Source: Paenibacillus hemerocallicola
GTDB lineage: Bacteria; Bacillota; Bacilli; Paenibacillales; NBRC-103111
NCBI RefSeq assembly: GCF_006265175.1
Contig: NZ_VDCQ01000010.1
Coordinates: forward strand, 1 to 64,000
Direction: 5' to 3'
DNA length: 64,000 nt
Shown here: positions 1 to 64,000 of the stretch, piece after piece
Layout: each line of letters starts with the position of its first letter
Position numbering within the stretch: position 1 is the stretch's first letter
Translations under genes and position numbers: made by a program
The notes under the pieces: generated by a model
Told to the model about the DNA's origin: nothing
Seen by the model: only the letters and a program-made list of their open reading frames with translations
The model's database searches: none

Positions 1-1550
1 GTCGGACCCGTTACGCCTGCTGTCCCTGCGGCTCCCGTCGGACCCGTCGGGCCCGTGACGCCTGCTGTCCCTGCGGCTCCCGTCGCTCCCGTCGGACCCG
101 TGACGCCTGCTACCCCTGCGGCTCCCGTCGCTCCCGTCGGGCCCGTAACGCCTGCTACTCCTGCGGCTCCCGTCGGGCCCGTAACGCCTGCTACTCCTGC
201 CGCTCCATCGGCACCCGTTGCACCCGTCGCTCCCGTTACTCCAATCGCTCCCTCAGGGCCGATCAAACCTTGAATCCCTTGCGCGCCCGTCGGACCCGTC
301 TCGCCAGTAGCGCCGGTCGCTCCCGTTGCGCCCGTGGTTCCCGTAATCCCCTGCGGGCCTGCCGCTCCTTGAGGACCCGTCGGACCGATGTCTCCTTGCG
401 GACCTGTAGCACCCGTCACACCCGCAATCCCTTGCGGGCCTACTTCCCCTTGCGGACCTACCGGCCCTTGAATGCCTTGAGGGCCCGTATCGCCCGTATC
501 GCCCCTGCTGCCGGAATTACCCGTCGCTCCCGCAGGGCCTGTCGCCCCAGCAGACCCGGTTGCTCCCGCAGGCCCGGTTTCCCCCGCAGGGCCGGTTGCA
601 CCCGTCGCACCTTTCAAGCTCTCGATATCCAATGGCGCAACCGCCTCGGCCGCCGCTTCCACAAAGAAGGCGGTATTGCCGCTATGAACGACGGTAACCG
701 CCGTGCCGGCCTTGATCGACGATCCCGCGCCGTTTTGTCCGAAAATGACGGCATCCGGGCTGATCTGGAACGAAAGCCTCGTCCCCGCACTGTTAAGCAA
801 GACGAGACTGCTGCCGGTCAACTCCACGACATTGCCGCGCGTAATCCGGTTCGTGTGGCTATTCGCGTACAGCTCCGCATTGTTCAGCACGGCCGCGAAC
901 TCCGCACGGGTAATCTGTTGAGTAGGCTTGAACGTATTGTCCGGGTAACCGCTAATGACTTTAAGCTGCGAAGCCGCATTGATGTAGCCGACGGCCCAAG
1001 GAGAAATGCTCGATGCGTCGTTGAACGGAGCCTGCACGTTGGACAAAGCCGTCGCTTCCGCATACTTGCCCATGGCGCGTACGACCAGCTTGGTGACCCA
1101 CTCGCGGCTAGCCTGCTGGGTGCCCCATTCGCCATTGGCGCTTGACGTTTCCTCGCTGGCTACCAGAAGTCCTTTCTCGAGGGCGAGCTGCACCCATTTC
1201 TCGGCCCACAGGTCGGCTTTCAACGGAGAATTCGACAACATCGGGTTCGCTTCCTCGACGCCGATGAACCTCAAAGCCATGACGACCGCTTCCTGATAAT
1301 TGACCGGGCTATTCGGATTGAAGTTGCCGTTGGAGTCCCCTTCCACGGCACCCAAAGCGGACAGCTTCGCTATGTACTTGTATGCCCAAGAGGAGGCGTC
1401 CACATCGGAGAAGCTGGCCGCATAGGCGACTCCGCCGTTCAACGAGCCTATGGATGGAAAAATGGCGGTCAGCTGGCTTGCCAGCATAAACGCGACGGAC
1501 GACTTATAAAGCGTTTGTTTCAATTCCTTCTTCTTCTTCGCGTCTTTCAT
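1..1550 (-). CDS. SLH-domain collagen-like repeat surface protein (C-terminus beyond window)
   Basis: Read on the minus strand, the frame opens at an ATG at 1548-1550 preceded by GGAGGT and stays open to the window edge, so at least 516 residues are present. The N-terminus is lysine-rich and followed by a hydrophobic signal-like stretch. Two S-layer-homology (SLH) segments follow (about residues 32-85, starting [14 protein letters not shown], and about 175-225, starting [15 protein letters not shown]), with a poorly conserved stretch between them. A short beta-rich linker leads at about residue 315 into uninterrupted Gly-X-Y triplets ([13 protein letters not shown], then [12 protein letters not shown]-type blocks). 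SLH domains normally bind pyruvylated wall polymer, and the Gly-X-Y tract is expected to form a collagen-like triple helix, so a wall-anchored fibrous protein is inferred. The gene begins inside the 3' end of the glycosyltransferase gene, which suggests coupled expression and possibly glycosylation of the Thr-rich tract. Confidence 0.85.
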
Positions 1551-3393
1551 TGTTCTTACCTCCAACGAATGAAATGAATGAATACGGTTGCCGCAAGAAT
1601 GCCGATATCCGGATGTCGTCCTGCGGCGCACTGTCCCTTGCCGCCTCGATATGCGCGCGTACCAAATCGTATTGACCCAAGCGGTCATAGCAGGCGCTCA
1701 GCTGAAGGTGCGGAAGCCAGGTCCAGCTTGAATGGTGCAGTCCCGCTTCGGGGGCGTCCGACCTCGGCACTCCCAGGGCCGCTTTATACCAAGTAATCGC
1801 TTCCTCGTAGTTCCCCTCCTTTACAAAGTAAAATCCGAGCCTGCAGCATAGCTCCGCTCTCGGCAGAGCGTATGCGAACGATTGCATCGCCTTGCCCCTG
1901 GCCTCTTCCGTCCTGCCCAACTCCATCAGACAATCGGCTGAACGTGCGCAGGCATGAATCCGCTTCTCGGCGCTTCCATCCGGATTTTGCAGGAACCGCT
2001 CGTATGCATTCAAAGCTTGTTCCGGCAGTCCGTTGTCCGCCAGTCCATCGGCGAAATCCAGCAGATTCTCAAACGGGAAATCCCCTCCGGACGACCATAA
2101 CGCCTCATACCCGGACAAATCTCGATGCGAACCGACGCGTCTTCGTGAACGAGCGATATCAATATCCGAATGAAGCCCGTTTCCACCCGCATCCAAATAT
2201 TCGCAATCGGTGCCGATCCATCGAAAGCGCTTTTTCCGCTTGACCAGACCAACGCGCCGCAAGCTTGCCGTCGCCCAGTCCGCATCGTCGATCGGAAGCT
2301 CATACCGTATCGATACGTAATCGTAATCCGTATCGCCGGACAGCGAAGACAGAAGGTCCTTAAATCGTTCAACGTCCGCGGCGCGCAGAAATTCATCCGG
2401 TTCCAGCCACAACAAATAGTCGCGAGTGGCCAAGTCTCCCGCCAAGTTTCTGGCATGGGCGTGGTCGACGCCGCTCTCGATTTCCGCTATCTTGGCCTCA
2501 TATTTTGCCGCGATATGTCTGGTCCCGCCCGTAGATCCGATATCCATCAAAATAATTTCATCAACGAGCCCCGATACACTGGACAAGCATTCTTCAAGCG
2601 ACGCTTCCGAATTGCCGACGAGCACGCATAAACTGACCGTCGGCCGGTAACGCCAACCGGACAGCGCCTCCGTTATATCGAAGCCCCATTTCTCCGTCGC
2701 CGCCGCTTTGTTCTTCTGCATTTGACGAGTATACCAATCGGGATCCTCGGAAAAAAGCGCCGGAGGGGTCTCGTATCGGACGAAGCAGTCTTCGGCCACA
2801 TACAAGCGGTAGCCCCGCTTCAAGGCGCGGAAGCACAAATCGTCATCCTCGTACGTTTCCAGCTCGAATCGCTCGTCAAACCCGCCCAACTCATCAAAAA
2901 CTTCGAGCCGGATCATGAGCAAACCGCCGATCAATCTAGTCGCAAGCCGAGCGCGTCCCTCCCTGGTCAAAGAGACCGCTTGGGCGGCATTGTTCAATTG
3001 CTGCATCGAATCGCAACTAAACGGAAGTCGCTGCGTTCCGCTAACCCCGTCGTTGCATACCGGACCGACCATCGCGGCGTCCGGGTTCTTGCCCAGACAC
3101 GAGGTCAAGCTGTCCAGCCACCCTTCCGCAACATACATGTGGTCTCGAATAAACACGAGCGTGTCTCCGGCGGCGGAAGCGGCTCCCAGGTTATAGCCTT
3201 TCGCCACCCCGGCGAGATTTTCCGGCGTCACGACTTTCGTGTCGTCCGCCTTACCGAGCCATGCCGCGATCTCATGCGATGCCCCGTCGTTGACCACGAT
3301 CACCTCAAAGGCCCCGTCGGTATGCATCAAAATTCTGGAGAGACATTGTTTGAGAAGCGCTGCGTGCTGTGCCAGCAAGATGATGCTTGTCAT
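1504..3393 (-). CDS. Two-domain family 2 glycosyltransferase with C-terminal TPR region
   Basis: A 629-residue cytoplasmic-type protein with an AAGGAG site before its ATG. Residues 1-230 form one GT-A domain (start [11 protein letters not shown], nucleotide-site VVNDGAS, and the family 2 segment [20 protein letters not shown]). Residues 250-430 form a second GT2-like domain ([18 protein letters not shown], then [10 protein letters not shown] where families usually have WLDADE). The usual GSTDGT motif reads GSTGGT here, so the second domain may be altered or inactive. Residues 440-600 resemble TPR helices. It overlaps the collagen-like gene downstream by 47 bases. By analogy with glycosylated collagen-like proteins of Bacilli, it may add sugars to that protein. 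The substrate is inference; the glycosyltransferase assignment is firm. Confidence 0.85.
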
Positions 3394-3730
3394 CCGTCCG
3401 TCTCCTTCCGGGACTGCCGAGCCATCACCCGGAATTGGCGATTGTTTCCGACAAACCCTAGTACTTTCCTACCAAATTATAGCCTTCTAACTACCGACAG
3501 CCAAGGTGCTAGCGGCTTCAATTTTTCTTAATGCAAAATTAATGATGAATGAGATAGACGAACGCCTTCGAAAACCGCATTATTCCCGACATCCCTTATA
3601 CAGCAAAGCGATAGTCGCATGAAATCCGGAAAGACCGCATTTTGGGGACACCAAAAAAGACGCTCTTCATGAAGCGCCTTCTTGAACAAATTTTAATAAA
3701 AAACAGGAATAAAGACCCTGTACTTTTATT
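3394..3730. other. Intergenic region upstream of the glycosyltransferase
   Basis: About 340 bases without a convincing gene. It should hold the promoter for the glycosyltransferase/collagen unit, but I see no clear consensus -35/-10 pair. Near its centre lies a minus-strand hairpin with a T tract, listed separately. The rest is AT-richer than the neighbouring coding DNA. Confidence 0.5.
3653..3678 (-). terminator. Rho-independent terminator after maf / kinase remnant
   Basis: On the minus strand a six-pair stem GGCGCT/AGCGTC (one G-U pair) with an eight-base loop is followed by TTTTTT. It would stop transcription coming from maf through the kinase remnant. Confidence 0.55.
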
Positions 3731-4020
3731 TTAAGCCCTGCATTTACCGTCCGCTTCCGCCGGTATTGCAAAGACGACCTCCGTCCTCTGTTCCTCCATT
3801 CTGCCGATCGCAATCTCGCTCCCGCACAAATTCATCAGCCGAGCCTGCATGTTCTTCAACGCAACCCCCGAATTCTGTTTGCCGGAGAGCAGCGTGCCGT
3901 CAGAACCGCCGGCATTCCTACGCCGGTATCGCGAATGCCAAATTGAATGTGCGGCCCTTCCCGCTTGACCGAATTCCCGTATTGCCGGACGCAGCAAATC
4001 TCATTTTCTTTATCCGCTTG
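3731..4020 (-). pseudogene. Remnant of a sensor histidine kinase C-terminus, frameshifted
   Basis: In one minus-strand frame, codons near 3905-3950 read IQFGIRDTGVGMP, the HATPase box (D-x-G-x-G). The protein then continues in a different frame as SGVALKNMQARLMNLC and ends EVVFAIPA, matching the conserved last 45 residues of LytS/YesM-type sensor kinases. No phosphoacceptor domain, no membrane region and no usable start are left between here and maf (stop 4024). I read this as a truncated gene with at least one frameshift between about 3880 and 3930. An intact response regulator partner is not seen. It sits at the point where the conserved maf-radC-mreB order is broken. Confidence 0.7.
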
Positions 4021-4023
4021 CCA

Positions 4024-4716
4024 CTAAGAATGATCGAAAAAACGGACGCCCAATCGCAGCAGCATCGTATAAAGAAGGTTCAACGGGAGACCCATAATGC
4101 CGTAAAAATCCCCAACGATTTTTTCCACGAATACGGCTCCGAGCCCTTGTACGCCATACGAGCCGGCTTTATCGAGCGGCTCGCCCGTTTTTACGTATGC
4201 TGCGATCTCCTCGTCGCTCATCGGCCGGAACGTTACCGAACTGACGGTATGACCGAGAATGGCAAGAGGGTGGCCGCTTGTCGAATCCGCTACGGTACGG
4301 TATTGACCAAGATCGCCGAAGCGTACGTCAGCGGCTGTTCCATCGTATCCACCTTTATCGGGCAAGCCGATGCCGATGCAAGCTATTCCGGTATACACCC
4401 GATGCGTCCGCCCCGCCAAAGCCCACAGCATATCGATGGCGTCCCGTTCGTCCCGCGGTTTGCCCAATATGCGCCCGTCCAGCACGACGACCGTGTCGGA
4501 GCCTATGACGATTCCGCCTTCCTCGTGACCGCCGCGGCTGCTTACCGCTTGCGCCTTGCGCAAGGACAGCTGTTCGACCAATACGTCCGGAGGGGTTCCT
4601 TCCGGCATCGATTCGTCTACGTCGGCCGGATCGATCCGCACGGCAAGCCCGAATGTCCGGATCAGCTCCTGCCTTCTCGGCGACCCCGAAGCCAGTATAA
4701 GTGTCGGTTGTACCAT
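4024..4716 (-). CDS. maf: Maf-family nucleoside triphosphate pyrophosphatase
   Basis: A 230-residue protein with the Maf signature ASGSPRRQEL at residues 9-18, the second conserved block VIGSDTVVVLDGRILGKP (about 72-89) and the TGEPLDKAGSYGVQG block (about 176-190). Maf proteins hydrolyse non-canonical or excess dTTP/UTP to monophosphates and in Bacillus influence septation. It lies 18 bases downstream of a small membrane gene in the same orientation and probably shares its promoter. The radC-mreBCD-minCD genes that normally follow maf in Bacilli are not here. Length is slightly above the usual 190-210, with an internal insertion near residues 118-140. Confidence 0.93.
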   Translation of the reverse strand: MVQPTLILASGSPRRQELIRTFGLAVRIDPADVDESMPEGTPPDVLVEQLSLRKAQAVSSRGGHEEGGIVIGSDTVVVLDGRILGKPRDERDAIDMLWALAGRTHRVYTGIACIGIGLPDKGGYDGTAADVRFGDLGQYRTVADSTSGHPLAILGHTVSSVTFRPMSDEEIAAYVKTGEPLDKAGSYGVQGLGAVFVEKIVGDFYGIMGLPLNLLYTMLLRLGVRFFDHS

Positions 4717-4734
4717 GTCTCTCCGCCTTCCCGG

Positions 4735-4977
4735 CTACATCCGCCGATATATCCAAATTGCTGCCGCAATTCCCAAAATGCTGATCACATTCAGTTTGAC
4801 CAGAATGTACAAATCGTACTTGATTACATTCAAATCCGCTTTCGGTTCCCATGAAATTTGCGCCGATTTGGTCAGGAAGCCGAGCCAAGGGACGGACGCC
4901 AAAAGCTGGGTAACGATGGCGGCGGCCAATAACCCGAGCAGCAAAAACAATACGAGCATGAATCCGGATTTTTTCAT
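4735..4977 (-). CDS. Small DUF4321-type membrane protein
   Basis: An 80-residue protein starting MKKSGFMLVLFLLLGLLAAA, with one N-terminal and one C-terminal membrane helix separated by an amphipathic stretch (LLASVPWLGFLTKSAQISW). The start chosen is the ATG at 4975-4977, which has GGGGAGG eight bases upstream; the longer upstream frame has no membrane-protein character. Length, two-helix layout and the placement next to maf fit the DUF4321 family of Firmicutes. Function is unknown; its pairing with maf near the cell-shape genes suggests an envelope role, which is inference. Confidence 0.8.
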   Translation of the reverse strand: MKKSGFMLVLFLLLGLLAAAIVTQLLASVPWLGFLTKSAQISWEPKADLNVIKYDLYILVKLNVISILGIAAAIWIYRRM

Positions 4978-5038
4978 CGAAGCCGTCCTCCCCCCACGCG
5001 ACCATGCGCATGCGCGTTTGTATGTTGACACGGACCTA

Positions 5039-5068
5039 ATTATACAGCGGAACGCCAAACTTTGACAA
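5039..5068 (-). promoter_or_regulatory. Sigma-A type promoter for the DUF4321-maf unit
   Basis: Minus strand TTGTCA, 18-base spacer, TATAAT, about 60 bases ahead of the DUF4321 start. Confidence 0.65.
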
Positions 5069-5179
5069 CGACATCGAAGCGCACCCGACTGCACGCCCGT
5101 ATGAGCCTGCTGGTTCATTTTTCCTGCATACTTCACACACGCGTTGCATGTAAAATAAAGTGGGGAGGGACTTGTACGC

Positions 5180-6526
5180 ATGAGACGAATGAGAACCGGA
5201 CTATGCAACCTGCTGCTAACAGCTGTCGTCCTCATCGCCGCACCCGTGCAGGCGTTCGCCGCTCAAACGGTCGTCGTGGACGCCGGACACGGCGGTTCCG
5301 ATCCGGGAGCGGTCGGAGTAAACGGACTTTATGAAAAAACCGTCAATTACGACATTGCGACAAAGCTTCGGCAATTGTTGATCAAGCTCGGATACGACGT
5401 CGTACTTACCCGGGATTCCGACGAGTACATAAGCCTTGCGGAGCGCGTCGACATGACTGCGAGAGCAACGCCCGCGCTGTTCGTATCCGTCCATGCCAAC
5501 TCGCATACCAATGCGAACGTGAACGGCTCGCTTGTCCTTTATTACGACAAAGATTACCCGCAGGAAAGCTATCCCGCAACCGATGCGATGACGGCTCTCT
5601 CGCCGGAGAGCAAGCAGCTCGCCAGCCTCGTGCTTCAAAACATGGTATCCGAGGCCGGTTTTGCCGATAAAGGCATCGTCCCGAGCGCCGCCTACGTCAT
5701 CCGGATGGGACAGGTTCCGAGCATTTTGGTCGAAACCGCATTTTTGAGCAACAAGTCCGATGCCGCCTTGCTCGCGGACGAATCGGTAAGGATGAAGCTG
5801 GCGACGGGAATCGCCAAAGGAATCGCGGCGTATTTGCCTCAAGCCTTGCCCGGAGGATTTTCCGATATTTCCGGCCATTGGGCATCCGACGCGATCGTCC
5901 GGCTGAAGGACAAAGGTCTGGTGGAAGGCGGTATCGGCAACCGATACGAGCCCGACAAGCCGATGACCCGGGCGGAATGGCTGACAATTGCCGACAGGCT
6001 GTTCCATTTCGACACATTGATCCAAAGCAAAACTGCGAATCAAACCGTTCGGCAAACCGTTTACGGCAATGCCGAGACGACTTTCAAAGATTTGAACGGC
6101 AAGCATTGGGCCTATGAAACGTTCCGCCGGGCCATCAGCCTCGGCTATATAAGCGGATACGAGGACGGAACGGTACGTCCGGACCAGGCCGTCACAAGAT
6201 CGGAAGTCGCCGCGCTGCTGGAGAGAATGACCGACGGCCCCAATTCGTCGCCATGGACGAAAGCCGCCGATTTTACGGATGTTCCCTTAACGTATTGGGC
6301 GTCCGGATCGATTTACAGAATGAAGCAAAAAGGCATCCTCAACGGCATAACGGAGAAAACGTTCGCGCCTGCGAGAAGTATGACCCGGGCGGAAATGGCC
6401 GCGATGATAGACCGCTATGTCGCCGCTTCGGCAACGAAAGAAGCGAAAGGCGCATTGACCGCGAACGCACTCAAAGACTCGACTGCCGCCAAGGTTCCCG
6501 TCAGTACAGCCAACGATTCAAAATAG
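5180..6526 (+). CDS. N-acetylmuramoyl-L-alanine amidase with three SLH domains
   Basis: A 448-residue exported wall hydrolase. Residues 1-28 are a signal peptide ending AQAFAA-like. Residues 29-215 are an Amidase_3 domain with the zinc ligands in VVDAGHGGSDPG, the glutamate in NGLYEKTVN, the histidine in FVSVHANSH and the catalytic glutamate in ILVETAFLSN. Three SLH repeats follow (about 225-270, 300-345, 362-410: FSDISGHWASDAI, FKDLNGKHWAYETF, FTDVPLTYWASGSI). It should cut the amide between MurNAc and the stem peptide while bound to secondary wall polymer. The ATG at 5180 follows GGGGAGGGA; an alternative ATG lies three codons on. It is transcribed divergently from DUF4321-maf. Confidence 0.93.
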   Translation: MRRMRTGLCNLLLTAVVLIAAPVQAFAAQTVVVDAGHGGSDPGAVGVNGLYEKTVNYDIATKLRQLLIKLGYDVVLTRDSDEYISLAERVDMTARATPALFVSVHANSHTNANVNGSLVLYYDKDYPQESYPATDAMTALSPESKQLASLVLQNMVSEAGFADKGIVPSAAYVIRMGQVPSILVETAFLSNKSDAALLADESVRMKLATGIAKGIAAYLPQALPGGFSDISGHWASDAIVRLKDKGLVEGGIGNRYEPDKPMTRAEWLTIADRLFHFDTLIQSKTANQTVRQTVYGNAETTFKDLNGKHWAYETFRRAISLGYISGYEDGTVRPDQAVTRSEVAALLERMTDGPNSSPWTKAADFTDVPLTYWASGSIYRMKQKGILNGITEKTFAPARSMTRAEMAAMIDRYVAASATKEAKGALTANALKDSTAAKVPVSTANDSK

Positions 6527-6973
6527 GCCGATTCCGCCAAGAAGGGCACGGACGTCAGCAATCAGAATGAATCCTATACGGAGTCATCATCCTGAATCCA
6601 ATTCCGCATTCCATAAAAAACTACGACCGCGGAATCCGCATACAATCTGGGGGCCCCTTGATGAAGCGGTTACCACGTGTTGCCGTCAATATAGAGGAAC
6701 GATATTCCGCTATGGTCCCGAATTCCGTTATACATTTGAAGTTAACGGAACAGACATCCGTTATCTCGATCTGTCGAGGGGAAAAGGATCATGAACCGCG
6801 AAATAGCGGAGCCGTTTTCCGTTATTTTGCCATTAACGCGATTGCTCGGGTCATTAGCATACTCCGGTTCCGCTATTTGTCGGATTCGCGGTACCGCAAG
6901 GCACCGGCAAAGACAGCCGACCTTCCCCGATGATGCGGCACACTGCACTCCCGTATCCAATTTGACTATCGTA
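6527..6973. other. Intergenic region holding a phased repeat element
   Basis: No gene is supported between the SLH amidase and the spoIIB-like terminator. Short open frames here run through the repeat listed at 6658-6895 and lack ribosome binding sites. No clear terminator follows the amidase. Confidence 0.6.
6658..6895 (+). repeat. Interspersed phased-hairpin repeat, copy A
   Basis: Starts TTGATGAAGCGG and contains ATAGAGGAAC-N3-ATTCCGCTAT, then TAACGGAACAGACATCCGTT, AATAGCGGAGCCGTTTTCCG and GGTTCCGCTATT. Modules begin at 6696, 6747, 6808 and about 6859 (spacing 51, 61, 51). The same blocks in the same order occur at 18881-19112 and, inverted, at 61636-61867. Non-coding. Confidence 0.85.
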
Positions 6974-7007
6974 TAAAAAAAACGCCCCGGCATCGATATC
7001 CGGGGCG
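6974..7007 (-). terminator. Terminator of the spoIIB-like gene
   Basis: Minus strand CGCCCCGG / CCGGGGCG perfect eight-pair stem followed by eight T residues, 12 bases past the stop codon. Confidence 0.9.
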
Positions 7008-7018
7008 GTTTTCGTGTT

Positions 7019-8452
7019 TTACTGCGCTTTGATTGCCGCGAGCAGCTCGTTTTCCGCGAACAGCACTTGCATCAACGACGACTGCGCTTCCCACAAAAAC
7101 GCGGAAGACTGATTTTTTTTGTACTCGTCCATGGACGTTACCGCGGTATTCATCGCCGTCGTCCATTTTTGCAGCGCGGCCTTCTGCTCCTGCGCAAGAC
7201 CCGCGCCGAACGGACCGCTCGCCCCGGTCCACGCCTGATGAGCCGTATGAATCGTCTGCAGCGTCTTGTCGTCGATGGCCGACGGCGTCTTCTCCTTCAG
7301 CCGGGCGGCGGCGAAATTGCCGATCGTCTGAACGAGCGTATGGCTTTGGGCGAAAAACTGTTCCGCAGGCCCCGCCGAATCGCCCGTCCATTTGATTTTG
7401 GTCGCCGCGGGCAGTGTCAATCCTTTCAGGAACAGCTCCATCTTCTGCTCCTTCAGCACATTGCTGAGCGCAAGCGCGTCATCATGGCTCGGTGCCATTC
7501 CGGCATAAACATAAAATTTGTCCGACTGCTGCACGTGTGCCGCAAGGCCCTTCTTCCTCAAATCGGCCGCGGCCGCGTCGGCGCCCTGCTGATTCGAGAA
7601 GACGCCGTTTTGCAGCAGCGTGTACGATTGAGCGGCGATGTTGACGGACACGGTCGCGGCGGCGGCCGACGATGCGGGAGCCGCATTGTCCTTTGCGCCG
7701 GACGGGTCCGCCGCCGGCGTCTTCGTTTGTACCGGAACGGTCGAGGCCGATTTTCCCGAGCCTCCGGTCGTTCCCGCTTGACTGCCCGGGAGCTCGTCCC
7801 CCCCGAACATCGACAAAACGAAAAATCCGATCAAGACGCCCGTTGCGACCGCCCCCGAAACGGAAGCGACGATTTTCAGCCAAGGGGTCCGGTTATGCCG
7901 TTCGTATCTGCCGTGAGTGACGGCGGCCGGAACGTATCTGCCATCATGCTCACCGTGCTGCCGCTCCGTTTCTTCAGGTCCATAATATCCGATATGTCCG
8001 TCATATCGCGCCTCGCGTTCGACCGGAAATCGCTCTTGCCCGGGAAAAGGCTCGGAGTGGCGCTCGGAGTGGCGCTCTGGGTGACGATCTGGGTGACGAT
8101 CTGGGTGACGATCTGGGTGGCGATCTGGATTGCGATCGGGCTGACGCGGGCCCGAAGATTCGCGAATCATCCGCTCGACCTTTTCCGTCTCCGCTTCGAA
8201 AGGGCTTTTCCAAGCTCCGAAGTCGGTGGTGAATTGGTTGAGCGGCTGCGTATCGATAAAATCCCGGCGCGTGCGGCCCGACGTCTCGTTCGGCCAAGCA
8301 TGCTCCGCCGCATGGATGTCCGCCACGAACGAGCGGTCATCCTCTACGACGGTAAACTCCTCCTTGAACAAAGGGATAACCGGCTTCGGCTCCTTGCGGA
8401 CCGCATCCCGTCCCGGATCGTCGAATCGGTACGTAATTCTGGCCTTGTTCAT
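7019..8452 (-). CDS. spoIIB: SPOR-domain membrane protein, SpoIIB-like
   Basis: A 477-residue bitopic membrane protein. The first 190 residues are charged and cytosolic, with a DRHP-type tetrapeptide repeat at about 110-135. One membrane helix lies at about 197-220 (WLKIVASVSGAVATGVLIGFF). An Ala/Ser/Thr/Pro linker follows, then a SPOR-like fold at about 282-350 (SYTLLQNGVFSNQQGADAAA ... FYVYAGMA), which in this family binds denuded glycan at division septa. A helical tail ends the protein. B. subtilis has spoIIB between folC and maf with the same layout (cytosolic N-terminus, one helix, SPOR). Here it also lies on the folC side of maf, so SpoIIB is likely; the extra C-terminal region and low identity keep this tentative. 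AAGGAGTGGAG precedes the ATG. Confidence 0.75.
   Translation of the reverse strand: MNKARITYRFDDPGRDAVRKEPKPVIPLFKEEFTVVEDDRSFVADIHAAEHAWPNETSGRTRRDFIDTQPLNQFTTDFGAWKSPFEAETEKVERMIRESSGPRQPDRNPDRHPDRHPDRHPDRHPERHSERHSEPFPGQERFPVEREARYDGHIGYYGPEETERQHGEHDGRYVPAAVTHGRYERHNRTPWLKIVASVSGAVATGVLIGFFVLSMFGGDELPGSQAGTTGGSGKSASTVPVQTKTPAADPSGAKDNAAPASSAAAATVSVNIAAQSYTLLQNGVFSNQQGADAAAADLRKKGLAAHVQQSDKFYVYAGMAPSHDDALALSNVLKEQKMELFLKGLTLPAATKIKWTGDSAGPAEQFFAQSHTLVQTIGNFAAARLKEKTPSAIDDKTLQTIHTAHQAWTGASGPFGAGLAQEQKAALQKWTTAMNTAVTSMDEYKKNQSSAFLWEAQSSLMQVLFAENELLAAIKAQ
8055..8140 (-). repeat. 12-base tandem repeat in the spoIIB-like gene
   Basis: Seven or so degenerate copies of GATCTGGGTGAC (plus strand) encode DRHP/ERHS tetrapeptides on the minus strand. 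Because the unit is a multiple of three, copy number can change without breaking the frame. Confidence 0.85.
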
Positions 8453-8576
8453 GCCCGCTCCACTCCTTGTCCCTGAAACTGCTTGTTCTCATCTATATGC
8501 GGGACAAGATGGCGATATGCATGATCTTGGCTGGATCGGCCGCGACCATATTGCCGTTGTTTCGCGGCCGACCGCT

Positions 8577-11500
8577 TCAGGGAGCCGTCGTCTGCAAGTA
8601 ATCGAAACGGATCCAAGTGTTTTTGGACAGCGGGTGTTTGTCGCCTGTGTTCACGATTTTGAGCGAATGCATGCCGAGAGGCAGCAAACCCGTATCCCAT
8701 ATTTTCGATTTGAGCACGCCGGTTCCGCCTCTATAGAAATCGTATGTCTCGATGAATTGCCCGTCCAGATAAATGTCGGCCAACCCTCCGTTGGAAGCAA
8801 GCGTGCCATAGAGGACTCCCCGGCTTCCGTAAAACTCGATCTCTACCGTGGAATTGGCAGCCGTTCCGATCCTCTCCGTCCCGCCGTAATAGCCGGCATT
8901 CGTCGACGTAGTCCAGCTGCCGGTATACGCGACCAACGGATTCGCGCTGTCGATAACGGACGAGGTCGTCGCGATGACCGTAACAGGAGCGGAGCCGGCC
9001 GACAGGACGCCCGCCGGATTGACCGCGTACACTTTGTACTGACCGTGGGCCATGTTCGCCGTCTGGAACGATACCGGGGTTCCGGCCGTCGCCGTAATCT
9101 TCACCCCGTTAACGGATTGGCCGGTCGTCGATACGGCCTGCTCCAGCGCTCCCCAGCTCGCAGCGGTTCCGGACGGTACGAGGTAAAGCAAGCCGTTCTC
9201 CGAGCTGACCGCCGATATCGGCGTACCCGCATATACCGGCCCGGCCGTAACTTGCGAAACGACCGGCGTGGCATAGCCGAGCTCGGTTACTTGCACGGCG
9301 TCGAACGATACGTAGGTATTGCTGGCCAACGCGTTCTTCTGGCCGGTCGGCACGATTTTCAGCACATGCATGCCCGGCGCAAGCGTCCCCGTATCGAACA
9401 AATCCTGCTTCGTCAACAGCGCGGGATTATATAAATCTACCGTCGACGCGAGCTGTCCGTCCAAATAGACGTTGCCGATCCCGTAGGCGGCGTTTTTCGC
9501 CCCCACCCATTTCGCACGGGTACCGAAAAACGGAATTTCCACGGATCCGGCTATATCTCTCGAGAGAAGCATTTTCCCTCCTACGTAATTGCCGGAATAA
9601 GAGCTCCATAGTCCGGCATAGGTCAAAGTCGGATCCGTTTCGTCAATAGCACCCAAAGCCGCTTGGACGATCGTAATGCTTACGGGCTCCAAGGACAAAT
9701 TGTTCGATGTATCGATGCCGTACAGCTTGTATTTGCCTTTGGCGAACCCGATCGTATTCAGGGCCGCCTCCGCCTGCGCCGACGCATTCGCGGAAGAGCC
9801 GTTCGGGGCCGCCGACGCGGCGATGATCGAAGCGGCATCGGCTGCCGTGGCATCCGGCACCAAGTACAGCTTGCCCGCTTCATCGGCCGTCGCGAGCACC
9901 TGCATCCCTGCCGACACTTGCGTCCGGGCGACCGTCAAGACGGGCGGAACCGTATCGATAAACGGATAGTATACGGATAAAGCCACGCTTTGCCCCTGGA
10001 TCGCTCGGAACAGCTCCGATTCCGTTCGCCCGTGTTCGGGATGGGTCACGATCAGGCGATGCTGCCCCGCGGGAACGTCCGTCATCGCATAGCCGCCCGT
10101 CCCCCCGGTGACGGCAGATCGCGAATATCCGGCCAATCGGAGTTCTGCTCCGGAGAGCGGCTCATTGCCCTGCACATATACCGTGCCGGTTACGGTGCCG
10201 GTCGGCGAAAGATCGGTACCCGCCCGGTAAACGGTCAACTTATACACGGAAGATTGTCCGCCAGCCGACTGTACGACAACCGGAAACGGATTTTCCCCAA
10301 CCTGCAGCGGAAGCGTAAAGGTCCCCGCACTCGAGTAAATTTGACCCGCAACCGACAACAGCGCACTCGGCTTATACGTTGAAGCCGTAACGTTCACGGA
10401 GTATACGGCATTGCTTACGGATACGGCATATTCGGTAATTCCCGGATCGAACGACGGTACGATCGGGCCCGGAACAACCGCCAGACCGGACAATGCCGAA
10501 GAAGCAATCAGCCCCAGCTCCGTAATGGCGTGCCGGTATCCTTCGGCGCCGATAGAAATTCGTTTCGGACCGGCACCTCCGAGCGCCCCCGCAGCGAAAG
10601 CGATGCTGCCCGAAGAGACCGTATATTGTCCGCTCGAAAGCGGCACGCCGTTCACCGCGACGGAAGCCAAGCGCCCTCGCCAGACAGGATCGTCGACAAA
10701 GCTTATCGCGACAGCCTCTTCGGCGTAGACGCTCCCCGATTGCTGCGACAATGCCGGCGGTTCCAGGAGCTTCTCCTTTACTTCCAGCCGGCTGACTCCG
10801 AACTTGTAGTTCGTGGCGCTTGCGTGCTTCCCGATATTCGCCAGCGTCATCGTATGTTTGCCGGGGGCTAGGGTCATCGTGCCGAGAGGCCGGAAAACGG
10901 CGCTCGCTCCCGCGCTGGCCGCGTAAAAGTCAAAGGAGGCGATCGGATTCCCATCTATCGAAATCTGGTAAATCCCGTAGCTGGCAGCCGAAAAAGGCTT
11001 GATCCCGATGTCGAATGGTGCTTCTTCGTCGACCTCGAATTCGAACGTGATCGATTCCCCCGCCTGATTCGCTTCAAATTGAACCGTGTTGGAGCCGGAA
11101 ACGTACAGGGTGGAAGCCGACTGCTGCAAGATCGGCAAATTGACGAAATCGAACGTACGGTACGCCCGATTCTGCGAAGTGAACAGCAGGCTCGACGTCT
11201 TCGTCACACCATTCCAATCGACGACAGCGGTAATGTTGGCCGTCCCTTCCCCTATCGCCTCTACGTTTCCCTCCGGGTCTACCCGGACCACGTTTTCGTC
11301 ACTGCTCGCATAGGTCGCCTTGGCCGCCCCGGGAGGAAGCGCCGATCCGTCCCTGCGCGCCGCTTGGACGGTCAGGCTCGCGCTCTCGCCGGCGAGCAAA
11401 TCTTTCTTCGAAGCTTGCAGGCTGACCGACTGCAGCGGATTCGTGTCATAGACGTCCACGTTGTCGATTAGGAAAGAATGAGTGCCGGTCCAAGATTTGG

Positions 11501-14500
11501 CCGGATAATAGTTCATTTTGGACGATCCGTCCGGACGGATTTCGAAGCCCGGATCGTGCTCGTCGAATACGATAATGGCCCCTCCCGGTTCGGAGACGAT
11601 CTCCTTGATCCGGTAACCGCCCGTCGTCTGATCGGGATGCGTCACGACGGCGTATTTACCCCGAAGCGAGGCGGCGTCGATCGCAGCGGCGGTGACGATG
11701 CCGTCATAGGGATCGCCGTTCACTTTCCGTTTCGTTGCCGTAATGACGCCTTGGAGCGTACCGGCTCCCGTCAACGTTTGTCCGCCCTTCGACAGCTGCG
11801 TGCCGCCGATCAAATACATCGACTGGACGACGCCGTCTACCATACGGATAAAGCCCATTTTCCCCCGAAGAGTCATATCGTCCACGACTACCGGTGCGTT
11901 CGTTCCTCCGGGCGAGCTGATCAAAATATCCGTCGTATTGCCGTAGGTGACCTTGATCGCTGCGGCCCCCTCCGGACCTTCGGTCAGCTGCAGCCGATCG
12001 ACCGTATCGAGGCGCGGTCCGGCCGTCCCTTTATAGGGCTCCATTGCCGTTACGAATGTGCTCTTCAGGCTGCTGCCGTCTCGCCTCAGCACGAGCTTCG
12101 GCATGTCGTATTTGTCCGCCTCGTCGTTCGTATCCTTGCTCTTTCCCGACAGCCTCGTCGAGCGAATCGACGGGGATCGGCCCAAATACAGCTCGTTGCT
12201 ACCCGGCTCCAGCAAGCCGGTTATTTTCATTTTCGCTTTTTCGGCGCCGTTCTCGCTCGTAACGAGCGTGACATCGTAACGGTCGCTTTGCAGCTGCGCC
12301 TTCTGCACGTCCCTGACCGAAATATAACCGTAATAATGCCCCTCGGCGCTGCCTTTATCGTTGAATTGCTCCGGCTCCTGCACCTGGGTTCCGGGCGGCA
12401 GCAAATACGGACCGTACTCGTCCAGCGTCATGTCGGTTTCGAATACGGCGTCGCGGTTGGCGTCTCCCTGCAGCGTATACTCGTGGCGGCTGCCGCCGGA
12501 TACGCGGAACAAGTCGATTACGTAGCCTTGGTCGCCATCCGCGCCCGGGAACGATATGAACCAAGGCTCCCGGCTGTACTGCTCCAGTCCGGCGTAAGCC
12601 TCCTTCTGGTCCGCCCGCATCGCCTGAACGGTGCCGACGGGAGCGAATATGCCGATTTTTCCGCCGTGCTTGGAGACGCTGTCGATTTTCATATCTTTGC
12701 TGTCTACGACTACGGTGTTATGTCCCAGCGCCGACAAGGAGAACGACCGGTCCCTCGTGTACGTATAGCCCAAGTCGGGAAGCAGCTCCTGCCCTTCCGC
12801 ATACAGGTTCAGTTGAAGCGGCGCGAAATGATTATGGCCGTATTTCGGCTCGAATTGCAGCCACAGCTGCGATTGGGCGGTTCCCGAGCCTGCGGTCAGA
12901 CGTCCGATTCCCGCGGCCGGCATCAAGAACGAGCCGGCATTCTGAATAGGCGACTGGGCTTTATCGGATGCCCACGAATCCTGAAGCGGCAGCATTTTCC
13001 CGTCGGGATAGACGAGCAGGTTGTTGTCCTTGAGCGACCTCTCGATAATCGGATAATCTTTGGCCATATCCAAATTGTCGAATCGCCTGCCTGTGCGGGG
13101 CGACGCGTAACCGGCCGGATCGGTGTATCCGTCGAGCGCGTTCACGGCCTGGTCCAATCCGTTAGTTGACTGAACGTGATACGACGGGGCCACTTCCTTC
13201 CAATACCCGTCCGATAAAAACTGGGTTTCGACATAATCCTGCATCCATTCGAACGCATTGTGGATATAGTCGGGCTCGTTCAGCATTTTGCCGGCATCGA
13301 TCAAGCCGAGCCACTGGGTATAATTCATATTGCCGAGCGTATACGGATAGCTGAGAGCATATTGCATCGACGGAATGAACATTTGTTCGACAAGCTTTTT
13401 CTCGACGTCCTCGCCGACTTCCTGGCTGAGCACCGATAGGGCGTTCGTCTTCTTCACTTCCGCGTAAGCGCGCAGCAGCGGGCGCAGGCTGTTCAGATCG
13501 GCGACGGACCAGCGGTACCACATGCCGCCCCAATAGTTGAACGGAGGGCCGGACGTAATGTTGATCGGATAATTTCTCCATATGTAGTCGGTCGTCGGCA
13601 CGTAGCCTTCGTACGCCCGAGCGAACCGGTACAGCAGCCTCGCCGCGCCCAGCGCATCCGTTTTGGCGATTTTCTCCGTTTGCCCGGTAGCGTAATTTTT
13701 CTGCAAATACCACAGGTGGGCGGACAGAAAATAACGTTTGCCCTCGGCATCCTCGTAGTAAGGATATTCCAATGTTTCGCCTTTCCGGTTGATCGCCGTC
13801 ACGACATTCGTCTCCGGGTACTGCGAGTTCGGATATACGGTGCCGGTCTTGACCGAGACGAGGCTTTTGTTGTCGGTCGACAGCTTGTACAGCTGGTCCG
13901 GATGCAATTCGGGCATTTCCGGAAGCCCTGTGAAAATAAACCCGGTTTTGTCCGGGATCAGCTCCAGCGTGTCCAATACGAGCTGGGAAGCGGGCGCATA
14001 CACGACTTGGACCGTTCCCGCTGGCGGGTTGGCGGGAACTGCCAAGGCCAGCCCCGCTTCGATCAGGCTGTCCCGGTCGAACGAGACGATCGCAAACTTC
14101 CCTCCTGACGGACTATCCGCCCGATAAGAGTAGACCTGCAGCTCCACGAGGCCGAAATCGAGTACGGGAGGATGCTCGAACGTTATTTCATAGCGGCTGC
14201 CGTACGTAACGCTAGTGACGGTGTTCAACGGCTCCCAGTCGCCCGTCGGGGATTTCCACTTTAGAGCAAACAGGGCGTCATCGGGATCAGGCGCGCTGCT
14301 CCGTTCGAACGAGAGCGTCTTCTCCGTGAAACCGTCGTATCGCAGCTCGGTATTCGCCGGCGACCAGCTTTGCCCTATCGGCGTCTGGCCGAAAAATACG
14401 CTGCCCAACCGCCCTTCGTCGACGATATTGCCTTTGAAGGTGACAGTGCCGCCCGTATCCCAGAACGTGGAGGTACGGATGGGGACCCATGTAAGAAGCG

Positions 14501-15134
14501 GCTTCGTGCCGAGATGATGGACGTGTACGACATTGACCCGCCACTCCGTTCCCGGCGCCGGCACCGCGGCGCCCAAGGCGGATAACGGGACCGATACTTC
14601 CACGGCCGTTCTTCCGCCCGAATCCGTCGTAGCGGTTGTAAACGTATTCACTTTGACCCGCTGCGGATTTTCCTTGGCGATTTCACGCCCGTTGTTCCAG
14701 TCCGTATTCGTTGCTCTCGCCAAAGGTGTCACCGGTAAAGTGACGACATAATGAGGTTCGCCGTACGTTTGCGTACTGACGACCAATTCGATCTTTTCCA
14801 AAATCGCTTTATCCTCCGAAGCGAACGTCCCCCCGAAGTACAGGTTCGTCGAATCGTAAAACATCTTGTAGGACGGACCGTCCGGCACGGGCTCGTTGTA
14901 GTATGCCGTGCGGAAATCGTCGAGCGCGGCCGCGCCGCTCCAGACGCTGTCCGACAGCACGCCGTCGATGACTGGCGCGGTCAGCGTTTCCGGCAGCACC
15001 GTCCATTTGTTCGCATACATCGTTATAGGCGCCCCCGTTTCTGATTCCGTATTCGCCGAAGCCCGCGCCGGTTGGATCAAACCGACCGGAATGCCAAGCG
15101 CCAGCACGATTGTCCATAACAACCATTTGCGCAT
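8577..15134 (-). CDS. Giant secreted heparinase II/III-like polysaccharide lyase, multimodular
   Basis: A 2185-residue secreted protein starting MRKWLLWTIVLALG at an ATG with AAGGAGGGAGAT upstream; a signal peptide ends near ARASA. A CBM9/DOMON-like module covers about 40-240 (PVIDGVLSDSVWSGAA, FYDSTNLYFGG). A heparinase II/III-type catalytic part covers about 430-1150: an alpha-toroid rich in Trp and Tyr, then the beta-sandwich block YGHNHFAPLQLNLYAEG (about 760) and LSALGHNTVVVD (about 800), typical of PL8/PL12/PL21 relatives. Later modules are a Big_2 domain (about 1240-1320), a cadherin-like sandwich (about 1550-1630), a carboxypeptidase-regulatory-like domain (about 1645-1710) and two copies of a beta module at 1830-1955 and 2065-2185 (TYAGLWSSYSGNYVGG, AYTGSWTTSTNAGYYGG). 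The substrate, probably a uronic-acid polymer, is inferred. It is 44 bases downstream of the GntR fusion gene, so probably in one operon. Confidence 0.88.
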   Translation of the reverse strand: MRKWLLWTIVLALGIPVGLIQPARASANTESETGAPITMYANKWTVLPETLTAPVIDGVLSDSVWSGAAALDDFRTAYYNEPVPDGPSYKMFYDSTNLYFGGTFASEDKAILEKIELVVSTQTYGEPHYVVTLPVTPLARATNTDWNNGREIAKENPQRVKVNTFTTATTDSGGRTAVEVSVPLSALGAAVPAPGTEWRVNVVHVHHLGTKPLLTWVPIRTSTFWDTGGTVTFKGNIVDEGRLGSVFFGQTPIGQSWSPANTELRYDGFTEKTLSFERSSAPDPDDALFALKWKSPTGDWEPLNTVTSVTYGSRYEITFEHPPVLDFGLVELQVYSYRADSPSGGKFAIVSFDRDSLIEAGLALAVPANPPAGTVQVVYAPASQLVLDTLELIPDKTGFIFTGLPEMPELHPDQLYKLSTDNKSLVSVKTGTVYPNSQYPETNVVTAINRKGETLEYPYYEDAEGKRYFLSAHLWYLQKNYATGQTEKIAKTDALGAARLLYRFARAYEGYVPTTDYIWRNYPINITSGPPFNYWGGMWYRWSVADLNSLRPLLRAYAEVKKTNALSVLSQEVGEDVEKKLVEQMFIPSMQYALSYPYTLGNMNYTQWLGLIDAGKMLNEPDYIHNAFEWMQDYVETQFLSDGYWKEVAPSYHVQSTNGLDQAVNALDGYTDPAGYASPRTGRRFDNLDMAKDYPIIERSLKDNNLLVYPDGKMLPLQDSWASDKAQSPIQNAGSFLMPAAGIGRLTAGSGTAQSQLWLQFEPKYGHNHFAPLQLNLYAEGQELLPDLGYTYTRDRSFSLSALGHNTVVVDSKDMKIDSVSKHGGKIGIFAPVGTVQAMRADQKEAYAGLEQYSREPWFISFPGADGDQGYVIDLFRVSGGSRHEYTLQGDANRDAVFETDMTLDEYGPYLLPPGTQVQEPEQFNDKGSAEGHYYGYISVRDVQKAQLQSDRYDVTLVTSENGAEKAKMKITGLLEPGSNELYLGRSPSIRSTRLSGKSKDTNDEADKYDMPKLVLRRDGSSLKSTFVTAMEPYKGTAGPRLDTVDRLQLTEGPEGAAAIKVTYGNTTDILISSPGGTNAPVVVDDMTLRGKMGFIRMVDGVVQSMYLIGGTQLSKGGQTLTGAGTLQGVITATKRKVNGDPYDGIVTAAAIDAASLRGKYAVVTHPDQTTGGYRIKEIVSEPGGAIIVFDEHDPGFEIRPDGSSKMNYYPAKSWTGTHSFLIDNVDVYDTNPLQSVSLQASKKDLLAGESASLTVQAARRDGSALPPGAAKATYASSDENVVRVDPEGNVEAIGEGTANITAVVDWNGVTKTSSLLFTSQNRAYRTFDFVNLPILQQSASTLYVSGSNTVQFEANQAGESITFEFEVDEEAPFDIGIKPFSAASYGIYQISIDGNPIASFDFYAASAGASAVFRPLGTMTLAPGKHTMTLANIGKHASATNYKFGVSRLEVKEKLLEPPALSQQSGSVYAEEAVAISFVDDPVWRGRLASVAVNGVPLSSGQYTVSSGSIAFAAGALGGAGPKRISIGAEGYRHAITELGLIASSALSGLAVVPGPIVPSFDPGITEYAVSVSNAVYSVNVTASTYKPSALLSVAGQIYSSAGTFTLPLQVGENPFPVVVQSAGGQSSVYKLTVYRAGTDLSPTGTVTGTVYVQGNEPLSGAELRLAGYSRSAVTGGTGGYAMTDVPAGQHRLIVTHPEHGRTESELFRAIQGQSVALSVYYPFIDTVPPVLTVARTQVSAGMQVLATADEAGKLYLVPDATAADAASIIAASAAPNGSSANASAQAEAALNTIGFAKGKYKLYGIDTSNNLSLEPVSITIVQAALGAIDETDPTLTYAGLWSSYSGNYVGGKMLLSRDIAGSVEIPFFGTRAKWVGAKNAAYGIGNVYLDGQLASTVDLYNPALLTKQDLFDTGTLAPGMHVLKIVPTGQKNALASNTYVSFDAVQVTELGYATPVVSQVTAGPVYAGTPISAVSSENGLLYLVPSGTAASWGALEQAVSTTGQSVNGVKITATAGTPVSFQTANMAHGQYKVYAVNPAGVLSAGSAPVTVIATTSSVIDSANPLVAYTGSWTTSTNAGYYGGTERIGTAANSTVEIEFYGSRGVLYGTLASNGGLADIYLDGQFIETYDFYRGGTGVLKSKIWDTGLLPLGMHSLKIVNTGDKHPLSKNTWIRFDYLQTTAP

Positions 15135-15178
15135 GTGATCTCCCTCCTTGCGGGTAGGCAGGAAGAGAATGTTCAGCG

Positions 15179-16549
15179 TCATGAATGTACGGGGTGCCCG
15201 GACATAATGCTGCTTAACCGGCTGCAAAGCTCTTCTTCGTCCATCATATCCGCCCAATACGCCTTCAATTGCTTCTCCAATTCCTTCATAGCCTTCATTG
15301 GCATATTCAAATCGCGAAGCGTGCGGAACGAAGACATCGTCTCCCGGTATTGCATATAACGGGACGGACGATTCATCTTGCCCGGGACCGTATTGCCCGG
15401 AACTGTCCCCAGGCTCGGAATGCTCATCGTGCGATCCCTGATCCTGACCTGGGCTTCGCCGGACGTCAAAAAGTCGACGAACAGCTGCGCCTCCTCCTTA
15501 TGTCTGGAACGACTGCTGATCCCCAAGCCCATCGAAATGAGCAGCGTCCGCAATTCTTCTGTATATGGCGCAGGCGAAATATCGTACTCCAGGTCCGTAT
15601 CATTCCATACATTCAATCCCATGTAGCTCGTTAGCGTCATGGAAATTTTCCCTTCCAGAAACATCCGGTGGGAATCGTCATTGTCTTCGGACATATGCAT
15701 CGGGAACGCTTTCCGGTTATGCAAGATGCGTTTGCTTACTTTCATGCTCTCCAGCATTTTCGTTCCGTACAAGCTTCTCAGCTTGCCGTCTTCCCATTCG
15801 AAACGTTCCCCGCTCTGCAGCAAAAATACCGGCCAACGGTTCAACGCCGGAACATGGAAGAAAAATCCATAGCGGCCTTTGCCGTCGGACAGCAGCTCCG
15901 CATGCCGGACGAGATCGTCCCACGTCCAGCTGCCGTCCGGCTCCAGCATGCCGCGTTCGCGGAAATGCGCCTTGTTGTAGCAAAGGACGATCGGAGAAAA
16001 AATGATCGGCTGCATCCACAACCGGCCATCCGCGCAAAACAGATCGGATATTTTCGGAAAAAGCTCCGGCTTCGCCGCAAGCGGTTCCAGCATAAACGCC
16101 TCCCCATCTTCAACCAGGCCGTAAAACTGGGTGTTCTCGAGCATGATCAAATCGTTGGAGAACAGCTCCGTCTTATCGCGGTAATTGATGTCTGCGGTTT
16201 CGACCGTAATCCACGGATACAGCCGGTGAAAATGCTCCAATTGCTCCGACAACGCCATATTGCGGAAGGGCGTCCACGTGCAGGCCAGCTTCAGCTTGAC
16301 CCGGGGACGGCTCATGGCCACCCGGTTGCCGACCCGCGGCACCTTCTCGATCCAGCCTTCGTCCGCCAGCAGCTCGAGACCGGCGCGCAACGAATTGTTG
16401 CTCATGCCGAATTTCGCGGCAAGTTGCCTTTCCGGCGGCAAATAGTCGCCAGGGGCATACGTGCCTTCGATGATCTCGCTGCGCAGCGCCCGAATCATTT
16501 CCTCCAACGAGCTCATGAATTGTTCTTTAGTCGGTCTTCTTCTCATCAT
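15179..16549 (-). CDS. GntR-type regulator fused to an ABC solute-binding domain
   Basis: About 456 residues from the ATG at 16547-16549, which has GGAG six bases upstream; an in-frame ATG four codons earlier is possible. Residues about 10-80 are a GntR winged helix (LRSEIIEGTYAPGDYLPPER, then FGMSNNSLRAGLELLADEGW). Residues about 90-420 match family 1 extracellular solute-binding proteins (WTWDDLVRHAELL, RMFLEGKISMTLTSYMG, KHKEEAQLFVDFLTSGE-like), yet there is no signal peptide or lipobox. A cytoplasmic sensor is therefore inferred: a transport-type sugar-binding fold used as the effector domain of a repressor or activator. It precedes the giant lyase and likely controls it and itself. Confidence 0.88.
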   Translation of the reverse strand: MMRRRPTKEQFMSSLEEMIRALRSEIIEGTYAPGDYLPPERQLAAKFGMSNNSLRAGLELLADEGWIEKVPRVGNRVAMSRPRVKLKLACTWTPFRNMALSEQLEHFHRLYPWITVETADINYRDKTELFSNDLIMLENTQFYGLVEDGEAFMLEPLAAKPELFPKISDLFCADGRLWMQPIIFSPIVLCYNKAHFRERGMLEPDGSWTWDDLVRHAELLSDGKGRYGFFFHVPALNRWPVFLLQSGERFEWEDGKLRSLYGTKMLESMKVSKRILHNRKAFPMHMSEDNDDSHRMFLEGKISMTLTSYMGLNVWNDTDLEYDISPAPYTEELRTLLISMGLGISSRSRHKEEAQLFVDFLTSGEAQVRIRDRTMSIPSLGTVPGNTVPGKMNRPSRYMQYRETMSSFRTLRDLNMPMKAMKELEKQLKAYWADMMDEEELCSRLSSIMSGHPVHS

Positions 16550-16691
16550 GCAGCACTCCATTTCATTTCTTTAAAGTTAACCCATCGGCTCCCCCCTCGT
16601 CCGAATGCGCTCCAAATCCGGCCACTGATTCACAGCCTTCTCATTTTATGAATCAGGATAGTCAATACGGGTAGAACAAGGTGTCAACCTC

Positions 16692-16720
16692 ATCATATTT
16701 TACGCTGTAAACGTTGTCAA
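16692..16720 (-). promoter_or_regulatory. Near-consensus sigma-A promoter of the GntR fusion/lyase operon
   Basis: Minus strand TTGACA, spacer of exactly 17, TATGAT. The -35 and upstream half of the spacer lie within the cre-type site. Confidence 0.85.
16706..16719. promoter_or_regulatory. Catabolite-responsive element (CcpA site)
   Basis: TGTAAACGTTGTCA fits the cre consensus TGWNANCGNTNWCA at every position and overlaps the -35 of the lyase operon promoter, the position expected for CcpA repression. Confidence 0.75.
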
Positions 16721-16871
16721 TTTTAATTTAATGAATCACGATTAGAAAAATAATATTTTTTTATGATACAGGTAATTTCGGAAAGGGAGGAAGCGCGGCC
16801 TATCCGGCCTCCATGAGGCTTCATTCGCTTTTCAAACTCATGTATAATCGAAGGATCGGGGGGACTGCGGG

Positions 16872-17708
16872 ATGATCGTCGACTTGAACGAACTAGCCGG
16901 GCAATTCGCCCGGGCTCTTCTTACGGTGGATGCGGTTTATCATACGATCAGGCATCCGAACGAACCGTTTTATGAACATACGGGCGATCGCCTGACGCCC
17001 AAAGCCGGCTTCCTTTTTGCGATCAGAGGTCATACGACCTTTGCCTTTAACGGAACATCTTACGAGATGAGCCCGGGCACCGTCGTTCACGGGGGCAAAC
17101 AGATGGAGCTTCGGATCGCCCCTTCTGCCGACGAGTTCGAGTTTTTTCTGATACATTATACTCCGAACTATAAGCAGCTTGCCGCTGAGGCAGAGTTGCC
17201 TACGGATTACATGCAGACCCACTTCGCACTGGAGCCGGGAGAACACCCGAAGCTGATCGAAAGGCTCAGACAGCTTCACCAGGCTTCCAGGACTCCCGGA
17301 AATTTGGCCGCTATCCGGACCAAGGAGTTGTTCCACGGCATATTGCATGAGTTGTTCGCGTACTCGCGTAACCGTCTGCACAGCGAATCGGGAAGTTCGA
17401 TCGAACAGGCGATTGCCTATATTCAGGATCACTTTATGGAGCCGCTCACAGTTGGGGAAATGGCTGCCCGCTACGGCATGGAGGCGAAGCCTTTCGCCTA
17501 TTTGTTCACCAAATTCGTCGGAATATCCCCGATCGACTACTTGATCCACCACCGGATGAAGCGCGCGGAGGAGCTGCTGACGACGAGCCGCTGTACGATC
17601 GGCGAAATTGCCGTCAGCGTAGGGTACGGCGATGCCCATTATTTCAGCCGTCTATACAAAAAGCATACCGGTCTGTCACCGACCGAATTCCGGAGTCTGA
17701 CCAGATAG
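16872..17708 (+). CDS. AraC/XylS-family transcriptional regulator with cupin-type sensor domain
   Basis: A 278-residue protein. Residues about 15-120 resemble an AraC-type cupin sensor (GFLFAIRGHTTFAFNGTSYE, then MSPGTVVHGGKQMEL). Residues about 175-278 hold the two helix-turn-helix motifs (LTVGEMAARYGMEAKPFAYL and TIGEIAVSVGYGDAHYFSRL) ending KKHTGLSPTEFRSL. It lies 139 bases upstream of a Fur-boxed substrate-binding lipoprotein in the same orientation. In Bacilli, AraC regulators beside such lipoproteins (Btr/FeuA type) activate siderophore uptake, so that role is a fair guess; control of the divergent lyase operon is the alternative. Confidence 0.9.
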   Translation: MIVDLNELAGQFARALLTVDAVYHTIRHPNEPFYEHTGDRLTPKAGFLFAIRGHTTFAFNGTSYEMSPGTVVHGGKQMELRIAPSADEFEFFLIHYTPNYKQLAAEAELPTDYMQTHFALEPGEHPKLIERLRQLHQASRTPGNLAAIRTKELFHGILHELFAYSRNRLHSESGSSIEQAIAYIQDHFMEPLTVGEMAARYGMEAKPFAYLFTKFVGISPIDYLIHHRMKRAEELLTTSRCTIGEIAVSVGYGDAHYFSRLYKKHTGLSPTEFRSLTR

Positions 17709-17812
17709 GCTGGCGATCGATTCGCGAGGATAAGCCATGCATTTGGAAAATAATCCACCTTTGTTTCGGCATTTGTCCATTCTCACAGCCGCTCGCTCCT
17801 TGATATAATTTA

Positions 17813-17834
17813 TTGAAAATGAATATCATTATCA
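17813..17834 (+). promoter_or_regulatory. Fur box ahead of the lipoprotein gene
   Basis: TTGAAAATGAATATCATTATCA contains two overlapping 7-1-7 motifs (TGAAAAT-G-AATATCA and TGAATAT-C-ATTATCA, consensus TGATAAT-N-ATTATCA). It ends 13 bases before the ATG, so iron-dependent repression by Fur is expected. Confidence 0.8.
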
Positions 17835-17847
17835 CGGAGGGTAACAC

Positions 17848-18783
17848 ATGTTTAGAAGTAGACACGGCTGGCCGCCCATTGCCGCACTGATTGTTTTATG
17901 CTTTGTTTTACTGGCAGGCTGCGGAGGCGGAATGACCAACAATAACGCCGGAACGGCATCTCCGGCATCTCCGGCACCGCCAGCCTCGCCGCAGCCGGCA
18001 AAGTCCGGAGCCCCAAAAATCGCCGTCACCTATTTCCCCTACGCCGAGCATTTATTCGCAATCGGACAAGCGGGGGCGGTCAAAGGGGTCGTCGGCTTGA
18101 GCTCCTTGAAGCAATTTTCCGTATACGACCCGTTTCTCCGGGACGGAGCTATAGTCGACCTGGGGGATGAGGCGAATCTGGAAAAAATCATCGCACTGAA
18201 TCCGGATCTCATCATCGCTTCGCAGTTCGACGAGAAAATCGCGGAGCAATTGTCCAAAATCGCCAAAACGGTCACAATCAATACTACCCTCAATTGGCAG
18301 GAGACGATTGTCCAGGTAGCGGCCGTCGTCGGGGAAGAGGCGAAAGCGAAGCAATATATCGACGGCTTCAATAAAAAGGGGAGCGAAATTGCCGCGCTTA
18401 TGGAGCAGTCGGGCCAAAAAGGAAAGACGGCTTTGTTCATCATGCCATGGAAAAAAGGCTTTACGTATTGGAGCGGCTCCCGCATGGCGCTATATTACGA
18501 CAAGCTGGGCTTCAAGCCGTTTGACGGCATGAAAAATACGGGAGAGATCACTCTGGAAGGAATCGCGGAGCTGAATCCCGAGTACATTTTTATCGGCAAG
18601 GATTATACGAATTCCAGCGAGATCACACTGAAAGATCTGGAAACGAATCCGGTATGGCAAGGGCTGAACGCGGTTAAAAACAAAAAAATGTTTGTCGTCG
18701 ATACGGAAATTCTCGGTCCGTTGGCCATGGGCCAATCCAAAGGCCTGGACTACGTGGAGAAGCTGATGAAGGCCGGCAAATAG
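17848..18783 (+). CDS. Iron-siderophore (FecB/FhuD-type) substrate-binding lipoprotein
   Basis: A 311-residue lipoprotein with lipobox LLAGCGG (Cys about 24) and a Pro/Ala/Ser linker, followed by a class III periplasmic-binding fold (KIAVTYFPYAEHLFAIGQAG, LEKIIALNPDLIIASQFDEK, NPVWQGLNAVKNKKMFVVDT). It should capture an iron chelate outside the membrane and deliver it to an FecCD-type permease. No permease or ATPase gene is adjacent, so it must use one encoded elsewhere. GGAGGGTAACAC precedes the ATG and a Fur box overlaps the leader. The exact ligand cannot be read from the sequence. Confidence 0.9.
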   Translation: MFRSRHGWPPIAALIVLCFVLLAGCGGGMTNNNAGTASPASPAPPASPQPAKSGAPKIAVTYFPYAEHLFAIGQAGAVKGVVGLSSLKQFSVYDPFLRDGAIVDLGDEANLEKIIALNPDLIIASQFDEKIAEQLSKIAKTVTINTTLNWQETIVQVAAVVGEEAKAKQYIDGFNKKGSEIAALMEQSGQKGKTALFIMPWKKGFTYWSGSRMALYYDKLGFKPFDGMKNTGEITLEGIAELNPEYIFIGKDYTNSSEITLKDLETNPVWQGLNAVKNKKMFVVDTEILGPLAMGQSKGLDYVEKLMKAGK

Positions 18784-18788
18784 TCGGC

Positions 18789-18840
18789 AAAAGCTCGCGG
18801 CATTTCGATTTTAAAAAAGCTCGCGACATTTCGATTTTAA
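18789..18840 (+). repeat. Perfectly abutting 26-base duplication
   Basis: AAAAGCTCGCGGCATTTCG... at 18789-18814 is repeated at 18815-18840 with one G to A change. It lies just after the lipoprotein gene and is non-coding. Confidence 0.9.
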
Positions 18841-18880
18841 AAAACTGCGGCAGTATGTTCCGCATCCAAATCGGTGGCTC

Positions 18881-19112
18881 TTGACGAGGCGGTGCAACTT
18901 GCTGCCGTAAATAGAGGAACTGGATTCCGCTATTGTCCCATATTCCGTTACACGCTTGAATATAACGGAACCTCCTCCGTTATCTCGAGCTGTCGGGGTG
19001 AAGATGGGGAGTGAACTGCGGAATACCGGAACGGATTTCCTTTATTTTTCAAACAACAGGGAGACCTGGGGCAATAGCGTACGCCAGTTCCGCTATTGGA
19101 TGGATTCCCGTC
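18881..19112 (+). repeat. Interspersed phased-hairpin repeat, copy B
   Basis: Same order of blocks as copy A (TTGACGAGGCGG, AATAGAGGAACTGGATTCCG, TAACGGAACCTCCTCCGTTA, GGAACGGATTTCC, AGTTCCGCTATT). Modules begin at 18917, 18967, 19028 and about 19079 (spacing 50, 61, 51). It occupies most of the gap between the lipoprotein gene and murC. Confidence 0.85.
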
Positions 19113-19191
19113 CCGCAAACGTCCGCGGAGGTACCCAGCCTGTACCGATCATGCGGTACATGCACTTTCCTACGCGAATGATGCTTTCGCA

Positions 19192-19229
19192 AAAAAAAGC
19201 CGCACGACTGTTTCAGTCGTCGGCTTTTT
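19192..19229 (-). terminator. Terminator of the valS-folC-murC operon
   Basis: AGCCG-CACGACTG / CAGTCGT-CGGCT stem with a TTT loop, followed on the minus strand by eight T residues, 20 bases past the murC stop. It has T tracts on both sides and could work in both directions. Confidence 0.9.
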
Positions 19230-19248
19230 GTCATGCAGCGTCGCCCGC

Positions 19249-20640
19249 TCAGCTTTTCCGCTCCGCCAAAGCTTTCGCCAAAGCGTGGGAAACCTTCCAA
19301 ATATCGCCCGCCCCCATCGTCAGCACGAGATCGCCGCCGGCGATGACATGCAGCAAATAATCGGTTATTTCGGCTACGGACGAAATGTATCGGACGTTCT
19401 CGTTGCTGTTGCGCCCGATCAGCTCCACCAATTTCTCCGAGCTGATTCCTTCGATTTGCCGCTCGCCCGCAGGGGAATATATATCGGCAATGATAACCTC
19501 GTCCGCTTCGCCGAACGCTTTGCTGAACTGCTCGAACAAAAAATAAGTGCGCGTATACCTCTGCGGCTGAAAAACGGCGATAATCCGTTTGCCCGTCGCC
19601 TTGGCTGCGCTGATCGTGGCCTGAATTTCCGTCGGATGGTGCGCGTAATCGTCGATAACGAGAATGCCTTCGGTTTCGCCCAGCACTTGAAAGCGGCGCT
19701 TCGCTCCGCGAAACAGCTTGATCGCCGCGGCAAAGTCGGCGAACGGCAGGCCCGCTTCGCGGCAGACGATAAAGGCGGCAAGCGCGTTGTATACGTTGTG
19801 CCGGCCCGGTACGGACAGCTCCAGCGTTCCGAGCGTTTGCCCCTCGTGCTCTACCTCGAACGAGACCCGCCGGTCTCCCAGACGAACGTTCGACGCCGTA
19901 TAATCGGCCGACCATTCCAATCCGTAAGAGATCGAATCGACGGAAACGGAGGCGAGAACTTCCCTGACGTCCGGATCGTCGATACAGACGATCGCCTGCC
20001 CGCCGCCCGTTACCTGGCTCAAAAATTGCGAGTAGGCCTGCTTCAGCTTGCCGAAGTCCCCGTCGTAATTTTCCAGATGGTCGGCTTCGATATTGGTCAC
20101 GATCGCATAGTGCGGCCTATACCGGAGAAACGATCCGTCGCTTTCGTCCGCCTCGGCGACAACGTAATCGCCGCTGCCGGCTTTGGCGTTGCTGCCGACG
20201 TTCATGATTTCCCCGCCGATGATATAGGTCGGATCGAGCCCGCATTCCTCCATGACGAGCGATATCATCGACGTCGTCGTCGTCTTTCCGTGAGCGCCGG
20301 CAACGGCGATCCCTTTGCGCGCCTCCATCAGCTTGGCGAGCATCTGGGAACGGTGGAGAATCGGAATGTTCAAACGCTCGGCCTCGGCGATCTCCACGTT
20401 ATCCTTGGACAGCGCCGTGGAATAAACGACGACGTCAGCTCCCCTTACATGGCTCGCCTCATGCCCGATGAATACTTTCGCACCACCAGCCGCCAGCTTG
20501 TCGGTCAGCTCCTGGCTCGCCAAATCCGATCCCGTCACCGTGTAGCCCATCTCGAGCATCACCTTGGCGATTGCGCTCATTCCGTATCCGCCGATACCGA
20601 TAAAATGCACCTGCTCCGTCGTATTCACGCCCACGATCAC
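19249..20640 (-). CDS. murC: UDP-N-acetylmuramate--L-alanine ligase
   Basis: A 463-residue cytoplasmic Mur ligase that adds L-alanine to UDP-MurNAc using ATP, the first stem-peptide step. The N-terminal Rossmann-like domain opens HFIGIGGYGMSAIA; the ATP loop GAHGKTTTTSMI lies near residue 110; the C-terminal domain has VIDDYAHHPTEI near 315. The ATG overlaps the folC stop by four bases (ATGA), showing translational coupling. It is the last gene of valS-folC-murC, which differs from B. subtilis, where murC is elsewhere. Confidence 0.97.
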   Translation of the reverse strand: MIVGVNTTEQVHFIGIGGYGMSAIAKVMLEMGYTVTGSDLASQELTDKLAAGGAKVFIGHEASHVRGADVVVYSTALSKDNVEIAEAERLNIPILHRSQMLAKLMEARKGIAVAGAHGKTTTTSMISLVMEECGLDPTYIIGGEIMNVGSNAKAGSGDYVVAEADESDGSFLRYRPHYAIVTNIEADHLENYDGDFGKLKQAYSQFLSQVTGGGQAIVCIDDPDVREVLASVSVDSISYGLEWSADYTASNVRLGDRRVSFEVEHEGQTLGTLELSVPGRHNVYNALAAFIVCREAGLPFADFAAAIKLFRGAKRRFQVLGETEGILVIDDYAHHPTEIQATISAAKATGKRIIAVFQPQRYTRTYFLFEQFSKAFGEADEVIIADIYSPAGERQIEGISSEKLVELIGRNSNENVRYISSVAEITDYLLHVIAGGDLVLTMGAGDIWKVSHALAKALAERKS

Positions 20641-22019
20641 CAGCCTTTGTCAGAATCTTTGCGGTACAGCATCCAGGATCGCACGTCGGATATCAAGTAG
20701 AGCGTTCCGGTTACAACCGCGAGATCGTCCGTCCCGGTCCGTTCCGTCAACAGGCCAAGAGCCGTCTTCCAGTTCGGTTCCACGGTAACGTCGATCGTCT
20801 TGTTCAGCTCTCCGAGCGTATTTCGGGCCATTTCGGCCAACGAGTCGGCATCCGCCTTTTTGAAAAAGTCGGGCTCGGTCACGATAAGCGAATCGGCCAG
20901 CGGCAGCAGGTGCCGCAATACGCCCTCGTGCTGTTTCGTAGGCATCATGGCGATCATCAGATGAAGCTTATCGTACCGGTAAATCGAACGAAGCGCCTCG
21001 GCCAGCGTTTCCGCCCCTTCCGGGTTATGAGCGCCGTCCAGCAGCATGCGCGGCGTCCTGCTTACCATCTCGAGCCTGCCGGGCCATTGCGCCGACCGCA
21101 TCCCTTTCCGGAAAGGCTCTTCGTCCATGACGACGGCATAATATTGGCGCAGCACTTCCAGCGTCATCAAGGCGACGGCTGCGTTTTTGAGCTGATGCGC
21201 CCCGTTAAGGGTAATGTCGATCTGCTCGATACGCCGGAAAGGGCCGGTAAAATGAAGCGTTTGCTCATCCAGCTCGGAACGTACCGGCTCATAGTTGAAT
21301 TGATCTTGCATCAAGTAGAGCGTGCTTTTGCGGTCGGCTGCCGCTTTGCGGATCGCCTCTATCGTCTCGGGCTGCTCTACCGCGCTTACGACCGGTACCC
21401 CGGGCTTGATAATCCCCGCTTTTTCCTCGGCTACGGCGGTCAAGCTGTCGCCCAATATTTCCATATGATCGTGGCCGACGTTCGTAATGACCGAGACGAT
21501 CGGAGTGACGACGTTCGTCGAATCGAGCCGCCCGCCGAGTCCGGTTTCCCAGACGACGAAATCGGGATACGTGACTTTGGCGAAATACAGCAGCGCCAGC
21601 ACGGTCGATACTTCGAACATCGTCGGCGCTCCCCATTCGGTCTCGGCGATTTCGTCGAAGATCGGCTTCAATTCGTTGACGAGCCGGACGAGCGATTCGT
21701 CGTCGATATCTTGGCCATTGTATTGGATCCGGTTCTGATAGCGCTCGATAAACGGCGAGGTGAACGTGCCCACGTCATAGCCGCATGCCGTCAGCGTTTT
21801 CGTCAAGAAAGCGCACGTCGATCCTTTGCCGTTCGTCCCTGCGACATGAATGAATTTCAGCCGCCTGTGGGGGTAGCCGAGCTTCTCCATGAACAGCTCC
21901 ATTCGCTTCATGCCGGGACGAATGCCGAATTTCATCCGGCCCGTGATCCAATTCACCGCTTCATCCGCCGTCCGGAAAGCCGATGGTGCCGATTCGGTCG
22001 CTCCATTCATACGTCTCAT
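20637..22019 (-). CDS. folC: Bifunctional folylpolyglutamate synthase/dihydrofolate synthase
   Basis: A 460-residue Mur-ligase-superfamily enzyme adding glutamate to folates. The P-loop HVAGTNGKGSTCAFL lies near residue 61, and the conserved TSPFIERYQNRI, PTMFEVSTVLALLYF, ETGLGGRLDSTN and LLDGAHNPEGAETL blocks follow. It sits 121 bases after valS with no terminator between and overlaps murC. An in-frame ATG three codons into the reading frame has better spacing from AAAGGGATGAG and may be the real start. Confidence 0.96.
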   Translation of the reverse strand: MRRMNGATESAPSAFRTADEAVNWITGRMKFGIRPGMKRMELFMEKLGYPHRRLKFIHVAGTNGKGSTCAFLTKTLTACGYDVGTFTSPFIERYQNRIQYNGQDIDDESLVRLVNELKPIFDEIAETEWGAPTMFEVSTVLALLYFAKVTYPDFVVWETGLGGRLDSTNVVTPIVSVITNVGHDHMEILGDSLTAVAEEKAGIIKPGVPVVSAVEQPETIEAIRKAAADRKSTLYLMQDQFNYEPVRSELDEQTLHFTGPFRRIEQIDITLNGAHQLKNAAVALMTLEVLRQYYAVVMDEEPFRKGMRSAQWPGRLEMVSRTPRMLLDGAHNPEGAETLAEALRSIYRYDKLHLMIAMMPTKQHEGVLRHLLPLADSLIVTEPDFFKKADADSLAEMARNTLGELNKTIDVTVEPNWKTALGLLTERTGTDDLAVVTGTLYLISDVRSWMLYRKDSDKGW

Positions 22020-22140
22020 CCCTTTACTATATGAAATTGGTCCGTGAAATTGTTGGTCATCGGTCTATTTCCGGAAAACGGCCTGCAAAGTCGATCGACT
22101 CCGCAGACCGTTCCGATATAGCCGTCTTTTCGCACGGTGA

Positions 22141-24816
22141 TTATCCTTTTAATTCGGCCAGCCGGGCGAGCACTTTGTCCCGCTTCTCGGCATAGTCGCG
22201 CATTTTCGCCTTTTCTTCCTCGATGACTTTGGCCGGCGCTTTCGCTACGAACCCTTCGTTCGCGAGCTTCTTCTCCACGCGCTCTACTTCGGCATTCAAT
22301 GTCTGCACTTCTTTCTCCAGCCGTGCCAATTCCTGCGAAATGTCGATCAGCCCCGCCAGCGGCAGGAACAGTTCGGCGCCGGTGACGACTGCGGTCATCG
22401 CCTTCTCCGGATGCGCGAGCCCGGTGCCGATCTCCAGGCTGGACGTGTTGCAGAACCGGCGGACGTATTCTTCGTTGCGCTTCAATATCGACAGCGTATC
22501 GTCGCCCGAGGCGCGGACGAGCAGCTCGATTTTTTTGCTCATCGGGACATTCACCTCGGCCCGGATGTTGCGCACCGAGCGGATGATGTCCATAAGCAGA
22601 TTCATTTCGGCGACTGCTTCGGGCGCTTCCCATTTGGCGTCATAGGCTGGCCATTCCGCCAATACGATCGTATCGCCCTCATGCGGCAAATGCTGCCAAA
22701 TTTCTTCGCTGATGAACGGCATGAACGGATGGATCAGCCGCTGCGTCCTGTCCAGCACGTAGGCAAGCACGGACTGCGTCGTTTTCTTGGCGGAGGCGTT
22801 CTCGCCGTACAGCGACAGCTTCGCGATTTCGATATACCAGTCGCACAGATCGTCCCAGATAAAGTTGTACAGCAGCCGACCCGTTTCGCCGAACTCGTAC
22901 TGGTCCATCAACCGGGTCACTTCCGCGGACGTCTCGTTCAACCGGTGCAAAATCCAGCGGTCGGCCGTGCCCAGCTCTCCGCCCAAATCGATATCGGCGG
23001 CCGTAAAGCCTTCCAGGTTCATGAGCGCGAAGCGCGAAGCGTTCCATATTTTGTTCGCGAAATTCCGCGCCTGCTCCACCCGCTCCCAGCGGAAACGCAA
23101 ATCCTGCCCCGGGGTGCTGCTCGTGGACAGCATATACCGCATCGCGTCGGCGCCGTATTTCTCGATGACCTCGAGCGGATCGACCCCGTTGCCGAGCGAT
23201 TTGGACATTTTCCGGCCTTCCGAGTCGCGGACGAGACCGTGAATGAGCACGTCCCGGAACGGATTCTCCCCGGTGAACTCGAGAGAGCTGAAGATCATCC
23301 GCGATACCCAGAAAGGAATAATATCGTAGCCCGTGACAAGCAGGCTTGTCGGGAAATATTTTTTCATATCGGAAGTATCGTCCGGCCAACCGAGCGTGGA
23401 GAACGGCCATAGCGCCGAGCTGAACCACGTGTCGAGCACGTCCTCTTCCCGCTTCAAGTGCGCGCTTCCGCAATGCGAGCATTGCGTGGCGTCCTCCCGC
23501 GACACCGTAATGCTTTCGCAATCGTCGCAATACCAGGCCGGAATGCGATGTCCCCACCATAGCTGGCGGGAAATGCACCAGTCGCGGACGTTTTCCATCC
23601 ATTGCAAATACGTTTTCTCGAAACGGTCCGGCACGAAGTTGACGCCCTCGCCCGATTTCTGCTTATCGATCGCCGCTTTCGCCAGCGGCTCCATGCGGAC
23701 GAACCATTGCGTGGACAGGAAGGGCTCTACTACCGCTCCGGTGCGCTCGCTGTGGCCTACTTGATGGACATGCTCCTCGATTTGCAGCAGGACTCCCTGC
23801 TCCTTCAAATCCTGTACAAGCTTTTTGCGGCATTCGAATCGATCCATTCCTTGGTAAGGACCGGCGTTCGCGTTCATGACCCCGGATTCGTCCATGACGA
23901 GAATTTGCGGCAATCGGTGACGTTCGCCGACCTCGAAGTCGTTCGGGTCGTGCGCCGGCGTAATTTTCACTGCCCCGCTGCCGAATTCCTTGTCCACATA
24001 CTCGTCGGCAACTACGGGGATTTCCCGGCCGATTACGGGAAGCACGAGCATTTTGCCGATCAGATCGCGATAACGCTCGTCTTCGGGATGTACGGCCACC
24101 GCCGTATCTCCCAGCATCGTTTCCGGACGCGTAGTAGCTACGGTAATATGTCCGCTTCCGTCCTTGAGCGGGTATTGCAGATGGTACAGGCCGCCCTGCA
24201 CTTCCTTATGCTCGACCTCGATATCGGATAACGCCGTCCGCGCCGCCGGATCCCAGTTAATAATCCGGTTGCCGCGGTAGATGAGCCCTTTCTCGTACAG
24301 CTTGACGAATACTTCGCGCACCGCCCGGGACAGCCCTTCATCGAGGGTGAACCGTTCCCGGGAGTAATCTAGCGAGAAGCCGACTTTCGCCCATTGCTCG
24401 TGGATCGTGCCCGCGTACAGCTCTTTCCACTCCCACACTTTTTCCAGAAACGCTTCCCTTCCCAGATCGTGGCGCGAGACGCCTTCGCCGCGCAGCTTCT
24501 GCTCCACCTTCGTCTGCGTGGAAATGCCCGCGTGGTCCGTACCCGGCAGCCATAAAGCGTCGAACCCCTGCATCCGCTTCATGCGCGTCATAATGTCCTG
24601 CAGCGTGCAATCGAGCGCATGGCCGATATGAAGCATCCCCGTCACGTTCGGGGGCGGGATGACGATCGTGTAAGGAATGGCATCCGGACGTTTGCCTGCC
24701 GCGAATACGTTATTTTCCAGCCAGTAAGCGTACCATTTGGCTTCCGCCGATTTCGGGTCGTACGTCGTCGGCATGGATACCGACGGCTGTTTTGTGGTGT
24801 CCTGAATTTCCGTCAT
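22141..24816 (-). CDS. valS: Valyl-tRNA synthetase
   Basis: An 891-residue class I synthetase charging tRNA-Val. The HIGH motif is in [15 protein letters not shown] (about residue 50) and the KMSKS loop in [12 protein letters not shown] (about 525). A CP1 editing domain lies between them and a C-terminal coiled coil runs over the last 70 residues ([20 protein letters not shown]). The ATG at 24814-24816 is chosen because GGGAGGT stands at the right distance. Expression is controlled by the T-box leader upstream, so it should rise when tRNA-Val is uncharged. Confidence 0.98.
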
Positions 24817-24867
24817 GAGCAATTACCTCCCGGTTTGATTCCGCCGCCTCGTCGTAGCGCGGCCCGT

Positions 24868-25275
24868 AGAAAGAAAACAAAAAAAGCCTTTCGCCGCAAA
24901 GGACGAAAGGCATTGCTTCCGTGGTACCACCTTCATTCCGCGCCGGTCCACAGGGCCAAAGCGCGACACTCGAGCAAATAACGGCTGCGGCCGGCCGGCT
25001 GACATGCGGATGTCCCGTATCCGCGTGTGGCGGCGTTACGGAGCGACCGACAGTTCCGGCGACTCGGGGGCGACTTCGACAGTTACATCCTGCGGAACCT
25101 CACAGCGACTAGCGGTCCGCTCTCTGAAGGGTTGGCTGCCTACTACTCCCTTTCAAAGTCTTTGAGTATGGATCGTTCCCCATATCCGACTTCACTTTTT
25201 GGGATACGATTTTGGGGCTCCCCGTAAAGTATTTGGAATAAGCAATAAAGCTTCGCTCCACTTTATAGGGATTTA
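24868..25275 (-). promoter_or_regulatory. T-box riboswitch leader of valS
   Basis: The minus strand carries the T-box sequence GAAGGTGGTACCACGGAAGC (24916-24936) followed at once by an intrinsic terminator, the classical antiterminator/terminator switch. Further upstream AGAGAGCGG and AGTAGTAGG segments match the conserved Stem I region of T-box leaders. Uncharged tRNA-Val should pair its acceptor end with the T-box bulge and allow readthrough. The specifier should be a valine codon; GUC triplets occur in the expected area, but I cannot fix the fold by eye. Confidence 0.92.
24878..24914 (-). terminator. Regulated terminator of the T-box leader
   Basis: Minus strand GCCTTTCG / CGAAAGGC stem followed by seven T residues, placed directly after the T-box sequence. 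Confidence 0.9.
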
Positions 25276-25281
25276 TACACT

Positions 25282-25310
25282 ATATTAAACATTTTGGACG
25301 ATGCAGTCAA
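25282..25310 (-). promoter_or_regulatory. Promoter of valS-folC-murC
   Basis: Minus strand TTGACT, 17-base spacer, TAATAT. Transcription from about 25275 gives a leader of about 400 bases, normal for a T-box. Confidence 0.8.
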
Positions 25311-25648
25311 TGAGCCTTCCGTTTAAACATTCGAACGCACCGGCATTCACGCTCGGTTTCGTGGCGATAGCTCCGTATTCAATCCCGCCTGATCATTTGT
25401 TTCACGACAAAGACGCTTACCGCGATCAACGCCGTTATCCATAGTGCCTGATAAACCGAGCGAACCGTCGGTGACAATCGGCACGCCTCCGTTCGTACGC
25501 GTTTTTCCGTATAGCATCAGCATATCCAAAGGACGGGGGTTCATACACTTGAAGTAAGGAGCCTTATGGGGAAATTCTTCATACACTGTTTCCGACAACC
25601 GGGCTGGCGATAGGCCGGATCGATTTTAAAAAACGGGGTGAAACGTTC

Positions 25649-25813
25649 ATGGACAAATGGTGGTGGAAAATCCGGTATACCGTCAAAGGAGTCATATTCC
25701 CGCTCATATGCATACAGTTCGTGCGGACACTGCTGCTTCCGACAGGGCTGGACGTCTTTATTTTGTTCGGGCTATTCTTGATCTACCTCGGATTTTTGTT
25801 AGAAGTATATTGA
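25649..25813 (+). CDS. Small (54-residue) membrane protein of unknown function
   Basis: Opens MDKWWWKIRYTVKGVIF and ends LGFLLEVY. It has two predicted membrane segments (about 14-30 and 36-52) joined by a short PTGLD turn. GGGGTG lies eight bases before the ATG. The WWW-containing start, basic N-terminus and clean stop make it look like a real small envelope protein rather than a chance frame. It is a lone plus-strand gene between valS and spoVID, followed at once by a phased repeat element. No function recognised. Confidence 0.7.
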   Translation: MDKWWWKIRYTVKGVIFPLICIQFVRTLLLPTGLDVFILFGLFLIYLGFLLEVY

Positions 25814-25852
25814 CACTGCGCAGTTCCAGGAGTTCGCATCCTTGCAGGAAAC

Positions 25853-26120
25853 GGAACGAAAAGTTCCGCTATTGCTCTTCATCGCGTCGAAAAAGGGCCG
25901 TAACGGAACAATTCGTTCCTGTATTCCACTCAGCAACCCGTTCTACAGCCTTTTTTCGGCCATTAGCGGAACTTTTCATTCCGTTTGGGCCTGCTCACTC
26001 TCGGCTTCATAAAAGAACGATTTGTTCCCCTCGCCGTCGAATAGAGGAACTCGTCGTTCCTGATCCCGATCGCTCCCCCTCATCGAGGCGCTCCACCAGA
26101 GGAACGGCTTTTCGTTGCTC
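25853..26120 (+). repeat. Interspersed phased-hairpin repeat, copy D
   Basis: Six short inverted modules such as GGAACGAAAAGTTCC, GGAACAATTCGTTCC, GGAACTTTTCATTCC and GGAACTCGTCGTTCC. They begin at 25853, 25905, 25968, 26014, 26046 and 26101 (spacing 52, 63, 46, 32, 55). The flanking bases (AATAGAGGAAC, GTTCCGCTATT) are the same as in copies A-C. This covers most of the gap between the small gene and spoVID. Confidence 0.8.
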
Positions 26121-26152
26121 GGTCCGAGAGTTTACAAATCGTATAACGTTCA

Positions 26153-26197
26153 AAAGACGCGTCACCGGAAGCCTGGGCTTATCGGGACGCGTCTTTA
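26153..26197 (-). terminator. Terminator of spoVID
   Basis: AAAGACGCGTC / GACGCGTCTTT perfect stem with a 22-base loop, T residues at its 3' side, 16 bases after the spoVID stop; it could act in both directions. Confidence 0.75.
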
Positions 26198-26212
26198 TGA
26201 TGTTCACGGGGT

Positions 26213-27451
26213 TCAAGGGATGTAAATAACTTGGCCTTCCGTTACCTCTTGATCGCTCAAGCTGTTGTACAGGCGGATTTCCTGGGGCTTACGGTCATAC
26301 TTCTTCGCGATGGACTCGACGGTATCGTCCTTATGTACGATGCACAGCCTCACTTTCCGGAACTGCTGCTCTTCGTTCGCGGACAAGAACAAGTTTTTCC
26401 ATTCCAGCACATCATTGGCGCCAGTCTCGGCAACGGGCTCCGGAACGGGTTCGCTTCGGAATCCCCTGCCCTGCCGGCCGGTGCTTTGCGAAGCATGAGC
26501 GGGCGGGGACGGATTGCGGTATTCGTCGCTCTTGCTCAAATACGATTTCAGATCGAACGGCTGGCCGCCATCCGGCTTTTTGCTGCCGAAGGCGATCTTC
26601 ATCTCGCCCTTATCCGGGTCTTCCGGGACGGAAGCTTCAAGCGCTTCGGCCGATTCCGTCGCACCGGTCGTTTTGTTCGCTTCCGCCGAATCGTTATCGT
26701 ATTGAGCCAATGCCTCGTAATCCTCGAAATTGCCCTCCGGCAGCTCGTCGCGTTTTTTCTCGGTTTTGTAGCTTGCCGCAACGGTCGCGGTCGGCTGGGC
26801 TTCGGTTCTATCCGGCTGTCCTCCGATTCCGTGCCACCCGGTTTTCCCTTGCGGCTCGGCTTCTTCCTGAGGCTCGTTTTGTTCCTTGAGCTCGGCCTCC
26901 TTCGACGGTTCCGCTTCCTCCTGAGACTCGATTTCAGGCTGAGGCTCCGCGCTGGCCAACTGCTCGGTTCTGTCCGTCGCCTCCGTTACCCAGACCGGAA
27001 TAGACGACTCGTCTGCCCTGGCCGGCTCATGCACGAACAAAACCTCTTCCTCATCCTGCCATGCCGCCGAATTGCCCGACAACATCTCGATGCCGTTCAA
27101 GGTTAGCACGCCGGTTACGTTTAGACTGCGCGGAGATAGCAAATCGATGTCGAAGTTTTCAATATCGACCGAAATGTCGTCCACACTGCGAATCCGATTG
27201 ATCGGCAGCGTAATTTCTACCGGAATCGTATGCTCGAGCGATTTCGTCTCGCGCGAATCGCCGTCCGCTTGTCCCGAATAGGTTCCGACCAACAACAGGC
27301 ATCCTTTCACGATCGCTTGATCCCCTTCGACGGCGACCCGGATTTGCGGGGTGAGCTCGACCTCGTCCAACTCGTAAATGGCGGACACCTCTTCCGGCAA
27401 ATGAACGCGTTCGTAAATATCGAAGCGCAGACCGGGCTGCTGTTCGCTCAC
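26213..27451 (-). CDS. spoVID: Spore coat morphogenetic protein with C-terminal LysM
   Basis: A 412-residue protein. The N-terminal 150 residues (LRFDIYERVHLPEEVSAIYE, ELTPQIRVAVEGDQAIVKGC) match the SpoVID N-terminal beta domain that in B. subtilis recruits coat proteins and encases the forespore. A long acidic, Glu/Gln-rich low-complexity middle (about 170-340) follows. The last 50 residues are a LysM motif (CIVHKDDTVESIAKKYDRKP ... IRLYNSLSDQ). It lies directly upstream of the valS T-box on the same strand, as in B. subtilis. The start is a GTG with GGAGGAATTACC before it. Upstream at about 27510 CATATAAATT resembles a mother-cell (sigma-E) -10 element, but no good -35 is seen. Confidence 0.88.
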   Translation of the reverse strand: MSEQQPGLRFDIYERVHLPEEVSAIYELDEVELTPQIRVAVEGDQAIVKGCLLLVGTYSGQADGDSRETKSLEHTIPVEITLPINRIRSVDDISVDIENFDIDLLSPRSLNVTGVLTLNGIEMLSGNSAAWQDEEEVLFVHEPARADESSIPVWVTEATDRTEQLASAEPQPEIESQEEAEPSKEAELKEQNEPQEEAEPQGKTGWHGIGGQPDRTEAQPTATVAASYKTEKKRDELPEGNFEDYEALAQYDNDSAEANKTTGATESAEALEASVPEDPDKGEMKIAFGSKKPDGGQPFDLKSYLSKSDEYRNPSPPAHASQSTGRQGRGFRSEPVPEPVAETGANDVLEWKNLFLSANEEQQFRKVRLCIVHKDDTVESIAKKYDRKPQEIRLYNSLSDQEVTEGQVIYIP

Positions 27452-27601
27452 GGTAATTCCTCCTTCCGTAACGTCCTGCCTTGGTAGTTTGTCAAGACCG
27501 TTCTATAAATTTATATGGACGAAGGAAAGAGAGCATGACACGTTTTTTTGAAAAATAGCAATCCGCACCGTATTTATTAGATTCAAGCTTGTTCGAAAAG
27601 C

Positions 27602-27742
27602 CTATTTCCTCTTCCCGGCCGCTTGTCCGGCCACTTTCGTCCTGCGGTATGCGCTATATACGATCAGCAGCAGCAGGACGGCGAACACGAGTCCGATGCC
27701 GTACATTTCGAGCGGAAAATCGAACACATAGTACTGCTTCAC
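27602..27742 (-). CDS. Small (46-residue) single-pass membrane protein
   Basis: Starts with GTG and reads MKQYYVFDFPLEMYGIGLVF, one membrane helix (about 15-31, IGLVFAVLLLLIVY), then a basic tail YRRTKVAGQAAGKRK. AGGTGA lies four bases before the GTG, closer than usual. The helix-plus-basic-tail pattern and codon composition favour a real gene, but no family is recognised. It is transcribed toward spoVID and away from the phosphodiester glycosidase gene. Confidence 0.5.
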   Translation of the reverse strand: MKQYYVFDFPLEMYGIGLVFAVLLLLIVYSAYRRTKVAGQAAGKRK

Positions 27743-27863
27743 GACTTCACCTGATTTCTCCGATTTTTCCTATTATTTTATCAAAGAGCCGATCCAAAAC
27801 CAAACGGGATTATGGTATGATGGTGGGTGATGGGCACATGCATAGAAAAGGGAGAGGACTGCG

Positions 27864-29792
27864 GTGAGTACAGCCATCCAGCTATTGGTTCAGACCAAAA
27901 GACAGCTAGGAGGATGGAGTTGGTTCAAAAAAACATTGCTGACGTTCGCACTGCTCATATTCGGGACGTCCAGCTTTTTATATTTGACCCCTCCCGGATT
28001 GTCGATTCGCGAATTTTTGGCGCAAACCGTCATTTCGACACAGCATCGGGACTGGGCTTGGATCGTCGTCGGCCCGGAGAAACGCGATTATATGGTCAAG
28101 ATGTCGCATCAATTCACGGAGACGTCCGCCATGGAAAAGCAGGATTTCGCCATGATCAAACACGATCCCGTCCGCCAGGCGAGATCCGTGGAGGAGCTGA
28201 TCAGCGAGCCCAAAGACATTTCCGGCCAGTTTTGGAAAGGCAAAATGATTTACGTGTACGACCCTACCTCGATTCGCGTCGTCGTGCCGAGCAAGGTCGG
28301 CGAAGGCGAACGAATCAGCTCCATGGTAACCCGGACAGACGCCGTAGCGGGCATTAACGGCGGCGGCTTTATCGATCCCGATGGGCTGGGCAACGGGTTT
28401 GCCCCGATCGGACTCATTTTGTCCGGATTCGAGGCGATTTATACGGATGCCGAGCCGTACCACGCTCAGCATATTATCGGCTTCACCAAGGAAGGAACGC
28501 TCGTCGTAGGCAAATACAGCCTGCAAGAGCTGCAGCAAATGGGCGTAAAGGATGCGGTATCGTTTTTGGCTCCGCGCCTGATCGCCAACGGCAATCCGCA
28601 AATTACGACCGGCGACGGCGGCTGGGGACGCGCTCCCCGTACCGCGATCGGCCAAAAAGAGGACGGCACTCTTATTTTCGTCATCATCGACGGCCGCCAG
28701 ACGAGCAGCGTCGGCGCCACGTTAAAGGAAGTTCAGGATTTGCTGTTGAAGGAAGGCGCGGTCAACGCCGGTCTGCTGGACGGCGGCGCTTCCTCCGAGC
28801 TCGTCGTGAAAGGAGAGCTTCTGACGAAGCCGTCAAGCCGGTATGGCGAACGCAGATTGCCTTCCGGCATTCTGGTCTACGACGATCCGGACTCGTACAA
28901 GGCGGACCGCATATGGGACGGGTTGAACAAGATCGATCCGGGCGGCAGATATGACCATCCCGACTTCTTGAAGGAGCAGGCGGAACTGAAAAATAAACCG
29001 CCCGCGCAGACGCCAAAAGTAGAGCCGGAGAAAACGCAGGAGCCTGCCAAGACGCAGAGCAACAACGATTCGCCTGCTAAAACTACAACGACACCTCCGA
29101 AGACGGGCGGCACTACCGGAACAAGCGATAAACCGGCCGGCGGAGCCGGGAACGGAGCTTCTACAGGAACTTCCGGTTCGGCCAATACGGGCAGCTCCAA
29201 TACGGGTACGGCTGGAAGCACGAATGCCACCCCGCCTGCCGAACCTTCCGGCGGCACTGCAACGCCTCCGGCCGGGTCGGGAACACCGGCTGCGGGGGGG
29301 GCGTCCTCGGGAGCAACCGCTCCCGGCGGCGGAGCTGCAACGAATGGGACTACTCCGCCTGCGACAAAGCCTGAAACCGGGGCAAATACCGGCAGCACAA
29401 ACAACACGACGCCGGCAGGCAATACCGGTACAAACGGCAGTTCTGGCGCTGCAAGCGGGGGCGGGAGCGGGCAACCGACTGCGCCTGCCACTCCGCCACC
29501 GGCAGCGGGGACTGGCAGCGGCGGCGGCACAACGACAGGCGCACCGAGCCCTGCAGGAACGTCCGGTTCGGGAGCGGCGGGCAATACAAGCAATTCCGGC
29601 ACGCCTGCCAGCTCCGGCACATCGACTTCCGGTACTTCTACTTCTTCCGGAACTTCGGCTTCTTCCGGAACAGCGGCATCTTCCGCTACAACGGTGAACC
29701 AGGGCTCGGCTGTATCTTCGGGAACAGTTGGATCGTCCGGAACTGCCGCTACGCCTCCTGCTACGACCGGTACGAATGCACCTGCTCAATAA
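27864..29792 (+). CDS. Membrane-anchored phosphodiester glycosidase (NAGPA domain) with long low-complexity tail
   Basis: A 642-residue protein starting at GTG after GGGAGAGG. One membrane helix near residues 23-43 (KTLLTFALLIFGTSSFLYL) acts as an anchor. Residues about 110-340 are a NAGPA/phosphodiester glycosidase domain (AGINGGGFIDPDGLGNGFAP, GRAPRTAIGQKEDGTLIFVI, GLLDGGASSELVV), which in other proteins removes sugar-1-phosphate caps or acts in exopolysaccharide metabolism. From about 370 on the chain is a 270-residue Gly/Ser/Thr/Ala/Pro spacer with SSGTSTSSGTSASSG-type repeats, probably crossing the wall. Substrate unknown. Confidence 0.87.
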   Translation: MSTAIQLLVQTKRQLGGWSWFKKTLLTFALLIFGTSSFLYLTPPGLSIREFLAQTVISTQHRDWAWIVVGPEKRDYMVKMSHQFTETSAMEKQDFAMIKHDPVRQARSVEELISEPKDISGQFWKGKMIYVYDPTSIRVVVPSKVGEGERISSMVTRTDAVAGINGGGFIDPDGLGNGFAPIGLILSGFEAIYTDAEPYHAQHIIGFTKEGTLVVGKYSLQELQQMGVKDAVSFLAPRLIANGNPQITTGDGGWGRAPRTAIGQKEDGTLIFVIIDGRQTSSVGATLKEVQDLLLKEGAVNAGLLDGGASSELVVKGELLTKPSSRYGERRLPSGILVYDDPDSYKADRIWDGLNKIDPGGRYDHPDFLKEQAELKNKPPAQTPKVEPEKTQEPAKTQSNNDSPAKTTTTPPKTGGTTGTSDKPAGGAGNGASTGTSGSANTGSSNTGTAGSTNATPPAEPSGGTATPPAGSGTPAAGGASSGATAPGGGAATNGTTPPATKPETGANTGSTNNTTPAGNTGTNGSSGAASGGGSGQPTAPATPPPAAGTGSGGGTTTGAPSPAGTSGSGAAGNTSNSGTPASSGTSTSGTSTSSGTSASSGTAASSATTVNQGSAVSSGTVGSSGTAATPPATTGTNAPAQ

Positions 29793-29836
29793 CCGTTTAC
29801 ATAAGACGGATTTGAAATCCTTTATGCAAATACAAT

Positions 29837-29880
29837 AGCGGCAGTCCGGAACTGACAAGTTCCAGACTGCCGCTTTTTTC
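29837..29880 (+). terminator. Terminator of the NAGPA-domain gene
   Basis: AGCGGCAGTC-C-GGAACT / AGTTCC-A-GACTGCCGCT stem with a GACA loop and six T residues. Confidence 0.95.
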
Positions 29881-30024
29881 GTTTATGGAGGATTCGGCAA
29901 TCTATGTCCCCATGTCGAAGAAAAAAATCGTCACCCAGAGCATTTCATGCATAAATACCCGCAATTGGACAAAATATGAAAGTAAGACCCTATTACTAGG
30001 CAAATAAAGGAGATCGATCGACGG

Positions 30025-30237
30025 ATGAAAACATTAAACGTTGTTGCGCTTGCGCTTCTGATTGTCGGCGGATTGAATTGGCTTCTCGTCGGATTGTTCG
30101 ATTACGACCTCGTGGCTTCGCTGTTTGGAGGCAGTCATTCATGGCTGACTCGTACAGTGTATATCGTTGTAGGCCTCTGCGCGCTGTATTCGTTCCGCTT
30201 CTTCAACGATGTTCGACACGATGCGGCTGCGCGTTAA
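30025..30237 (+). CDS. DUF378 membrane protein (YuzA-like)
   Basis: A 70-residue two-helix membrane protein opening MKTLNVVALALLIVGGLNWL, with the family hallmark GGLNWLLVGLFDYDLVASLF and a second helix VYIVVGLCALYSF. This is the DUF378 pattern; function is unknown. AAAGGAGATCG precedes the ATG at normal spacing, and a strong terminator lies about 45 bases after the stop, so it is monocistronic. Confidence 0.93.
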   Translation: MKTLNVVALALLIVGGLNWLLVGLFDYDLVASLFGGSHSWLTRTVYIVVGLCALYSFRFFNDVRHDAAAR

Positions 30238-30280
30238 GCGGTTCAAGCCGCATCGTCGCTTCGCCCGTACACCACCGATA

Positions 30281-30308
30281 GGCCTCCGCCGCATGCGGAG
30301 GCTTTTTT
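30281..30308 (+). terminator. Terminator of the DUF378 gene
   Basis: GCCTCCGC / GCGGAGGC stem, CGCAT loop, six T residues. Confidence 0.93.
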
Positions 30309-30432
30309 GGCGGAGTATTCCGCTCAGCAATTAACGAACCAAATTTGCTTATTTGTGAACTTCATTTAGTTTGCTTCAGTGATGCCGTTCGGTCCCTCTG
30401 CCTACGGATAAACCTCGAAGACAGTTTCACTT

Positions 30433-30947
30433 TTAGGGGATCCGCAAGCTTTTATAATAATATAAAGTTGCGTGCAGTGTGCCATTTGCCGACTTCGCAT
30501 ACATCGGAATCCGTCCTGCCTCTATATACCCCAACGATGCATAGAGACGATTGGACGGATCCCCCTCTCTCGTGTCGAGAACCAATAGCGACCTCTCCTC
30601 CCGCCTCGCTCTTTCTTCAGCTGACTGCATGAGTGCGCGACCGATTCCCAACCTCCGATAATCCGGGCTTGTCATCAATTTTGCGATTTCGGCTCTATGA
30701 CTGCCGTTCTGCTTTGTACATAGGTGCAATTGTACCGTTCCTACTATCCGATTGCCGAGCAGAGCGACGAATAGGACGCATCGGGACCAACCGCCTGTTG
30801 CCAATACCGAATAGCCTCGGAACGCTGCAAGGGCGGCAAAAAACCGACCGATGCGCCATCTTCGACAACCTCGATCAGTAGCTCCGCAAGCTCGTTCAGA
30901 CGTTCTTCGATCGCAAGAACCGTTTCGATTCTAACTTCCCCGTTCAT
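30433..30947 (-). pseudogene. GNAT-family N-acetyltransferase, single frameshift
   Basis: A normal start (ATG at 30945-30947 after GGGGTGAG) gives MNGEVRIETVLAIEERLNEL and continues through YWQQAVGPDAS, then hits a stop soon after. The remainder of the fold continues in the -1 frame: VLFVALLGNRIVGTVQLHL, the acetyl-CoA loop DYRRLGIGRALMQ and LYASLGYIEAGRIP. Inserting one base near 30781 would restore a normal acetyltransferase of about 170 residues. The rest of the coding sequence looks undamaged, so this is either a recent inactivation or a sequencing error. Substrate unknown. Confidence 0.8.
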
Positions 30948-31078
30948 ACCGACTCACCCCGGATTTTCGTTTTTGTCGCCTAATTTTACTACGATGTGCT
31001 GTCCCACTACACGTAAATTCCCCAGAAGCGTTATGCCAACACAACCTTGTGCCGGTCCGGAATCCGAATGGCCGAGTC

Positions 31079-31630
31079 CTACAAGCTTCGAATATCGTCG
31101 ACCAGTTCTGGAATACCGCTGCCGAAAGCATGCCCTCGATTATCCAATGAGCGCAAAATGGCCCATGGAAGCTTCTCCGCGTAAAGGCGTGCATGCTCGA
31201 ACGGCACAATTTCATCGTCACGGCTATGGTAAATATGAATTCGGGGAATCCGGCCCAGTCTGGATGGAAAGTCTTCAAGCAATCGAAATTGCTCCACGCT
31301 CCATTCCTCGTCGTTGCCCCAATAAGGCGCAGCTGCAAGAAACAATCCCGCCACGGATTGACCGTATCCATTCTCGGAAATATGCTTCAGCAAAACTGAT
31401 CCGCCCAAGGAATGTCCGATCAAGATGAGCTCCCCCTCCAGCTCGGCCAGCTCCTGTTCCAGCTTTTCTTTCCACGGTTCATACGATGGCCTTTCCGGGT
31501 TCGGCATTTTCGGATAGAGCACGTCATATTGCGCTCCTAACGATTGTTGCAGGCTTGTGACCAAATCGGAGCTTCCTTGATGAGGGCCTTGAGCCCCTGC
31601 ACTGTGTATAAATAAGATTTGCCGCTTCAT
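31079..31630 (-). CDS. RBBP9/YdeN-type alpha/beta hydrolase
   Basis: A 183-residue protein from the ATG at 31628-31630 (MKRQILFIHSAGAQG), chosen because GGGGGGATGG lies at the right distance. The nucleophile elbow is GHSLGGSVLL (Ser about 82); the acid is probably in SRDDEIVPFEHA and the histidine in NRGHAFGSG. Length and the opening FIHSAGAQGPH match small serine hydrolases of the RBBP9/YdeN group. Substrate unknown. It is probably monocistronic. Confidence 0.88.
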   Translation of the reverse strand: MKRQILFIHSAGAQGPHQGSSDLVTSLQQSLGAQYDVLYPKMPNPERPSYEPWKEKLEQELAELEGELILIGHSLGGSVLLKHISENGYGQSVAGLFLAAAPYWGNDEEWSVEQFRLLEDFPSRLGRIPRIHIYHSRDDEIVPFEHARLYAEKLPWAILRSLDNRGHAFGSGIPELVDDIRSL

Positions 31631-31749
31631 TTCCATCCCCCCGATAGACTGGACTGATATTGCCTCGTTCAAACTCTCCTCATTCTAGCATGCAAAAGTC
31701 GGTGCGATTTCTTACCGATTGCTGGCCGTCGGGACGATCTCTGTGTCAA

Positions 31750-31782
31750 AAAGAAAAAAGCCCGCTCGGAATAGGGCTTTTT
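31750..31782 (-). terminator. Terminator of the DUF2277 gene
   Basis: Minus strand AAAAGCCC / GGGCTTTT stem with a CTATTCC..GC-type loop and T tract TTTTTTCTTTTT; its first bases overlap the gene's stop codon. Confidence 0.85.
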
Positions 31783-32074
31783 AATCGGCTGACGTCGTGT
31801 TGGCTTCGGTTCCGAACCTTCTCGCGGATCGGACTCGAGCGCGTTCGATCTCGATCTCGCGATTGCGCGGCTCGGCATTCGTGACAAGCGAATCGAGCAA
31901 ATTGCGGGCAACCGCGGCCACCTCCTCGATAGCCTGATGAAACGCAGCCTCGTTCGCCTTGGAAGGCGTGTTGAAGCCGGAGAGCTTTCTCACGAATTGG
32001 AGCGAGGCTGCCTGAATTTCATCTTCGGTAGCGGGCGGGTCGAAGTTGAACAACGTTTTGATGTTTCGGCACAT
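31781..32074 (-). CDS. DUF2277 family protein
   Basis: A 97-residue helical protein beginning MCRNIKTLFNFDPPATEDEI, with LQFVRKLSGFNTPSKANEAA and a C-terminal RNREIEIERARVRSARRFG. This sequence pattern defines DUF2277, a widespread small family without known function. The conserved Cys at position 2 could bind metal or be modified. AAAGGAGAACGCC precedes the ATG. Monocistronic with its own terminator. Confidence 0.9.
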   Translation of the reverse strand: MCRNIKTLFNFDPPATEDEIQAASLQFVRKLSGFNTPSKANEAAFHQAIEEVAAVARNLLDSLVTNAEPRNREIEIERARVRSARRFGTEANTTSAD

Positions 32075-32187
32075 GGCGTTCTCCTTTGAATTCGGTTTTT
32101 CTCCATCTTACTACACTCGCCCCCTCCCTGCCAGCCAGTAGGAAGCAGAGCTCCAAACGTATATAGCCGAAAAAGGATGTGGCCCGA

Positions 32188-32331
32188 ATGGACGAGAACA
32201 ACGATCAGCAAAAGAACAGACCCGATTTGACGAACTACGACTGCGTCTGGGGAAGCGACGAGGATCAATATTTGCAGTCCGATTCGCGGGAAGTCGATTC
32301 CGGGGAGCAAGAAGACGGTCAAGTCCAATAA
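32188..32331 (+). CDS. Small (47-residue) acidic hydrophilic protein
   Basis: Reads MDENNDQQKNRPDLTNYDCV, WGSDEDQYLQ, then a Ser/Asp/Glu-rich end. AAAAGGATG precedes the ATG by about nine bases. It is strongly acidic, with one Cys and one Trp, and no membrane segment. It is divergent from the DUF2277 gene and convergent with hemL. No family recognised; the composition resembles small spore or stress proteins, which is only a guess. Confidence 0.5.
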   Translation: MDENNDQQKNRPDLTNYDCVWGSDEDQYLQSDSREVDSGEQEDGQVQ

Positions 32332-32341
32332 TTTCTTCATG

Positions 32342-32376
32342 AAAAAAAGACCACCTTTATGAACCGGGGTGGTCTT
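32342..32376 (-). terminator. Terminator of hemL
   Basis: Minus strand AAGACCACC / GGTGGTCTT stem followed by TTTTTTTC, 15 bases past the hemL stop. Confidence 0.9.
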
Positions 32377-32390
32377 GTTCGTTGTATCGG

Positions 32391-33695
32391 TTACAGCCGT
32401 TTCAACGCCTCGTAATGCGCTCCGATCGTCGTTTCGATGTCCTCGTCCGTATGGACCGAGGATACGAACATCCCTTCGAACTGGGATGGCGCTACGCTTA
32501 CGCCCAAGTCGAGCAGATTGCCGAAGTATTTGCCGAACCGCGCGAGATCGGAAGTTTTGGCCGTCTCATAATCGATGACCTTCGTCTCCGTAAAAAACGG
32601 ACATACCATCGAGCCTATCCGATTGATCGTTGACGGAATTCCAAGCTCACGAGCATTGCTCGAAAAGCCTTCCTCCAGTCGTGCCGATTTGCGTTCCAGC
32701 TCTTCGTAAACGCCGGGTTGGGCAAGCAGCTTCAAGGTCGTATAACCGGCCGCCATCGCGAGCGGGTTGCCGGACAATGTCCCGGCCTGATAGATGGGGC
32801 CGCTGGGAGCCATCCGCTCCATAATATCGCGGCGTCCGCCGTACGCCCCTACGGGAAGACCGCCACCGATCACTTTGCCGAGACACGTCAGGTCGGGGGT
32901 TATGCCGAATTCGCCTTGAGCGCAATGGAAGCCGACGCGGAATCCGGTCATGACCTCATCGAAAATGAGCAAGCTTCCGTATTGCCGAGTCACGTCGCGC
33001 AGCCCTTGCAAAAATCCCGGCAGTGGCGGTACGACGCCCATATTGCCCGCCACCGGCTCCACGATGACGGCGGCGATTTCCTCGCCGAATTTCTCGAACG
33101 CCACTTTGACCGAATCCAAATCGTTATACGGAACCGTTATCGTATTCATCGCCACGCCTTCGGGTACGCCCGGACTGTCCGGCAGTCCAAGCGTCGCCAC
33201 GCCGGAGCCCGCCTTAATAAGCAGCGAATCGGCATGGCCGTGATAGCAGCCTTCGAATTTCAATATTTTGTGGCGCCCCGTAAACCCGCGCGCCAAACGG
33301 AGTGCGCTCATCGTCGCTTCCGTGCCGGAATTTACCATTCTGACGATTTCGATCGAAGGCACCCGATCGCAAACAAGCTTGGCCATCTCCGTCTCTAGGA
33401 GCGTCGGAGCTCCGAAGCTCGTCCCCTTCTCCGCGGTCCGCTTGATCGCTTCAACGACTTCCGGATGCGCATGGCCCATAATGAGGGGCCCCCAGGAACC
33501 GACATAGTCGATAAACGAGTTGCCGTCGATATCGTAAACCCGCGAGCCTTCGCCCCGCTCGATGAAAGCCGGCGTCAAACCGACCGATTTGAAAGCGCGC
33601 ACCGGGCTGTTGACCCCCCCGGGTATGTACCGCTTCGCTTCCTCGAACGCCGCCGCCGACTTCCCGTCTTTCCGCGCTTGCTGTTGTCCCGACAT
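32391..33695 (-). CDS. hemL: Glutamate-1-semialdehyde 2,1-aminomutase
   Basis: A 434-residue PLP enzyme converting glutamate-1-semialdehyde to 5-aminolevulinate. The ATG at 33693-33695 ([12 protein letters not shown]) follows GAGGAGAG; the upstream frame is not part of the protein. Landmarks are [14 protein letters not shown] (about 22), [12 protein letters not shown]-like [18 protein letters not shown] (about 120), FDEVMTGFR (about 240), PLP lysine in [17 protein letters not shown] (about 268) and [16 protein letters not shown] (about 300). It is separated from hemB by about 5.6 kb here, while in B. subtilis hemL ends the hemAXCDBL operon. Confidence 0.97.
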
Positions 33696-33831
33696 CTTTT
33701 CACTCTCCTCATTTTTCGGAAAATTTCCGTTCAATCTTAGTAACCGCCGGGCAAATGCCATTTCCTCTGTTCCTGCCGTATGGTAAAATGTGTGGGTGAT
33801 GGCAAAAGGGTGAAGCGAGGTTTTATCCGTT

Positions 33832-34500
33832 ATGATCGACTTCCTGCAGCAAGTCCCGTTGTTTTACAAATTGAACGAAAAGCAATTAAGCTATATCGCG
33901 GAGATTTGCACGAAAAAACCGTTCAAAGCCGGAACGGTGCTGTTCCGCGAGAAGGAGCCCGGTTCCGCGTTCTACATCGTCTATTCCGGCTCCATCAAGC
34001 TGTTCATGTCCAGCCAGGCCGGCGAAGAAAAAATTTTATCCGTTTTCAAATCCGGAGACAGCTTCGGCGAATTATCGCTGATCGATGGCAAGCCCCGCTC
34101 CGCCAGCGCGCAGACGCTCGAAGATTCCACGATGATCGTCCTCGGCGCGGGCAACTTTCTGGAGCTGTTGAAGTGGAACTTCGAGATTACGCTATGCATC
34201 ATGCAGGAGCTGGCCCAACGGTTGCGCGATACGAACCAGCACGTGCACGATCTGACCTTTTTGGACGCCCGTTCCCGAGTTGTCAAAAATCTGATCCTGC
34301 TCGCGAACAAAAACGGAACGCGCAAAGGAACGACGATCCATGTGAAGCTGGCTCTGAACTTCGACGAAATATCCCGCATGGCCGGCGTCCAGAAGACGGT
34401 GCTCATGCAAGTGATGCGCGATCTCGAGGACCGCGGAGTGATCAGCGTCGCCATGAACGAGTTTACGCTTCATTTGGACCGTCTGAGAGGCGGTAATTGA
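33832..34500 (+). CDS. Crp/Fnr-family transcriptional regulator
   Basis: A 222-residue regulator. A cyclic-nucleotide-like beta-roll spans about 10-120 ([40 protein letters not shown]) and a C-terminal winged helix about 150-220 ([31 protein letters not shown]). The GELSLIDG loop lacks the Arg-Ser pattern fully matching cAMP binding, and I see no N-terminal Cys cluster for an iron-sulfur centre, so the signal is unknown. It is embedded among haem genes and divergent from hemL, which suggests oxygen or redox control of haem synthesis; this is inference. Confidence 0.93.
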
Positions 34501-34529
34501 ACACCGCCTCCAACCACGTCCAACCACGA

Positions 34530-35975
34530 TCATACTCCTGCCAAATAGGACGCGGCCGCTTCGGCTGCGTCTTTTGCTTGCCTCACGCAATCCGGAATGC
34601 CTACTCCTTCGAACGCCGCCCCCGTCACGAAGGTGCCTGGCAAATCGGCGACAAGACGCTCTCTCAACCGTCGGATCCGTTCCATATGTCCGACCTGATA
34701 TTGCGGCATCGACCGGTTCAGGCGCGTCACTTCCACGAACAATGGCTCTTCCCGTATTCCCATCAGCTCGAGCAAATCGTGCCTGACCCGGCTGACGATC
34801 TCGTCGTCGGACAAGCTCTTCCAGTCCTGGTCGCCGGAACGGCCTACGTAGCAGCGGATAAGCGCCTTCCCTTCCGGTGCGGTATGCAGCCATTTCGACG
34901 ATGTCCACGTACATGCCGTAATAAACCGGCCTTCCGTCCGCGGGATCACGAAGCCGGAGCCGTCGAGCGGATGGTTCAAGCTGTCCTTGTCGAAGGCAAG
35001 CACTACGTTCGCCACCGAAACATAGTCCATCTCCCCGAGCCATCCCGTATCCGGTACGGTTTTCAGCAGAGGGGCCATGGCATAAGCCGGCAGCGCCAAT
35101 ATGACCGCATCCGCTTCCAGCGTATCGCCCTCGTCCAGCATCAGCTTATAGCTGCCGTTGTCCCGCTCCAGTCCCTTGACTTCGGCCTTGATGTCGGTCG
35201 TATCCTGAAGCGCGCCTCTCAGCCCCTCCAGAACGGTCACAAGGCCTTTCCGATAAGTCAGGAACACGCTGGAGCGGTCCTTGTGCGGGACGATTTCGGA
35301 CAGCTTCGAAGGCGGCGGCGGGTTGAGCTTGCCGGCCGTCATGCCTTTGATCAGGCTGCCGTATGTTTGCTCGACTTGATGAAACTGCGGGAAGGTCGCT
35401 TCCAGGCTCAGCTTGTACGTATCTCCCGCATAGATGCCCGCCAGTATCGGCTCGGCGATATTCGCGAGCACTTCTTTCCCCAGCCTTCTTTCGAAAAAAT
35501 CGCCGACCGACTCGTCGCCGGTTTCTTTCCGCCGCGGAAGCACATAATCCATGGCGGCTCTGGCTTTGCCGAACGGCGAGATGAGATTCGTCGTCATAAA
35601 GGGCTTGATCTCCGTGGGAACGCCGAGCGACAGCCCGCGCGGCATTCGGTGAAGCTTGCCTTTATGCACGATATACGTTTTGTTCGCCTTCGGATTCAAG
35701 CCGGTCAATTCCCGCTCCAGACCTAGGTCCCGGGTAAGCTCGATCATCGGCAGCTTGCGCGCCAGAAACGAATCCGGTCCTTGCTCGATGACGAAACCGT
35801 CGCGATGCAGCGTACGGATTTTGCCGCCGAACATATCGCTCTTCTCCACGATCGATATATCGGCCTCGACGTGCCGGCCCGCCAGCGCCGATTTCAAATA
35901 AAAGGCGGCGCTCAGTCCGCTGATGCCCCCGCCTACGACGACGACATGCTTGCGGCCGTTTTCCTTATTTTCCAT
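34530..35975 (-). CDS. hemY: Coproporphyrinogen III oxidase (HemY/CgoX type)
   Basis: A 481-residue FAD enzyme oxidising coproporphyrinogen III to coproporphyrin III in the Gram-positive haem route. The dinucleotide motif VVVGGGISGLSAAFYL is near residue 12; IVEKSDMFGGKIRT and VIEQGPDSFLARKL follow. The C-terminal FAD block is GTFVTGAAFEGVGIPDCVRQ (about 447). Last gene of hemE-hemH-hemY; the gap to hemH is about 50 bases. The crp-type gene converges on it, with a hairpin inside the last codons. Confidence 0.95.
   Translation of the reverse strand: MENKENGRKHVVVVGGGISGLSAAFYLKSALAGRHVEADISIVEKSDMFGGKIRTLHRDGFVIEQGPDSFLARKLPMIELTRDLGLERELTGLNPKANKTYIVHKGKLHRMPRGLSLGVPTEIKPFMTTNLISPFGKARAAMDYVLPRRKETGDESVGDFFERRLGKEVLANIAEPILAGIYAGDTYKLSLEATFPQFHQVEQTYGSLIKGMTAGKLNPPPPSKLSEIVPHKDRSSVFLTYRKGLVTVLEGLRGALQDTTDIKAEVKGLERDNGSYKLMLDEGDTLEADAVILALPAYAMAPLLKTVPDTGWLGEMDYVSVANVVLAFDKDSLNHPLDGSGFVIPRTEGRFITACTWTSSKWLHTAPEGKALIRCYVGRSGDQDWKSLSDDEIVSRVRHDLLELMGIREEPLFVEVTRLNRSMPQYQVGHMERIRRLRERLVADLPGTFVTGAAFEGVGIPDCVRQAKDAAEAAASYLAGV
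34548..34578 (+). terminator. Possible terminator of the crp-type gene, inside the hemY 3' end
   Basis: Plus strand GACGC-GGCC / GGC-T-GCGTC stem followed by TTTTGC. It lies within the last hemY codons (Ala/Glu-rich), so the resemblance could be accidental. Confidence 0.4.
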
Positions 35976-36026
35976 GACGGTATTGTCCTCCCCCGCTTGC
36001 TTTCAATGCGCCGGCTGTACGCCCGC

Positions 36027-36962
36027 TCAAGCTTGCCCGAGTTGATCCGCCACGACATCGCTTAAGGTTTTCATATACAACGGATCGGTATTGAGCGAAG
36101 CCGTACGCTCGAGGTGCATCCCCAACCGTGCGGCCAATGCCTGGCACTCGATGTCCACGTCGTACAGCACTTCCAGATGGTCGGATACGAATCCGATCGG
36201 GCACAGAAGCACGTTCTCCACATGCTCTTCGCGGTGAATCGTCTCCAGCACGTCCAGAATATCCGGCCCGAGCCACGGCATAGCCGTCTGCCCCGCGCTT
36301 TGCCAGGCGAACTGCCAGCTCGTCACGCCGGTTTGCTCGGCGACCGCCTTGGACGAAGCAAGCAATTGCTCCGGATAAGGATCGCGCATTTCCAATATTT
36401 TCTCCGGCAAGCTGTGCGCGGAGAAGATGACTCTCACCTTATCGGGGGACACGCCCTCGAATCGCTGCAGCGCCGCCGTAACCCGTTCCGACAACGCTTG
36501 GATCAGCAACGGATGCAGATGGTAGCTCTTGACGAAACGAATGCTCAAGCCGAGCGGCTCGGCCGTTTCCTCGGCGCGTTTGATATATCCGCCCACGCTC
36601 ATGACGGAATAGTGCGGCGCCAATACGACACCGACCGCTTCCTTTATTCCGTCCGCGGCCATTTGCTTCACGCCGTCCTCTATGAACGGAGATGCATGCT
36701 TCAAGCCTTGATAGCATTTGAATTCGAGCTCCGGATGCTCCCGATTCAACGTCCGCTCCAGCTCTTCCACCTGCCGGTTCGTATTTTCGCGCAGCGGGAA
36801 AAACCCGCCGACGATTTTCCCGTATCGATCGGTCAGTGCCTTCAACTGCTCTGGGGAAGGAGGGGAACCGCGCCGGATATGCGTGTAATAAGCTTCGATC
36901 TGCTCCATGCTTTCCGGCGTGCCGTATGACATGACGAGAACGCCTATTTTCCGTTTCGACAT
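36027..36962 (-). CDS. hemH: Coproporphyrin ferrochelatase
   Basis: A 311-residue soluble enzyme inserting Fe2+ into coproporphyrin III. It opens KIGVLVMSYGTPESMEQIEA; the metal-site histidine is in VIFSAHSLPEKI (about 183) and the conserved glutamate in FVSDHLEVLYDVDIE (about 265). YYTHIRRGSPPSPEQL is the conserved N-terminal lip. It is 3 bases downstream of hemE and shares that operon. Confidence 0.96.
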   Translation of the reverse strand: MSKRKIGVLVMSYGTPESMEQIEAYYTHIRRGSPPSPEQLKALTDRYGKIVGGFFPLRENTNRQVEELERTLNREHPELEFKCYQGLKHASPFIEDGVKQMAADGIKEAVGVVLAPHYSVMSVGGYIKRAEETAEPLGLSIRFVKSYHLHPLLIQALSERVTAALQRFEGVSPDKVRVIFSAHSLPEKILEMRDPYPEQLLASSKAVAEQTGVTSWQFAWQSAGQTAMPWLGPDILDVLETIHREEHVENVLLCPIGFVSDHLEVLYDVDIECQALAARLGMHLERTASLNTDPLYMKTLSDVVADQLGQA

Positions 36963-36965
36963 CGT

Positions 36966-38033
36966 TTAGTTCGCTCCTTCCGCGACCCGGAGCCGTTTAA
37001 TGGCGCTCTCCGAATATTCGTGTATAAACCCGGTCAGCTCCTTCAGCTTGTCGAGGGACGCTTCCGGGAATAGGCCGTGGCCCAAATTAAAAATGTAGCC
37101 CGGGCTTTGCAAGCCTTCGTCGATCAACGCCTGCGCCTGCCGCTCGATCAGTTCCGCCGGTGCCGTCAAAATATAAGGATCAAGGTTGCCTTGTACGGCA
37201 AACCGGTTGTCCAGCCGTTTCCGTCCTTCGGCGATCGACACTCTCCAATCAAGACCGATGACATCGGCTTCGATATGGTGCAGATGAGGCAGAAGCTCCC
37301 CGGAGCTGACGCCCGGGAAATAAATTTTCGGCTGCGGCAAATCCGACAATCCGGCGAATATGCGGGTAATCGTAGGCAGCACGTACGTCCGGAAGTCCGC
37401 CGGGGACAGCGAACCGACCCAGCTGTCGAACAGTTGGACCGCTTTGGCGCCGGCAGCGATGTGGGCGCGCAAATAGGCGATGACCATATCGCCAAGCTTG
37501 TCCATCAGCGAGAACCATACTTCCGGCTCGGCGTACATCATTTCCTTTGTCCGGATGTAGCTTTTGGACGGTCTGCCTTCGATCAAGTAGCTCGCGATCG
37601 TAAACGGAGCGCCGGCGAACGTGATCAGCGGCACTTCCAGGTCGCGGTCGAGTATGCGGATCGTTTCTATAATATGCGACAAATCGCCGTCGACATCGAT
37701 CGGACGCAGCTTGCGGACATCCTCCGCCGACCGGATCGGATTGTCTATGACCGGACCTACATTGGCGACGATATCGAACTTGATGCCGAGCGATGCGACC
37801 GGATTCATAATATCGGAATACAAAATGGCGGCGTCGACGCCCAGCTTGCGGACCGGCATCAACGTTACCTCTGCGGCCAAATCGGGCTGCTGGCATATTT
37901 CGAGCAGGGAATACTTTTCCTTGATCTTGCGGTATTCGGGATCGTATCGGCCGGCCTGGCGCATATACCAGACGGGAAGCCGATCTACGGGCTGCTTGCG
38001 GCATGCCCGGATGAACGTATCGTTGTAAGCCAT
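36966..38033 (-). CDS. hemE: Uroporphyrinogen decarboxylase
   Basis: A 355-residue enzyme decarboxylating four acetate side chains of uroporphyrinogen III. The signature PVWYMRQAGRYDPEYR lies at about 21-36; AILYSDIMNPVASLGI and LITFAGAPFTIASYLIEG are further conserved blocks, with GVSSGELLPHLHHIEADVIG near 235. First gene of hemE-hemH-hemY, with a promoter about 60 bases upstream and a perfect inverted repeat beyond it. Confidence 0.97.
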   Translation of the reverse strand: MAYNDTFIRACRKQPVDRLPVWYMRQAGRYDPEYRKIKEKYSLLEICQQPDLAAEVTLMPVRKLGVDAAILYSDIMNPVASLGIKFDIVANVGPVIDNPIRSAEDVRKLRPIDVDGDLSHIIETIRILDRDLEVPLITFAGAPFTIASYLIEGRPSKSYIRTKEMMYAEPEVWFSLMDKLGDMVIAYLRAHIAAGAKAVQLFDSWVGSLSPADFRTYVLPTITRIFAGLSDLPQPKIYFPGVSSGELLPHLHHIEADVIGLDWRVSIAEGRKRLDNRFAVQGNLDPYILTAPAELIERQAQALIDEGLQSPGYIFNLGHGLFPEASLDKLKELTGFIHEYSESAIKRLRVAEGAN

Positions 38034-38092
38034 ATCCGACTCTCCTCTTTCTTACCCGCGCTTTTGGGAGCACTCTCCCGTTTCCAATTTTC

Positions 38093-38121
38093 ATTATGCC
38101 CGATTTCCGGTGCGGTAACAA
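38093..38121 (-). promoter_or_regulatory. Promoter of hemEHY
   Basis: Minus strand TTGTTA, 17-base spacer, CATAAT. Confidence 0.6.
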
Positions 38122-38141
38122 CTCGGGACTCGCCTATAATC

Positions 38142-38174
38142 CGACAAAACTATGACAAAAAGAAAGTTTTGTCG
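38142..38174. promoter_or_regulatory. Perfect 10-base inverted repeat between hemE and a small gene
   Basis: CGACAAAACT and AGTTTTGTCG separated by 13 bases, about 20 bases upstream of the hemE -35. The spacing and position suit a dimeric regulator rather than a terminator, as no T tract follows. Confidence 0.55.
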
Positions 38175-38268
38175 AATAGCCCGATTATTTTTTGAAACTT
38201 TTCGCCTGCTGCTGCGTTTATTATAACAAGGGGGAATGAAAACGCTTACTCAGAAAGGAGGAACCCGG

Positions 38269-38424
38269 TTGCACCCTAACGATGAGGAACGGAACACAGT
38301 TGAGGATACCGCCGAAAACAGGCAAAGCTCGCTGCCTAAGCCGTTGCGCACGTTCAGCTATTTGTTTTTCAGCGTCGTCTTTCTAGTCGGCGTCTTGGGC
38401 TGGTTCGCGACTTCAGGCCGGTAA
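38269..38424 (+). CDS. Small (51-residue) single-pass membrane protein, TTG start
   Basis: AAAGGAGG stands seven bases before a TTG, giving MHPNDEERNTVEDTAENRQS, a PKPLRTFSY linker and a C-terminal helix LFFSVVFLVGVLGWFA. An ATG 11 codons upstream is in frame but has a poorly spaced site (AAGGGGG next to the start). The charged N-terminus with a C-terminal anchor suggests a tail-anchored or N-in membrane protein. Divergent from hemE and followed by a good terminator. No family recognised. Confidence 0.65.
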   Translation: MHPNDEERNTVEDTAENRQSSLPKPLRTFSYLFFSVVFLVGVLGWFATSGR

Positions 38425-38470
38425 GCATAGAAACTTCGGAGGGACCGTATGTTGATAACGGAATCGTCAT

Positions 38471-38509
38471 AAAAAGGGCTCAACCGGAATGCGCCGGCGA
38501 GCCCTTTTC
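38471..38509. terminator. Bidirectional terminator between convergent genes
   Basis: AAAAGGGCTC-(A)CCGG / CCGG-(C)GAGCCCTTTT stem with A and T tracts at either side; serves the small membrane gene and the general stress gene. Confidence 0.85.
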
Positions 38510-38537
38510 ACATATCCAACTGAGTTTCAAATTTCGT

Positions 38538-39086
38538 TCAATATCGGCTTCTGCTTCCGCCCGGTGTCGCTCCGGCATCGATTTCGTAGGTGGATGCGTT
38601 AAGCGTGTTATTGCTGCGGAACGTATCGTATACGTCATGATCATGCTCATTGCGCGAAGGCACGAGCACCAGAATGCGGCCTTCGTCCAAGTACTCGTTA
38701 TATTGCCGCGCATCCGTCTCGGAGAAGCCGAGTCCGATCAAGCCTCCTACGAGGGATCCCGCTCCGGCGCCAACCGCCGCTCCCGTCAATGTCGCCACGA
38801 TCGGCCCCGCGGCCAATATCGGCCCGATCCCGGGAATGGTCAATGCCCCGATCCCGGCCAGCAAGCCCGCGGCGCCTCCCAGCATCCCGCCTGCCGCCGC
38901 ACCGGTAGCCACTCCTTCCGGAGCCATACTTCCGGTTTCTTCCTCTACGACCCTCGCATCGTCGCGATTTTTGGTGATGACGGAAATTTCGTCGGATCTG
39001 TATCCTTGACGCTTTAAGCCTTCAATCGCCCTTATCGCTTCCTGTTCGTCCGTAAACACGCCTACGAGCTTCTTTTCGTTATCCAT
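38538..39086 (-). CDS. General stress protein (YflT/GSP17M-like) with glycine-zipper region
   Basis: A 182-residue protein from the ATG at 39084-39086 (MDNEKKLVGVFTDEQEAIRA), which has GAAGGAGG at good spacing. Residues 1-60 form the ferredoxin-like domain seen in heat and stress proteins (GLKRQGYRSDEISVITKNRD). Residues about 65-130 are Gly/Ala-rich zipper helices (GAAAGGMLGGAAGLLAGIGA, VGAGAGSLVGGLIGLG) that may insert in membranes. A second short domain (DARQYNEYLDEGRILVLVPS) ends the protein. It sits between hemB and hemE without an obvious link to haem. Confidence 0.85.
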   Translation of the reverse strand: MDNEKKLVGVFTDEQEAIRAIEGLKRQGYRSDEISVITKNRDDARVVEEETGSMAPEGVATGAAAGGMLGGAAGLLAGIGALTIPGIGPILAAGPIVATLTGAAVGAGAGSLVGGLIGLGFSETDARQYNEYLDEGRILVLVPSRNEHDHDVYDTFRSNNTLNASTYEIDAGATPGGSRSRY

Positions 39087-39282
39087 AAGTATTGCCTCCT
39101 TCAATTGGAATGGGATTGCCGGGGGGGTGACAGTCTCCCGCGATCCGGTAGTCGCCGGCTTGTCCATAGCGCCGTGTGTGGTCGCTTTGTGGCTTTACCG
39201 CTTCTCCTTTTATGTACCCCTTTTCATGAAGTTGAAACTTTTGCAAGCCTGTCATGAGAACAAAGCCAGGACGTTCCGGCTC

Positions 39283-39326
39283 AAAAATAAAATCCGAAAC
39301 CGGTCTACTCGGGACCGATTTCGGAT
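39283..39326 (-). terminator. Terminator of the hemAX-met8-hemC-cobA/hemD-hemB operon
   Basis: Minus strand ATCCGAAA-T-CGGTC / GACCG-G-TTTCGGAT stem followed by TTTATTTTT, 15 bases past the hemB stop. Confidence 0.88.
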
Positions 39327-39340
39327 CGTTAATAGCGGTA

Positions 39341-40336
39341 TTAATTGTCCTGCAGCCAGCGAGCCGCGTCTTTGGCAAAATACGTAATGATGATGTCCGC
39401 ACCCGCGCGTTTCATGCCGAGAAGCGTCTCCAGCACGATCGCTCTCTCGTCCAGCCAACCTTGCATGGCCGCAGCTTTCACCATCGAATACTCCGCGCTC
39501 ACGTTATAGGCCACGACAGGCAGATCGAACTGCTCCTTCAGCAGCCTCAGAACGTCCAGGTAAGCGAGAGCCGGCTTGACCATCAGCATATCGGCTCCTT
39601 CGACGACGTCGCTCTCCGCTTCGCGCAGCGCCTCGCGTACGTTGGCCGGGTCCATCTGGTACGTCTTGCGGTCGCCGAATTGCGGCGTGGAGTGGGCGGC
39701 GTCCCGGAACGGCCCGTAGAAGGCGGAGGCGTATTTTACCGAATAGGACATGATCGGCACGTGCTCGAAGCCCGCTTCGTCCAGTCCGCTCCGTATCGCC
39801 TGCACGAAGCCGTCCATCATGTTGGATGGAGCGATGATATCGGCTCCGGCTTCCGCCTGCGAGACGGCCGTTTTTACAAGCAGGGCAAGCGAGGTATCGT
39901 TGTCTACGTCCGTCCGCCCTGTCCGTTCGTCGTGATGTATAACTCCGCAATGGCCATGGCTCGTAAATTGGCACAGGCATGTATCCGCTACGACGAGCAG
40001 CTCCGGCTGCCATTCCTTGATTTTGCGCGTGGCGCGCTGCACGATCGAGTTGTTGCCGTATGCCTCCGACCCGACTTCGTCTTTATGATCGGGTACGCCG
40101 AACAGCAACACCGCCTGAATGCCTAGCGCGGCGATTTCATTGATTTCTTGCTCGAGCAGGTCGAGCGACCAATGGTACACTCCCGGCATCGAGCCGATTT
40201 CCGCTTTGACGCCGGTTTCTTCCGTCACGAAAATCGGATATATGAAATCGTGCGCCGTAAGCCGCGTTTCCCGCACGATATTGCGCAGCGCGGCCGATGT
40301 GCGCAGTCTCCTGTTGCGAATTGTAGGAAAAGCCAT
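39341..40336 (-). CDS. hemB: Delta-aminolevulinic acid dehydratase (porphobilinogen synthase)
   Basis: A 331-residue enzyme condensing two 5-aminolevulinate molecules to porphobilinogen. The cysteine-rich metal site is [15 protein letters not shown] (about 118-132), so the zinc-dependent type is expected. Schiff-base lysines are in [15 protein letters not shown] (about 199) and [15 protein letters not shown] (about 250). Last gene of the hemA operon, 21 bases after cobA/hemD. Confidence 0.97.
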
Positions 40337-40357
40337 CGCTATATCATCCTTCCAAAA

Positions 40358-41905
40358 TTATTCCGTCACCGCGTCGAAGCCGACGATCCTGTTCACGAGA
40401 GAAGCGACCGTCGCTTCCGCCGCGGTTGCCCGGACGATTAGCCCCGCCTTGGCGGCGGTTTCCGTCGTCACCGGTCCGATCGAGAATAACTCGAGCTTGT
40501 TCAACAAGCCTACCGGGTCCGGCTCTCCCAATGTCCGGAGAGCTTCCAGCAAGTTCGTTACCGTCGAAGAGCTCGTGAAGGTAACCGCATGGATATGCCC
40601 CTCATGAAGCATCTGCAGCGTTTCTTCTCCGCCCTCGAGCGACAACGTGTTCTCATACACGTCCACTGCGGTTACGCGAGCGCCGAACCGGCTCAAACCT
40701 TCCGCCAGCACCGGACGGGCCCGGTCTCCTTTCGGAAAAAACACGTGCTCGCCCGGCTGGACGAACTGCTTCATCAGATCAAGGAGCGTCTCCGCCTGAA
40801 ACGAGCTGTGCGGCACCAGATCGGCTATCAGGCCGCGGGCCAGCAGCGCTTCCTGGGTTTTCGGTCCGACTGCGGCGATTTTGGCGCGGTGCATCGCCCG
40901 CACGTCTACCCGCAGCTCGGCCATTCGCCCGAACGTATACTCGACACCGTTGACGCTCGTGAACAATATCCAATCGTATCGTTCGAGATTGCTTAGCGCC
41001 TCGTCCAGTGTCCGGATAATATCCTCTCGCTCCGGACGCCGAATGCGGATTACCGGAAACTCGACCGCCTCGCCGCCCTGGTCGTCGATGAGCCTGACAA
41101 GCTCGCTTGCCTGCTCGCGGGCACGCGTGACGAGCACCCGCTTGCCGAATAGCGGCCGCTTCTCGAACCAGGCCAGCTTCTCGCGCAGCTTGACTACGTC
41201 ACCGACGATAATGATCGCCGGCGACTCCATTTTGGCGGCTTTTACTAGATCCGTCAAAGTAGCCAAAGTGCCGGTAACCGTTCGCTGCTCCATCCACGTC
41301 CCCATCCGGATAACCGCTGCGGGCGTTCCGGGATCGCGGCCATGATCGATCAGCTGGCTGCAAATCGTTTCGATGTTGGCGACACCCATCAAAAAAATGA
41401 TCGTTCCGGACGCATGGGCCAAATTGTCCCAATTGACGTTCGAATACGTTTTGTTCGGATATTCGTGCCCGGTCACGACCGAGAACGAGGAGGTGAAGTC
41501 CCGATGCGTCACCGGTATGCCCGCGTAGGCGGGAACCGCGATTGCCGACGTAATTCCGGGAACGATCTCGAAGCCGATTCCGTTCTCGGCGAGCAGCTCC
41601 GCTTCCTCGCCGACACGTCCGAACACGCTCGGGTCGCCACCCTTGAGCCGGGTCACCGTCTTTCCTTGCAGAGCCAAATCGACGAGCAGGCGGTTGATCT
41701 CCTCCTGCTTGATCATATGCTTATCGGGCAGCTTGCCCACGAATATTTTCTCGGCTCCCGGCTTCATCTGCTTCAGCAGACGCGGATTGGCCAGCCGATC
41801 GTAGACGACGACGTCCGCCCTCCGGATCGCTTCCATTCCCCGGACCGTTATGAGCAGCGGATCGCCTGGACCGGCGCCGACGAGATAAACTTTCCCCTTG
41901 TTCAT
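40358..41905 (-). CDS. cobA-hemD: Fused uroporphyrinogen-III C-methyltransferase and uroporphyrinogen-III synthase
   Basis: A 515-residue fusion. Residues 1-245 are the SAM-dependent methyltransferase (VYLVGAGPGDPLLITVRGME, VTRLKGGDPSVFGRVGEEAE, VPGITSAIAVPAYAGIPVTH), which makes precorrin-2 for sirohaem or B12. Residues about 255-510 are uroporphyrinogen-III synthase (RVLVTRAREQASELVRLIDD, DWILFTSVNGVEYTF, AVTFTSSSTVTNLLEAL). One chain therefore serves both the haem trunk and the sirohaem branch. This fusion is common in Paenibacillaceae and Clostridia. It lies 7 bases after hemC. Confidence 0.95.
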   Translation of the reverse strand: MNKGKVYLVGAGPGDPLLITVRGMEAIRRADVVVYDRLANPRLLKQMKPGAEKIFVGKLPDKHMIKQEEINRLLVDLALQGKTVTRLKGGDPSVFGRVGEEAELLAENGIGFEIVPGITSAIAVPAYAGIPVTHRDFTSSFSVVTGHEYPNKTYSNVNWDNLAHASGTIIFLMGVANIETICSQLIDHGRDPGTPAAVIRMGTWMEQRTVTGTLATLTDLVKAAKMESPAIIIVGDVVKLREKLAWFEKRPLFGKRVLVTRAREQASELVRLIDDQGGEAVEFPVIRIRRPEREDIIRTLDEALSNLERYDWILFTSVNGVEYTFGRMAELRVDVRAMHRAKIAAVGPKTQEALLARGLIADLVPHSSFQAETLLDLMKQFVQPGEHVFFPKGDRARPVLAEGLSRFGARVTAVDVYENTLSLEGGEETLQMLHEGHIHAVTFTSSSTVTNLLEALRTLGEPDPVGLLNKLELFSIGPVTTETAAKAGLIVRATAAEATVASLVNRIVGFDAVTE

Positions 41906-41912
41906 CGCCCCA

Positions 41913-42854
41913 TCATCCCCCGAGCTCGGCTATTATCCGGTCCGCCCCTTGGGCGATCAGCTTGTCCGCGAGCAGATCTCCCAGCTTCACGGGGTCGCTT
42001 CCTTGTCCCCACTCCTTGATGAGTCGGCTTCCGTCGGGCGAACCGACGACCGCCGTCATTTCCAGCAGCCGTCCTCCGGCCGGGTTGTCGCGGACGGTCA
42101 CATGGGCGCCGATCGGAATTTGGCAGCCGCCGTTCAGCCGGCCGAGAAACTGACGCTCCGCCGTCACGGCGAGCACGGTGTCCGCATGCTCGAATTTTCC
42201 AAGCAGATCCAACATGAACGTATCGTCAGCCCGGCATTCGATGCCAAGCGCGCCTTGCGCTACGGTAGGAATGCAAATATCCGGAGACAAATATTCGGAA
42301 ATGCGATCCTTCCAGCCCATCCGGTGCAAGCCGGCCGCCGCCAAAACGATTGCATCGAACCCTTCCGTTTCGAGCTTCCGCAGCCTCGAATCGATGTTGC
42401 CGCGTATCGATTCGATGTTGAGGTCCGGGCGAAATGCCAGAAGCTGGGCAGCGCGGCGCAAGCTGCTCGTGCCCACACGTGCGCCTCCGGGCAGATCGGC
42501 CAGAGCGACGCCGCCACGCGTGATGAGACAATCGCGAGGATCTTCCCTGACCGGCGTGCCTCCGATAGCGAGCCCTTCTTGGCGTTCCCACGGCATATCC
42601 TTCATGCTGTGAACCGCCATGTCGATTGTGCCGTCGAGAAGCGCCTGCTCGATTTCCTTGACGAACAGCCCCTTGCCTCCGACCTTGGAAAGCGTAACGT
42701 CCAATATTTGATCGCCTCGGGTGACGATTTTTTTGATTTCGAACCGGCATTCGATGCCGGCATTGCCTGCGAGCAGCTTCAATTGCTCGATCACCTGATT
42801 CGTTTGCGTCAAAGCGAGCGCGCTTTGGCGCGTCCCTACCGTTACGGTTCGCAT
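41913..42854 (-). CDS. hemC: Hydroxymethylbilane synthase (porphobilinogen deaminase)
   Basis: A 313-residue enzyme polymerising four porphobilinogens. It opens RTVTVGTRQSALALTQTNQV. The conserved blocks are GLFVKEIEQALLDGTIDMAV and VGTSSLRRAAQLLAFRPDL, and the dipyrromethane cofactor cysteine is in LNGGCQIPIGAH (about residue 242). Twelve bases after met8, in the hemA operon. Confidence 0.97.
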   Translation of the reverse strand: MRTVTVGTRQSALALTQTNQVIEQLKLLAGNAGIECRFEIKKIVTRGDQILDVTLSKVGGKGLFVKEIEQALLDGTIDMAVHSMKDMPWERQEGLAIGGTPVREDPRDCLITRGGVALADLPGGARVGTSSLRRAAQLLAFRPDLNIESIRGNIDSRLRKLETEGFDAIVLAAAGLHRMGWKDRISEYLSPDICIPTVAQGALGIECRADDTFMLDLLGKFEHADTVLAVTAERQFLGRLNGGCQIPIGAHVTVRDNPAGGRLLEMTAVVGSPDGSRLIKEWGQGSDPVKLGDLLADKLIAQGADRIIAELGG

Positions 42855-42866
42855 CTTTTTACCCGT

Positions 42867-43535
42867 TCACCTCCCATTATTGTCGCAGCCGGGTCCGAGT
42901 ACCGCCTTGTCCAACTCGGCTTCCATCCGGCTCCTCAGCTCGTCCCACGAGCCCGAGCGGACCGCGTCGAGCGCCTCGTCGCTGAATAGCTCAGCCAGCA
43001 GCCGCCTCCGGAAATCGGGATCGCCGACCTTGCGTAATACAAGCGAGCGGTATTCCCCGGCAAATTCGAGAAAAGCGTCGATCCCGTCGCCGATCGCCGC
43101 TTCGATTCTGTCGCGAATGCGCGAAGACGCCATCGGGCTCGTGCCGGACGTCGATACCGCGACCAGCAAATGCCCATGGCGCCATACGGCCGGAACGACG
43201 AACGTGCACAGCTCGGGCGTATCCGCGACATTCACGTGCAGACCGAGAGAAACGGCATCCCCGCCGATTCTACGATTAGCTTCGGGGTTGTTCGTCGCGG
43301 CGAATACGAGTACGGCATCGTCGACGTCTCCGCTCGCATACTCGCGTCGAGAGACCGTTACGCGGCCCTCCGCTTCCCACCGGGCGATTTGTCCGGTCAC
43401 TTCGGGGCTGACCACCCAAACGTCGGCGCCCGCCTCGAGCAGCCCGCCGATCTTCCTTTCGGCGACCCGTCCTCCGCCGGCTACGACGCACCGTTTGCCG
43501 GACAGATCGGCCATGATCGGGTAAAACGATCGCAT
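42867..43535 (-). CDS. Precorrin-2 dehydrogenase / sirohydrochlorin ferrochelatase (Met8-type)
   Basis: A 222-residue protein with an N-terminal NAD-binding motif (GKRCVVAGGGRVAERKIGGL, residues 13-32) and the family block STSGTSPMASSRIRDRIEA (about 128). It oxidises precorrin-2 and adds Fe2+ to give sirohaem. It sits inside the haem operon between hemX and hemC, so sirohaem and haem precursors are made from one transcript; B. subtilis lacks this gene at this place. Confidence 0.93.
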   Translation of the reverse strand: MRSFYPIMADLSGKRCVVAGGGRVAERKIGGLLEAGADVWVVSPEVTGQIARWEAEGRVTVSRREYASGDVDDAVLVFAATNNPEANRRIGGDAVSLGLHVNVADTPELCTFVVPAVWRHGHLLVAVSTSGTSPMASSRIRDRIEAAIGDGIDAFLEFAGEYRSLVLRKVGDPDFRRRLLAELFSDEALDAVRSGSWDELRSRMEAELDKAVLGPGCDNNGR

Positions 43536-43541
43536 GCCGGC

Positions 43542-44381
43542 TCACATCCAAATCCAATGATGAAACCCCGAGTACAGGTTAAACAACGAAAAATTGATCA
43601 CGACCACCGTAAACGCGGCCAAGTTCCAAAATGCGAGCATATATCCCGGCTGCTTGCCCGAAATGCGCTGGAGCAAATAAAACGCATACACCGCCAGACT
43701 GAACAAGGAGCTGAGTACCTTAGGATCCGCCAATAAATGCATATCCCCTTCGAGCACGACCTTGGTCATGCCGAGCACCACGGACAGGATCAGGAGCGGA
43801 ATGCCGATCAGCACGGCGCGGTATGTATAACCTTCGATTTTGTCCAGGCTCGGAAATCGGGTCATGACCGCGGTCCATTGCTTTCCTTTCAGCTTCCGGT
43901 GCATGAACAAGTACATGCCGGACAGCAGCGCCGCGACCAGAAACGCCGCATAGCTGCCGATAGCGAGCGTAATATGGATAAATACGAGCTCGTCCTTCGC
44001 CTCCCATTGCTCGCTGATCGGGGTCACGGCGGGATCGCTGAAGAAATTCAGCGCCATGATGGCAAAGCAAGCCAAGTTGATCAAAAAAACGAGCAGATCC
44101 AGCCGCAAAAACCAGTTCATCATGAACGAAACGGTAACAAGCATCCAGCAATAAAAGAATAAGGCCTCGAACATCGTCAATACGGGCATGTATTGGTGCT
44201 CGTACACCCGGATCGCGATAAATACGGTTTGCAGAAGCCATACAAATGCAAGCAGCCCCGTTCCCATCCGCTTTGCACTCCGGTTTTTGGTCGCCACGTC
44301 GGAGAAAGAAAACAGCAGGCTCAGGGCATATATATATAAAATCGCATCGTAAATCCACGTTTTCGCCGGCATCGGATCCAT
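43542..44381 (-). CDS. hemX: HemX/CcsA-like integral membrane protein
   Basis: A 279-residue protein with eight predicted helices and the CcsA/ResC-type cytochrome-assembly fold (LVFIHITLAIGSYAAFLVAA, TYRAVLIGIPLLILSVVLGM). In B. subtilis HemX lowers the level of HemA, and its gene follows hemA as here. The first ATG has only a two-base gap from GAGG, so the ATG three codons later (MPAKTWIYD) is the better start. It is 4 bases downstream of hemA. Confidence 0.93.
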   Translation of the reverse strand: MDPMPAKTWIYDAILYIYALSLLFSFSDVATKNRSAKRMGTGLLAFVWLLQTVFIAIRVYEHQYMPVLTMFEALFFYCWMLVTVSFMMNWFLRLDLLVFLINLACFAIMALNFFSDPAVTPISEQWEAKDELVFIHITLAIGSYAAFLVAALLSGMYLFMHRKLKGKQWTAVMTRFPSLDKIEGYTYRAVLIGIPLLILSVVLGMTKVVLEGDMHLLADPKVLSSLFSLAVYAFYLLQRISGKQPGYMLAFWNLAAFTVVVINFSLFNLYSGFHHWIWM

Positions 44382-44385
44382 TGCC

Positions 44386-45804
44386 TCAAGTGCCGGCCAG
44401 CAGCTCTCCGGCTGCCAGCGCTACGAGCGGCTTCCGCTCGCGCTCTTCCGATCCGCCCAAGGCTTCCTTCTTCCGTTCGGCGGCAGCCGCCTTGCCTGCG
44501 GCTTGCTCCGCCTCCTCGTCCGCCCTAGCTTCGTCCAGCAGCGCCTCCAGGGCGAACAAATGCGTGAACATTTGGATCGCTTCCTCGCCCTTCCGTTCGC
44601 CGGCTAGCTCCTTGATGCGCATGATCGGATCGCGCATCATCTGGTTGAGCATGCTTTTCGACAGCTTGCGAATAATTTTCACTTCCCGTTCGCCCAGCTC
44701 CGGCAGCTTGTTCAGCATGCTGCTCATCGTTTCGTCATGAATGGCGACCGCTTTTTGCTGCAGCGCCCGGATCGCCGGACTGACTCCTAGAAGCTTGTAC
44801 CATTGATCGAATGCCTCGATTTCCTTATCGATCATGATGCCGATTTTGGCCGCTTCCTTCTGGCGTTCGTTAAGATTCGTCTCCACGATTAGCTCCAGAT
44901 CGTCGATATCGTATAAATACACGTTGGAGATCGTGGCGATCTCCGGATCGATGTCGCGGGGAACGGCGATGTCGATCATGAACAACGGCCGCGACCTGCG
45001 CCCGCGCATCGCCTGTTTTACCGCTGCCCGATTGAGTACGTAACCGGGTGCGCCCGTGGAGCTGATAACGATGTCCGCCTGCTCCAGCTCGTCGTTCAAC
45101 CGATCGATCGGACGTGCCGTCCCCTTCATTTTGGAAGCCAGATCGACCGCCTTCTCGAACGTCCGGTTGACGACGACGACCTTCTCCGCTCCGCCTGCCG
45201 TCAAATGCTTGAGCGTCAGCTCGCTCATTTTGCCGGCGCCGACGATAAGCACCGTCTTCCCGCGAAAATCGCCGAATATCCGTTTGCCGAGCTCGACCGC
45301 AGCGTAGCTGACAGACACGGGATTTTCGCCGATCGACGTTTCGGAATGCGCCCGCTTTGCCATCGTCACCGCTTGTTTGAACAGCATATTGAACATCGTG
45401 CCGGTCGCCTTTTCCTTCTGCGCCTTCAGGAAGGCGTCCCGGACTTGACCGAGAATTTGCGTCTCGCCGATTACCATCGAATCCAGCCCGCTCGTCACCC
45501 GGAACAAATGCTCGATTGCCCGCCGATCTTCATAAATATACAAATAATCTTTCATCCGCTCGCGCGGAATCCGGAACCAGTTTTCCAGAAAATTGCGCAC
45601 ATAGTGGCCGCACATGTACAGCCGGTCGACGACGGCATATATTTCCGTCCGGTTGCAGGTGCTCACGATGACGCATTCCAGTATGCTCTTCGTTTCTTTC
45701 AACTGCTGCAGCGCAAGAGGAAGAAGTCCTTCGTCAAAAGCGAACTGTTCCCGGATTTCGACGGGAGCCGTCCTGTAGTTGAGTCCTACCGCAATGATGT
45801 GCAT
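44386..45804 (-). CDS. hemA: Glutamyl-tRNA reductase
   Basis: A 472-residue NADPH enzyme committing glutamyl-tRNA to tetrapyrroles. The ATG at 45802-45804 (MHIIAVGLNYRTAPVEIREQ) follows AGGCAGGTGA. The catalytic cysteine is in VIVSTCNRTEIYAVV (about 50), with GLDSMVIGETQILGQVRDAF near 110 and the nucleotide site VLIVGAGKMSELTLKHL near 185. The C-terminal tail is about 25 residues longer than in B. subtilis, lysine/alanine rich (EEAEQAAGKAAAAERKKEA). First gene of the six-gene operon. Confidence 0.97.
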   Translation of the reverse strand: MHIIAVGLNYRTAPVEIREQFAFDEGLLPLALQQLKETKSILECVIVSTCNRTEIYAVVDRLYMCGHYVRNFLENWFRIPRERMKDYLYIYEDRRAIEHLFRVTSGLDSMVIGETQILGQVRDAFLKAQKEKATGTMFNMLFKQAVTMAKRAHSETSIGENPVSVSYAAVELGKRIFGDFRGKTVLIVGAGKMSELTLKHLTAGGAEKVVVVNRTFEKAVDLASKMKGTARPIDRLNDELEQADIVISSTGAPGYVLNRAAVKQAMRGRRSRPLFMIDIAVPRDIDPEIATISNVYLYDIDDLELIVETNLNERQKEAAKIGIMIDKEIEAFDQWYKLLGVSPAIRALQQKAVAIHDETMSSMLNKLPELGEREVKIIRKLSKSMLNQMMRDPIMRIKELAGERKGEEAIQMFTHLFALEALLDEARADEEAEQAAGKAAAAERKKEALGGSEERERKPLVALAAGELLAGT

Positions 45805-45844
45805 CTCGTTCACCTGCCTTTCCGGCTGTCTAAAATCTTTTCCC

Positions 45845-45853
45845 ATTATACCA
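45845..45853 (-). promoter_or_regulatory. Extended -10 promoter of the hemA operon
   Basis: Minus strand TGGTATAAT about 41 bases ahead of the hemA start; no good -35 is visible, as usual for TGN-extended promoters. Confidence 0.65.
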
Positions 45854-45974
45854 TAGTTCGACAAACGGAAAAGAACTAAAGTTTGAATAAATGATGACAC
45901 AGACGGACATATTCGGAGTGATTCTTTCTAACTGTAGTGTGATCGGAATATGGGTTCCGTATTCAACGTTCGCG

Positions 45975-46511
45975 CTATCGCAGCAGGCGTTTCTTCAACG
46001 ATTCGGCCAGTTCTCCGTCCAGCTTCGCCAGCTTGTCGTTTTGCGACGAGACGGGCTTGCCCGAGCTTGTCAGCAGCTTGCCGTAGCCCTCGTAAATATC
46101 CTTGAACGTTTGCGCGGCTTTCGCAAGCGTCTCCTTCTCCTCCGGCTTGAGGACGCGCTCACCGGCAATTTGCAGCCTCAGGACGTACTGTACGAGCGCT
46201 TCGATCGAATGCAGCGGGGTCAGCTCGTTCCCGCCGACGGCCAGCACAAGCCGTTCGTGGGTGTAGTTGGCCGAATAGGCCGAGACGCGCAGCGAATCGA
46301 GCTCCTTCGTGTCCTTCGCCTTGGCCGCTTCCGCCATCGAGCTGTTCAACAGCTCGATTTGGAACTGAGCGACCTGATACAGCAGCAGAGAAGCGTCGTA
46401 AGACTCGCTGTGCTGGCTCATATATCCGAATATCCGGTATATCGGCCAGACGATAAGCAACAGCAGCACGATCCATATTCCGAATTTTCTCCAACCGGCT
46501 CTTCGTCCCAT
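45975..46511 (-). CDS. Membrane-anchored protein of unknown function
   Basis: A 178-residue protein from the ATG at 46509-46511, which has GAAGGA eight bases upstream. An N-terminal helix (FGIWIVLLLLIVWPIYRIFG, about 10-29) anchors an external, mostly helical domain with many Lys/Glu heptads (LKPEEKETLAKAAQTFKDIY). It lies between speD and hemA, the position where B. subtilis has the unrelated-looking ysxD. No family recognised; a single-pass extracytoplasmic helical protein is all that can be said. Confidence 0.8.
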   Translation of the reverse strand: MGRRAGWRKFGIWIVLLLLIVWPIYRIFGYMSQHSESYDASLLLYQVAQFQIELLNSSMAEAAKAKDTKELDSLRVSAYSANYTHERLVLAVGGNELTPLHSIEALVQYVLRLQIAGERVLKPEEKETLAKAAQTFKDIYEGYGKLLTSSGKPVSSQNDKLAKLDGELAESLKKRLLR

Positions 46512-46544
46512 ACGCACCATCCTTCCCGTTCCATTGTATGGGAC

Positions 46545-46581
46545 GAACGTAAAACAAATGACCATGGTTTCCCATGGTCAT
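46545..46581 (-). terminator. Terminator of speD
   Basis: ATGACCATGG / CCATGGTCAT perfect ten-pair stem with a four-base loop, followed on the minus strand by TTTGTTTTA. Confidence 0.75.
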
Positions 46582-46635
46582 CGGTCCATTTGTATTAGAA
46601 AAGCTTTCTAGCCGGGCTTATTGCGTTTCTTGTCG

Positions 46636-47037
46636 TTATTTCACCAATACCGCTTGATTCATGATTGGCGTCTCAACCGTAAGCTCGCCAAGTCCGCGAA
46701 TCAATTTCTTCGCATAAGTGCGCTCGGGCTTCAATACCGAGACCAGGTAATCGATAGCCGCTTGAGGGTCTACCGTTTCCCCGCACGTGTAACAATCCAG
46801 GGCCGCGAATCCTTTCTCAGGATACGTGTGGATAGAGATGTGGCTCTCTGAAAGCAAAACCAACACGGTCGCTCCTTGAGGTTCGAATTGCTTCGCTTGC
46901 ACGGACAATACCGTTGCACCGCAAACTTCCGCCGCTTCTACCATTTGCGCCTGCAGCCATTCCGCATTGTTCAGCAGCTCAAAATCAGCACCCCAAGTAT
47001 CAACAGCAACGTGTCTTCCGAAAGTTGAATATTCCAT
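46636..47037 (-). CDS. speD: S-adenosylmethionine decarboxylase proenzyme
   Basis: A 133-residue proenzyme of the short bacterial class (MEYSTFGRHVAVDTWGADFE). The self-cleavage site is LLSESHISIHTYPEKG, where the Glu-Ser bond is cut and Ser becomes the pyruvoyl group. CGATVLSVQAKQFEPQGATV and DCYTCGETVDPQAA complete the active site. It makes decarboxylated SAM for spermidine synthesis. GGAAGGGGGAACC precedes the ATG. A long hairpin-forming leader lies upstream. Confidence 0.96.
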   Translation of the reverse strand: MEYSTFGRHVAVDTWGADFELLNNAEWLQAQMVEAAEVCGATVLSVQAKQFEPQGATVLVLLSESHISIHTYPEKGFAALDCYTCGETVDPQAAIDYLVSVLKPERTYAKKLIRGLGELTVETPIMNQAVLVK

Positions 47038-47084
47038 CTTCCGGTTCCCCCTTCCTAGGAATAAAATTGTTGGATTTCATCCGC

Positions 47085-47162
47085 TAGGACCTACGTCATT
47101 CACTTCTCGAGGGAATAATCTCTCGCAACATTACATGTCCTGAGTGAATCCTGGTTCCTATA
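47085..47162 (-). promoter_or_regulatory. Candidate structured 5' leader of speD
   Basis: Nested imperfect inverted repeats: AGGACC/GGTTCCT outermost, ATTCACT (47098-47104) / AGTGAAT (47143-47149) in the middle, CGAG/CTCG inside. This would form an elongated hairpin about 50 bases before the speD ribosome binding site. A regulatory role is inference. Confidence 0.4.
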
Positions 47163-47190
47163 TTGTTTTCAACGAGAATAAAAATAACAT

Positions 47191-47222
47191 CTATTGCCCA
47201 GAAATGCAATAGTTTTTTTTGT
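47191..47222 (+). terminator. Orphan plus-strand terminator-like hairpin
   Basis: CTATTGC / GCAATAG perfect stem, eight-base loop, then TTTTTTTT on the plus strand. No plus-strand gene ends here. Confidence 0.5.
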
Positions 47223-47355
47223 TAAGGAGCAAAAAGCGTCTATTTCTGCTTAAGTCCCGTAGTCACAGTATGTGCGAACGGGCGGTTATGTGCGCGGCGG
47301 AGCCCGCTTGAAAGCGATTTCCCAAGCTTTTTTCGCTACTCTTGTCCCCGTCGGC

Positions 47356-47844
47356 TTATTCTTGCCTCGACAAAGCGCTCTGATCGGATCCGCAGCGGAT
47401 GCAAAAGCGGTCGTCCGCCTCCAGCTCCGCATCGCATTTCACGCAGCGCAGACTCCCTTCCACTTCCAAGGCGGCGTTGATCGTCTCCGGCGCCGTTTCG
47501 AACCGCTTGCCGCAATCCGGGCAAAACCGCGCATTGTAGGGCACTACTTTGCCGCATGAGCAAGTTTTTTCCCGGTTCAACCGCTGCAGCTCCAGCTCGA
47601 GATTCCCGATCTCCCGCTCCATCTCTTCAATCTGCGCGGATAACCGGACAACCTCCGGACCCGATGCCGTAAAGTCTCCGTTTTTGTATGCCTCGTAGAC
47701 GGAAGCGCCGATTTGGCGCATCACGTTCCGTATTTGCTTGCGTTTGCCGGCGATTTGCGCGCTCGTCCGCGTCACCTCTACCGTTCGCTGCGCCTTGTCG
47801 GCCGCACGGGAAGCTCCTTCCCGCAGCAGGTCCAGCCATTTCAT
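47356..47844 (-). CDS. Coiled-coil protein with two C-terminal zinc ribbons
   Basis: A 162-residue protein from the ATG at 47842-47844 (MKWLDLLREGASRAADKAQR). Helical N-terminal 100 residues (EIGNLELELQRLNRE is heptad-like) are followed by two zinc-ribbon knuckles CSCGKVVPYNARFCPDCG and CVKCDAELEADDRFCIRCG. The pattern resembles Firmicutes zinc-ribbon proteins of unknown role that may bind nucleic acid or other proteins. It stands alone between speD and the repeat element at 48061. Confidence 0.85.
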   Translation of the reverse strand: MKWLDLLREGASRAADKAQRTVEVTRTSAQIAGKRKQIRNVMRQIGASVYEAYKNGDFTASGPEVVRLSAQIEEMEREIGNLELELQRLNREKTCSCGKVVPYNARFCPDCGKRFETAPETINAALEVEGSLRCVKCDAELEADDRFCIRCGSDQSALSRQE

Positions 47845-48060
47845 CTCCAGTCCCCCCTGTATTAGCTTAGCATGCATCGTTACAGGAAACACAACGGAAC
47901 TTCATTTTTTGACTTTCTTATATTATACGGGATAGCGGCCGCAGGCTACAAACACGGGTTTGGACTTTATTTACAACCGTTCCCCTTATCGAATCGGCAT
48001 CGAAAATGACGGTTGCGGCCCGCATCCCCGGTCGCTGACGGCTGTCCGATCAAGCAAAAC
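47845..48060. other. Intergenic region upstream of the zinc-ribbon gene
   Basis: AT-rich from 47880 to 47940, likely holding the zinc-ribbon promoter; nothing else is supported. Confidence 0.4.
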
Positions 48061-48276
48061 GGAACAAAAAGTTCCGCTATTCCGTCGGGGAGCCGCTAAA
48101 ATGTGCGTAGAGGAACAATGATTTCCTTTATTGGCCGAATGCAGGCCGTTTGAGAGCCGTTTTACTTGAATAGAGGAATTAAACGTTCCGTTTGCGCTGT
48201 TCACCCGCCCTTCGCGGGAAATAGGGGAACTAATCGTTCCCTTCACAAAAAATAAAGGAAATACTTGTTCCGCTCA
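48061..48276 (+). repeat. Interspersed phased-hairpin repeat, copy E
   Basis: Five modules: GGAACAAAAAGTTCC, GGAACAATGATTTCC, GGAATTAAACGTTCC, GGAACTAATCGTTCC, GGAAATACTTGTTCC, at 48061, 48112, 48175, 48226 and 48257 (spacing 51, 63, 51, 31). Four of the five are preceded by AATAGAG, GTAGAG or a one-base variant (AATAGGG, AATAAAG). An additional GCGGGAA..TTCGCGGG-like hairpin lies near 48210. Confidence 0.85.
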
Positions 48277-48376
48277 GCCGCGAAGAAAGCCTTCCAAGCC
48301 GCATTCACGGCTTTCCTATGGCGGGAACCCCTTTCGGGCACCGACGCAGGGAATCGGGCTTAGCTGGGCGCACATA

Positions 48377-48404
48377 CAAAAAAAAGAGCCTTTCGGCTCC
48401 TTTG
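48377..48404 (-). terminator. Terminator of the gene at 48423
   Basis: Minus strand GAGCC-GAAA-GGCTC stem followed by eight T residues. Confidence 0.9.
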
Positions 48405-48422
48405 TTTTCTAAGTTATAACGT

Positions 48423-49010
48423 CTAAGCTTCCAATTCGAACAGTTTATGCGCAAGCCGCGCCAACTGTTCATCCACGTTCCGTTGACCGACCAAGCTATC
48501 CGAACGGTTACGTTCGTCAAGCAGCTCGTCGATCCGGGAATATACTTGGGAAATTTGCTGTTCCACATGCTGCTTCCGATACAACCGTTCAAATTGTCCA
48601 ACTGTGTCTTTGTATTCGTAAACGAGCTTATGCTTACCGGATACGATCTCGGATATTTGTACGACTGAGCCTCGTTTGTACACGTACTTCATCGTGAAGG
48701 CCGGGTATATCCGGTTCACGATGGCATCGCCCTTAAACTGCGATACCGCCTTGCGGATCAAATTTGCGAGCAAAGGATCGCTTACTCTGCACGAGCCTTC
48801 GCATACGTAGCGGCCCCGGCTTCGTTCAAACGTCAATACGACTTCTTCGCCGGAATCGTCCCGCAGCACGATCTCCCGGTTGCCATTGTCTGTCACCTTC
48901 GCTTCGAGAAACACATCTTCACCGTCAAATAGCTGGATAAACTGGATCATTTCGGCTTCCGTTAAAGTCAAGCAGGTTTTGACATATTCCGTCGCTAACC
49001 GCTGAGCCAT
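48423..49010 (-). CDS. Conserved-looking protein of unknown function
   Basis: A 195-residue soluble protein from the ATG at 49008-49010 (MAQRLATEYVKTCLTLTEAE), with GAGGGA before it. The N-terminal two thirds look beta-rich (VFLEAKVTDNGNREIVLRDD, GRYVCEGSCRVSDPLLANLI) and the C-terminus is a charged helix (RIDELLDERNRSDSLVGQRN). No domain recognised and no membrane segment. It lies upstream of speD and downstream of ysxC with its own terminator, so it is probably expressed alone. Confidence 0.8.
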   Translation of the reverse strand: MAQRLATEYVKTCLTLTEAEMIQFIQLFDGEDVFLEAKVTDNGNREIVLRDDSGEEVVLTFERSRGRYVCEGSCRVSDPLLANLIRKAVSQFKGDAIVNRIYPAFTMKYVYKRGSVVQISEIVSGKHKLVYEYKDTVGQFERLYRKQHVEQQISQVYSRIDELLDERNRSDSLVGQRNVDEQLARLAHKLFELEA

Positions 49011-49279
49011 AAAAATCCCTCGATTCTCTTTTTTAAACCCGGAATCCATCCTATTCCTCATGTTCGTCCCGATGGATTCATCTGTCTTACCTTAATTTAT
49101 TATACTATATCCCCGACCATTATTCCTGCATTTTTTTCGCTGAAAACAAGCAAAATTCAGAAAAATCGGCAACAATACGCAATCCTCTCGAAAAGTTGTC
49201 TCGATCTCTCCGTATCGCTCCCCAACTTCCCGCAATCGCGCATGCATATCAACATTTTTTTGTATCCGCTTATTCTTTT

Positions 49280-49310
49280 GCAGACAAAGAAACGGACTTG
49301 CTCAGTCCGC
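49280..49310 (-). terminator. Terminator of lon-ysxC, overlapping the ysxC stop
   Basis: Minus strand CGGACT / AGTCCG stem followed by TTTCTTTG; the stem's first bases are the last codons of ysxC. Confidence 0.75.
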
Positions 49311-49916
49311 TTCGCCCTCTCCGTTCTGCCGCTGCCCGGTACGTTCCAGAATCAGGCCCCAGAGCTCGTCTCGACCCAATCCCGTCTCCGAGGAGAACAG
49401 GACCACCGAATCGGTGCCGCGAACGAGCAGCGTTTCCTTTACCTGCTTTATATGCTTCTGCCACCGGCTGCGCGGTATTTTGTCCGCTTTCGTGGCCACG
49501 ACGCAGATCGGAATTTCGTAATGGGTCAGCCAATCGTACATCGCCGCATCGTCCCGCGTAGGCGGGTGCCTTACATCGACCAGCATGATGACCATGCGGA
49601 GCCGGTCCCGCTTCAGCAAATACGATTCGATGAACTTGCCCCATTCCTCCCTTTGCTTCTTCGACACCTTTGCATAGCCGTAGCCGGGCAAATCGACGAA
49701 ATACAGCTCCCCATTGATTCTATAAAAATTCAGCGTCTGCGTTTTACCCGGACTCGAGCTTGTTCGGGCCAAGTTTTTGCGTTGGATCATCTTGTTGATA
49801 AGCGACGATTTCCCTACGTTCGAACGGCCGGCCAAAGCGACTTCCGGCAGCCCGTCCTCAGGATACTGGTCCGGCCCGACCGCGCTTATAATAAACTCCG
49901 CCTGAGTTACATTCAT
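49302..49916 (-). CDS. ysxC: Ribosome biogenesis GTPase YsxC (EngB)
   Basis: A 204-residue TrmE-Era-EngA-EngB GTPase for late 50S assembly. G1 is [16 protein letters not shown] (about 28), G2 region [13 protein letters not shown]3 [13 protein letters not shown] (about 72), G4 [12 protein letters not shown] (about 140) and G5 [12 protein letters not shown] (about 172). Nineteen bases after lon on the same strand; same order as B. subtilis. Confidence 0.97.
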
Positions 49917-49935
49917 CTGGCTTCCCCCTCTCCCA

Positions 49936-52272
49936 TCACCCGATCGAAACCGGCCGCACTAACGCATGCTCCAGTACTTGATCCATATGATGGACCGGAA
50001 TAAATGTCAGCTCCTGGCGGACCGTCTCCGGAATTTCCTGCAAATCTTTCTCGTTGTCTTTGGGCAGCAAAATCGTTTTGACGCCGGCCCGGTGCGCCGC
50101 CAACGATTTTTCCTTGAGTCCCCCGATCGGAAGCACGCGGCCCCGCAGCGTAATTTCCCCGGTCATGGCCACCGATTTGGAGACAGGAATATTGGTCAAC
50201 GCGGATATGAGAGCCGTTGCCATCGTAATCCCCGCGGAAGGTCCGTCTTTCGGAATCGCGCCTTCCGGTATATGGATATGAATGTCGTTTTTCTCGTGAA
50301 AATCGGGGGCGATGCCCAGCTGCCCGGCTTTGGAACGCGTATAGCTGAATGCGGCTTGGGCCGACTCCTTCATGACGTCGCCCAATTTCCCGGTAAGCGT
50401 CAGCTTGCCGTTCCCCGGCATAACGGTAACCTCGATAACCAGCGTATCGCCGCCGACTTCAGTCCAGGCAAGACCGGTGACAGCTCCGATCTGATCCTCC
50501 TGATCGGCCAGACTGATCCTGAATTTGGACGGGCCGAGATAGTCCTTCAGGTTGTCGGTCGTAATCGTGACGGACTGCTGATCGCCTGAAACGATCACCT
50601 TGGCCGATTTGCGGCAAATTGTCGCGATCTGCTGCTCCAGATTGCGGACCCCCGCCTCCCGCGTATATTCCCGGACCACTTTCATCAGAGTCGCTTCGTC
50701 GGTCTGCAGCTGCTCTTCCGTCAGGCCGTGGTCTTTGACCTGCTTGGGCAGCAAGTAACGGATGGCGATTTGCAGCTTCTCGATTTCCGTATAGCCGGGA
50801 ATGTACAGCATTTCCATCCGGTCCAGCAACGGCCGGGGAATATTATGAACGGCATTCGCGGTCGTGACGAACATGACGTTCGATAAATCAAAAGGCACTT
50901 CGATATAATGATCGCTAAAAGTTCCGTTTTGTTCGGGGTCCAGCACTTCCAGCAAGGCGGACGCCGGATCTCCGCGGAAGTCCATCGCCATTTTGTCGAT
51001 TTCGTCGAGCAGCATGACCGGATTGTTGCTGCCGGCGTTTTTCAAGCCTTGAATGATCCTTCCCGGCATCGCACCGACATACGTGCGCCGATGACCGCGA
51101 ATTTCCGCCTCGTCACGGACGCCGCCGAGCGAAATCCTGATAAATTTGCGGTTCAAGGAACGGGCGATCGAGCGGGCGATCGACGTCTTGCCGACACCCG
51201 GAGGACCGACGAGGCATAGGATAGGTCCCTTCATCTTCTGGACAAGCCTCTGGACGGCCAAATATTCCAGTACCCGCTCCTTCGGCTTCTCCAAGCCGTA
51301 GTGGTCGTCGTTCAGCACGTCTTCCGCTTTTTTGAGATCCAAGTCGTCATCGGTCCGCTTCGACCAAGGCAATGCGAGCAGCCAGTCTACATAGTTGCGG
51401 ATGACCGCCCCTTCGGCGGACGTGGCCGGCATTTTCTCCAGACGGTCGATTTCCTTCTCGATTTTCTCCCGCACCTTATCCGGAACTCCCGCTTCCTCGA
51501 GCTGGGAACGAAGCTCCTCCGCCTCGCCGGCGCGTCCTTCCTTATCGCCGAGCTCCTTCTGGATCGCCTTCATTTGCTCGCGAAGGTAGTATTCCTTCTG
51601 CGTTTTCTCCATCTGCTTTTTGACGCGCTGGTTGATTTTCCGTTCCAGCTCCAGCACTTCGCGTTCGTTGTTCAAAAAGCCGAGCAGCTTTTCCAGCCGC
51701 TGCCGAACTTCGACCGTTTCGAGTATTTCCTGCTTGTCTTTGATTTTGAGCGACAAATGACTCGTTATGACGTCTGCCAGCCGACCCGGCTCTTCGATGT
51801 CGGATACGGCGGAGAGCGTCTCCGGCGTTACCTTTTTCGACAAGTTGATGTAATGCTCGAATTGACTCAGCACCGTACGCATTAGTGCGTCGATCTCCGA
51901 GTCGGTCGTCACTTGTTCGGCAAGCTCCTTGACCGTCACCTCGTAGTAATCGGCATTCGCTACATACTCCACGATCTCGCCCCGCATGACGCCTTCCACG
52001 AGCACGCGGATCGTTCCATTAGGAAGCTTGAGCATTTGCTTGACTTTGGTAATCGTTCCGACCTGGTAAATATCGTCCTTCTGCGGTTCCTCAATATTAA
52101 TCTCCGACTGCGAGCAGAGGAGAATCATTTCATCGTCCACCATCGCCTGTTCCAGTGCTTTGACCGATTTTTCCCGGCCAACGTCCAGATGCAGCACCAT
52201 GCTAGGGTAAACAAGCAGCCCCCGCAACGGAAGAAGCGGCAATCGGCGCATCTTCGGCTTATTCGGACCCAT
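49936..52272 (-). CDS. lon: ATP-dependent protease Lon (LonA)
   Basis: A 778-residue AAA+ protease. The N-terminal substrate domain spans about 1-200 ([20 protein letters not shown]), followed by a coiled coil. Walker A is [18 protein letters not shown] (about 355), Walker [15 protein letters not shown] (about 420), and the catalytic serine is in [15 protein letters not shown] (about 681) with its lysine near 724. AGGAGGTGCAGG precedes the ATG. A TATAAT-like -10 occurs at 52341-52346 but with no clear -35; I see no obvious CtsR box. Confidence 0.97.
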
Positions 52273-52424
52273 GCTCCTGCACCTCCTGAAAGCTTAATCG
52301 TAAGCATGTTATGTTGCTTTCTCTAAGAACGGTCCCCAAATTATAGTGGGCTGTCTTGACATGTTCCATTCGTTATTGGGGGGATTCCCCAACATTTTAT
52401 CAAAAGTGCGGTTAAAACACCAAT

Positions 52425-52471
52425 TTGCCGCACCCCGTTCGGCGTTTTAGGCGAAAAGCGGGGTACGGCAA
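52425..52471 (-). terminator. Hairpin between lonB and lon
   Basis: TTGCCG-CA-CCCCG / CGGGG-TA-CGGCAA, eleven paired bases and a 21-base loop; on the minus strand it is followed by ATTGGTGTTTTAA, so it may terminate lonB. Confidence 0.45.
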
Positions 52472-52547
52472 ACGATTGGGACCGTCTATTGCATGGCGAA
52501 ACATTCAACTTTTTCAGACCTCTTGCTCCCGGTTCCTCTTTTTCCGG

Positions 52548-52604
52548 ACCCCACCAAAAGTAATTGGAGTAAACCTCGCAGGTCTACTTCACTTTTTGGG
52601 GAGT
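52548..52604. repeat. Long imperfect hairpin directly after lonB
   Basis: ACCCCACCAAAAGT...GGAGTAAACCT and AGGTCTACTTC...ACTTTTTGGGGAGT form a stem of about 25 pairs around a 3-base GCG loop. No T tract follows on either strand. Confidence 0.55.
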
Positions 52605-52606
52605 TC

Positions 52607-54313
52607 TCAACGCGGCTCGCGCGCCTGCAAGTATGGCAGCGGCGATGCGACCAAAACGTCCGCTCCGTTCGCCACGTTGTTGAAGGAAAGCTCACCGCTA
52701 CCGATTCCCAGAGCGTGATGCAGCACTTCTTCCACAGTTTCGACCGGAATGACTTGCAAACCGTTTAAGCCCCCGAATATTTCCTGCCAGTTTTCCTTCG
52801 GTATAATGACTTTCGTCGCTCCCGCCTGAAAAGCCGCCTCCACCTTGGCGACGACGCCGCCTACCGGCTTCACTTTGCCGTGAATGCTAACTTCCCCGGT
52901 CATCGCCACCGTATTATCCACCGGAATTTGCCGGATGGCCGATGCGATCGCCGTTGCCATCGATACCCCTGCGGACGGTCCGTCGATCGGAATGCCGCCG
53001 GGAAAATTGATATGCAGGTCGTAATCGTAAGGGCTCATGCCCAAGCGGCGCAGAACGGTCAGCACGTTCTCGATCGAGCCGCGCGCCATGCTTTTGCGCC
53101 GAAGCGTCTTGGAGCCGCCGCCCATTTCCTCTTCATCGACGACGCCCGTTATCGTAAACGTTCCGGTGCGCGGTGCAGAGGCCGGGATGCACGTTACTTC
53201 GATTTCCAGCAAAGTCCCCATATTCGGTCCGTATACGGCCAATCCGTTGACGAATCCGATCTGCGGCAGGGCGGGTACCTTCTTCTCCGGACGCGGCGTC
53301 AGCTGGCTGCTGTTCACGACCCATTCGACGTCGGCCGCGGTCAGCTCGCTGCGCTGCTCGGTCATGGCCATCCCGGCGGCAAGCTGGATGATGTTGACCG
53401 CTTCCCGCCCGTTTGTCGCATATTTTTGCACAACCTCGATAGCCCCCGGCGTTTCCTTCAAGCCGATTTTCGTTATGGCGTTGCGGGCGATCTGGGCAAT
53501 TTCGTCGGGGAGCAGCGGGCGGAAAAAAATTTCCATGCAGCGCGATCGGATCGCCGGCGGTATTTCTTGCGCCGTCCGCGTCGTCGCCCCGACGAGCCGG
53601 AAGTCGGCGGGCAGACCGTTCTGGAAAATATCGTGAATGTAATTCGGAATGTTCGTATCCTCCGAATTGTAATAGGCGCTTTCCAGAAATACTTTGCGAT
53701 CTTCAAGCACTTTTAATAATTTATTCATTTGAATCGGATGCAATTCACCGATCTCGTCGATAAACAGCATTCCTCCGTGCGCCTTCGTCACGGCGCCGGC
53801 TTTAGGCTGCGGTATACCGGCCACTCCCATCGCTCCCGCACCCTGGTAGATCGGGTCGTGAACGGAACCGATGAGCGGATCCGCGATGCCCCTTTCATCA
53901 AAGCGTGCGGTCGTAGCATCCAGCTCTACAAATTTGGCGTCAAACCGGAACGGCGATGCCGAGTTTTTCTTCGCTTCCTCGAGTACGACACGCGCTGCGG
54001 CGGTTTTACCGACACCGGGAGGGCCGTATATAATCACATGCTGGGGATTCGGGCCGCACAGAGCCGCCTTCAGCGTCCGCAGCCCTTCTTTCTGACCGAT
54101 AATGTCCCCCATCGTTGTCGGACGCGTCTTCTCCGCAAGCGGCTTCGTGAGCGAGATGGAACGCAGCTTCCGCAGCTTATCCATTTCTTTGCGGGATTCG
54201 CGATCCACCGCGGTCCGGTTCGTTTGCTGATTGCGCAGCAAGTTCCAAAAATATAACCCGATCACGATGGCAAAGAACACCTGGATGATCATGAGGATAA
54301 TGCTTAAACTCAT
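52607..54313 (-). CDS. lonB: ATP-dependent protease LonB (membrane-anchored, sporulation type)
   Basis: A 568-residue AAA+ protease lacking the large N-terminal domain of LonA. It has an N-terminal membrane helix (LSIILMIIQVFFAIVIGLYF), Walker A in [19 protein letters not shown] (about 96), Walker B in GGMLFIDEIGELHPIQM (about 180) and the catalytic serine in PIDGPSAGVSMATAIA (about 455). In B. subtilis LonB is made in the forespore under sigma-F and sits next to lonA, as here. Ends with a longer C-terminus than usual (about 15 residues). Confidence 0.95.
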   Translation of the reverse strand: MSLSIILMIIQVFFAIVIGLYFWNLLRNQQTNRTAVDRESRKEMDKLRKLRSISLTKPLAEKTRPTTMGDIIGQKEGLRTLKAALCGPNPQHVIIYGPPGVGKTAAARVVLEEAKKNSASPFRFDAKFVELDATTARFDERGIADPLIGSVHDPIYQGAGAMGVAGIPQPKAGAVTKAHGGMLFIDEIGELHPIQMNKLLKVLEDRKVFLESAYYNSEDTNIPNYIHDIFQNGLPADFRLVGATTRTAQEIPPAIRSRCMEIFFRPLLPDEIAQIARNAITKIGLKETPGAIEVVQKYATNGREAVNIIQLAAGMAMTEQRSELTAADVEWVVNSSQLTPRPEKKVPALPQIGFVNGLAVYGPNMGTLLEIEVTCIPASAPRTGTFTITGVVDEEEMGGGSKTLRRKSMARGSIENVLTVLRRLGMSPYDYDLHINFPGGIPIDGPSAGVSMATAIASAIRQIPVDNTVAMTGEVSIHGKVKPVGGVVAKVEAAFQAGATKVIIPKENWQEIFGGLNGLQVIPVETVEEVLHHALGIGSGELSFNNVANGADVLVASPLPYLQAREPR

Positions 54314-54503
54314 TCGATATCCCTCCTGACTGCTTTACTATCACATACATGGTAGTATTACCCTGCGTCAGAAACGTTAATCGGCGAATGAGAAGAAAAT
54401 GTTTAAGCCAACCTATCTGCATCCACCAAAAGTGACGATGTGGCTTCGAAGCGCATTCCGACCATACATAGTCAAGATATCCGGATAGGAGGGAAGCACG
54501 ACG

Positions 54504-55196
54504 ATGATACGCCGCAAAATTACAATGGTTTGGTTAGCCTGCCTTTCTTTGTCGCTCTTGCTGATGTCCAGCGGTACGGCCTACGCGGATCCGGCACCGT
54601 CCGTTTCTACAGTGGACGTGCTTATAGATGTCGGCCATGGCGGAATTGACGGTGGAACGTCTCACGGGGATTTGCTGGAGAAGCATTTGAATTTGATCGT
54701 CGGCAAAAAGCTGTACGATAAACTGCGTGAAATGAACATACGCGTCGCCTTGAACCGAACCCGAGACTTCGCTCCAAGCGACGATAACGATTGGCACCGG
54801 ACCCGTTCCCGCCATCTGCGCGACTTATCCCAACGGAAGCTGGTTATCGATGCGCTTAAACCGAAGCTTACGATCAGCCTGCATACGAACTGGTCCAAAA
54901 ATTCGTCCGCAAGCGGTCCGGGTGTACTGTATCAATCCAATCAGTCGAGCTACGTCGCCGCCCACCTGTTTTCGAATCGGCTAAACGCCGTTTACGGCAC
55001 GTCGTCCGCTCCCTATCTCGGAAAAACGTTTTATTTGCTGAAGCATTCCAAGACACCCGCGATTATTGTGGAAATGGGCTACATCAGCAGTGCGTACGAC
55101 CGCAAAATGCTGACTGAATCGGCCGGACAAAATAAAATAACGGAGGCTCTCGCCTCCGCCGTTCTCGATTATTTGTTTTTTGCTCATCCGGACTAA
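54504..55196 (+). CDS. Secreted N-acetylmuramoyl-L-alanine amidase (Amidase_3, CwlD-like size)
   Basis: A 230-residue exported protein: signal peptide 1-28 (MVWLACLSLSLLLMSSGTAY-type core), then one Amidase_3 domain with VLIDVGHGGIDGGT (His about 44), GDLLEKHLNLIVG (Glu), KLTISLHTNWSKN (His about 130) and AIIVEMGYISSA (catalytic Glu about 196). There is no wall-binding domain. Size and the single domain resemble CwlD, which makes muramic lactam in the spore cortex, but general autolysins look similar. It is the only plus-strand gene in this block, with GGAGGGAAGCACG before the ATG. Confidence 0.9.
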   Translation: MIRRKITMVWLACLSLSLLLMSSGTAYADPAPSVSTVDVLIDVGHGGIDGGTSHGDLLEKHLNLIVGKKLYDKLREMNIRVALNRTRDFAPSDDNDWHRTRSRHLRDLSQRKLVIDALKPKLTISLHTNWSKNSSASGPGVLYQSNQSSYVAAHLFSNRLNAVYGTSSAPYLGKTFYLLKHSKTPAIIVEMGYISSAYDRKMLTESAGQNKITEALASAVLDYLFFAHPD

Positions 55197-55526
55197 GTTC
55201 TTGTTTACGAACTTACTTGGATTCACAATTAGTAACTTTAGGTGTTAAGTGAAACGAGGCGCTTTTTCGGCCCGTTTCCGAGCCGATAACGGCTCTCCCG
55301 TCCGTTAGCCGGATCGAAGAAGGGCATTCGCCCCAATAGCGTTTGCTCCTGTCCGTTAGCCCGGGCTTCCTATGACAGCTGCGTTTCCCCGTCCTGTCCG
55401 CCTAGTAAAGGTCATCTCTGATAAGGAAACCTTCACCCGAGTAGTAACCTTTCGGTTCACTATTCATCCATTTTAATAGCCAGCTAGCACACCGTTGCGG
55501 TTCTTCTATCCCAACGCGAATCGAGC
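55197..55526. other. Intergenic region with a divergent phased repeat
   Basis: 330 bases between the convergent amidase and ispG genes. It holds the repeat listed at 55287-55400. No clear terminator for either gene is seen. Confidence 0.5.
55287..55400 (+). repeat. Divergent relative of the phased-hairpin repeat, copy F
   Basis: TAACGG (55287-55292) / CCGTTA (55302-55307), then AATAGCG...TCCTGTCCGTTAGC at 55335-55360 and TCCTGTCCGCCTAG near 55393-55405. The first two CCGTTA motifs are 51 bases apart; the third is 45 further on. Confidence 0.5.
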
Positions 55527-56624
55527 TTAGTGCCGGCGCCCGGGGATCGTACCTGTGCGCTCGAATTCCGCGACGATGTTGTCGATTTCTTTTTTCAGCT
55601 CGCTGACGAGATCCGCTTCCGGCACTTTGCGGATCATTTCCCCGTAACGGAACAGCATTCCTTCGCCTCTCGCACCCGCAATGCCGATGTCCGCTTCCTT
55701 CGCTTCACCAGGGCCGTTGACGGCGCAGCCGAGCACCGATACTTTGATCGGCACCTTCAGCTTCTCTATATATTGCTCGACCTCGTTCGCTACCGAGAAC
55801 AAATCGATATCCAGCCTGCCGCATGTCGGGCAAGAAACGAGCGTAGCGGCATTCGTAATAAGACCGAACGTTTTCAGCAGCTCGCGGGCTACTTTGATTT
55901 CCTCGACGGGATCGGCACTCAAAGAAATCCGGATCGTCGAGCCAATCCCCATATGAAGCAGCGTACCGAGACCGGCTGCGCTTTTCACGGTTCCCGAGAA
56001 CAAGGTGCCTGCTTCCGTTATGCCGAGGTGCAGCGGGTAGCTGAACGCCGCTGCCGCCTTCGTATAGGCTGCGATCGCCATCGGGACATCCGAGGCCTTC
56101 AGCGAAACGATAATGTCGTGGAAGTCCAGCTCCTCCAGTATGCCGATATGGAACAAGGCGCTCTCTACCATCGCCTCCGGCGTCGGATAACCGTACTTGT
56201 CCAACAAATGCTTCTCCAGCGACCCGGCGTTTACCCCGATCCGTATCGGGATCCCTCGCTCCTTGCAAGCTTTAACGACCGCCTCTACTTTTTCCCTGCG
56301 GCCGATGTTGCCCGGATTGATCCGCACTTTGTCGATCCCGTTCTCGATTGCGGCCAGCGCGAGACGATGATCGAAATGGATGTCGGCCACGAGCGGGATA
56401 TGAATTTGCTTCTTGATCTCTTTGATCGCTTCGGCCGCTTCTTTATTGTTGACGGTAACGCGAACCATTTGGCAGCCCGCTTCTTCCAGCCGGAGTATTT
56501 CGGCCACCGTCGCTTTGACGTCCGCCGTTTTCGTCGTACACATGCTTTGCATGATGACGTCGTTGCTTCCCCCGATAGTCACATTGCCTACTTGGACGGA
56601 TCTCGTTTCGGTGCGATGGTACAT
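55527..56624 (-). CDS. ispG: 4-hydroxy-3-methylbut-2-en-1-yl diphosphate synthase
   Basis: A 365-residue iron-sulfur enzyme of the MEP isoprenoid pathway. The ATG at 56622-56624 ([19 protein letters not shown]) follows GGGAG at good distance; a longer form by nine codons is possible. TIM-barrel blocks [14 protein letters not shown] and [14 protein letters not shown] open the protein, and the 4Fe-4S ligands are in [13 protein letters not shown] (about 258) and [15 protein letters not shown] (about 303). It lies between the proteostasis genes clpX and lonB, which is not its place in B. subtilis. Confidence 0.96.
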
Positions 56625-56725
56625 GTTCGGCTCTCCCATGATACCAAACATCCTCCGCTCCGGTCTTGGGTCCCCGTAAGGGCCTCGGACGGATTGGAGG
56701 AAGGTCGGTAAGTAGTAGTAGCGCG

Positions 56726-57997
56726 TTACGCGCTTTCTTCTTTTTTGTTTTTGGAAGGGGCGGCCTTGCCGTCCTTCAATTTCAATTCCGGCGTAATTTT
56801 GTCCATGACGACTTCCTTCGTTACGACGCAGTTGGATACGTCGTCGCGGGATGGCACTTCGAACATGACATCCAGCATAAGGCCTTCGATAATGGCGCGC
56901 AATCCCCGGGCACCGGTGTTCCGCTTGATCGCTTCTTTGGCGATGGCATCGAGCGCATCCGGAGTGAACTCCAGAGAAACGTTATCCATCTCCAGCATTT
57001 TTTGGTATTGCTTGACGAGCGCATTTTTCGGTTCGGTCAAAATGCGCACGAGCGCAGGCTCATCCAAAGGCTCCAGCGTGGAAACGACCGGCAGACGGCC
57101 GACGAACTCCGGAATAAGACCGAATTTCAACAAGTCCTCCGGCAGCACGAGCGACAAATATTCGCCCGGCTTCAGGTCCGTCTTGTGTCCTTCGCTGCTA
57201 AAGCCGATTACTTTTTTGCCGATACGGCGTTTGATGATCTGCTCGATGCCGTCGAAGGCTCCGCCGCAAATAAACAAGATGTTCGTCGTATCGATTTGGA
57301 TAAACTCCTGATGCGGATGCTTGCGCCCGCCTTGCGGCGGAACGGATGCAACCGTACCTTCCAATATTTTGAGGAGCGCTTGCTGAACGCCTTCGCCCGA
57401 CACGTCGCGGGTAATGGAAGGGTTCTCCGACTTGCGCGCCACTTTGTCGATTTCGTCGATGTAAATAATGCCCTTCTCGGCCTTCTCCACATCGTAATCC
57501 GCCGCCTGAATCAGCTTGAGCAAAATATTTTCCACGTCTTCACCGACATAGCCGGCTTCCGTGAGCGAAGTCGCGTCCGCGATAGCGAACGGTACGTTCA
57601 ATATTTTGGCCAACGTTTGGGCTAGCAGCGTTTTCCCGCTTCCGGTAGGACCGATCAGCGCGATATTGCTCTTTTGAAGCTCGACGTCTTCCAGCTTATT
57701 CTGGGAATTGATCCGTTTGTAATGGTTATACACCGCAACGGAAAGCGATTTTTTCGCTTGCTCCTGACCGATGACGTATTGATCGAGAATGGCGCGGATA
57801 TCTTTCGGCTTCGGAACGTCTTTCAGCTCCAGCTCTTCCTCGCTGCCCAGCTCCTCTTCCACGATCTCGGTGCAAAGCTCGATGCATTCGTCGCAAATAT
57901 AAACGCCCGGACCGGCTACCAGCTTGCGAACCTGATCTTGGGATTTCCCGCAGAACGAGCATTTCAGCTGTCCTTTTTCGTCGTTGAACTTAAACAT
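56726..57997 (-). CDS. clpX: ClpXP protease ATP-binding subunit ClpX
   Basis: A 423-residue AAA+ unfoldase. The N-terminal zinc domain is [15 protein letters not shown] ... [10 protein letters not shown] (residues 10-38). Walker A is [20 protein letters not shown] (about 113), Walker [15 protein letters not shown] (about 177), the pore loop is in the [14 protein letters not shown] region and the IGF loop is [14 protein letters not shown] (about 262), which docks to ClpP. It begins 11 bases after clpP, so the two are one operon, unlike B. subtilis where clpP is separate. Confidence 0.98.
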
Positions 57998-58008
57998 AGG
58001 ATCACCTC

Positions 58009-58599
58009 CTATTGTTGGTTGATATGAGTGATTACTTTATCAATCAGCCCATATTCCACAGCCTGCTCGGCACTCATGAAATTATCCCGGTCGGTGTCGC
58101 GTTCGATCTTGTCGTAAGGCTGACCGGTGTGATGCACGTAAATTTCGTTAAGCTTATGCTTCGTCTTCAAAATCCAGTCGGCGTGAATCTTAATGTCGGC
58201 CGCCTGTCCCCTTACGCCGCCAAGAGGCTGGTGAATCATCACTTCGCTGTTCGGGAGCGCAAATCGCTTGCCCTTAGCTCCCGCAGTCAAGAGCAGAGAA
58301 CCCATGCTGGCCGCCATGCCGACGCAAATCGTGGAAACGTCCGGCTTGATGTACTGCATCGTATCGTAAATGCCCAAGCCTGCGGTAACCGAGCCCCCGG
58401 GCGAATTGATATAAATGCTTATGTCCTTCTCCGAATCTTGAGCGGTCAGAAACAACAGCTGGGCGATGACCAGATTCGCCACGTCGTCATCGATGGCACT
58501 GCCCAAAAAGATGATGCGGTCTTTCAGAAGGCGCGAGTAGATGTCGTACGAACGCTCGCCGCGACTTTCCTGCTCGACAACCATAGGAATCAGGCCCAT
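58009..58599 (-). CDS. clpP: ATP-dependent Clp protease proteolytic subunit
   Basis: A 196-residue serine protease. Active-site serine in [19 protein letters not shown] (about 98), histidine in [16 protein letters not shown] (about 123), aspartate in [19 protein letters not shown] (about 172). It forms the double heptamer degraded-protein chamber used with ClpX. Upstream is a good promoter; a CtsR box is not evident. Confidence 0.98.
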
Positions 58600-58631
58600 A
58601 TCGTTCCCTCATTTCTTTGTAAGCTCAATTC

Positions 58632-58660
58632 ATTTTACCACGTTTGCGGCCGCATGTCAT
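58632..58660 (-). promoter_or_regulatory. Promoter of clpP-clpX
   Basis: Minus strand ATGACA, 17-base spacer with TGG just before TAAAAT (extended -10). Confidence 0.65.
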
Positions 58661-58761
58661 TTTTGCCGTTGCTTCCATAAGTCTATGTAAGCCGCGATCA
58701 AACGATGCGCCCTGACGCCCCCCGCATGGAGTTGTCGGAGGAGCCGTTCGTAGGGTAAACG

Positions 58762-58792
58762 AAAGGCACGCTTAGGAGCAAACGTGCCTTTT
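58762..58792 (-). terminator. Terminator of tig
   Basis: AAAGGCACG / CGTGCCTTT perfect stem with a 12-base loop, 24 bases past the tig stop; T tract short. Confidence 0.75.
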
Positions 58793-58815
58793 CGTACGTA
58801 CGGATCGATTTATGC

Positions 58816-60114
58816 TTAGGCTACTTCTACGGCTTTGCTGTTCTCGACGAGGAACGCGATCGTCTTCCTCGAAGTCAGATCGTTTTGCAGCGTATCCAAG
58901 CTGCCGTTCGCGCTCAAAATGGCGCGAAGCTCGTCTGTCGATCTTTGGTATTGGCTCGACAGGCGCTCCAGCTCTTCATTGATTTCCTCTTCGGATGCAC
59001 TGATGCTTTCCGCTTTGGCGATCGCTTCGATCACGAGATTGTTGCGAACCCGTCTGGCGGCGTCCGTACGCATTTGCTGCTTCACGGTCGCTTCGTCTTG
59101 ACCCGTGAATTGCAAATACATGGCCAAGTCCATACCTTGCATTTGCAGACGGTTGCCGAATTCGGTGTACATTTGCTCGACCTCGGTCGTAATCATGGCT
59201 TCCGGTACTTCCACTTCCGCGTTGGCGGCAGCTTTCTCGACCAAGGACGACTCGAGCTCTTGCTCGTTCGATTTTTGCTTGCGCTCTTGCAGGCGCGTCA
59301 CGATGTCCTGCTTGAATTCGTCAAGCGTATCGAATTCGCTGACGTCTTTGGCGAACTCGTCGTCGAGCTCCGGCAAATTTTTGCGCTTAATGTCGCGAAC
59401 CGTGACTTTGAATACGGCTTCTTTGCCTTTGAGCTCTTCGGAATGGTATTCTTCCGGGAAGGTCACGTTAACGTCCTTCTCTTCGCCTTTGGCCAAACCT
59501 ACGACCTGCTCTTCGAAGCCCGGGATAAAGCTGCCAGAGCCGAGCTCCAGCGAGTGGCTCTCGCCTTTGCCGCCTTCGAAAGGAACGCCGTCGACGAAAC
59601 CTTCGAAATCGATCACGGCGATGTCGCCATTCTCCGCAGTACCTTCTTCCAGAACGACCAGCTCGGCATGGCGCTGCTGCAGACGCTTCAGCTCCTCCGC
59701 GATCTCGTCTTCGGAAACGGCGTCGGCTTTTTGCTCGACCTCAAGACCCTTATACTCGCCGAGCTGAACCTCAGGCTTGACAATAACGGTCGCTTTAAAG
59801 ATAAGAGCTTGTCCTTTGCCGAACTGTTCGATTTCAACGTCCGGACGATCGACCGGCTCGATGGAAGATTCCTCGACTGCTTGTACATACACTTCGGGAA
59901 GAAGAATATCCAGAGCGTCTTGGTACAAACTCTCTACGCCGAATTTCGCTTCAAAAATTTGCCGAGGCACTTTGCCTTTGCGGAAGCCCGGAATGTTCGC
60001 TTTTGCGGCTACTTTCTTGAAAGCCTTGTCCAAGGCGACTGCTACTTGCTCCGCGTCAACCTCCACGTTCAGAACGACTTTGTTCTTCTCTATTTTTTCC
60101 CAGGTTGCTTTCAT
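58816..60114 (-). CDS. tig: Trigger factor
   Basis: A 432-residue ribosome-associated chaperone and prolyl isomerase. The ribosome-docking loop is IPGFRKGKVPRQIFEAKFG (about 40-58). The FKBP-type domain spans about 150-245 (NGDIAVIDFEGFVDGVPFEG, GSGSFIPGFEEQVVGLAKGE). The C-terminal helical arms follow. It starts the tig-clpP-clpX order typical of many bacteria and has its own promoter and terminator. Confidence 0.98.
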   Translation of the reverse strand: MKATWEKIEKNKVVLNVEVDAEQVAVALDKAFKKVAAKANIPGFRKGKVPRQIFEAKFGVESLYQDALDILLPEVYVQAVEESSIEPVDRPDVEIEQFGKGQALIFKATVIVKPEVQLGEYKGLEVEQKADAVSEDEIAEELKRLQQRHAELVVLEEGTAENGDIAVIDFEGFVDGVPFEGGKGESHSLELGSGSFIPGFEEQVVGLAKGEEKDVNVTFPEEYHSEELKGKEAVFKVTVRDIKRKNLPELDDEFAKDVSEFDTLDEFKQDIVTRLQERKQKSNEQELESSLVEKAAANAEVEVPEAMITTEVEQMYTEFGNRLQMQGMDLAMYLQFTGQDEATVKQQMRTDAARRVRNNLVIEAIAKAESISASEEEINEELERLSSQYQRSTDELRAILSANGSLDTLQNDLTSRKTIAFLVENSKAVEVA

Positions 60115-60208
60115 TTTATGCTTTCCCCTCCAAAAAATTTGCCGGTCCTACGTACGCCCGGCTCCGTCGCCATAGGCACACGTTCTCATATGGCCATTTA
60201 ACCACTAT

Positions 60209-60236
60209 ATTATAACATAAGGCGACTCCATTTCAA
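60209..60236 (-). promoter_or_regulatory. Promoter of tig
   Basis: Minus strand TTGAAA, 16-base spacer, TATAAT. Confidence 0.75.
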
Positions 60237-60252
60237 GTTTGAGCTTGAAACA

Positions 60253-61200
60253 TCAAAGATCTCCGGGATTGGAGACGGTCATGAACAGTTTAATGACCTG
60301 CAGCGCTTTGTGAAAAGACTTCGGATCGGCTCCCCCGAGTCCCTGGTACAATCCGGAAATTTCGCTATCGTCCGATCGTCCGAACAGCGTCTCCAAAACC
60401 GTTTGATGAAGGGCCGCCGCCCAGACGTCCGTACCGGCGTCGTCCAGCGCCAACAGCTCGTCGTAGACGGAGGTGCCGTACAAGAAAGCTAGGAAGTCGC
60501 GCCACGTCGTCTCGGCAAGATCGGCCAAACCGGGCTGATCGGCTTCCATCGCTTGTCTGCTTCGCTCCAGAACGTTCCGGGCTGCGGCCGGAAATTGCTC
60601 ATAACGGAGCGGCGTGTCGCTTATCGGCAGCGACATCGCTTGCCCGAGCTTGCGTATTTCGACCGTTCCCTTCTCTCCGACCGAGCGGAGCGCCTGAAGT
60701 CCGCGAAACTGCACGAGCGGATGAAGCCTGCTCTCTTCCAGCCAATGCTTAAGCGGTCCCCCCACGGTAACCCGGTCCAAATGGGCCAGCTGCTCCAAGG
60801 CCATCATCTGCTTCTCCGCCGCCGCTTGAGGATCGAGCATGGCGAGCAGCTTATCCGCATACTGGGGATCGTTTGCCGCTTTGCCGCGCACATGGCGCTT
60901 GAACAGCTCTCCCTCGGTTTGTTCCTCGTCGTCTTCGGATCGTTCCGCTTGACCCGATTCGGCCCCTGACGCTTCGCCAAGCGAGTCGGGAAACGTTGAC
61001 GTCAGCCAGTCCAGCAGCGATTGCCATTCCTCTTTATATTGCGGATCGTCGCTTTGGCACCTCAGCAAAAACCGGAGCAAACGCGCCGCCTCGCCATAAC
61101 GCTCCCCCTCCAGCATTTGCGTCAACTCGTTCTGATAGTACTCGATCGTCGTTGGAAACAAGACGACGTTATCTTGATTAGACGATACGATTGGAACCAC
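60253..61200 (-). CDS. TPR-like helical protein of unknown function (position of ysoA)
   Basis: A 315-residue soluble, acidic protein starting at GTG (MVPIVSSNQDNVVLFPTTIE) after AGGAAAGGC. Residues about 20-65 look like a tetratricopeptide pair (YYQNELTQMLEGERYGEAAR). An acidic linker (ESGQAERSEDDEEQTEGELF) and a long helical region follow. B. subtilis has the TPR protein YsoA just upstream of tig, so this may be its counterpart, but identity cannot be judged by eye. No catalytic motif seen. Confidence 0.8.
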   Translation of the reverse strand: MVPIVSSNQDNVVLFPTTIEYYQNELTQMLEGERYGEAARLLRFLLRCQSDDPQYKEEWQSLLDWLTSTFPDSLGEASGAESGQAERSEDDEEQTEGELFKRHVRGKAANDPQYADKLLAMLDPQAAAEKQMMALEQLAHLDRVTVGGPLKHWLEESRLHPLVQFRGLQALRSVGEKGTVEIRKLGQAMSLPISDTPLRYEQFPAAARNVLERSRQAMEADQPGLADLAETTWRDFLAFLYGTSVYDELLALDDAGTDVWAAALHQTVLETLFGRSDDSEISGLYQGLGGADPKSFHKALQVIKLFMTVSNPGDL

Positions 61201-61377
61201 CGCCTTTCCTTACGCTTCTTTTGCTCCAATGCTTAACATTGTAACAGATTTTCCCTGTCAGTCGACCTTTTCCTGGCGGCTGCACGATTATTTACCCCAT
61301 AGTATCTCCTTTAACTTGCGAAAATCGAAACGACTTGCCCGGATTTTGCGATTCCGCCGTGCGCTCGCCATTAATTG

Positions 61378-61406
61378 TTGAATTTGGGAGAGACGCATGA
61401 TATATT
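61378..61406 (+). promoter_or_regulatory. Promoter of tRNA-Gly
   Basis: TTGAAT, 17-base spacer, TATATT, 23 bases before the mature 5' end. Confidence 0.75.
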
Positions 61407-61428
61407 AAATCTTGCCTTTTTGTATCGT

Positions 61429-61499
61429 GCGGGTGTAGTTCAATGGCAGAACTCCAGCTTCCCAAGCTGGTGGCGTGGGTTCGATTCCCATCACCCGCT
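61429..61499 (+). tRNA. tRNA-Gly, anticodon CCC
   Basis: Acceptor arms GCGGGTG / CACCCGC pair fully. D arm GTTCAATGGCAGAAC, anticodon stem CCAGC / GCTGG with loop TTCCCAA, T arm GTGGG-TTCGATT-CCCAT. No CCA is encoded. CCC is the less usual glycine anticodon, reading GGG. Confidence 0.95.
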
Positions 61500-61517
61500 T
61501 CCTTGCCGATCAAGCGG

Positions 61518-61553
61518 AAATCCTTTGCAGCGCAGCTCAAAGGATTTTTTTCT
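61518..61553 (+). terminator. Terminator of tRNA-Gly
   Basis: AAATCCTTTG / CAAAGGATTT stem followed by TTTTTTTC. Confidence 0.93.
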
Positions 61554-61635
61554 ATTTACAACAACATTCGCGTACAGAAGTACCTGTACCACACGCTCGG
61601 CGAAGGCCAGTCGCCTTCGTCGGCGCCTGCGTGGC

Positions 61636-61867
61636 CGGGAATCCATCAAATAGCGGAACTGACGTATGTTATTGACCCGAATACCGATGTCGAACGCATC
61701 ATAACGGAAAACCGTGCCGCTATTCCGCTGTTCACGTTCATTTTTCACCCCATAGCACCGAGATAACGGAAGTCTGTTCTGTTAAATTCGAAAGTGCAAC
61801 GGTATTGGGCATAATAACGGAATCCAATTCCTCTAAATAACCGCACTATTGGCACAAGTCTCATCAA
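61636..61867 (-). repeat. Interspersed phased-hairpin repeat, copy C (inverted)
   Basis: On the minus strand it reads like copies A and B: TTGATGAG, TTTAGAGGAATTGGATTCCG, TAACAGAACAGACTTCCGTT, GGAATAGCGGCACGG and AGTTCCGCTATT. Modules begin at 61831, 61780, 61718 and about 61667 (spacing 51, 62, 51). Confidence 0.85.
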
Positions 61868-61911
61868 GCGGCCTCTAGAGTGGGTGCAGATTATGCTGTC
61901 CTGTATTTTTC

Positions 61912-61945
61912 GACTTCTTCATTGCGGTTGGACTTCTTCATTGCG
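61912..61945 (+). repeat. Short direct repeat GACTTCTTCATTGCG
   Basis: Two identical 15-base copies 19 bases apart (61912-61926, 61931-61945). Confidence 0.8.
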
Positions 61946-62184
61946 CTATTTCCTATTTAGCCGCGATTCCGCCATTTTTGAGGTTTATTTGTTTAGTTTG
62001 CCGTCGATATGGGGATTCACTAGTCGAGTCCGTTGGATATTTCATTTCTGATGGATTGTGTTGCGAGAAGCACCGGCGAAGTGAACGGACTACGTAAACG
62101 GCAAACTTTATAAATCCTGTATGTAATCGGATAGCGTTGCCGTATCGATAAGGGGAGCCGTCATGCTCCCCTTTGCCGCTATCC

Positions 62185-62373
62185 TTAAATGAGGACGGCT
62201 CTAATAATTTGGCCAATAATGAGTCTACGGCGAACGATGACCCCGCGGGCATTCATAAACCGGATGATAATGAAGGTACGTCCCCTCGCAACAATGCGCC
62301 CGTTGAAAACGGTCGTCGTCCGATTGCGGTTTCTATAAACGATCCCATAAACTTGATTGAGAATGAGGCTCAT
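62185..62373 (-). CDS. Small (62-residue) basic protein of unknown function
   Basis: The ATG at 62371-62373 has a very strong AAGGAGGTGA eight bases upstream. The product reads MSLILNQVYGIVYRNRNRTT and continues with TVFNGRIVARGRTFIIIRF, ending RLIIGQIIRAVLI. It is rich in Ile, Val and Arg in an alternating pattern that suggests beta structure. No family recognised. The site strength and clean frame make it a likely gene even though it stands alone in a repeat-rich region. Confidence 0.65.
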   Translation of the reverse strand: MSLILNQVYGIVYRNRNRTTTVFNGRIVARGRTFIIIRFMNARGVIVRRRLIIGQIIRAVLI

Positions 62374-62476
62374 GTCCATCACCTCCTTCGGTTCGGATGA
62401 TCTATTCTATTCTTTTATCTCTTTGAAAGTACGGGCCTTCATAGTGCGAGATTTACCCAAAATAAGCGGAAATACT

Positions 62477-62679
62477 GAGGCTGTTGATAAAGTTTTCAAA
62501 AGAGAGGAAGCGTCGGAGACAAGAGGTGGGGGAATGCGCTCCACATCCGATAAAATCGTGTTGTTTTTAAGATTTTAACGGTTACAGCACGAATTTAAAG
62601 TCAACCGCTTCGCTTTCCGCACATTTCCCCCACCACTTTTTGTAGTGCAAATCTCTCTTTTTGACTTTTTCAACAATCT
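62477..62679. mobile_element. MITE-like element with 8-base target duplication
   Basis: About 203 bases flanked by identical GAAATACT copies (62469-62476 and 62680-62687). The ends are imperfect inverted repeats of about 60 bases: left GAGGCTGTTGATAAAGT...AGAGAG...GGTGGGGGAA, right (inverted) AGATTGTTGAAAAAGT...AGAGAG...GGTGGGGGAA. No transposase is encoded. The TTGTTGAAAAAGT end resembles IS1182-type termini, which is a recollection needing a search. Confidence 0.75.
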
Positions 62680-62695
62680 GAAATACTCCCGGTAA

Positions 62696-62735
62696 TGGAA
62701 AAGGAGTCTTGTTCAGCAAGGCTCCTTTTCCTTAT
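62696..62735 (-). terminator. Terminator of the DUF1906 gene
   Basis: GGAAAAGGAG / CTCCTTTTCC perfect ten-pair stem, about 35 bases past the stop at 62771; weak T tract. Confidence 0.65.
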
Positions 62736-62770
62736 CTCTCTATAATAAAGTCAATCGGCTTTTCATCTTA

Positions 62771-63556
62771 TTATGCCTGGATGCCATTTTGTCGGGCGAT
62801 TATGATCGTATTCAACCATGCCAGCTCCGACGCCTTCATTTCGCCTTTATAAGCTTTCTCCGCCCACGTATAATCGCCGATCAAGCCTTTGCGATACAAG
62901 CCGTCAAGCGAATCGCCGAGCATCTTCCATTGCCATTGTTCCAGTTGCATGGTGCCATCCTCCCCCGAAATAGGTTGCCCTTTCATCCACCAGCCCTCGT
63001 TGCCGTACGATTCGTTGCGATCGATCGCGATTCCGTTGACCATGATGTCATTCTCGTACTGGTAAAGATGGATGGCGTCGGCTTTGGAGCCGTAGCTCCA
63101 GGCATACGTTTGCCAAAAGCGGGAGCAAGCGCCCGCGGCTTTCATGGCTTCAATGACTGCGTACGATCCGTATACGCCTGTCAGAAAAGCCGTAGACGCC
63201 TCGCCGGCGGCCCCTATATATTCAATAACGGTTTTCATTTGTGACGCCGTCGCATCGAAATCTACGGCAAAGTAAATCGCGGAGCCTTCCGGCTGGCCGA
63301 CTTGTGCGGCGACCTGCACGGCTACAGCGCCATCCTGCAGTCCGGCTTGGCGTCCGCCGAGCGCGCGGTCTGCCGTAGTCTCGAATACCGAGACGATTTG
63401 CATCCCGCTTGCACTAATCAAATCCGCTTCTTCCGCTGTAAGCCGTTTCCAACCGGATGGCACCAAATACCGGCAAACGAATTCATATCCGTCGGATTTG
63501 AATGCTGCCGCGGTTGCGGCCGTTAACGGAGTGGAACAATCAAATCCTACAGCCAT
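62771..63556 (-). CDS. DUF1906 (Rv2525c-like) glycoside-hydrolase-fold protein
   Basis: A 261-residue protein. Residues 1-205 match the Rv2525c-like TIM-barrel family: GFDCSTPLTAATAAAFKSDG at the start, YEFVCRYLVPSGW, MQIVSVFETTADRA, SAIYFAVDFDATASQMKTVI, FLTGVYGSYAVIEAMKAAG and WQTYAWSYGSKADAIHLYQY. Members are thought to hydrolyse peptidoglycan or other glycans. A C-terminal 55-residue helical unit (QWQWKMLGDSLDGLYRKGLI) is like those added to lysins of Bacillales. No signal peptide is present, so export would need another route, such as phage-type lysis or a non-classical path. Monocistronic. Confidence 0.88.
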   Translation of the reverse strand: MAVGFDCSTPLTAATAAAFKSDGYEFVCRYLVPSGWKRLTAEEADLISASGMQIVSVFETTADRALGGRQAGLQDGAVAVQVAAQVGQPEGSAIYFAVDFDATASQMKTVIEYIGAAGEASTAFLTGVYGSYAVIEAMKAAGACSRFWQTYAWSYGSKADAIHLYQYENDIMVNGIAIDRNESYGNEGWWMKGQPISGEDGTMQLEQWQWKMLGDSLDGLYRKGLIGDYTWAEKAYKGEMKASELAWLNTIIIARQNGIQA

Positions 63557-63673
63557 TTCGTGTCACCTGCCTTTTCTGGTTTGATTCATAGTATGCGACA
63601 AGCCCACTGCCCGACATCGGCAACGACCCAAATCGGCAACAATTGTTTGAAAACAACAACTACTTAAAAAGAA

Positions 63674-63703
63674 TTGCATTTTCTCTTTGCCCGGTGATAT
63701 AAT
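63674..63703 (+). promoter_or_regulatory. Promoter of tRNA-Arg
   Basis: TTGCAT, 18-base spacer, TATAAT, 19 bases before the mature 5' end. Confidence 0.8.
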
Positions 63704-63722
63704 GGTCAGCGTATCGCCAAAT

Positions 63723-63796
<74 letters not shown>

Positions 63797-63829
63797 TAAA
63801 CAGGATGAGTTTGGTCAAGTTTAGTAAAT

Positions 63830-63881
63830 CGAACAAAACCCCGGAACCCTTGATACATCAGGGATTTCGGGGTTTTGTTCG
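63830..63881 (+). terminator. Long hairpin after tRNA-Arg
   Basis: CGAACAAAACCCCGGAA / TTTCGGGGTTTTGTTCG with an inner CCCTTGAT / CATCAGGG pairing. It can terminate the tRNA transcript, but its length is more than a terminator needs. Confidence 0.7.
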
Positions 63882-63930
63882 TCTCCTCATAACATCATCG
63901 AATCCATATGAAAACGATATAAATCGGATT

Positions 63931-63952
63931 TTTTTACACATTTTTTACACAT
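63931..63952 (+). repeat. Tandem 11-base repeat TTTTTACACAT
   Basis: Two abutting copies in AT-rich DNA about 135 bases after tRNA-Arg. Similar direct repeats occur beside integrase attachment sites at tRNA genes. Confidence 0.7.
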
Positions 63953-64000
63953 TGATTTTTTACCTAAGAACAAGTGAAGTCAATAACATCTATAGAAACA

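Follow-up and report, generated by a model that had tools for sequence, protein, structure and literature searches.

Arrays of helically phased palindromes dispersed in Paenibacillales genomes: conserved distances, far less conserved linkers

The window, as the whole stretch of 64,000 nucleotides analysed here is called (contig NZ_VDCQ01000010.1 of Paenibacillus hemerocallicola, positions 1 to 64,000), holds three copies (A, B and C) of an interspersed element with four short palindromic modules at its core. An initial annotation of the letters had placed three module copies at 6658-6895, 18881-19112 and, inverted, 61636-61867; they lie there, and a module scan confirms the distances between their modules. 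These elements, their neighbours and two arrays of a second type are listed below.

6621..6974, + strand: copy A, whole MITE-like element between AAAAAA and AAAAAAA, both terminal inverted repeats (TIRs) included; ends read in the 32-copy alignment
6690..6877, + strand: core array of copy A by the module scan; modules 6690-6714, 6741-6765, 6802-6826 and 6853-6877, starts 51-61-51 bp apart
18845..19192, + strand: copy B, whole element (L001 1476-1823)
18910..19097, + strand: core array of copy B by the module scan; modules 18910-18934, 18961-18984, 19022-19046 and 19073-19097, centres 50.5-61.5-51 bp apart
19249-20640, - strand: murC (Mur ligase gene), neighbour of copy B
25847..26066, unstranded: type II array; modules 25847-25873, 25899-25925 and 25962-25988 (52-63 bp apart), then 26040-26066 at 78 bp, off the ladder of distances
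48055..48277, unstranded: type II array; modules 48055-48081, 48106-48132, 48169-48195 and 48220-48247 (51-63-51.5 bp apart), with an extra module 48251-48277 at about 30 bp
61429-61499, + strand: tRNA-Gly gene, adjoining copy C
61552..61904, - strand: copy C, whole element, inverted; ends approximate
61649..61837, - strand: core array of copy C by the module scan; modules 61649-61673, 61700-61724, 61762-61786 and 61813-61837, 51-62-51 bp apart

Copies A, B and C can be aligned over their full length (mean column identity 81%) and are copies of one element. The TIR of copy A is matched at 6621-6639 with 3 mismatches, and a promoter and terminator scan of 6500-7060 around this copy gave no terminator-like site. 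Copy B adjoins the T-tract of a putative murC terminator that was read by eye and whose stem was not flagged by a simple hairpin scan; immediately upstream of the copy, at 18789-18840, there is a 26-bp tandem duplication, AAAAGCTCGCGGCATTTCGATTTTAA.

The general layout consists of four palindromes of the form TARCGGAAC-N-GTTCCGYTA at about 51-62-51 bp or 51-72-51 bp, or of tandem arrays at 51 bp. The short pattern GGAACN{3,9}TTCC has 35 matches in the window against a mean of 5.24 in shuffled sequence (none of 100 shuffles had as many). Module pairs at 50-53.5, 61-64.5 or 71-73.5 bp number 31 at a loose threshold, chance pairs included; 200 shuffles gave 8.4 on average and never more than 17. 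The type II arrays differ from type I in the inner gap (GGAAC-5-GTTCC) and were not joined to the family of A, B and C by blastn (E 1e-4, at least 90 bases). One linker of both types holds a similar GTGAA..GAACAGCG-like stretch, seen by eye, and a distant common descent of the two is possible.

In the window's own genome, which bears the handle G000 (other G numbers denote other genomes of the order sample), the type I array is carried by an element of about 350 bp (median of full-length copies, 352 bp), as seen in the alignment of 32 copies, and its ends are inverted repeats beginning CTACGACAGCATAATYCGC, with a TIR of about 24 bp. The TIR has 61 matches in this genome at up to 2 mismatches and none in the control. 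There are 23 full-length TIR pairs, 16 of them between equal A or T runs of at least 5; these borders are themselves homopolymer runs, so the length of any target site duplication is unreadable from the 16. Six of the 16 have a hairpin of at least 5 bp adjoining the run in a simple scan, and some of the runs appear to be terminators. An autonomous parent sharing the TIRs was not recognised at the 30 of the 61 TIR places that were read as loci, and the TIR was absent from the 58 relatives searched at up to 1 mismatch. A first genome-wide look gave 222 candidates, and all 40 that were scored were long matches. In 857 kb of large contigs picked among those with copies, 36 clusters of at least two modules were found, of which 24 form one linked family. 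The remainder comprise type II clusters (4 and 2 linked, and the single cluster 15 by its modules), the single clusters 5 and 8, which are in geometry, and clusters 16, 24 and 28, which look like chance. A further array of this genome (contig C135, L081 1886-2161) has six modules at 51-61-51-61-51 bp, as though a two-module unit of 112 bp had been repeated.

The core array is not tied to this carrier, since the same layout occurs in other genomes with other linkers and without TIRs seen where the borders were aligned. This is the case in the congener G001 (6 copies) and in G009 (5 copies), where homology ends outside the outer palindromes; part of the regions in both was picked because they had matches. 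In G030 the core sits inside a different and larger repeat, one end of which has a terminator-like hairpin, as read by eye with 3 of 30 rows left out. Tandem arrays at 51 bp are found in G200, G280, G353, G312 and G013, and an array of 19 modules in Cohnella endophytica begins with a gap of 72 bp, after which the gaps are about 51 bp. Some linkers have features of their own: in Ammoniphilus resinae (L331, L306) the middle linker holds a TGCAAACGTTTGCA-like palindrome, and in G009 (L135 about 14421-14620, which is C1 94421-94620, and others) the linkers hold direct repeats of GGGAAAT about 11 bp apart (ATTTCCCGGGTATTTCCC), which resemble the Noc binding site. The earlier statement that linkers differ while spacing is kept does not apply among A, B and C, which are one element, but stands between array families. 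According to the initial annotation, end-to-end alignment of the copies with a known insertion sequence or MITE would refute its find; the copies in this genome do align from end to end as a MITE-like element, but the array also exists elsewhere without the carrier.

The distances between neighbouring modules were collected in a strict scan (module score at least 19, neighbours 24-110 bp apart) of 27 groups of loci, among which some named records may equal handle genomes; in the groups checked, no 100-mer was common to two loci. Of 341 distances, 332 are on the ladder, with 228 at 50-54, 79 at 61-64 and 25 at 71-74 bp. The nine others are at 30-32 (2), 82-87 (4) and 103-110 bp (3), and none falls at 33-49, 55-60 or 65-70 bp. 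The best period is 10.65-10.85 bp, and at 10.5 bp the regularity R is 0.89 for module centres and 0.93 for edges. Looser scans also gave off-ladder distances (e.g., 54, 59, 77 and 78 bp; 19, 30, 36, 74, 78 and 82 bp in G000 clusters, the chance-like clusters 16, 24 and 28 among them), and those of L187 include 40 and 42 bp. The edge-to-edge linkers measure about 26, 37 and 47 bp although the inner gaps differ, which indicates that it is the length of the linker that is conserved. Distances close to integral numbers of helical turns, as in phased operator arrays, are therefore present in the window and in other genomes, in line with the five and six turns of B-DNA first proposed for the window, and random spacing in other copies, the second outcome that would have spoken against the proposal, was not seen.

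Selection on this geometry had also been suggested, and signs of it were found. Of the 61 TIR matches the first 30 yielded the main test set, 26 distinct elements chosen regardless of their core; 24 of them hold at least four modules in geometry and the other two hold three each (L055 is cut by a contig end). The core in this set took 12 indel events, or 2.45 per kb per copy, whereas the arms, TIRs counted in, took 33 and 54 (18.9 and 21.6 per kb per copy); private indels number 5 in the core and 10 and 18 in the arms. The indel rate of the array core is hence about one eighth of that in the arms. The singleton rate is 0.029 in linkers (65/2262), 0.034 in both arms and 0.012 in half-sites (19/1642). 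Substitutions in linkers are hence almost as frequent as in arms, while half-sites have about 2.5 times fewer singleton changes. Two further sets were found by core similarity, a bias absent from the TIR-found set. In G030 (28 of 30 copies, 2 left out) core indels are 1.3 against 20-28 per kb, the latter inflated by flanks that are non-homologous in some copies, with singleton rates of 0.0061 in half-sites, 0.0267 in linkers and 0.0296 in flanks. In 30 copies of G000 the corresponding values are 4.4 against 20-21 per kb, and 0.0104, 0.0216 and 0.0261. The main result is that the distances are conserved and the linker sequences far less; as core indels are depleted while linkers substitute nearly like arms, the spacing appears to be selected. 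With 26-30 copies sampled, a singleton is not necessarily private to one copy and does not prove selection after insertion, but the depletion is probably in part post-insertion.

Whether the palindromes act as DNA sites or as hairpins was approached through covariation. At the R/Y position, readable in 459 of 470 distinct modules, the pairs GC, GT, AC and AT occur 101, 109, 135 and 114 times (odds ratio 0.78, p 0.22; Mantel-Haenszel odds ratio 0.57 after stratification), and an inverse association (p 0.02) is seen when G000 is taken by itself. Such independence is what two half-sites recognised in double-stranded DNA would show. The second variable position (M/K) does show dyad coupling (C-G/A-T, odds ratio 3.4, p 0.002), an argument against reading the palindromes purely as two half-sites. 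Between families the palindromes also differ in their inner gap (GGAA-5/6/7-TTCC), which is unusual for one rigid dimer site; as edges are slightly more regular than centres, the unit may be two half-sites facing across a linker. A search of the window against Rfam at the gathering score returned two tRNAs only.

The arrays have a patchy distribution. A strict two-module pattern matches 26 of 392 genomes of the order, 1 to 315 times each, where per-genome counts of 1-4 may be chance, and the reversed pattern gave 5 matches in 4 genomes of the same 392. Within the window's genus, arrays occur in four of the five sampled genomes and not in G004, and they are abundant in 7 of the 58 relatives lacking a match to the type I TIR. 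A three-module pattern accepting any linker of 40-52 nucleotides, run on a collection of 84,980 species, gave 103 stretches; the 80 listed, on which the taxon spread rests, belong to Paenibacillaceae (Paenibacillus, Cohnella, Gordonibacillus and one MAG) and to Ammoniphilus resinae. The search patterns fix the first spacing near 51 bp within a few bases, and the 62 and 72 classes are unselected in the scans of the order and of the relatives.

Most arrays are intergenic. Among the 111 with usable crude gene calls (11 inside ORF calls were left out), the flanking genes are convergent in 43 cases, tandem in 58 and divergent in 10, where the own background of each group predicts 29.0 convergent (z +3.0) and 21.9 divergent (z -2.9). 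This convergent excess and divergent deficit fit ordinary promoter control less well than a role in DNA architecture or as a road-block. Exceptions by the same crude calls are G009 (5 of 10 divergent) and G000 (7 of 26 convergent, no clear excess). Positions are mostly not conserved when the flanks of 77 arrays of G000, 16 of G001 and 12 of G009 are compared. G000 and G001 have only murC in common, with the array on the same side, and this single case proves nothing at a rough chance expectation of 0.3; G001 and G009 share one operon with arrays at opposite ends, and G000 and G009 one gene about 750 bp from the array in both. Of 30 murC loci read from 35 genomes, only those of G000 and G001 have arrays, the intergenic region in G003 and G004 holding none. 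Arrays at the same place were also seen between lepA and hemN in Cohnella panacarvi (L320) and G318, and in both same-place cases the array types differ. Carriage as plasmid or phage cargo was considered and dropped, copy B (the sole query) being unmatched in 72,556 plasmid and 50,697 phage records; a scan of viral contigs gave five stretches, of which only L173 has an array in geometry.

A partner protein was sought among the neighbours and by family. In 20 loci of 20 genomes, 16 of which contained a recognised cluster, and subsequently in 80 named loci, few families were common to several genomes and no common neighbour gene stood out; Pfam assigned seven neighbour proteins to LepA, HemN-like, GGDEF-EAL, AraC, ABC and GntR-type families, one being without a family. 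The Myb-like family PF13921, tried for the TAACGG of the half-site, which resembles a Myb site, is found in 38 of 40 genomes but is absent from the array-bearing G013, and was set aside. ParB was likewise rejected, since the copy number of ParB_N does not visibly follow the arrays in the 40 genomes searched. The Y1 transposase PF01797 occurs in 22 of 59 genomes (G000-G058), namely in 7 of 8 array-rich ones against 15 of 51 others (p 0.003), in a count that pools RAYT and other Y1 proteins. Its matches are broken or partial in G000 and G009, there are none in G013, and G018 has 15 with no array match. The Y1 transposase is thus enriched but no clean fit as a partner; genome size or IS load may explain the enrichment, and a Y1-type mobiliser may yet have acted in the past.

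Several known systems resemble these arrays in part. As in REP, BIME and REPIN elements, a genome has a large number of palindromic units between its genes, an element comprises several of them, and the distribution between genomes is patchy. By contrast, the pairing kept by compensatory change that helps define those elements is lacking at the R/Y position, the M/K position alone being coupled, so the core fails one defining REP/REPIN test; distances are quantised near 10.5 bp, linkers are nearly free and the link to Y1 is statistical only. With its TIRs and equal A/T runs at both borders, the type I carrier here resembles MITEs such as RUP, MITEAba12 and Correia-type elements. The carrier in this genome is MITE-like, but the core itself does not qualify as a MITE, as it exists in other genomes without type I TIRs and its spacing is constrained. 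ComK boxes, Lrp-type wrapped sites and res sites are dyad sites on one DNA face at discrete spacings and belong to single promoters or recombination sites, whereas the arrays occur in numerous copies around the genome, mostly not at divergent promoters. The sites of Noc, MatP and ParB are dispersed chromosomal palindromes for one protein but single sites, unlike the multi-site, patchily distributed arrays. The initial annotation knew of no described family with this layout, and a literature search, outside which lay most subscription journals and preprints, found no description of it either.

On balance we think it somewhat more likely than not that these are phased double-stranded operator arrays for a candidate dimeric DNA-binding protein on one helix face. 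Palindromic sites with the half-site TARCGGAAC would be spaced by about 5, 6 or 7 turns of B-DNA, dimers of one protein would bind them all on the same face and join as a single assembly, and this assembly would wrap, stiffen or bridge the DNA; linker length would be constrained and linker sequence left nearly free. The arrays would spread within a genome on repeat carriers, here a TIR element entering A/T runs, and their role is probably architectural. The geometry, the depletion of indels and half-site changes, the lack of pairing at R/Y, the carrier and the patchy distribution are all observed, and the protein, its cooperative assembly and the function are inferred from them. Of the readings offered at first, a protein array or bridging site, with a putative protein, is retained as the best one, and a structured RNA is disfavoured by the R/Y position, though one other position is coupled. 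Tentatively, and with slightly less than an even chance, the arrays form an undescribed class: genome-wide helically phased operator arrays, scattered in Paenibacillales and Ammoniphilus, that nucleate wrapping or bridging by a putative protein and are maintained copy by copy for geometry and not for linker sequence. If so, some bacteria would hold many short DNA scaffolds that carry distance, not sequence, as information, which would offer a natural read-out of protein assembly on one DNA face and point to a new nucleoid or transcription-insulating system.

A selfish repeat could produce much of this pattern if the array were the cis-acting site of a putative mobilising enzyme and copies with wrong spacing did not move. 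The dispersed families particular to each genome, their patchy occurrence, the TIRs and equal A/T runs of G000, the array-free murC intergenic regions and the Y1 enrichment all agree with it. Yet half-sites and spacing alike show a deficit of singleton changes that probably arose partly after insertion, arrays abound in relatives where the type I TIR is not found, no autonomous partner or common neighbour gene came to light, the Y1 matches are broken or partial in G000 and G009 and missing in G013, and tandem arrays of up to 19 modules would be odd as a transposition end; we regard this explanation as unlikely, though deserving of real weight. The spacing could also be no more than inherited, the palindromes lying inside an ordinary MITE. 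This would account for the end-to-end alignment of A, B, C and the examined type I copies, for the TIRs, for the median length of 352 bp and for the equal runs on both sides of 16 of 23 full-length copies. Such a reading is very improbable, given that the geometry is common to families unlinked by blastn and to other genera without type I TIRs, and that core indels are about 8-fold depleted within the same copies.

Hairpins of RNA or single-stranded DNA, in the manner of REP, BIME and REPIN elements or of a structured RNA, are suggested by the palindromes, which allow stems of 10-11 bp with 5-nt loops, by the coupling at the M/K position and by the commoner Y1 transposases in array-rich genomes; but the independent or inverse R/Y pair, a 10.5-bp quantisation that is unexpected for single-strand linkers, the lack of Rfam matches other than tRNAs and the mismatch between Y1 genes and arrays (none seen intact in G000 or G009, none in G013, many in the array-free G018) make this reading improbable. 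The Y1 enrichment gives slightly more weight to the selfish repeat and to hairpins and slightly less to phased operator arrays, the reading that we prefer.

Two further repeats were noted in the window. At 55285-55360, between convergent genes, there is a degenerate palindrome pair 50.5 bp apart (GATAACGGCTCTCCCGTCCGTTAGC ... AATAGCGTTTGCTCCTGTCCGTTAGC), which may be another repeat family, its left flank being, by eye, like sequence downstream of L027. At 1-395 lie repeats whose copies are spaced by multiples of 9 bases; they possibly represent a coding stretch of the Gly-X-Y type.
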